From the IMG/VR virus record IMGVR_UViG_3300037585_001110, positions 1 to 20,244 of that record: 20,244 bases of DNA; one strand, 5' to 3'. Made by a program: the position numbers and the translations under genes. This DNA is from a virus. Of the stretch, positions 1 through 20,244 are shown one piece after another; the stretch's first letter is position 1, and each line of letters begins with the position of its first letter. The notes below the pieces were generated by a model that worked only from the letters and a program-made list of their open reading frames with translations, did not search any database and was not told where the DNA came from.

Positions 1-623
1 TTACCTTGAGACATAAGTCCACCAGTAACTTGCATACCACCTTTTAAGGTGTCACCTATGCCTTCTGTCATCTGTTGTTGAGCCGCTGCTCTAGCTTCTC
101 TAGCGGCGTTCATTTCCTGCACCGACATACCCATGAGAGTTTCAATCTTACCTTGTTGAGCTTGTCTACTAATAAGTTCACCCTCTCGTTCAAGACCTTG
201 TATTCTAGATGCTTCAGCCGCTCTAGCTTGTTGATTAAGTTGTTCTTGCTTGGCAATATCCGCAGACGAAGCCTGCGCGTCTAACGATGCTTGATTAGCC
301 ATAGTTTGGGCAAGGGCTGCTATACCGGATCCACCCGCTGAACCACGCATCTGCGTCATGATGTTAGCTTGCGACTGCATCTGTTGTTGCTTTTGGAATT
401 CCGAAGCTTGCTGGTTGACAGTTAGATCCTCCATTACGTTTTCCATATTGAGGTATGGGTTAGATGTATCTAAGTTTTCAAACTTATTTTTCTGTTTATC
501 TAATTCTGCTTTAGCAGCTTCAGCTTCCCTTTTAGCTCTCTTAGCTTTCACGCCACCATCAATAGCTTTATACAAGCCAGTAGCTGCACTCACCACTCCC
601 GTCGCTATTGTTATAAACGCCAT
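1..623 (-). CDS. Putative internal virion (ejection) protein, partial: C-terminus beyond window
   Basis: The reading frame opens at an ATG (621-623) and stays open for 207 codons to the left edge, so the stop and C-terminus are missing. The N-terminus (MAFITIATGVVSAATGLYKA) is a small-residue, weakly hydrophobic helix. It is followed by a Lys/Ala/Glu-rich helix (about residues 27-50), then long Ala/Gln-rich helical stretches with a Gly-rich break near residue 97 (GSAGGSGIAALAQ). A later segment has the pattern QQGKIETLMGMSVQEMNAAR. This composition and the order of elements recall gp14-like internal virion proteins of podoviruses, which leave the head with the DNA and help build the channel across the cell envelope. 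It is the last gene seen in the late operon and starts 3 bases after the cupin gene's stop. The family assignment rests on architecture only; a generic coiled-coil virion protein is the alternative. Confidence 0.6.
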   Translation of the reverse strand, partial: MAFITIATGVVSAATGLYKAIDGGVKAKRAKREAEAAKAELDKQKNKFENLDTSNPYLNMENVMEDLTVNQQASEFQKQQQMQSQANIMTQMRGSAGGSGIAALAQTMANQASLDAQASSADIAKQEQLNQQARAAEASRIQGLEREGELISRQAQQGKIETLMGMSVQEMNAAREARAAAQQQMTEGIGDTLKGGMQVTGGLMSQG

Positions 624-626
624 AGT

Positions 627-1124
627 CTATTTATTTTTAGTGTACTGTTCATATTCTTCATAACTTATAGCTACAATTTCTTTTTCTAATTTATCTAAAT
701 CTTCCGTATTACTAGGATTCTTATGTGTATTAAACCATATAGAATCTTCATGAGCATATAAAACTCTTTTAATACCTGGTGTTGATATTATAAAACAAGG
801 TGCTATATGATCTATTGTTTCATCCTCATTTACTACCGTTATTCTACCAGTAAGTAAAAAACACATGTGAAGATGTTTGTGTATAGCGCCAATAACCGCG
901 CTACCTTTTTTCATATGCATCTCCCTAATATATACACCATCCATAAAGTGGTGTTTAATAGGAATTACATCACTGTCTCTAACAATAGGCTTACTCTCTG
1001 TACCGGCAATAATATCTACTCCATTAGCTATTTCTTTTAACGTATTTTCTAAAGAAATAACTTTTGATCTGAAGTCTACAGATATTTCTGATTTAGTATT
1101 TTTTTGTAACTCGTTATCAGACAT
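627..1124 (-). CDS. Phage cupin-fold protein (165 aa), role unknown
   Basis: The N-terminal 45 residues are polar and probably helical. From about residue 50 the protein reads as a single beta-barrel of the cupin type: H58-H59, then VYIREM, then GAIHKHLHMCFLLTGRI (His 82, 84 and 86 with the following Gly 93), ITVVNEDETIDHIAPC, a Pro-Gly turn (TPGIKRVLYAHEDSIW, His 125) and a C-terminal acidic helix. The spaced His residues fit the metal-binding positions of cupin motifs 1 and 2, although the canonical Glu of motif 1 is not evident. Similar small cupin-like proteins are recurrent among tailed-phage structural genes, but their role is not established. It follows the 123-aa gene after 44 bases and precedes the internal virion gene by 3 bases, so it is probably co-expressed late. 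An enzymatic, sensing or purely structural role cannot be separated from sequence alone. Confidence 0.7.
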   Translation of the reverse strand: MSDNELQKNTKSEISVDFRSKVISLENTLKEIANGVDIIAGTESKPIVRDSDVIPIKHHFMDGVYIREMHMKKGSAVIGAIHKHLHMCFLLTGRITVVNEDETIDHIAPCFIISTPGIKRVLYAHEDSIWFNTHKNPSNTEDLDKLEKEIVAISYEEYEQYTKNK

Positions 1125-1168
1125 TAAATTTAATTATAGTATACTGATATAGTTACACTTTTTAAGCC

Positions 1169-1540
1169 TTATTTACTACTCTCAAATATGTCCATACCAA
1201 CACTGTATATTTCAGACTCAGCGGTTGAGTCGTTGACTAGCTTAGTACTTGCGAAATATCCTAGTATAGAACTTAGGTTAGCTTTGTTGTCTTTACTAAA
1301 CAATATAAACCTATTTAAACCGTTTACCTCTGTAAAGCTAAGACTGGAATCACATATAACTGTAAGTCCAGTTATCTCTCTTATTTGGCCTATCTCTGTT
1401 ATATTATCTGTTCCATCACCATCTGGATCAGTGGCAACGTTGAAACCTCCTTCCATTTCCGTGTTGACGAAATAAGCAGTATCCCCAACTTGACAAGATA
1501 CGTTTAACGGTTGTGTGAACGTGAGTGTTACTAGTGGCAT
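1169..1540 (-). CDS. Small conserved structural-type phage protein (123 aa)
   Basis: This short protein begins with a beta-strand pattern (MPLVTLTFTQPLNVSCQVGD) and the motif VGDTAYFVNTE. It has an acidic loop (DPDGDGTD, about residues 37-44), then EIGQIREITGL, and a C-terminal half with FILFSKDNKANLSSILGYFA and a terminal ESSK. I recognise this pattern, a QVGDxAY motif followed by FSKDNKANLSSxxGY and an ESSK end, from small proteins lying beside tail genes in marine phages, where it is usually annotated as structural or unknown. No signal peptide or membrane segment is visible. The gene starts 4 bases after the 702-aa gene's stop and belongs to the same transcript. A minor virion protein is the best guess; no specific function is claimed. 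Confidence 0.65.
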   Translation of the reverse strand: MPLVTLTFTQPLNVSCQVGDTAYFVNTEMEGGFNVATDPDGDGTDNITEIGQIREITGLTVICDSSLSFTEVNGLNRFILFSKDNKANLSSILGYFASTKLVNDSTAESEIYSVGMDIFESSK

Positions 1541-1544
1541 ATTA

Positions 1545-3653
1545 TTACGGGCTAGATTGAGTTATTATTGTATCAATGTTTAGAAGTATATCACTTGTCG
1601 TTGTCACGGTTTCAGCTAATAAATACCCTTGTATAGTAGCGGTGCCGCTTACAGAATACTGTATATCTAATGGTCTAATACCACTTTGAATGGTCACCGT
1701 ATCAGATGACGTAAAGCTCAAGGTGTCACCGCCGGAAAGCGTTTGGGCCGTGGCAACGGTTATACTTCTACCGGCGGGATTCACGGCTGTTATAGTTGTA
1801 AATTTTACGCCATCGCTATCCACTTCACCGGTTATACCAGGTCCAGTGACTTTCATTCCGACTTGCAAATTAGAACTATAACCAAGAAGTATAGTAGCTG
1901 AGTTGCTAACATTTCCTACAACGTCTTTGTCTACTGTCCCGGTTCCAGCGCCAGATACGATATCAATAGCACTTGGGTCGCCTCCGGTAGCAGATAAACT
2001 ACCGGAAGATGCTGTGGCCGTGATCTGAAAAGAAATTAAATTTGCATCGTTTTTTACAAACATTAAATCCGTATTGTCTGGTATAGCAGCAGCTGCGCTA
2101 AGAGTTAGAATGTTTTTGTATAAACTTTTAACAGTAGTATTGTGTGCTATTATAGACGCACCAGTTGAATTGCGTACATACATAATCATACCGGGTTCTA
2201 TATTAGTTGGTACCGGTGTTTTTAATAGCACTCTAACGCTAGAGCTGTCTCCATTACCACCTTCTGCGTGTATAACTCCTGAAGGTAAGTGTATATAGTT
2301 ACTACCAGTATATGGTTTTGGTCTGTGAAATATATGTGTTGAAGCAGCGAGAGCAAATGACACATAATTAGAATTAGTACTGTATGGTTTTATTGTAACT
2401 GTATTCAATCCGTATTGCGTTATGATAGCTTCACCGTCCTCATTTGGGACATCAGCGTGCAGTGAAGATGTTCCAGTGGCTGTTAACACAATGTCATATC
2501 TAGTGTTTACTAAAATATCGGGAAATTTCACAAAGTGAGTGGTTATACCATTTGAACCTATAACCGCGGATTCAGAATACGGGGCCGCTTGAAACTCCGT
2601 TGAAGTAAAGTTATAGTTTGGTGTAGTCGAAGCTGGGATAATACTATCTGTAGATTCTTTTTTCTGAAGTCGTATATCATAAGTAGCACCAACAGAACCT
2701 CTAACTGATATAGCTTCAGAACCACCTGTAAATGGAACTGACGGGCTGTATGCTATACTTCTAACTTGATCATCTGTTACGCCTTGGGTTTCTTTTATCT
2801 CATAATTTATAAAAGCTTGATGACCTATTTCGCAAAACTTAGTAAATGTACTTTGCGGATCTGGGTTTAAAGACGGATTAAGAGGCGGCGTGTATGATAT
2901 ATAAACAGTGAAAGAGGTTACCAGATTACTTGTGTACGTGTATTCTATTTCGCTAGAATAGTAATTACTATAATCATACCCTTGATTAGTTAACCCCTCA
3001 AAACTTGCCGTTACACCAACATAGTTATTTGCAGTAGCATCAGTTACAGCAAATGTTATTTCAGCAATAACAGTTGTAGCACCTTCATTTATGTTTCCAC
3101 TGTGAACACAATTTGGTTGAGTTGACACATCACCTGGAGTAATAGTCTCACTTATATTAGACAAGTCTGCTACAGTTACCGTTTGGACAGAACTGTAAGG
3201 CCATAGCGTTTTGAGACAGACTATTCTTTCTATAACATCTGTAGTAGGTCCTGGAACCTCGGTGTCTGGATCTATAATATCAGGTAGATCCGGCCTGTCA
3301 TCTATGTCTATATATATGGTATCATTAGCGGGCCATGTCTCTACACTAGCTGGAATAGCTGGCATAGCGTTGAGATACACCTTCGCGTTTACCGTGTTGG
3401 TTGGTTGACCAGCTATACCATTATTTGAAAACACGACCTTCTCAACTTCAGCGTCGACATTACCTCCCTCAAATATGTATTCACCAGCGGTGCCGCTAGT
3501 CACCTCCGTTGCTCCACTTATAATAAGATTCGCAGCTGATATAGCGTAACCGTAATTAGGGCTTATAGTTAAGTTAACGAACTGCCCTGAAGTTTCAAAA
3601 ACTGAAGGGATTGCCGTGATCGTGTTGTTCTGTGTTACTGTCCAGTTTGCCAT
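1545..3653 (-). CDS. Large beta-rich tail/appendage protein (702 aa), probable tail fibre or spike component
   Basis: The protein is rich in Thr, Ser, Val, Gly and Asn with almost no long helix, as expected of an extended beta-sandwich or fibre protein. The N-terminal ~110 residues look like an Ig-like or attachment module. A Pro/Asp-rich linker (RPDLPDIIDPDTEVPGP, about 118-134) separates it from the rest. The C-terminal third contains two similar units, about residues 478-534 and 588-650. Each has a GM motif (EPGMIMYV and QVGMKV), a loop, a strand pair (ILTLSAA and SITVATA) and a closing strand ending in F (TDLMFVKN and DTLSFTSS). It starts one base after the stop of the giant tail protein. 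Its position after the neck and tail genes suggests an exposed tail or receptor-binding part. No enzymatic motif (glycosidase, peptidase, intramolecular chaperone) is visible. A head-decorating fibre is the alternative. Confidence 0.6.
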   Translation of the reverse strand: MANWTVTQNNTITAIPSVFETSGQFVNLTISPNYGYAISAANLIISGATEVTSGTAGEYIFEGGNVDAEVEKVVFSNNGIAGQPTNTVNAKVYLNAMPAIPASVETWPANDTIYIDIDDRPDLPDIIDPDTEVPGPTTDVIERIVCLKTLWPYSSVQTVTVADLSNISETITPGDVSTQPNCVHSGNINEGATTVIAEITFAVTDATANNYVGVTASFEGLTNQGYDYSNYYSSEIEYTYTSNLVTSFTVYISYTPPLNPSLNPDPQSTFTKFCEIGHQAFINYEIKETQGVTDDQVRSIAYSPSVPFTGGSEAISVRGSVGATYDIRLQKKESTDSIIPASTTPNYNFTSTEFQAAPYSESAVIGSNGITTHFVKFPDILVNTRYDIVLTATGTSSLHADVPNEDGEAIITQYGLNTVTIKPYSTNSNYVSFALAASTHIFHRPKPYTGSNYIHLPSGVIHAEGGNGDSSSVRVLLKTPVPTNIEPGMIMYVRNSTGASIIAHNTTVKSLYKNILTLSAAAAIPDNTDLMFVKNDANLISFQITATASSGSLSATGGDPSAIDIVSGAGTGTVDKDVVGNVSNSATILLGYSSNLQVGMKVTGPGITGEVDSDGVKFTTITAVNPAGRSITVATAQTLSGGDTLSFTSSDTVTIQSGIRPLDIQYSVSGTATIQGYLLAETVTTTSDILLNIDTIITQSSP

Positions 3654-3654
3654 A

Positions 3655-6600
3655 TTAATCAGGTGTTGAATCCCATATTGTTGAACCGCCTTCGTTTCCA
3701 GTGTATGTTGTGCTAACGTTGTTCTCCACAGTCATAGTTATAGCTGTTGGATTATCATCAGATGATCCCGCCATAGTCATTGTAGCCATACCTATACCTT
3801 GAACGGAAAATTCTTTCTCATCTAAATTCGTAAGCGCTGTAGTATCTCCTGTTGGATAAGTAAACCATTTACCTTCCTTATTCTTGAATTCTAAATTTCC
3901 ACATGACTGCAAGTTGGTTGTAACGTTATCTACATACCAACCATTAACAGCATTCAAGTTAAAATACTCGTCGTCAGTTACAGATTGAGTAGTTACTCCA
4001 TCGTTTGTGGAAGATGCACCAGTTAACCAATAGTCTGCGCTAACTGTATCCCATTCGGTGATTTTAGCTTGAGAACCTTCGTAGTTTAATAAATTAAAAC
4101 TTTTCACGGCACCAGGGTTATCATTGAACAATAGAGTTATATCCGATTGATATTGCGTACCGTAGAAGTTATTTCTGGTAGTGTTTGTATGGTGTTTCCA
4201 TATCTGCCCATTATAAAACGTATAGAAATGATTGTTAAGACTTACACCTGTTTCTGGTATAAAAGACTTAAAGCACGCCCATCCTTTAGCTGGTCTTGAG
4301 TACGTTACCGTAAGTGACTCTGTGGGTTCTATTTGATGATTAAACCAACCTAAATATTTTTTCTTTATAGTTAAATTATACTCGTCTTTACGCTCATCAT
4401 ACATACCTATACTCTGCCATACCTCAGGCGTGAAAGTGTCCGCAAAATAATCTGCCATACCTTTGTCTGATATCGATACTATACCCTCGCTAGATAAAGA
4501 ACATACAGCCCCTCTAGCCGCATCTGAGAAGTACACGTGATATGGTGTAAACGCTACAGATTCTGGATTTGTTGAAACGCCAAATTCTCCTTGATATGGG
4601 GTTGCGTCACCAACTACCGCGTTACTTGCTATAAGTTGAGGATTACCAGCGGCACTATACAACGCGTCTTTATTTGTTACGGCGCGTAAAATTCGATCTT
4701 CACAGAACATAATAAGCTGAGTCTCTCTATTAAGTAGTTTTTGTATACTACCGTGTACTGGATTAAGATCTTTTGTTATAGATTCAGCTGCTATAAATTG
4801 ATTTGTCTCGTTAATCCCTGAATTAGAATTGTATATACCGGACCATATAATACCATGCTTACGTCTTTCTTCTTTAACTTGCTCGGCTAATACGGTTGAG
4901 GCTTTAACACCGTTATCCATTTGAGGTGCATTGTAGTCGTCTCTAATTCTATCGGACTCTACGCCATTCCCAAACGTCCAACAGTTATTCCAATCTAAAA
5001 TATGTGTTTGTCTAAATAACTTATGATTTTGAGCCATAGTACCTACTGTGCCGGCGATACGAATTAACGTTGAACTAGAGGTCTCTGCTACTTTAGCTGT
5101 GAAATCATAATATTTTCTTTTTGAAAAAGTAATCTCTGTACCAGCCGCTATACTCGAGGTTAAAGCAGGAGTTACAATATACCTTGCTCCAATCGCCATT
5201 AGGAACTCGCCCATTCCCCAGTTATCAGTAGCCACGCCGGTCACTGTGTGGGTTGTACCGTCATTTACAAATGTTGTACCGTTAGGTACATACTCTTCTT
5301 TTGTGTCTTCTGTTAAAGTAAGAGGTATAAGCCCGCTAGCTTGATAGTAAATATCTATATCTACACTTTCTTTTGGAACAGTCTCCCATATAGCAGGGTT
5401 GTTTGTAAAGTCACTGTGACCTGTAAGGCGAGTGTAAGGAACCATAAGTTCTATTACGTCTTGACCTTTGAAATCATGGCGTAAAGCACGTCTAAATCTA
5501 TTATCGTCTTTATCATTAACCGCCCATGGGTTTGTACCTCTTGTAGGATCATAACCGCTAGGTCCACTACCTATAGGCGGGTCTACCATTATAGTCCATC
5601 TTTGACGTATTTGCCAACCTCTGAATTTATCTTTGTCTGCAGAAGGAGTAAAGTCAAGGTCTGGTGACCAGTTAGTGTTTCTAATGCCAAAAGCCCCGGT
5701 ATGTATATTCGCAAACGATTCCCAGTAGTTATCATTATTATACCCATGTGTATGACCCGCAAAACTCTGTACCGTATATACCGTTTCGTCTGGATCTCTT
5801 TGAAACCTAAACTTAGCGCCTGGTGTAACTAAATCGCGCATAAATTGAGCGGCTTCTTTTCTTCTATCTCCGTCGCAGTTTTCTAATAGATGCGGGAATC
5901 CACCGGCATCTACTCCACTGTTCCAATTTCCGCCAGTGTAGCTCGGGCTAAATCCAGACCAAGATATATCCATACACCGTCCACCATTCCATACACCTCT
6001 ACTTGGCTGGCCATTATGCAACTTCATGCTGCTGTTACCCGTTTGATCATCTTGACTATACCCACCGATAGCAGGTGATCCTTCTGGTCTATCCGCTGGA
6101 TGACCTCCCGGACCAGTCATTCCAGGTAAGTTGTTTTGGTTTAAAGCAGACCAATCCCCCGTAGCTGGGTGAATACCCCCATTAAAAGTATTTCCAGGTC
6201 TATCCTTACGGTCTAGAACGTAACCAGAGTCACCTTTCTTACTAGTTAAAGAGAACGACGTGGCGCCATCTATAAAAAAGCACTCTTTCTCTTGAACACC
6301 CTCCCAGAAATCTCTTGAGTCATTGATGCAATTTAAAGCATTAACAGGCTTTTTAAATCTAAAACACTTTAAATTAAACACATTGTTAGTAGAGCTTGCA
6401 TCACCACCATCCGCCCACCAAAAAGCATCTTCACTAGCGAAGTCTACGTCACCAGCTGATATACTTCCACTAGCCCCGTAATTATCTTCAAACCATGGGT
6501 AGTTATACTCCGTTGGGTGTCTACCAGCATCTTCCGCAGCAACAGGATCTGCTGAGTTATCTCCGATTTTATGCCAACTGTCTGCATTAGTAGATCCAGC

Positions 6601-9492
6601 GGGTCTACATATTGCGTTAATAGGAGTTTCTTGACCAATAGCTTGGTTTGCGTAACCACCGTTATGTATGTAACGCAATCCCTCAGATCTATCTATAACT
6701 AACTCTTCATCTTGATTTTGGAGATTAGCAACTAACAGTGCATCTCTAAATATTTTACAGAAAAATCTACCATCAAATTCTGGTTTATTTTTTACTTCTC
6801 CTGAAAATAAAGAGAGAGTTACCCCATCTACTCTACCTGCCCACGTATCGTTAGTAGAGACAAACAGCGCGTCTTCTTTAAATTTAGTCGCAACGTTTAT
6901 CGTCCAAAAATCATCTCCACTAATTACATTTGTAACACTATATTCAAATGACGAATTATTACCTTGAGCTAATCTTAATGTTAAAGAATCAAAATTATTA
7001 AGAGCATCCACATCATCACCAAAAGTGCTTGTAAAAACATCCGCTTGAACCGTGATAAAAGTGGTGTCTTGTAGTGGATATCCCTCTGTTTGATTACCAA
7101 GTTTGTCATTACCTGTGTTTAAAACAGTTCCAAGGATTTGCCTCTCTGTTTTTATATAATCAGGAGCTTCACCTTCTATAGCTAGTATTTTATATCTAGC
7201 CTTTGCGCGTACAGCTTGCTCAGTTCCGTGAGACTGCTTGAGTTCTAAAAAGGTTTCTTCATCCACCTTATTTCTATCAGATGAAGGGAATGATATCCAT
7301 ATATTTCCATCATGAGCGTCGTACCACCTATCCATAGCTAGGGTGTAATACTCAACAGAGGTTTCTTTTATATACCAAGTGTAGTATTTAGCCCATGCAG
7401 GTACTTCAGTACCCATCCCAAGCTTAGCGCTTATCCTATTTCTTTTATCACAAACACTTTTACCAACGGTTATTGTAGCTCCCTCACTTGTAAGCACTGG
7501 AGTTTCTCTACCATATTTGTCGCTATACACAACACCCACTTGATATGTTCGTTGGGTTTTAACTGATGGTACCGCGAACCCAGCGTCTATACCACTAACA
7601 GAATCAGACTCTAAACTTACCTGTATAATAGGATCTTTAAATATAGTTCTATTCTGTAAATAATTTCCGTATATTAATCTATTAGCGCTAATCTCTTGAG
7701 CTAGCGCTTGCCTTGGTACGTTATCATATGGTCTTAGTAGTTGATTTGACGCGACCACTGCATGAATCATATCTGTTGTAACCTTATATTCCCCTCTTTT
7801 ACCACCATCACCATCAATTAAATCCGGCCATGCAGGATCATTGTCTGTCCTCTTGAGAGTTTTTACTGTGTATACAGTTGGGTTGTTAGTTTCCTTATAT
7901 AATAAATCTATTTCAATTACATCATCAGGTATAACATACTCGTCATAGTGATAGTACTTAAGTTTAAGACTTTTAAGAGCATTAACCATTCCAAGGTTAT
8001 AACCATGCTTTGGATGGAACTCATATTCACTAGGTAGAAATGCCACTTGAGACCATGGTGCAAAAGAAGAATACTCTCCATCTATATATTTATACCTATA
8101 AGAAAACCTAGGGAATTTAAACTCAAATAAGGAATCTTTGTCTTCTAATCTTACTCTCCATCCTATAGATGTGTCTTCTAAACTAGCTGCTAAAGATAAT
8201 ATTTTAAGTGAAAACCCGGTGCTAGAGATACCGTTAGAATTTGTGACATCGGATGCCACTACCTCCACCCTTATATCGTAATCTTCATATATACCTACGT
8301 CAACTTGAGGGTCTTCTTCAGATAATATAAGTACATCGGTTTCTCTAAAATCAACAGCTTCATTAAACGTAACCCCTGTTATAGTATCTCCGACGTTATA
8401 TGCGAATAGATTAAAATCCCATGTTGTACTAACATTTGTAGCTATACCTGCCGCTGTCTGTCTTTCATCTGAAGTCCTAGACATTGAGAGTTCAAGCGGT
8501 TGAGTTGGAGCCTTTTTAATAACCGTTATGTGGCTTTCATCCACCCATACTGCTCTTTTATTATCTGGAAAAGTAGCAATATCATATGATACATCTTCAA
8601 GAGACCCGACCGTTGGTTTATCTTTAGTAAGTCTAGTGTGGAATAAATCTGTATCACCAGTAAATGTATTAGATGTATCTGCGGTAGGTACACTCGCGTA
8701 AGCTACAACACCCGCGCCTGACAGATGTTCCGTACCACCGGTACCTGCTATAGATCTAGGTATATTTATTTTTTTAGGTTCAAATAGATTATCAGTCCAA
8801 AATAAAAAGTCATCAAGAACATTAACACCTGTTATAAGGTTATTTTTCTTAAAGTTCAAAACTCTTGGAGCGCTGAATACAAGTTCTACACCATTCGTAA
8901 CCGTCATGTATTCACTTAGAACAACTTTCCATCCACCATCATAGTAAATATCTCTCACGAAAATAGTGTCGTTTTCGTCATATGAGCTATTAGTAACAAT
9001 CATACCACGTCTAATACCAGTTCTATTAACTGTCGTAGAAGGTGAGGATGAAGGATCTACTACGTAGCTAAGAGTCTGCCCTGTTGCTGATGCTCCATTA
9101 TAAGTCGTAGACACTTTGTATATATCTACGAAGACGTACCTGTGCCTTTCTGTTACTGTGTTATATTCTACTATGTAGTCTTTTTGTATCGCAGGAGATC
9201 CACTTGCGTTATTCAAATCACCAGCTGAAACAAAATAGTATATCTTATCTTTAGCAGCAGATGCAATAGAACCTACCACTGTAGCTGTCGTAGGTATATT
9301 ATATTCGCTACCAGTAAACATGGTGTTACGTATGGTGTTACCCATTAACACCTGGGCTGCGCCTACGTTAGAACCTTCTGATGTAGCTATCTCTATATTC
9401 GTCGCGTCTCTATAATCACCAGATGGAACAACTCTCTCATCGAGATCTTTATTCATCTTAGCGTTAGAGAACGTTCGTTTTAACTCTGCCAT
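3655..9492 (-). CDS. Giant tail protein (1945 aa), P22 gp10-like tail stabilisation / crAss-like muzzle family
   Basis: The N-terminus contains AKMNKDLDERVVPSGDYRDATNIEI, split here as MNKDLDERVV and DYRDATNIEI. This fits the pattern with which crAss-like tail stabilisation (muzzle) proteins begin. Other family-like motifs are NRLIYGNYLQNRTI near residue 600, YSDKYGRETPVL near 657, and a C-terminal propeller-like segment with EDRILRAVTNKDALY (about 1597), VYFSDAARGAVCSLS (about 1654) and ISDKGMADYF (about 1679). These proteins cap the neck and form or seal the distal short tail, controlling DNA exit. The length far exceeds P22 gp10 (472 aa). Part of the excess is a Gly/Asn/Asp/Pro-rich region at about 1096-1311, unlike the flanks. 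It starts 3 bases after the second ring gene. The ATG is chosen because the conserved N-terminal motif begins only about 10 residues later. The family call is solid in pattern; the exact position in the virion is inferred. Confidence 0.75.
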   Translation of the reverse strand: MAELKRTFSNAKMNKDLDERVVPSGDYRDATNIEIATSEGSNVGAAQVLMGNTIRNTMFTGSEYNIPTTATVVGSIASAAKDKIYYFVSAGDLNNASGSPAIQKDYIVEYNTVTERHRYVFVDIYKVSTTYNGASATGQTLSYVVDPSSSPSTTVNRTGIRRGMIVTNSSYDENDTIFVRDIYYDGGWKVVLSEYMTVTNGVELVFSAPRVLNFKKNNLITGVNVLDDFLFWTDNLFEPKKINIPRSIAGTGGTEHLSGAGVVAYASVPTADTSNTFTGDTDLFHTRLTKDKPTVGSLEDVSYDIATFPDNKRAVWVDESHITVIKKAPTQPLELSMSRTSDERQTAAGIATNVSTTWDFNLFAYNVGDTITGVTFNEAVDFRETDVLILSEEDPQVDVGIYEDYDIRVEVVASDVTNSNGISSTGFSLKILSLAASLEDTSIGWRVRLEDKDSLFEFKFPRFSYRYKYIDGEYSSFAPWSQVAFLPSEYEFHPKHGYNLGMVNALKSLKLKYYHYDEYVIPDDVIEIDLLYKETNNPTVYTVKTLKRTDNDPAWPDLIDGDGGKRGEYKVTTDMIHAVVASNQLLRPYDNVPRQALAQEISANRLIYGNYLQNRTIFKDPIIQVSLESDSVSGIDAGFAVPSVKTQRTYQVGVVYSDKYGRETPVLTSEGATITVGKSVCDKRNRISAKLGMGTEVPAWAKYYTWYIKETSVEYYTLAMDRWYDAHDGNIWISFPSSDRNKVDEETFLELKQSHGTEQAVRAKARYKILAIEGEAPDYIKTERQILGTVLNTGNDKLGNQTEGYPLQDTTFITVQADVFTSTFGDDVDALNNFDSLTLRLAQGNNSSFEYSVTNVISGDDFWTINVATKFKEDALFVSTNDTWAGRVDGVTLSLFSGEVKNKPEFDGRFFCKIFRDALLVANLQNQDEELVIDRSEGLRYIHNGGYANQAIGQETPINAICRPAGSTNADSWHKIGDNSADPVAAEDAGRHPTEYNYPWFEDNYGASGSISAGDVDFASEDAFWWADGGDASSTNNVFNLKCFRFKKPVNALNCINDSRDFWEGVQEKECFFIDGATSFSLTSKKGDSGYVLDRKDRPGNTFNGGIHPATGDWSALNQNNLPGMTGPGGHPADRPEGSPAIGGYSQDDQTGNSSMKLHNGQPSRGVWNGGRCMDISWSGFSPSYTGGNWNSGVDAGGFPHLLENCDGDRRKEAAQFMRDLVTPGAKFRFQRDPDETVYTVQSFAGHTHGYNNDNYWESFANIHTGAFGIRNTNWSPDLDFTPSADKDKFRGWQIRQRWTIMVDPPIGSGPSGYDPTRGTNPWAVNDKDDNRFRRALRHDFKGQDVIELMVPYTRLTGHSDFTNNPAIWETVPKESVDIDIYYQASGLIPLTLTEDTKEEYVPNGTTFVNDGTTHTVTGVATDNWGMGEFLMAIGARYIVTPALTSSIAAGTEITFSKRKYYDFTAKVAETSSSTLIRIAGTVGTMAQNHKLFRQTHILDWNNCWTFGNGVESDRIRDDYNAPQMDNGVKASTVLAEQVKEERRKHGIIWSGIYNSNSGINETNQFIAAESITKDLNPVHGSIQKLLNRETQLIMFCEDRILRAVTNKDALYSAAGNPQLIASNAVVGDATPYQGEFGVSTNPESVAFTPYHVYFSDAARGAVCSLSSEGIVSISDKGMADYFADTFTPEVWQSIGMYDERKDEYNLTIKKKYLGWFNHQIEPTESLTVTYSRPAKGWACFKSFIPETGVSLNNHFYTFYNGQIWKHHTNTTRNNFYGTQYQSDITLLFNDNPGAVKSFNLLNYEGSQAKITEWDTVSADYWLTGASSTNDGVTTQSVTDDEYFNLNAVNGWYVDNVTTNLQSCGNLEFKNKEGKWFTYPTGDTTALTNLDEKEFSVQGIGMATMTMAGSSDDNPTAITMTVENNVSTTYTGNEGGSTIWDSTPD

Positions 9493-9495
9493 ACG

Positions 9496-10410
9496 TTAGT
9501 GTTTAATTTGTTTAGAGCTTCCTCTAAGTACTTGCGTTAATTCTCCTAACTTGAGGTTCGATAATCTTAATTTTGCTTTTCTTGTTTCTGCAAATTTTTC
9601 TTTCTTAATCTGAGATAGCAATGCTTGGTTACTATCTTTTCTAGCCAAAAGAACTCCATATAATATATGTTTATAAACGGCTTCTTCCGCTAATTTAGGA
9701 ACTAATGTACTGTCTAAATCTAAGGTTCCATTGGTATTAGAGGTAATAAGTCCATCACTTATGTACTTAAGTATAACCGTTTTACCACTCATATTAGAAC
9801 TAAAGTGAAACTTACCGGACGTTTGGTTTATAAAAAATGATCCATTAGCTTGAGCGTGCTCTGGATCTACACCATATCTACCACCCACTAACCTACCGTA
9901 TTCGTCATCTATTTCATCTGAATCTATAGAACCTATATCAGTACTAGTTAGAGAGCCGTACGCATCCCAAGTGTCAGAATCTTCATCACCCGTTAATTTA
10001 TCAAGTTCATTTGTAAGCGTAAACCCTCCCGAGTCATTTACCGTAGTGCTAATGTCTAAAGGATTAGAAGTATCTCTCACTGGATATAATATCCTCTCAA
10101 CACCATTACCATCAGACCATGAGAGTTTAACGTAGTTTACAAAATCAGATGGCATAACTAGGACAAGGGTTGATGGTACTGTAACCTCCCAATCTTTAGT
10201 TGATCTCAGCGTATCATAACTTAACTCCTGTAAAGCCCTTGTTGCGTGAAAAGTTATATCAGGCAACGAAACCTTCTCGCATAGTTTATCTTGCCCAACA
10301 TACGTGGCGTTAAACGCATCAATAACTTCTACTAAACTTATATATCTATAATCCCCGTGGCTTCCAGAGTCAGCGTAGTAATTCCGATTGTTTGATTCTA
10401 GTATAGCCAT
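9496..10410 (-). CDS. Putative neck/ring (head-tail connector) protein 2 (304 aa)
   Basis: The N-terminal part is a polar stretch followed by YISLVEVIDAFNATYVGQDKL and a helix (FHATRALQELSYDTLRSTKD, about residues 54-73). Next come strands with VTVPSTLVLVMPSDFVNYVKL and an acidic, Ser/Asp-rich middle (about 125-185, including DSDEIDDEYGRL). A short sandwich follows (GKFHFSSNMSGKTVILKYISDGL), and the C-terminal helical part has LAEEAVYKHILYGVLLARKDS and ends in a basic tail. The order (helix bundle, strands, a VILKYISDGL-type strand, then a hydrophobic helix) is the one seen in P22 gp4-like connectors and crAss-like ring proteins that stack beneath the portal. It starts 3 bases after the 241-aa gene and is followed after 3 bases by the giant tail protein, the expected location. 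The specific ring number is not determined. Confidence 0.6.
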   Translation of the reverse strand: MAILESNNRNYYADSGSHGDYRYISLVEVIDAFNATYVGQDKLCEKVSLPDITFHATRALQELSYDTLRSTKDWEVTVPSTLVLVMPSDFVNYVKLSWSDGNGVERILYPVRDTSNPLDISTTVNDSGGFTLTNELDKLTGDEDSDTWDAYGSLTSTDIGSIDSDEIDDEYGRLVGGRYGVDPEHAQANGSFFINQTSGKFHFSSNMSGKTVILKYISDGLITSNTNGTLDLDSTLVPKLAEEAVYKHILYGVLLARKDSNQALLSQIKKEKFAETRKAKLRLSNLKLGELTQVLRGSSKQIKH

Positions 10411-10413
10411 TTA

Positions 10414-11139
10414 TTATTGATTTTGTATTGTTTGTTCACCAGTTTCCTTCTGAGCCACTAATTGAGACAAACCAGGTTTATTCATTACTATACCAGCGAG
10501 ATCCAGTATTTTGTAAACTAAAGTATCTTCTTCAGATAGATGAAGTTCAAAATTCTGTGCCGTTGCATCTGATGAGTTATAAAGAGCTTTACCATTCACT
10601 ACAACGTATGTCCAGTTTACAGTAGCCGGAACTCTGAAACACTCTACAGTTATTCCACCAAACACTTGATTAGAGCTACCTGAATATACCGCTATATCCT
10701 CTCCAGAAACAAATCCATCAGAGTATATAGGTCCTTGATTTAAACTAGTGGATATATGTCTCACTGATCTCTTAAATCTATTAGCTTCGTTTATAGACAT
10801 CTTATGGCAAACTTGACCATTTAAAAATACTCTACCAGTATGATACACTGTGCCAGCGGTTACAGTTGCTGGAAACATCGTTCCACCTGCCACCTCTTCA
10901 ATTGTTTGAAACGGAGCTAGTTTTTTACCTAACATCTCTGTCACACTAGTCTCATCTTGTTCAGGATTAGGGGATGGATCTAGTCTATCCCTTATTCCCT
11001 TTAGATAAAAATAAGACTCAAATATCTGCATTTGAGCCTGATTAGCAAGTAGGTTATATTCTTGAGGTGTTATATAACCCCTCTGTTCTTTATTAGCTAA
11101 AGCTAATACCCTTTGATATACTGTATCTACATTTACCAT
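10414..11139 (-). CDS. Putative neck/ring (head-tail connector) protein 1 (241 aa)
   Basis: The protein opens with a helical region containing VDTVYQRVLALANKEQRGYI followed by TPQEYNLLANQAQMQIFESY (residues ~3-43), a pattern I associate with connector proteins of crAss-like and related Bacteroidota podoviruses. A beta-rich centre follows (VFLNGQVCHKMSINEANRFK and GGITVECFRVPATVNWTYVV). The C-terminal helix contains FELHLSEEDTLVYKILDLAG and ends in a Gln/Glu-rich tail. It lies directly upstream of the 304-aa connector and downstream of the head genes, as expected for a protein joining portal and tail. There is no enzymatic motif. The 11-base gap to the 162-aa gene and the A/T-rich leader (ATAAGTAAGT before ATG) argue for co-transcription without a Shine-Dalgarno. 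A minor tail protein is the alternative. Confidence 0.6.
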   Translation of the reverse strand: MVNVDTVYQRVLALANKEQRGYITPQEYNLLANQAQMQIFESYFYLKGIRDRLDPSPNPEQDETSVTEMLGKKLAPFQTIEEVAGGTMFPATVTAGTVYHTGRVFLNGQVCHKMSINEANRFKRSVRHISTSLNQGPIYSDGFVSGEDIAVYSGSSNQVFGGITVECFRVPATVNWTYVVVNGKALYNSSDATAQNFELHLSEEDTLVYKILDLAGIVMNKPGLSQLVAQKETGEQTIQNQ

Positions 11140-11150
11140 ACTTACTTATT

Positions 11151-11639
11151 TTATATACTAGCTGTAAACACCTCTACTGTTCCAGCGTTAACACCCGGGT
11201 CTACTATAATACTCTCTAAATCCGTTAAAGCCGTGACTATTGTCGCAGAGCTATCATTAGCATGTACAGCTTCATCCGGTGTACCCATAACAAAACTTCT
11301 TCCGGCTTCTAATAAGTGGGTTACAGATAAATCTGCAGCTGAGTTGTTTTCGTCTGAATCGAGTTGTAGAGATATATTAACAGAGTTGGTGTCATCTAAA
11401 TTAGTTATACGGATATATTTTACCAACTCTTTGTCTAAAACCCCATCCGCTATAGCTGTTGTGGATTTAAACACTAGCACAGTAGCATCGTCGTCAGCTG
11501 CTATAGTCACTAATCTTTTAGATATATCTTTTACGCTAGATACAGTGAAAGTGTTTACTGAACCGTGATCATACCCGTTAAGTGTAATAGACTCTGCTAG
11601 TGATACTGTTAATGTTGCTGGTGTTACTGTACTTGCCAT
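11151..11639 (-). CDS. Small beta-rich virion protein (162 aa), possible capsid decoration or head-fibre protein
   Basis: I place the start at the ATG at 11637-11639 (MASTVTPATLTVSLAESITL). The frame extends upstream to a TTG at 11661-11663, but that codon falls inside the hairpin at 11661-11682. The ATG also has an A-run just upstream (AAAAAAAGAATT), the usual type of leader in this genome. The protein is a series of short Thr/Val/Ser strands with an acidic loop (QLDSDENNSAADLS), then VTHLLEAGRSFVMGTPDEAV and a final strand series ending VEVFTASI. No hydrophobic signal, metal site or catalytic motif is seen. Its composition and place between head and connector genes suggest a surface-attached capsid or neck protein. 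I do not recognise a named family, so the role is inferred from context only. Confidence 0.6.
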   Translation of the reverse strand: MASTVTPATLTVSLAESITLNGYDHGSVNTFTVSSVKDISKRLVTIAADDDATVLVFKSTTAIADGVLDKELVKYIRITNLDDTNSVNISLQLDSDENNSAADLSVTHLLEAGRSFVMGTPDEAVHANDSSATIVTALTDLESIIVDPGVNAGTVEVFTASI

Positions 11640-11660
11640 AATTCTTTTTTTGTAGTTTCG

Positions 11661-11682
11661 CAACCACCCCGAAGGGCAGTTG
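11661..11682 (-). other. UUCG-tetraloop RNA hairpin in the gap between two structural genes
   Basis: On the minus strand the sequence reads CAACTGCCC, TTCG, GGGTGGTTG. This makes a 9-bp stem (two adjacent G-U pairs in its middle) closed by C-G around a UUCG loop, the unusually stable cUUCGg form. On the plus strand the same pairs become mismatches, so the element is built for minus-strand RNA. It lies between the 284-aa gene's stop and the 162-aa gene's start. It is not followed by a U tract but by CGAAACTAC and an A-run, so it is not a standard intrinsic terminator. A weak terminator, an RNase processing or stability boundary, or a translational insulator are all possible. Confidence 0.55.
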
Positions 11683-11697
11683 CATCACTATTGATTA

Positions 11698-12552
11698 TTA
11701 ATTTAATCGTTTTTCTATATTGGAGTATATCTCCATTCCCTCATCAGTCTTAAACCAAGCGGCTAAGGCATTATAAGGATGTTCGTCGAAAGGAACAGTC
11801 ATTAGTTTTCTATCATTAGAACCCCAATTAAATGTTCTTTGGTCAGAGGATAGTTTAATAATCCCCATCTCTGTAGCTTTAATACCAAAGTTCCTAAGCA
11901 CTACGTTATCATCATTAAGCAGTTCTAAGAACAGTCTAGGATTTTTCTTAGCATATAGTAGCAAGTCTCTTTTAAGTTCCTTAGAACTCATCTGAGATAC
12001 TTTAGAACCAATCTCAACTCTCATGACCGCTTCCGCCATGTCAATATCTAGATTCTTAGCCGCCATTAAAGCCTCTACTTCAAACTCTAACCAGTCTAAT
12101 TGGTTTTCTGCGATTTTAATTGGCTTATGTTCAAAGTAAATACCTTTTCTACCAGGGTGATACAAGGATAAAAGCTTTTGCAGCACCGTCTCTTCTTTAG
12201 GTACGAAAAGAGCACCGTTTCTAAATACTATATGGGTTAATCTTTGATCGCCTTTCATTTCGTCAACAAAACACGTTTGTTGATTTTTGCAATATTTCAG
12301 CTCTCTTTCATACCCTTTCTCTTTATCAAACCAGTACACATCCGCGGATTTAATCATTCTAGATAACGGTTTTTCACGTGATCTTAAATAATATGTTCTA
12401 TCTTTAATCTCCCAAGTATTTTGCTTAGGCAATTCTTTTGTTATAACAGGTTGAGGTTTTGGTTCCGGTTTTGATTGAGGAGCTTCAACTATAACTGTTT
12501 CTTCTACGTAGGGTTCTTGAACCTCTACTTTTTTTGTTTGCTTTTTAGCCAT
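11698..12552 (-). CDS. Conserved-type head-module protein of unknown function (284 aa)
   Basis: The N-terminal ~45 residues are a Lys/Glu/Pro/Val-rich, probably disordered tail (KPEPKPQPVITKELPK). The folded part begins around NTWEIKDRTYYLRSREKPLS and includes ELKYCKNQQTCFVDEMKGDQ with two Cys, a strand ending in FRNGALFVPKEE, LLSLYHPGRKGIYFEHKP, a helix LDWLEFEVEALMAAKNLDID, then KNPRLFLELLNDDNVVLRNF and IKLSSDQRTFNWGSNDRKLM. I know no function for this protein. Comparable proteins sit just after the major capsid gene in related flavobacterial phages (from memory, not checked). It is flanked by the terminator at 12582-12611 and the hairpin at 11661-11682, so its mRNA level may be separated from its neighbours. 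No membrane segment or signal peptide is visible. A minor capsid, assembly or cargo protein is a reasonable inference. Confidence 0.6.
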   Translation of the reverse strand: MAKKQTKKVEVQEPYVEETVIVEAPQSKPEPKPQPVITKELPKQNTWEIKDRTYYLRSREKPLSRMIKSADVYWFDKEKGYERELKYCKNQQTCFVDEMKGDQRLTHIVFRNGALFVPKEETVLQKLLSLYHPGRKGIYFEHKPIKIAENQLDWLEFEVEALMAAKNLDIDMAEAVMRVEIGSKVSQMSSKELKRDLLLYAKKNPRLFLELLNDDNVVLRNFGIKATEMGIIKLSSDQRTFNWGSNDRKLMTVPFDEHPYNALAAWFKTDEGMEIYSNIEKRLN

Positions 12553-12581
12553 AATATAATATAATAAAAAAAATTAATATA

Positions 12582-12611
12582 AAACTACCCCTCCCGAAGG
12601 AGAGGTAGTTT
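12582..12611 (-). terminator. Intrinsic terminator after the major capsid gene (13-bp stem, UUCG loop, U-rich tail)
   Basis: The minus-strand RNA has AAACTACCTCTCC, TTCG, GGAGGGGTAGTTT: thirteen consecutive pairs with only one G-U and a cUUCGg tetraloop. The downstream sequence on the same strand is TATATTAATTTTTTTTATT, a U-rich tail. It starts 14 bases after the capsid stop and ends 29 bases before the next ATG. This suits partial termination, giving abundant capsid mRNA with reduced read-through into the genes beyond, and it may also protect the 3' end. It is the best-supported regulatory element in the window. Confidence 0.85.
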
Positions 12612-12625
12612 CACCAAATATGATT

Positions 12626-14176
12626 CTACTTCATCAACATGAAGTTGTTTGCACCTTGCGTTACCAAGCAGCGCTCAGATAACATATGGATTTCCATAGC
12701 ATCAAGCGCAGATGTAGAAGCACCAACCGAACCAGTTGTCCACGTCTTCATTTTACGATTATCAGTAGCAGAAGCCCTGTAACGAACGTGTAGGAAAGGA
12801 CGCTTAAGATTCTTACCTAACGCTTGATCGTATACGGTAGAAGTTCCAGCTGGAACAAATATACCTCTGATAGCACTTGCACCTGCAGCAGCGTTAATAC
12901 CACCACGTGTAGCTAGATCGTTCAAGTAACGGAAATCTGACTTGTAGAAATCGTAAGATCCACGACGGAATCCAGAGAATCCTAAGTTAAGAGCCATCTC
13001 TTCGTTGTTCTCAAACACTCCGTAAGAAGTACCACCAGCACCGTAAGAGTTCATTGAAGCAAGCATGTCGTCGATCGCTAACGATGTAGCGCGATTAACA
13101 AATACCATATTTTCTTCAATTGCTCCTTGCTTATCAAACTCTGCTAAGATAGCATCAAACTCTGCTAGATCAGTAGCAGCGTTTACGCCGGTAACACCCG
13201 ATGTTACGTTTCCACGAGTTTCGATAGCATCGAATAAACCTTGAGTACCAGTTGCAGAACCGTTAGCTAAACCTAAGTGAGCATCTGTCAAATCGGCGTT
13301 TGCGTTGATCGAACCATAGATAGATGCAGCAGCAGATGCAGCAGCAGGACCACCAATCTTAGCTTCTAACATAGCCATCTCTAAGTAATCAGTAAAACGA
13401 AGTCTAGTTTCAGACTCGGCTTTTAAATACCACATATAACCTGATTGACCCTCTTCTGTAGCCACTTCTACCCAGCCAATTCTAGAAGCATCAGATCCTG
13501 ACACTACGTAGTTATCTTTCATGATAATTGGCTTGTTAGTAAACGTCTTGAAGCTAGGTTGATTAGATCCACGAGTTGTTGCGCCATCGTAGTTATCACC
13601 CTTAGCGAACTCAGAACCGTAAACTAGAATAGTAATAGACTGCGCAGTTGATCCAGCAGCGTCATCAAAGAATCCAGCACTATTTAAGTCATCGTGACCG
13701 TAAACAGCTACTTGAACTTGGTCGTGAGTATCACCAGTTGTTCCTCGAGCTGCAGTAGTAACAATACACTTACAAACAACACCAGAAGTGCTGTTAGCTA
13801 GAAGAAGTAAATCTCCTGGTCTAATACCGTGATCAGTACCTATATCGTTTCCGTCAATATCAGTTTCAATCTCAATAATACCACCGTCAGCGTGAGCATC
13901 ATCAGTAACGTGACCTTTGTAAGATAGGTGTAATCTACCTTGCTCAGACCATACTACTTGATCAGCAGACATAGCCTCTTCAGCCCCAACTTGCGAAAGA
14001 AAACCAGAGATTGTTCGTGGACCGTAAATCTCAGCCTCTTTTTCCATAAGGTCTGGTATATATTGTTGACCCCATCCCGCGTTCGACGCGTCAGCGAGGT
14101 CTAAGTAGTTCGATGTTAACGCTTGCTGGATCGGTGCCGGCTGAACGTTTAACAAAGTTCCATTTGTAATTGCCAT
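12626..14176 (-). CDS. Major capsid protein (516 aa, HK97-fold family inferred)
   Basis: The N-terminal region contains NYLDLADASNAGWGQQYIPD followed by LMEKEAEIYGPRTISGFLSQ and VGAEEAMSADQVVWSEQGRL (residues ~23-82). I recognise this arrangement from major capsid proteins of crAss-like phages and related marine podoviruses. Later motifs include a central Ala-rich helix (GGPAAASAAASIYGSINANA), a helix after FDAILAEFDKQGAIEENMVF, SGFRRGSYDFYKSDFRYLND, and a C-terminal LSERCLVTQGANNFMLMK. The size is normal for HK97-type capsids without a separate delta domain. It stands between the scaffold candidate and a strong terminator, as expected for the most abundant virion protein. Arg codons are mostly CGN (14 of 19 by my reading, 10 of them CGT), whereas AGA/AGG appears readily in the portal and giant tail genes, consistent with selection for high expression. 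The leader before ATG is A/T only (ATTAAGAAAAA). Confidence 0.88.
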   Translation of the reverse strand: MAITNGTLLNVQPAPIQQALTSNYLDLADASNAGWGQQYIPDLMEKEAEIYGPRTISGFLSQVGAEEAMSADQVVWSEQGRLHLSYKGHVTDDAHADGGIIEIETDIDGNDIGTDHGIRPGDLLLLANSTSGVVCKCIVTTAARGTTGDTHDQVQVAVYGHDDLNSAGFFDDAAGSTAQSITILVYGSEFAKGDNYDGATTRGSNQPSFKTFTNKPIIMKDNYVVSGSDASRIGWVEVATEEGQSGYMWYLKAESETRLRFTDYLEMAMLEAKIGGPAAASAAASIYGSINANADLTDAHLGLANGSATGTQGLFDAIETRGNVTSGVTGVNAATDLAEFDAILAEFDKQGAIEENMVFVNRATSLAIDDMLASMNSYGAGGTSYGVFENNEEMALNLGFSGFRRGSYDFYKSDFRYLNDLATRGGINAAAGASAIRGIFVPAGTSTVYDQALGKNLKRPFLHVRYRASATDNRKMKTWTTGSVGASTSALDAMEIHMLSERCLVTQGANNFMLMK

Positions 14177-14196
14177 TTTTTCTTAATTTTTAAATG

Positions 14197-15348
14197 TTAT
14201 TTTTTGTTTTTAATTTTGAACTTAAAAGAGGCAGAATCATCACCTAACACTCGAACTTTCATACCGCCTGGCACTTCTCCTTGAGTGGATCTCGCGCTGG
14301 TGTTGATATTCTTGGCTTTGGCAACACTATCTTTTATAGCGTCTGCTTTACCTTGTTCATAAAAGTGTTGAGCAATTGCATCTGCGTTCATAGCTGTGTA
14401 CAAACTCTTATGGTAACCCTTAGCATCTGACATAGTATTATCTTTATCCAAAAACTTTTTGACAAAATTACTGATATCGCTTTGATCTTGTTTTACCTGA
14501 TTTGCATCTTTAACATTATATCTAAATCTCTTATCTCCGACATTGTATTCAAAACCTTTGAACTTGTCATTGAAAACCTGCTCGGTCTTCTTATTAAATC
14601 TAGACTTCTGTTGTTCAGTTATCTTCTGCGTTTGCTCCGACTCTTTATTGTATCTATTGAAGAAATCAATTGCTTTCTGCTGCTCACTTGTGAGTTTGCT
14701 TCCAGCTTTGATGTCTTCGTAGTATTTAGACTTTTGCCCGTCTAAGTAGGTCTTGGCCTCGGCAACTTGCTCTTTGAGCGCCAATTTTTTACGTTTAATA
14801 TCTCTTTCATCATCTGATTCTTCATCAAAAGAAAATTTATCTTCCATAAGGAAGTTAATCTCCTCTGAAGATAGATGAGGTTTAGTTCTTTTATAATATT
14901 CAAGTAGAGCATCTTGATCATCTAGGTCTTTAACATCCCTATTGAGTTTAACATAATCTTCTAGATCTCCACCTGTTTCATCCATAAAGTCTAGTAGCTT
15001 CTGGATATTTTCAGGTATATCTTTACCTAATTCTTCTTTAGCCACGATGGCTTCCACTACATCTTCTTCAGTAACCTCCTCTTCGTCAGTTACCTCTTCA
15101 AGCGTAGGTATTTCAGTATCGCTCTCTTCTTGTGGAGCTTCTTCAACTACTTCTTCAACATTCGTTTCAACTTCATTTACTTGCTCTGGTTCTTGTGGTT
15201 TGCTTAAATCTACTTTGATAACATCTGGGTTATCTTTACTTTCAAATTTCTCTAAATCAACTTCAGGTTTTTGCTCCTCAGCAACCTCTTCTTGAGGTGT
15301 TTCTTGAGTGACCTCTTCGACCACTTCTTCATTTTTTACATCTTCCAT
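14197..15348 (-). CDS. Putative scaffolding protein (383 aa)
   Basis: About the first 110 residues are extremely acidic and Val/Glu-rich (short repeats such as EEVVEE, EEVAEE and DEEEVTEEDV), probably disordered. A helical charged middle follows (YYKRTKPHLSSEEINFLMED, KLALKEQVAEAKTYLDGQKS, SEQQKAIDFFNRYNKESEQT). The C-terminus is basic and contains GGMKVRVLGDDSASFKFKIK ending in KNKK. An acidic to helical to basic-tail layout, immediately upstream of the major capsid gene and downstream of the portal, is typical of scaffolding proteins, whose C-terminus binds the inner face of the capsid protein. No separate head protease gene is seen nearby and no protease motif is visible here, so the scaffold may leave intact or be cut by an unseen enzyme. 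The assignment is by position and composition, not by a conserved domain. Confidence 0.65.
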   Translation of the reverse strand: MEDVKNEEVVEEVTQETPQEEVAEEQKPEVDLEKFESKDNPDVIKVDLSKPQEPEQVNEVETNVEEVVEEAPQEESDTEIPTLEEVTDEEEVTEEDVVEAIVAKEELGKDIPENIQKLLDFMDETGGDLEDYVKLNRDVKDLDDQDALLEYYKRTKPHLSSEEINFLMEDKFSFDEESDDERDIKRKKLALKEQVAEAKTYLDGQKSKYYEDIKAGSKLTSEQQKAIDFFNRYNKESEQTQKITEQQKSRFNKKTEQVFNDKFKGFEYNVGDKRFRYNVKDANQVKQDQSDISNFVKKFLDKDNTMSDAKGYHKSLYTAMNADAIAQHFYEQGKADAIKDSVAKAKNINTSARSTQGEVPGGMKVRVLGDDSASFKFKIKNKK

Positions 15349-15365
15349 GATAAAATATTATATAA

Positions 15366-17738
15366 TTATGTTCCTATTTGAGGATTAAAATCGCTTAACC
15401 TCATTCCGCCTTCAAGTATATCATTACCTGAAGATTCAAACTTTTTACTCGTTTGCTTCATATTTTCTCGTCTATCTTTCCCCTGCTCTTTCATACTCTC
15501 TATATCTCTCGTCTCTTGACGTTCAGTATCTCGCAGTTGACTATTTAAGTCAAACTCAAATTGCATAAGTTCTTTCTTTAATCTAACCTCTTCCTGCAAG
15601 TGTCTTAGTTTAGCGTCTGCTTTCGTCGCTTCAAGTTTTAGTTCTTCTGCAACTTTTGCCTGATTTTTTTGTATCTCAGCATTAGCTGCGGCTTGTTGAG
15701 TTTGCGCATTAGCCTCCGCTTGGGCTTGCATGTTCTCTTGTTGGAGTTTTTGATCTCGTTCTTGTTTTTTCTTACGTTTAATCTTTAGTAATTGATTAGC
15801 TAGTTTTACATTTCGTACATCCCGAATGTCTATAGCATCATCTAAATCTATTAATTGTTGAGCTAGTGCTGTTTGAATATTATTCTCAAGCATCTGCTTC
15901 TCTTCTTCGTCAGGTTCTAGTTCTATAAATATACCAAAATCATACAAATGTAGTTCCGACATTTCAGACAGAGTTGCCACGTTGTGAGCACCAATGGATT
16001 GAACGAAGGCGTCTGCTGTAGGAGAATACTCTAGTATGTCGGATATTCTTAGTGATAAAGCCTCAGCAACCTCAGATGTTAAAAACATAGAACTAAGGAG
16101 AATATGTCTAGTTGCTACGTTAGAATTTGCAGCAGCTAGTTTCTGTACACCCACAAGCGATTTAGGATCTGGTGTACTAGCGTCTCTAGCCTCGTTTAAC
16201 CCAGTTACATCACGCATCATTTGCAAGTAGTAATTATATGTATTTATTAAACTACCAATCTTATCTTGACCAGCTCCATTAGAAATCTGTTGAATAGGGA
16301 TTTTACCCGGATTTTGATCTCCATCTTGAGTGAATGACCTACCGATTACACTACCAGTTTGGAAGAACATGTTTAAGGCTTCTTGAGGGTTGTAGTTGGT
16401 ACCATTACCTAAATCTACTTCAGCAAGTCCATCGGCGTCAAGATACACTCCATCAGGTACCATGCGCGACATAACTTGCTGTAACTTGAGATGTGTCAGC
16501 TGAATAGTATCAGCAAACCCAGTGATTCTGCTTACGATAGACTCTATACGTCCTTGATACATCCTTGGTGCAACTAAAGAGTAATTCATTTTAACTTTAT
16601 TAAAGTCAGATTTACTACGCATCATGTTTTCAGCTTTATTCCACTTAAGCAATTTATCAGTACCTAAAATCATAGCGCCTTCAAACACACACTCTACAGA
16701 TCTCTGTAATCGCGAGTATCCACCTTCCATGTCAGCAGGGGGATTAAACGTGTCAGGTTTTTTTATAGCTTTGTATCCACCAGTCCCGGTTTCTTTAATC
16801 TTATAAACGTCGTTTGTATGGGTGCGATAGTTGAAGTATAAAATTTCAACTTTGTTTTTATCCATTTCCTGTATACGTCTCCCTCCGGAATTACGTTTGC
16901 TTGATTTGGAGTATATCTCTTCTAAGTCAAACTCTGTTAGATTATCAAACTCTCTAGCTAGCTCGTTAATTGGAATTACTTTAACTTCACCTATATAGTA
17001 TATATCCTCAAAGTATGGAGATTCTGTATATGAATACACTATATTAGCCGGATCGACGTACTCTACGGTAGCCCCATCGCTCCAATTAAAATTAGTTTTA
17101 ACGCAGGCAATACCTAGTACTGTTAAATCATATATCAACCTACGGCGAGTCAAATCGTATTTATTCCCGTCTAATAAAACATTTATAGCTTGTTCCTCAG
17201 CCAACTCAACAGCTTGCTTATACTTTAATTGCATATGAAGCTCTAACTCCTCCTTTGTGTCTACTCTATCTTCTTTTTTATTTTCATATAAATCAACGCT
17301 AAACATCTGAGCAGAGCGGTCATTGAAAGTTTGAGCGTCAATGTCACGAAGCATCGACTCCATGTACTCAGTTCTTTTTTCCACGCCATATTGATCTTGA
17401 GAATACGCCTTTACGTGAAACATCCTCTCTGACATACCATTAACAACTATATCCACAAACTTAGGTATAATCGGCACTGGTTTCCAATCTAAATTAAGAT
17501 AAGATAAATCACCATTAATAGATAATTCATCTTTATATTTTTGAATAGACTGCTCTCCTCTAGCGTACAATCTTAGATTGTGGAACTTCTGTTGAGAGAC
17601 ACTGTATCTGTTACTATGAGAGTCTTTAAACCACTCTTGCTCAATAGCCCTCGCTACCTTGAGCCCATATTCTGGACTCATTTTCTCTAGGTCAGGAACC
17701 GCTTGAGAAGGAAAATTTACATATACTGACTCAGCCAT
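15366..17738 (-). CDS. Portal protein (790 aa) with long C-terminal coiled coil
   Basis: The portal forms the dodecameric ring at the packaging vertex. The N-terminus (about 20-100) holds KMSPEYGLKVARAIEQEWFK, FHNLRLYARGEQSIQKYKDE and LSYLNLDWKPVPIIPKFVDI, a pattern I recognise from portals of crAss-like and flavobacterial podoviruses. The core contains YVDPANIVYSYTESPYFEDI (clip and wing region) and later RITGFADTIQLTHLKLQQVM and MMRDVTGLNEARDASTPDPK, the MRDVTGLNEARD motif being characteristic. From about residue 654 to 766 the chain is an almost unbroken Gln/Ala/Lys/Glu coiled coil (QQENMQAQAEANAQTQQAAA and following), then a short tail with GNDILEGGMRLSDFNP. This would give a long barrel extending into the head. 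The gene starts one base after the terminase stop, so translation is likely coupled. Length is close to the ~725 aa of P22 gp1. Confidence 0.85.
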   Translation of the reverse strand: MAESVYVNFPSQAVPDLEKMSPEYGLKVARAIEQEWFKDSHSNRYSVSQQKFHNLRLYARGEQSIQKYKDELSINGDLSYLNLDWKPVPIIPKFVDIVVNGMSERMFHVKAYSQDQYGVEKRTEYMESMLRDIDAQTFNDRSAQMFSVDLYENKKEDRVDTKEELELHMQLKYKQAVELAEEQAINVLLDGNKYDLTRRRLIYDLTVLGIACVKTNFNWSDGATVEYVDPANIVYSYTESPYFEDIYYIGEVKVIPINELAREFDNLTEFDLEEIYSKSSKRNSGGRRIQEMDKNKVEILYFNYRTHTNDVYKIKETGTGGYKAIKKPDTFNPPADMEGGYSRLQRSVECVFEGAMILGTDKLLKWNKAENMMRSKSDFNKVKMNYSLVAPRMYQGRIESIVSRITGFADTIQLTHLKLQQVMSRMVPDGVYLDADGLAEVDLGNGTNYNPQEALNMFFQTGSVIGRSFTQDGDQNPGKIPIQQISNGAGQDKIGSLINTYNYYLQMMRDVTGLNEARDASTPDPKSLVGVQKLAAANSNVATRHILLSSMFLTSEVAEALSLRISDILEYSPTADAFVQSIGAHNVATLSEMSELHLYDFGIFIELEPDEEEKQMLENNIQTALAQQLIDLDDAIDIRDVRNVKLANQLLKIKRKKKQERDQKLQQENMQAQAEANAQTQQAAANAEIQKNQAKVAEELKLEATKADAKLRHLQEEVRLKKELMQFEFDLNSQLRDTERQETRDIESMKEQGKDRRENMKQTSKKFESSGNDILEGGMRLSDFNPQIGT

Positions 17739-17739
17739 G

Positions 17740-19953
17740 CTATTTTATTATCTGGGAATTAAACCCTTTGTTATCGTATTTTGCTATATTTAAATCCAGT
17801 GGTTGTCTTTCTACTTTTGCGTTAGGCATGTATAAGTGTCTATTGCAAGCCATAATAGCTAAACCAGAACTTATAGATGCATCATGCTTAGTTCTTTTAT
17901 TTATATCAAACTTAGCCCAATCATTCAACAATTCGTTGAAGTACAACGTACCGTAATTACCATCACCTAAATGTCCTACGTGTTCTTGTATATACATTTC
18001 AATTGCAGCTGCGTGAGCTTGTTTAATATCTTCGCTGGAGTTTGGTATACCACCTACTTCTTTTTCTGCAGATGACAGTTTCTTCCAGGTTTTATCTGGT
18101 CTATTCATACTATATCCTCTATAACCTCTTCGGCGTAAATAATATAGTAGTCTAGGTTTATTGTTCTCTGCAAGTAATGGCATGCCATAAAACACTAACG
18201 CCATTAACACGTCTTCAAAAAACATCTCCGCGGTCTGTGGTCTCGCTATATATTCTAAGAAAAACGTACTTGATGGTGCGTCTTCCATAGAAAACTTTGT
18301 TAATCCATGAAGTGATCCTTTTGAACCTTTGCCATCAACAGTACCGCTAATATCATAACTATCACAGCCAAACGCGCCAATATGATCATTCCCTGGGAAC
18401 TTAATACCATTCTTTATAATTTGCTTATTTTGTAAGTGAGTCGGAGGAGCCCAACTTACTTTAAATCTCCCACCTGGATCTGGATGAAATATTACTTGAG
18501 AATCTTTAACACCATTCACCCATCCAAAACTTCCGGTAGTAGTATGCGCTGCATGCCTACTACCTTCGTTGTAATCTATTTGCTCGTAGATCTTCATTAA
18601 ATTGAAGATACTATTTTTACTTTCATCTCTAAAAGCGTGCTCAGTAGTTCTAGGGAATTGACGGTAGAATTCATTTAAAGCATCTTGATCATCCTTTAAA
18701 CCGTCCACCTCATTCTCCCAACTATCTACAACGCCTATGTCTATTAGTTCACCGTCTGGTCCCAGTCGTTCTCCATCACGTGGATTATCAAAGACTGGAA
18801 ATCCGAATCTGTCAATAAATCCTTCATAGTTCCATTCCATTGGGATAAAGAGAGAATAAAGCCCAGACTTTGTTTGTCCATTACGATTTCGTTTTGTAAC
18901 ATCTGAATCATTATATAGTTTTTTAAAGTTACTACCTCCCTTGTCCAACGCGTTTGAAGTGGAACCCATAAGGCATTTCCCTACAATTCTACTTCCAAGT
19001 CTCAAGCAAGTCTTTGTTACTCGCCAGTTATTTAATATGTTATCAGGTCTCTCCCACTTACCACTCTCATCATGCACCAGCAGACTTAGCTTTTCACCGT
19101 CATAGCTGTTGTCCCCTGTATTCTTCCAGTCGATCGTTGTGTCAAGACCAGCTAACTCCTCCAGCTTCTCATTACTCTGAATTTTCTTACGAGTAAACTT
19201 CGTAGAAGGAACTCGATATGCTAACTCAGATTTCGGACGATCCATACCATCCTGTATAGGTTTAAAGAAGAAAGGGTAATTAATTGATATAGGTACCACT
19301 TTATCTGTAAACATTTTCTTCGCATCGGCACCAGACTTAGACAAGATCCCATATCTACTATCACTCGATATAGTGGCTAAGTTAACTGTTTCTGCAGAGG
19401 ACATAAAAGAAAAACCTGAACGACGGTTCTTAAGGTAGCACATTCCATAGCATCTCTTATCTGCCTTGCAGGCTTCCCAGAATATAAAGAACAGCCGATT
19501 GGCCTCTCTAAAGTCTGGTGCACCCACGTCGATTTTACTCCATTGAAGGTACATATAGTGACTACCGGTTATGTATGTCGGTTTACCGTTATTCGTAAAC
19601 CAGAAACCTTCGTCCCTACGCCTGAACTCTTCGTCTATATAGTCATGCCACTTCTCCTTTTGTTCGTCTGGATAATTTCTCCAGTCGAATATAGTTTTTA
19701 AACGGCTTAACTCCTTAGGCTGCTCTATCTTACCCCACTTATTATTTTCGTGCTTGAAAACTTTAGTGGGTTTAGGTAAAGCTATCTTAAAACCCTGTAT
19801 GTCGTATATCTCACCTATAACACCAGTCTTAGATAAAACTACTATATCGTGATCTTTATCGTAACCGTACTTCCACTTCTTACCTCTATTTAACCTTGTA
19901 AGAGTAGTTTTCTTTATAGGCTCTATTATTTTTAATAATGTCTGTTCGTACAT
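17740..19953 (-). CDS. Terminase large subunit (737 aa), DNA-packaging ATPase/nuclease
   Basis: The motor that pumps DNA through the portal and cuts it. A deviant Walker A lies near residues 174-183 (KNRRSGFSFMSS): Gly and Ser are present but the usual Lys before Ser is Phe, with upstream Lys/Arg residues probably taking its role. Walker B is KLSLLVHDESGKWE near 288-301, ending in Asp-Glu. YRQFPRTTEHAFRD near 431-444 resembles the segment that links ATPase and nuclease domains. The C-terminal RNase H-like nuclease has HIGAFGCDSYDIS (Asp near 532), MPLLAENNKPRLL near 592-604, and RTKHDASISSGLAIMACNRH near 688-707 with a final Asp near 692. Residue numbers are approximate. The gene overlaps the 91-aa gene by one base (TAATG), a sign of translational coupling, and the portal follows after one base. 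The length is somewhat above typical large terminases. Confidence 0.88.
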   Translation of the reverse strand: MYEQTLLKIIEPIKKTTLTRLNRGKKWKYGYDKDHDIVVLSKTGVIGEIYDIQGFKIALPKPTKVFKHENNKWGKIEQPKELSRLKTIFDWRNYPDEQKEKWHDYIDEEFRRRDEGFWFTNNGKPTYITGSHYMYLQWSKIDVGAPDFREANRLFFIFWEACKADKRCYGMCYLKNRRSGFSFMSSAETVNLATISSDSRYGILSKSGADAKKMFTDKVVPISINYPFFFKPIQDGMDRPKSELAYRVPSTKFTRKKIQSNEKLEELAGLDTTIDWKNTGDNSYDGEKLSLLVHDESGKWERPDNILNNWRVTKTCLRLGSRIVGKCLMGSTSNALDKGGSNFKKLYNDSDVTKRNRNGQTKSGLYSLFIPMEWNYEGFIDRFGFPVFDNPRDGERLGPDGELIDIGVVDSWENEVDGLKDDQDALNEFYRQFPRTTEHAFRDESKNSIFNLMKIYEQIDYNEGSRHAAHTTTGSFGWVNGVKDSQVIFHPDPGGRFKVSWAPPTHLQNKQIIKNGIKFPGNDHIGAFGCDSYDISGTVDGKGSKGSLHGLTKFSMEDAPSSTFFLEYIARPQTAEMFFEDVLMALVFYGMPLLAENNKPRLLYYLRRRGYRGYSMNRPDKTWKKLSSAEKEVGGIPNSSEDIKQAHAAAIEMYIQEHVGHLGDGNYGTLYFNELLNDWAKFDINKRTKHDASISSGLAIMACNRHLYMPNAKVERQPLDLNIAKYDNKGFNSQIIK

Positions 19954-20228
19954 TACTTAGATCTTCCTTCAGCAAAACCCTTGAAGACGTTAGCTTTCTT
20001 TTCCTCAGGCTCTCGGCCCTCAAGTAAGTTCTCCTCTTCTTGGATTCTGGTTAATATCTCAAAGGCATCGAAGATAGCAAGCTTCTTTGTGGCAGCAGCG
20101 TTCTTGAGTCTGTCCGCGGTGATATCATCACCTGAATCAACGATAGCTTCTTTAGCTACCTTGATCAACTCTTCAACTGCTATCTGCCCAGCTTGGATTA
20201 TACTCTTCTTCGTCTCCTTGATATTCAT
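19953..20228 (-). CDS. Small helical protein upstream of terminase (91 aa), possible small terminase subunit
   Basis: The protein is predominantly helical and charged: KKSIIQAGQIAVEELIKVAK (about 7-26), a turn with DSGDDITADRLKNAAATKKL (about 32-51), a second helix AIFDAFEILTRIQEEENLLE (52-71) and a basic C-terminus (FKGFAEGRSK). The phrase DRLKNAAATKKLAIFDAFEIL is one I associate with small proteins lying beside terminase genes in marine phages. Position and size suit a small terminase subunit, which selects DNA and hands it to the large subunit, but there is no clear helix-turn-helix signature, so the role is inferred. The stop overlaps the terminase ATG by one base. The 16 bases upstream within the window are A/T-rich (TTACAATTAAAT before ATG) with no Shine-Dalgarno. 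Confidence 0.55.
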   Translation of the reverse strand: MNIKETKKSIIQAGQIAVEELIKVAKEAIVDSGDDITADRLKNAAATKKLAIFDAFEILTRIQEEENLLEGREPEEKKANVFKGFAEGRSK

Positions 20229-20244
20229 ATTTAATTGTAATAAA

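Follow-up and report, generated by a model that had tools for sequence, protein, structure and literature searches.

In the window, as we call the whole 20,244-base virus record analysed here, the gap behind a gene for a 284-aa protein holds a two-tier hairpin whose stems covary strongly among relatives and which is not followed by the U tract of an intrinsic terminator. The hairpin in the gap before the same gene reads as a conventional terminator. The two had been presented originally as a matched pair with UUCG loops; they are instead different devices, and the UUCG loop is not diagnostic, since loops vary in both gaps. On balance, we consider it rather more probable than improbable that the first hairpin acts as a terminator, that a new transcription unit begins after it and that the second hairpin serves as a post-transcriptional boundary within that unit.

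Genomic setting of the two hairpins

The window covers part of the genome of an uncultured podovirus whose relatives include the Flavobacterium elemo phages, Maribacter phage Panino and Cellulophaga phage phi38:1. By capsid, its nearest annotated relatives are uncultured podovirus ctfjg026, Panino, the elemo phages and Cellulophaga phages, with a capsid identity to any annotated relative of at most 46%. As the nearest capsid relatives are phages of Maribacter, Flavobacterium and Cellulophaga, the virus presumably infects a member of the Bacteroidota. The minus strand, on which all features described below lie, carries in order the genes for terminase, portal, a scaffold-like protein, capsid (516 aa), the 284-aa protein and a 162-aa protein, then ring/adaptor genes, a very long structural gene and tail-fibre genes; ‘scaffold’ and ‘ring’ are labels taken from position and from the annotation of relatives.

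The major capsid protein gene (12626–14176) matches PHROG 13704, a virion structural protein family (E = 3.6e-90), and in tblastn searches the structural proteins of Flavobacterium, Cellulophaga and Maribacter phages. The 284-aa gene (11698–12552; PHROG 34748) lies between both hairpins and is kept between the capsid and ring genes in isolates. The 162-aa gene (11151–11639), located between the gap-2 element and the ring/adaptor gene, gave no PHROG match and varies among relatives. The region downstream of gap 2 appears as an insertion hotspot, occupied in the window by the 162-aa gene, which has similar starts in two relatives (L061 and L094), and in most other insert-bearing loci by a gene of ~54 aa, KSKGLGDTIEKITKATGIK. 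Elsewhere in the window, a 165-aa protein encoded at 627–1124 matches the short tail fibre PHROGs 12032 and 24280.

As originally predicted, the hairpins occupy the longest gaps of the structural operon, gap 1 (73 nt) after the capsid gene and gap 2 (58 nt) after the 284-aa gene, and both are present where they had been placed, far more stable than chance. Only four CUUCGG sequences occur in the window on either strand, and no known RNA family, tRNA or tmRNA was found in it. Both hairpins were compared across a sample of about 160 relatives.

The junction between the capsid and 284-aa genes

Hairpin 1 (12579–12614), identified by folding, a terminator scan and the gaps of relatives, has a 16-bp stem and a cUUCGg loop at 12595–12598. 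The original prediction had correctly described its 13-bp core (12582–12611), which A-U and G-U pairs lengthen to 16 bp. The predicted fold has a free energy of –24.9 kcal/mol (z = –6.0), and none of 200 shuffled sequences was equally stable. Directly 3′ of the stem stands AUUAAUUUUUUUU, within a U-rich tail (12561–12578) that overlaps an AT-rich motif. The hairpin therefore shows the stable G+C-rich stem and following U tract of an intrinsic terminator.

The gaps of relatives display the same arrangement. Each of the 86 distinct gap-1 sequences, that of the window included, contains a hairpin at least as stable as –8 kcal/mol, and the median U count over the 12 nt 3′ of the G-C stem is 8. Isolates likewise carry terminators after their capsid genes. 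The stems comprise 24 distinct inner-arm pairs, many of unrelated sequence, and the loops vary too, so that the terminator form alone is kept. In agreement with the original reading, we predict with high confidence that hairpin 1 is an intrinsic terminator ending the scaffold-capsid transcription unit.

The AT-rich, promoter-like motif TTAATTTTTTTTATTATATTATATT (12553–12580), delineated with a weight matrix, lies directly 5′ of the ATG of the 284-aa gene. Leaders of this gene are U-rich (64% T and 35% A in the last 20 nt), and capsid leaders are A-rich (61% A). A weight matrix built from the 284-aa leaders scored above 10 bits in 62 of 127 scaffold leaders compared with ~1% of shuffles, and matched none of 131 major capsid protein leaders and none of 106 gap-2 leaders. 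In all six long contigs, the best site was the 284-aa start, and the scaffold start was also found in two; the few other matches in the genome were weaker than those at these two starts. Isolates often carry a TAnnTTTG box, the flavobacterial promoter consensus (PMC9723704), before the scaffold, 284-aa and ring genes. As the 284-aa and scaffold leaders share the motif and isolates carry TAnnTTTG there, we regard the AT-rich motif as a candidate promoter. In many relatives, the motif TTATTAATTATTATTATATTATATTATG abuts the ATG of both genes, and could possibly represent a late promoter that leaves a very short leader or none. The window’s own scaffold leader (before 15348) resembles a more divergent version of the motif. 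A T7-type RNA polymerase that might use the motif was not detected, although the control of that search was silent.

A two-tier hairpin at the 3′ end of the 284-aa gene

A covariance model (R1) delimits the whole conserved element in gap 2 to 11636–11700, comprising the stop codon of the 284-aa gene, a two-tier hairpin, an A-rich leader and the next start codon. It scored 64.9 bits on the window (E = 3.9e-12), where it gave no second match of comparable score. According to both the fold and the relatives, hairpin 2 extends over 11653–11690. An outer helix of 4 bp, UAGU (11687–11690) with ACUA (11653–11656), closes a 2x2 internal loop, above which an inner helix of 10–11 bp (11659–11684) carries a cUUCGg loop at 11670–11673. 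The fold reaches –20.5 kcal/mol (z = –5.3), again unmatched in 200 shuffles. The original prediction captured the core of this structure at 11661–11682, yet it missed the outer helix and the full length of the inner one. It rightly noted that an A run follows, before the next ATG at 11639; where an intrinsic terminator would have its U tract, the window reads GAAACUACAAAAAAAG.

Among 120 distinct gap-2 sequences, the hairpin begins a few nucleotides past the 284-aa stop codon, and typically consists of an outer helix of 4–6 bp, a small A-rich internal loop and an inner helix of 10–12 bp. The internal loop is often asymmetric, with near-invariant As on its 3′ side; in L091, L149, L153 and L157 it is lost, leaving single uninterrupted stems. 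Terminal loops are mostly UACG (36 of the 120) or UUCG (35), with UGCG, UCCG and others also present, and the stems represent 39 distinct inner-arm pairs. In 101 gap-2 hairpins, the 12 nt 3′ of the stem contain a median of 3 U and 7 A, which bears out the view that hairpin 2 is not a conventional terminator.

Forty-two two-tier relatives were aligned with MAFFT on sequence alone. Paired bases filled 96.0% of the alignment cells, against 35–54% with the partners slid, a percentage that partly reflects the choice of these sequences for their two-tier form. The compensatory changes do not depend on that choice: two-sided changes numbered 79 compared with 26 in shuffles, and 0 of 500 shuffles reached as many. 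The inner helix is paired in 100% of cases, with compensatory change in eight of ten pairs. In the outer helix, 88.9% are paired over the 42 relatives and three of six pairs are compensated, including a co-change from AU to GC in 16. The original prediction had staked itself on stem conservation in relatives, and this conservation proves to be strong.

G-U pairs make up 16% of gap-2 pairs, and the sense strand folds better than its complement in 100 of 101 hairpins. The strong covariation with many G-U pairs argues that selection acts on RNA, and the frequent G-U pairs together with the better sense-strand folding place the constraint on the mRNA. For the latter two reasons, a DNA-level inverted repeat, such as an operator or recombination site, was rejected as the main reading. 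A terminator for the opposite strand was rejected as well, as on the plus strand the T run precedes the hairpin.

To place the element in its context, two fixed-sequence patterns were sought in viral contigs; they favour particular stem sequences and thus show context, not total abundance. They matched at least 188 loci, with one copy each among the matches listed, and all 183 listed matches with enough upstream sequence place the element 7–15 nt past the final sense codon of the 284-aa gene. The covariance model found one strong copy in each of six contigs of 52–64 kb and no copy in the five isolate genomes. Repeated, genome-wide processing sites were discarded because of this single strong copy per contig. 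The distance from hairpin to ATG has a median of 13 nt both where the ring gene follows (60 loci) and where an inserted gene does (30 loci). The element is therefore tied to the 284-aa gene at its 3′ end, and any gene that follows receives the same short A-rich leader. In F. johnsoniae, A at –3, –6, –12 and –13 promotes initiation, and translation benefits when A-rich initiation regions are unpaired (PMC6847099). The simplest reading of the 13-nt A run that follows hairpin 2 (11640–11652) is a translation-initiation region of Bacteroidota type for the next gene, and not a piece of a defective terminator.

The same junction is built differently in other lineages. At gap 2, isolates carry a U-tract hairpin, and a TAnnTTTG box precedes their ring gene; in Panino and phi18:3, inserted genes come first and the box lies beyond them. 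A marine subset of 16 loci (L015, L016, L022, L042, L057, L062, L069, L080, L104, L109, L116, L141, L145, L147, L155 and L160) combines a U-tailed hairpin with a conserved block of ~45 nt, GCTAACCTTTC...TTATTATGTAACTATAATATAGTAAAAT, which is probably a promoter or operator. The block contains the palindrome ACTATAATATAGT. Another subset of six loci (L047, L049, L060, L102, L130 and L151) has no hairpin and a conserved leader ending in TTATTAATTATTAAAC. The leader of these six, TAACCGTTTCTT..AAGCACAAACC..CTTAATTCA, is unstructured and precedes other inserted genes. On the tree of the 284-aa protein, the gap-2 types are clustered but do not form single clades; this tree used automatic labels, of which the U-tail labels of L091, L134, L149 and L157 are doubtful. 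In the 16-locus subset, by contrast, L057, L104, L109 and L155 were placed by eye.

Judged by consensus motifs, gap 2 in the window’s group contains no promoter-like motif. With terminators, promoters or structure at this one junction, it looks like a boundary in every lineage, and in the window’s group this boundary looks to be made of RNA structure alone. The original suggestion that the 284-aa gene is expressed separately gains indirect support from the terminators of isolates at both junctions, often with a promoter after them, and from the AT-rich motif after hairpin 1. A literature search for a phi38:1 transcriptome yielded no usable paper.

Possible roles of hairpin 2 and comparison with known systems

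According to the model we favour, hairpin 1 would end the scaffold-capsid unit and a new unit would start just after it, probably at the AT-rich candidate promoter, and would cover the 284-aa gene as well as the ring and tail genes. Within this second transcript, hairpin 2 would cause no termination; where the 284-aa cistron ends, it would form a post-transcriptional boundary, whether or not an endonuclease cuts there. The 3′ end of the upstream segment would thereby be protected, or the downstream segment would begin at a defined 5′ end, capped by the hairpin and provided with a short A-rich site on which ribosomes can land, or both. Such a boundary would allow the two mRNA segments to differ in abundance and half-life. 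We infer this action on mRNA stability or processing by exclusion and by analogy. Two points weigh against it: an RNA serving translation only, without nuclease action, would show equal conservation, and there is one element per genome, in contrast to the many R sites of T7 and the many CUUCGG hairpins of T4.

A special case of this model, possible but in our view doubtful, is that hairpin 2 is a site for RNase III or a similar endonuclease of the T7 R-site kind, where a cut in the internal loop would leave the A-rich leader at the 5′ end of the downstream segment. The irregular stem, with a small and often asymmetric internal loop between two helices and near-invariant As on the 3′ side of that loop, is consistent with such a site. 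T7 R1.1 provides a precedent, as this 60-nt hairpin with a 4/5 internal loop lies between genes 1.0 and 1.1 and is cleaved by RNase III (PMC6121014). However, a total of 15–20 bp is short for RNase III, the internal loop is missing in the four relatives with uninterrupted stems, and there is one copy per genome.

Somewhat less probable still is a role in translation, in which the hairpin would stop ribosomes from running on past the 284-aa stop codon and keep the next A-rich start single-stranded. The constant 13-nt A-rich leader, whatever gene comes next, and the unpaired initiation regions of F. johnsoniae (PMC6847099) agree with this proposal. Yet the starts of the major capsid protein, ring and 304-aa genes, which are also tightly packed, have no hairpin, and the position of the element follows the 284-aa stop codon and not any one downstream gene.

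That hairpin 2 is a terminator working without a U tract is improbable, even though it occupies the same place as the true terminators of isolates and of the U-tailed subset. The U tract is absent, and the gap has no promoter-like motif from which the essential ring and tail genes could be restarted, whereas the U-tailed relatives carry a promoter-like block. A hairpin that lacks both a U tract and a nearby promoter is thus unlikely to terminate fully, as this would leave the ring and tail genes unexpressed. Least probable, though only by a little, is a translational operator for a phage protein, for example the ring protein or the 284-aa product: a single copy directly 5′ of a structural gene in most relatives, with As kept on the 3′ side of the internal loop, would fit, but stems (39 distinct inner-arm pairs) and loops (many forms) differ greatly among relatives, and the downstream gene is not constant.

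We propose, only tentatively and as a less probable claim than the model itself, that the element represents a new single-copy structured RNA family of uncultured marine Bacteroidota podoviruses, in which processing at a covarying UNCG hairpin would create the 5′ end of the ring and tail mRNA and replace a terminator-promoter boundary. Few studies have dealt with how Bacteroidota podoviruses express their late genes. If the proposed boundary is real, related phages solve one gene junction in at least two ways, by terminator plus promoter or by RNA structure, and transcriptional versus post-transcriptional control of the ratios of capsid, ring and tail proteins becomes directly testable. The gap-2 element, which is compact, is also a candidate part for Flavobacterium genetics, either as an insulator or for stability.

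Intercistronic hairpins in phage mRNA are already known as a kind; the gap-2 element gave no Rfam match at gathering score, with only weak matches far below it, and we found no published description of it. CUUCGG intergenic hairpins are common in phages (PMC8948821), and the gene 32 transcript of T4 owes stability to a hairpin of this type at its 5′ end (as cited in PMC8948821). Both window hairpins have the form (X)n CUUCGG (Y)n with complementary arms, and gap-2 relatives often have UACG. Hairpin 2 resembles these phage hairpins, including that of the gene 32 leader, as a very stable UUCG-loop hairpin between phage genes. It differs in its two-tier form, its UNCG-like loop, its presence as one copy in a fixed place at the 3′ end of a single gene and its Bacteroidota host.

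With T7 R sites, hairpin 2 shares the form of an intercistronic hairpin with an internal loop within a polycistronic phage mRNA, as seen in the 2x2 loop of the window and in most relatives. Its helices are shorter and its internal loop is smaller than those of R sites, and, whereas R sites occur in several copies per genome, there is one strong match per genome in the six contigs of 52–64 kb. In T7, the intrinsic terminator Tφ immediately follows the gene for the major capsid protein. Hairpin 1 likewise stands directly after the capsid gene, although a host-type RNA polymerase, and not one of T7 type, is presumed to act here. A parallel with the same gene order is offered by the Flavobacterium elemo phages and Cellulophaga phi38:1, which carry a terminator plus a TAnnTTTG promoter at the same junctions; at gap 2, the window’s group has neither U tail nor TAnnTTTG promoter, and bears a covarying hairpin instead.
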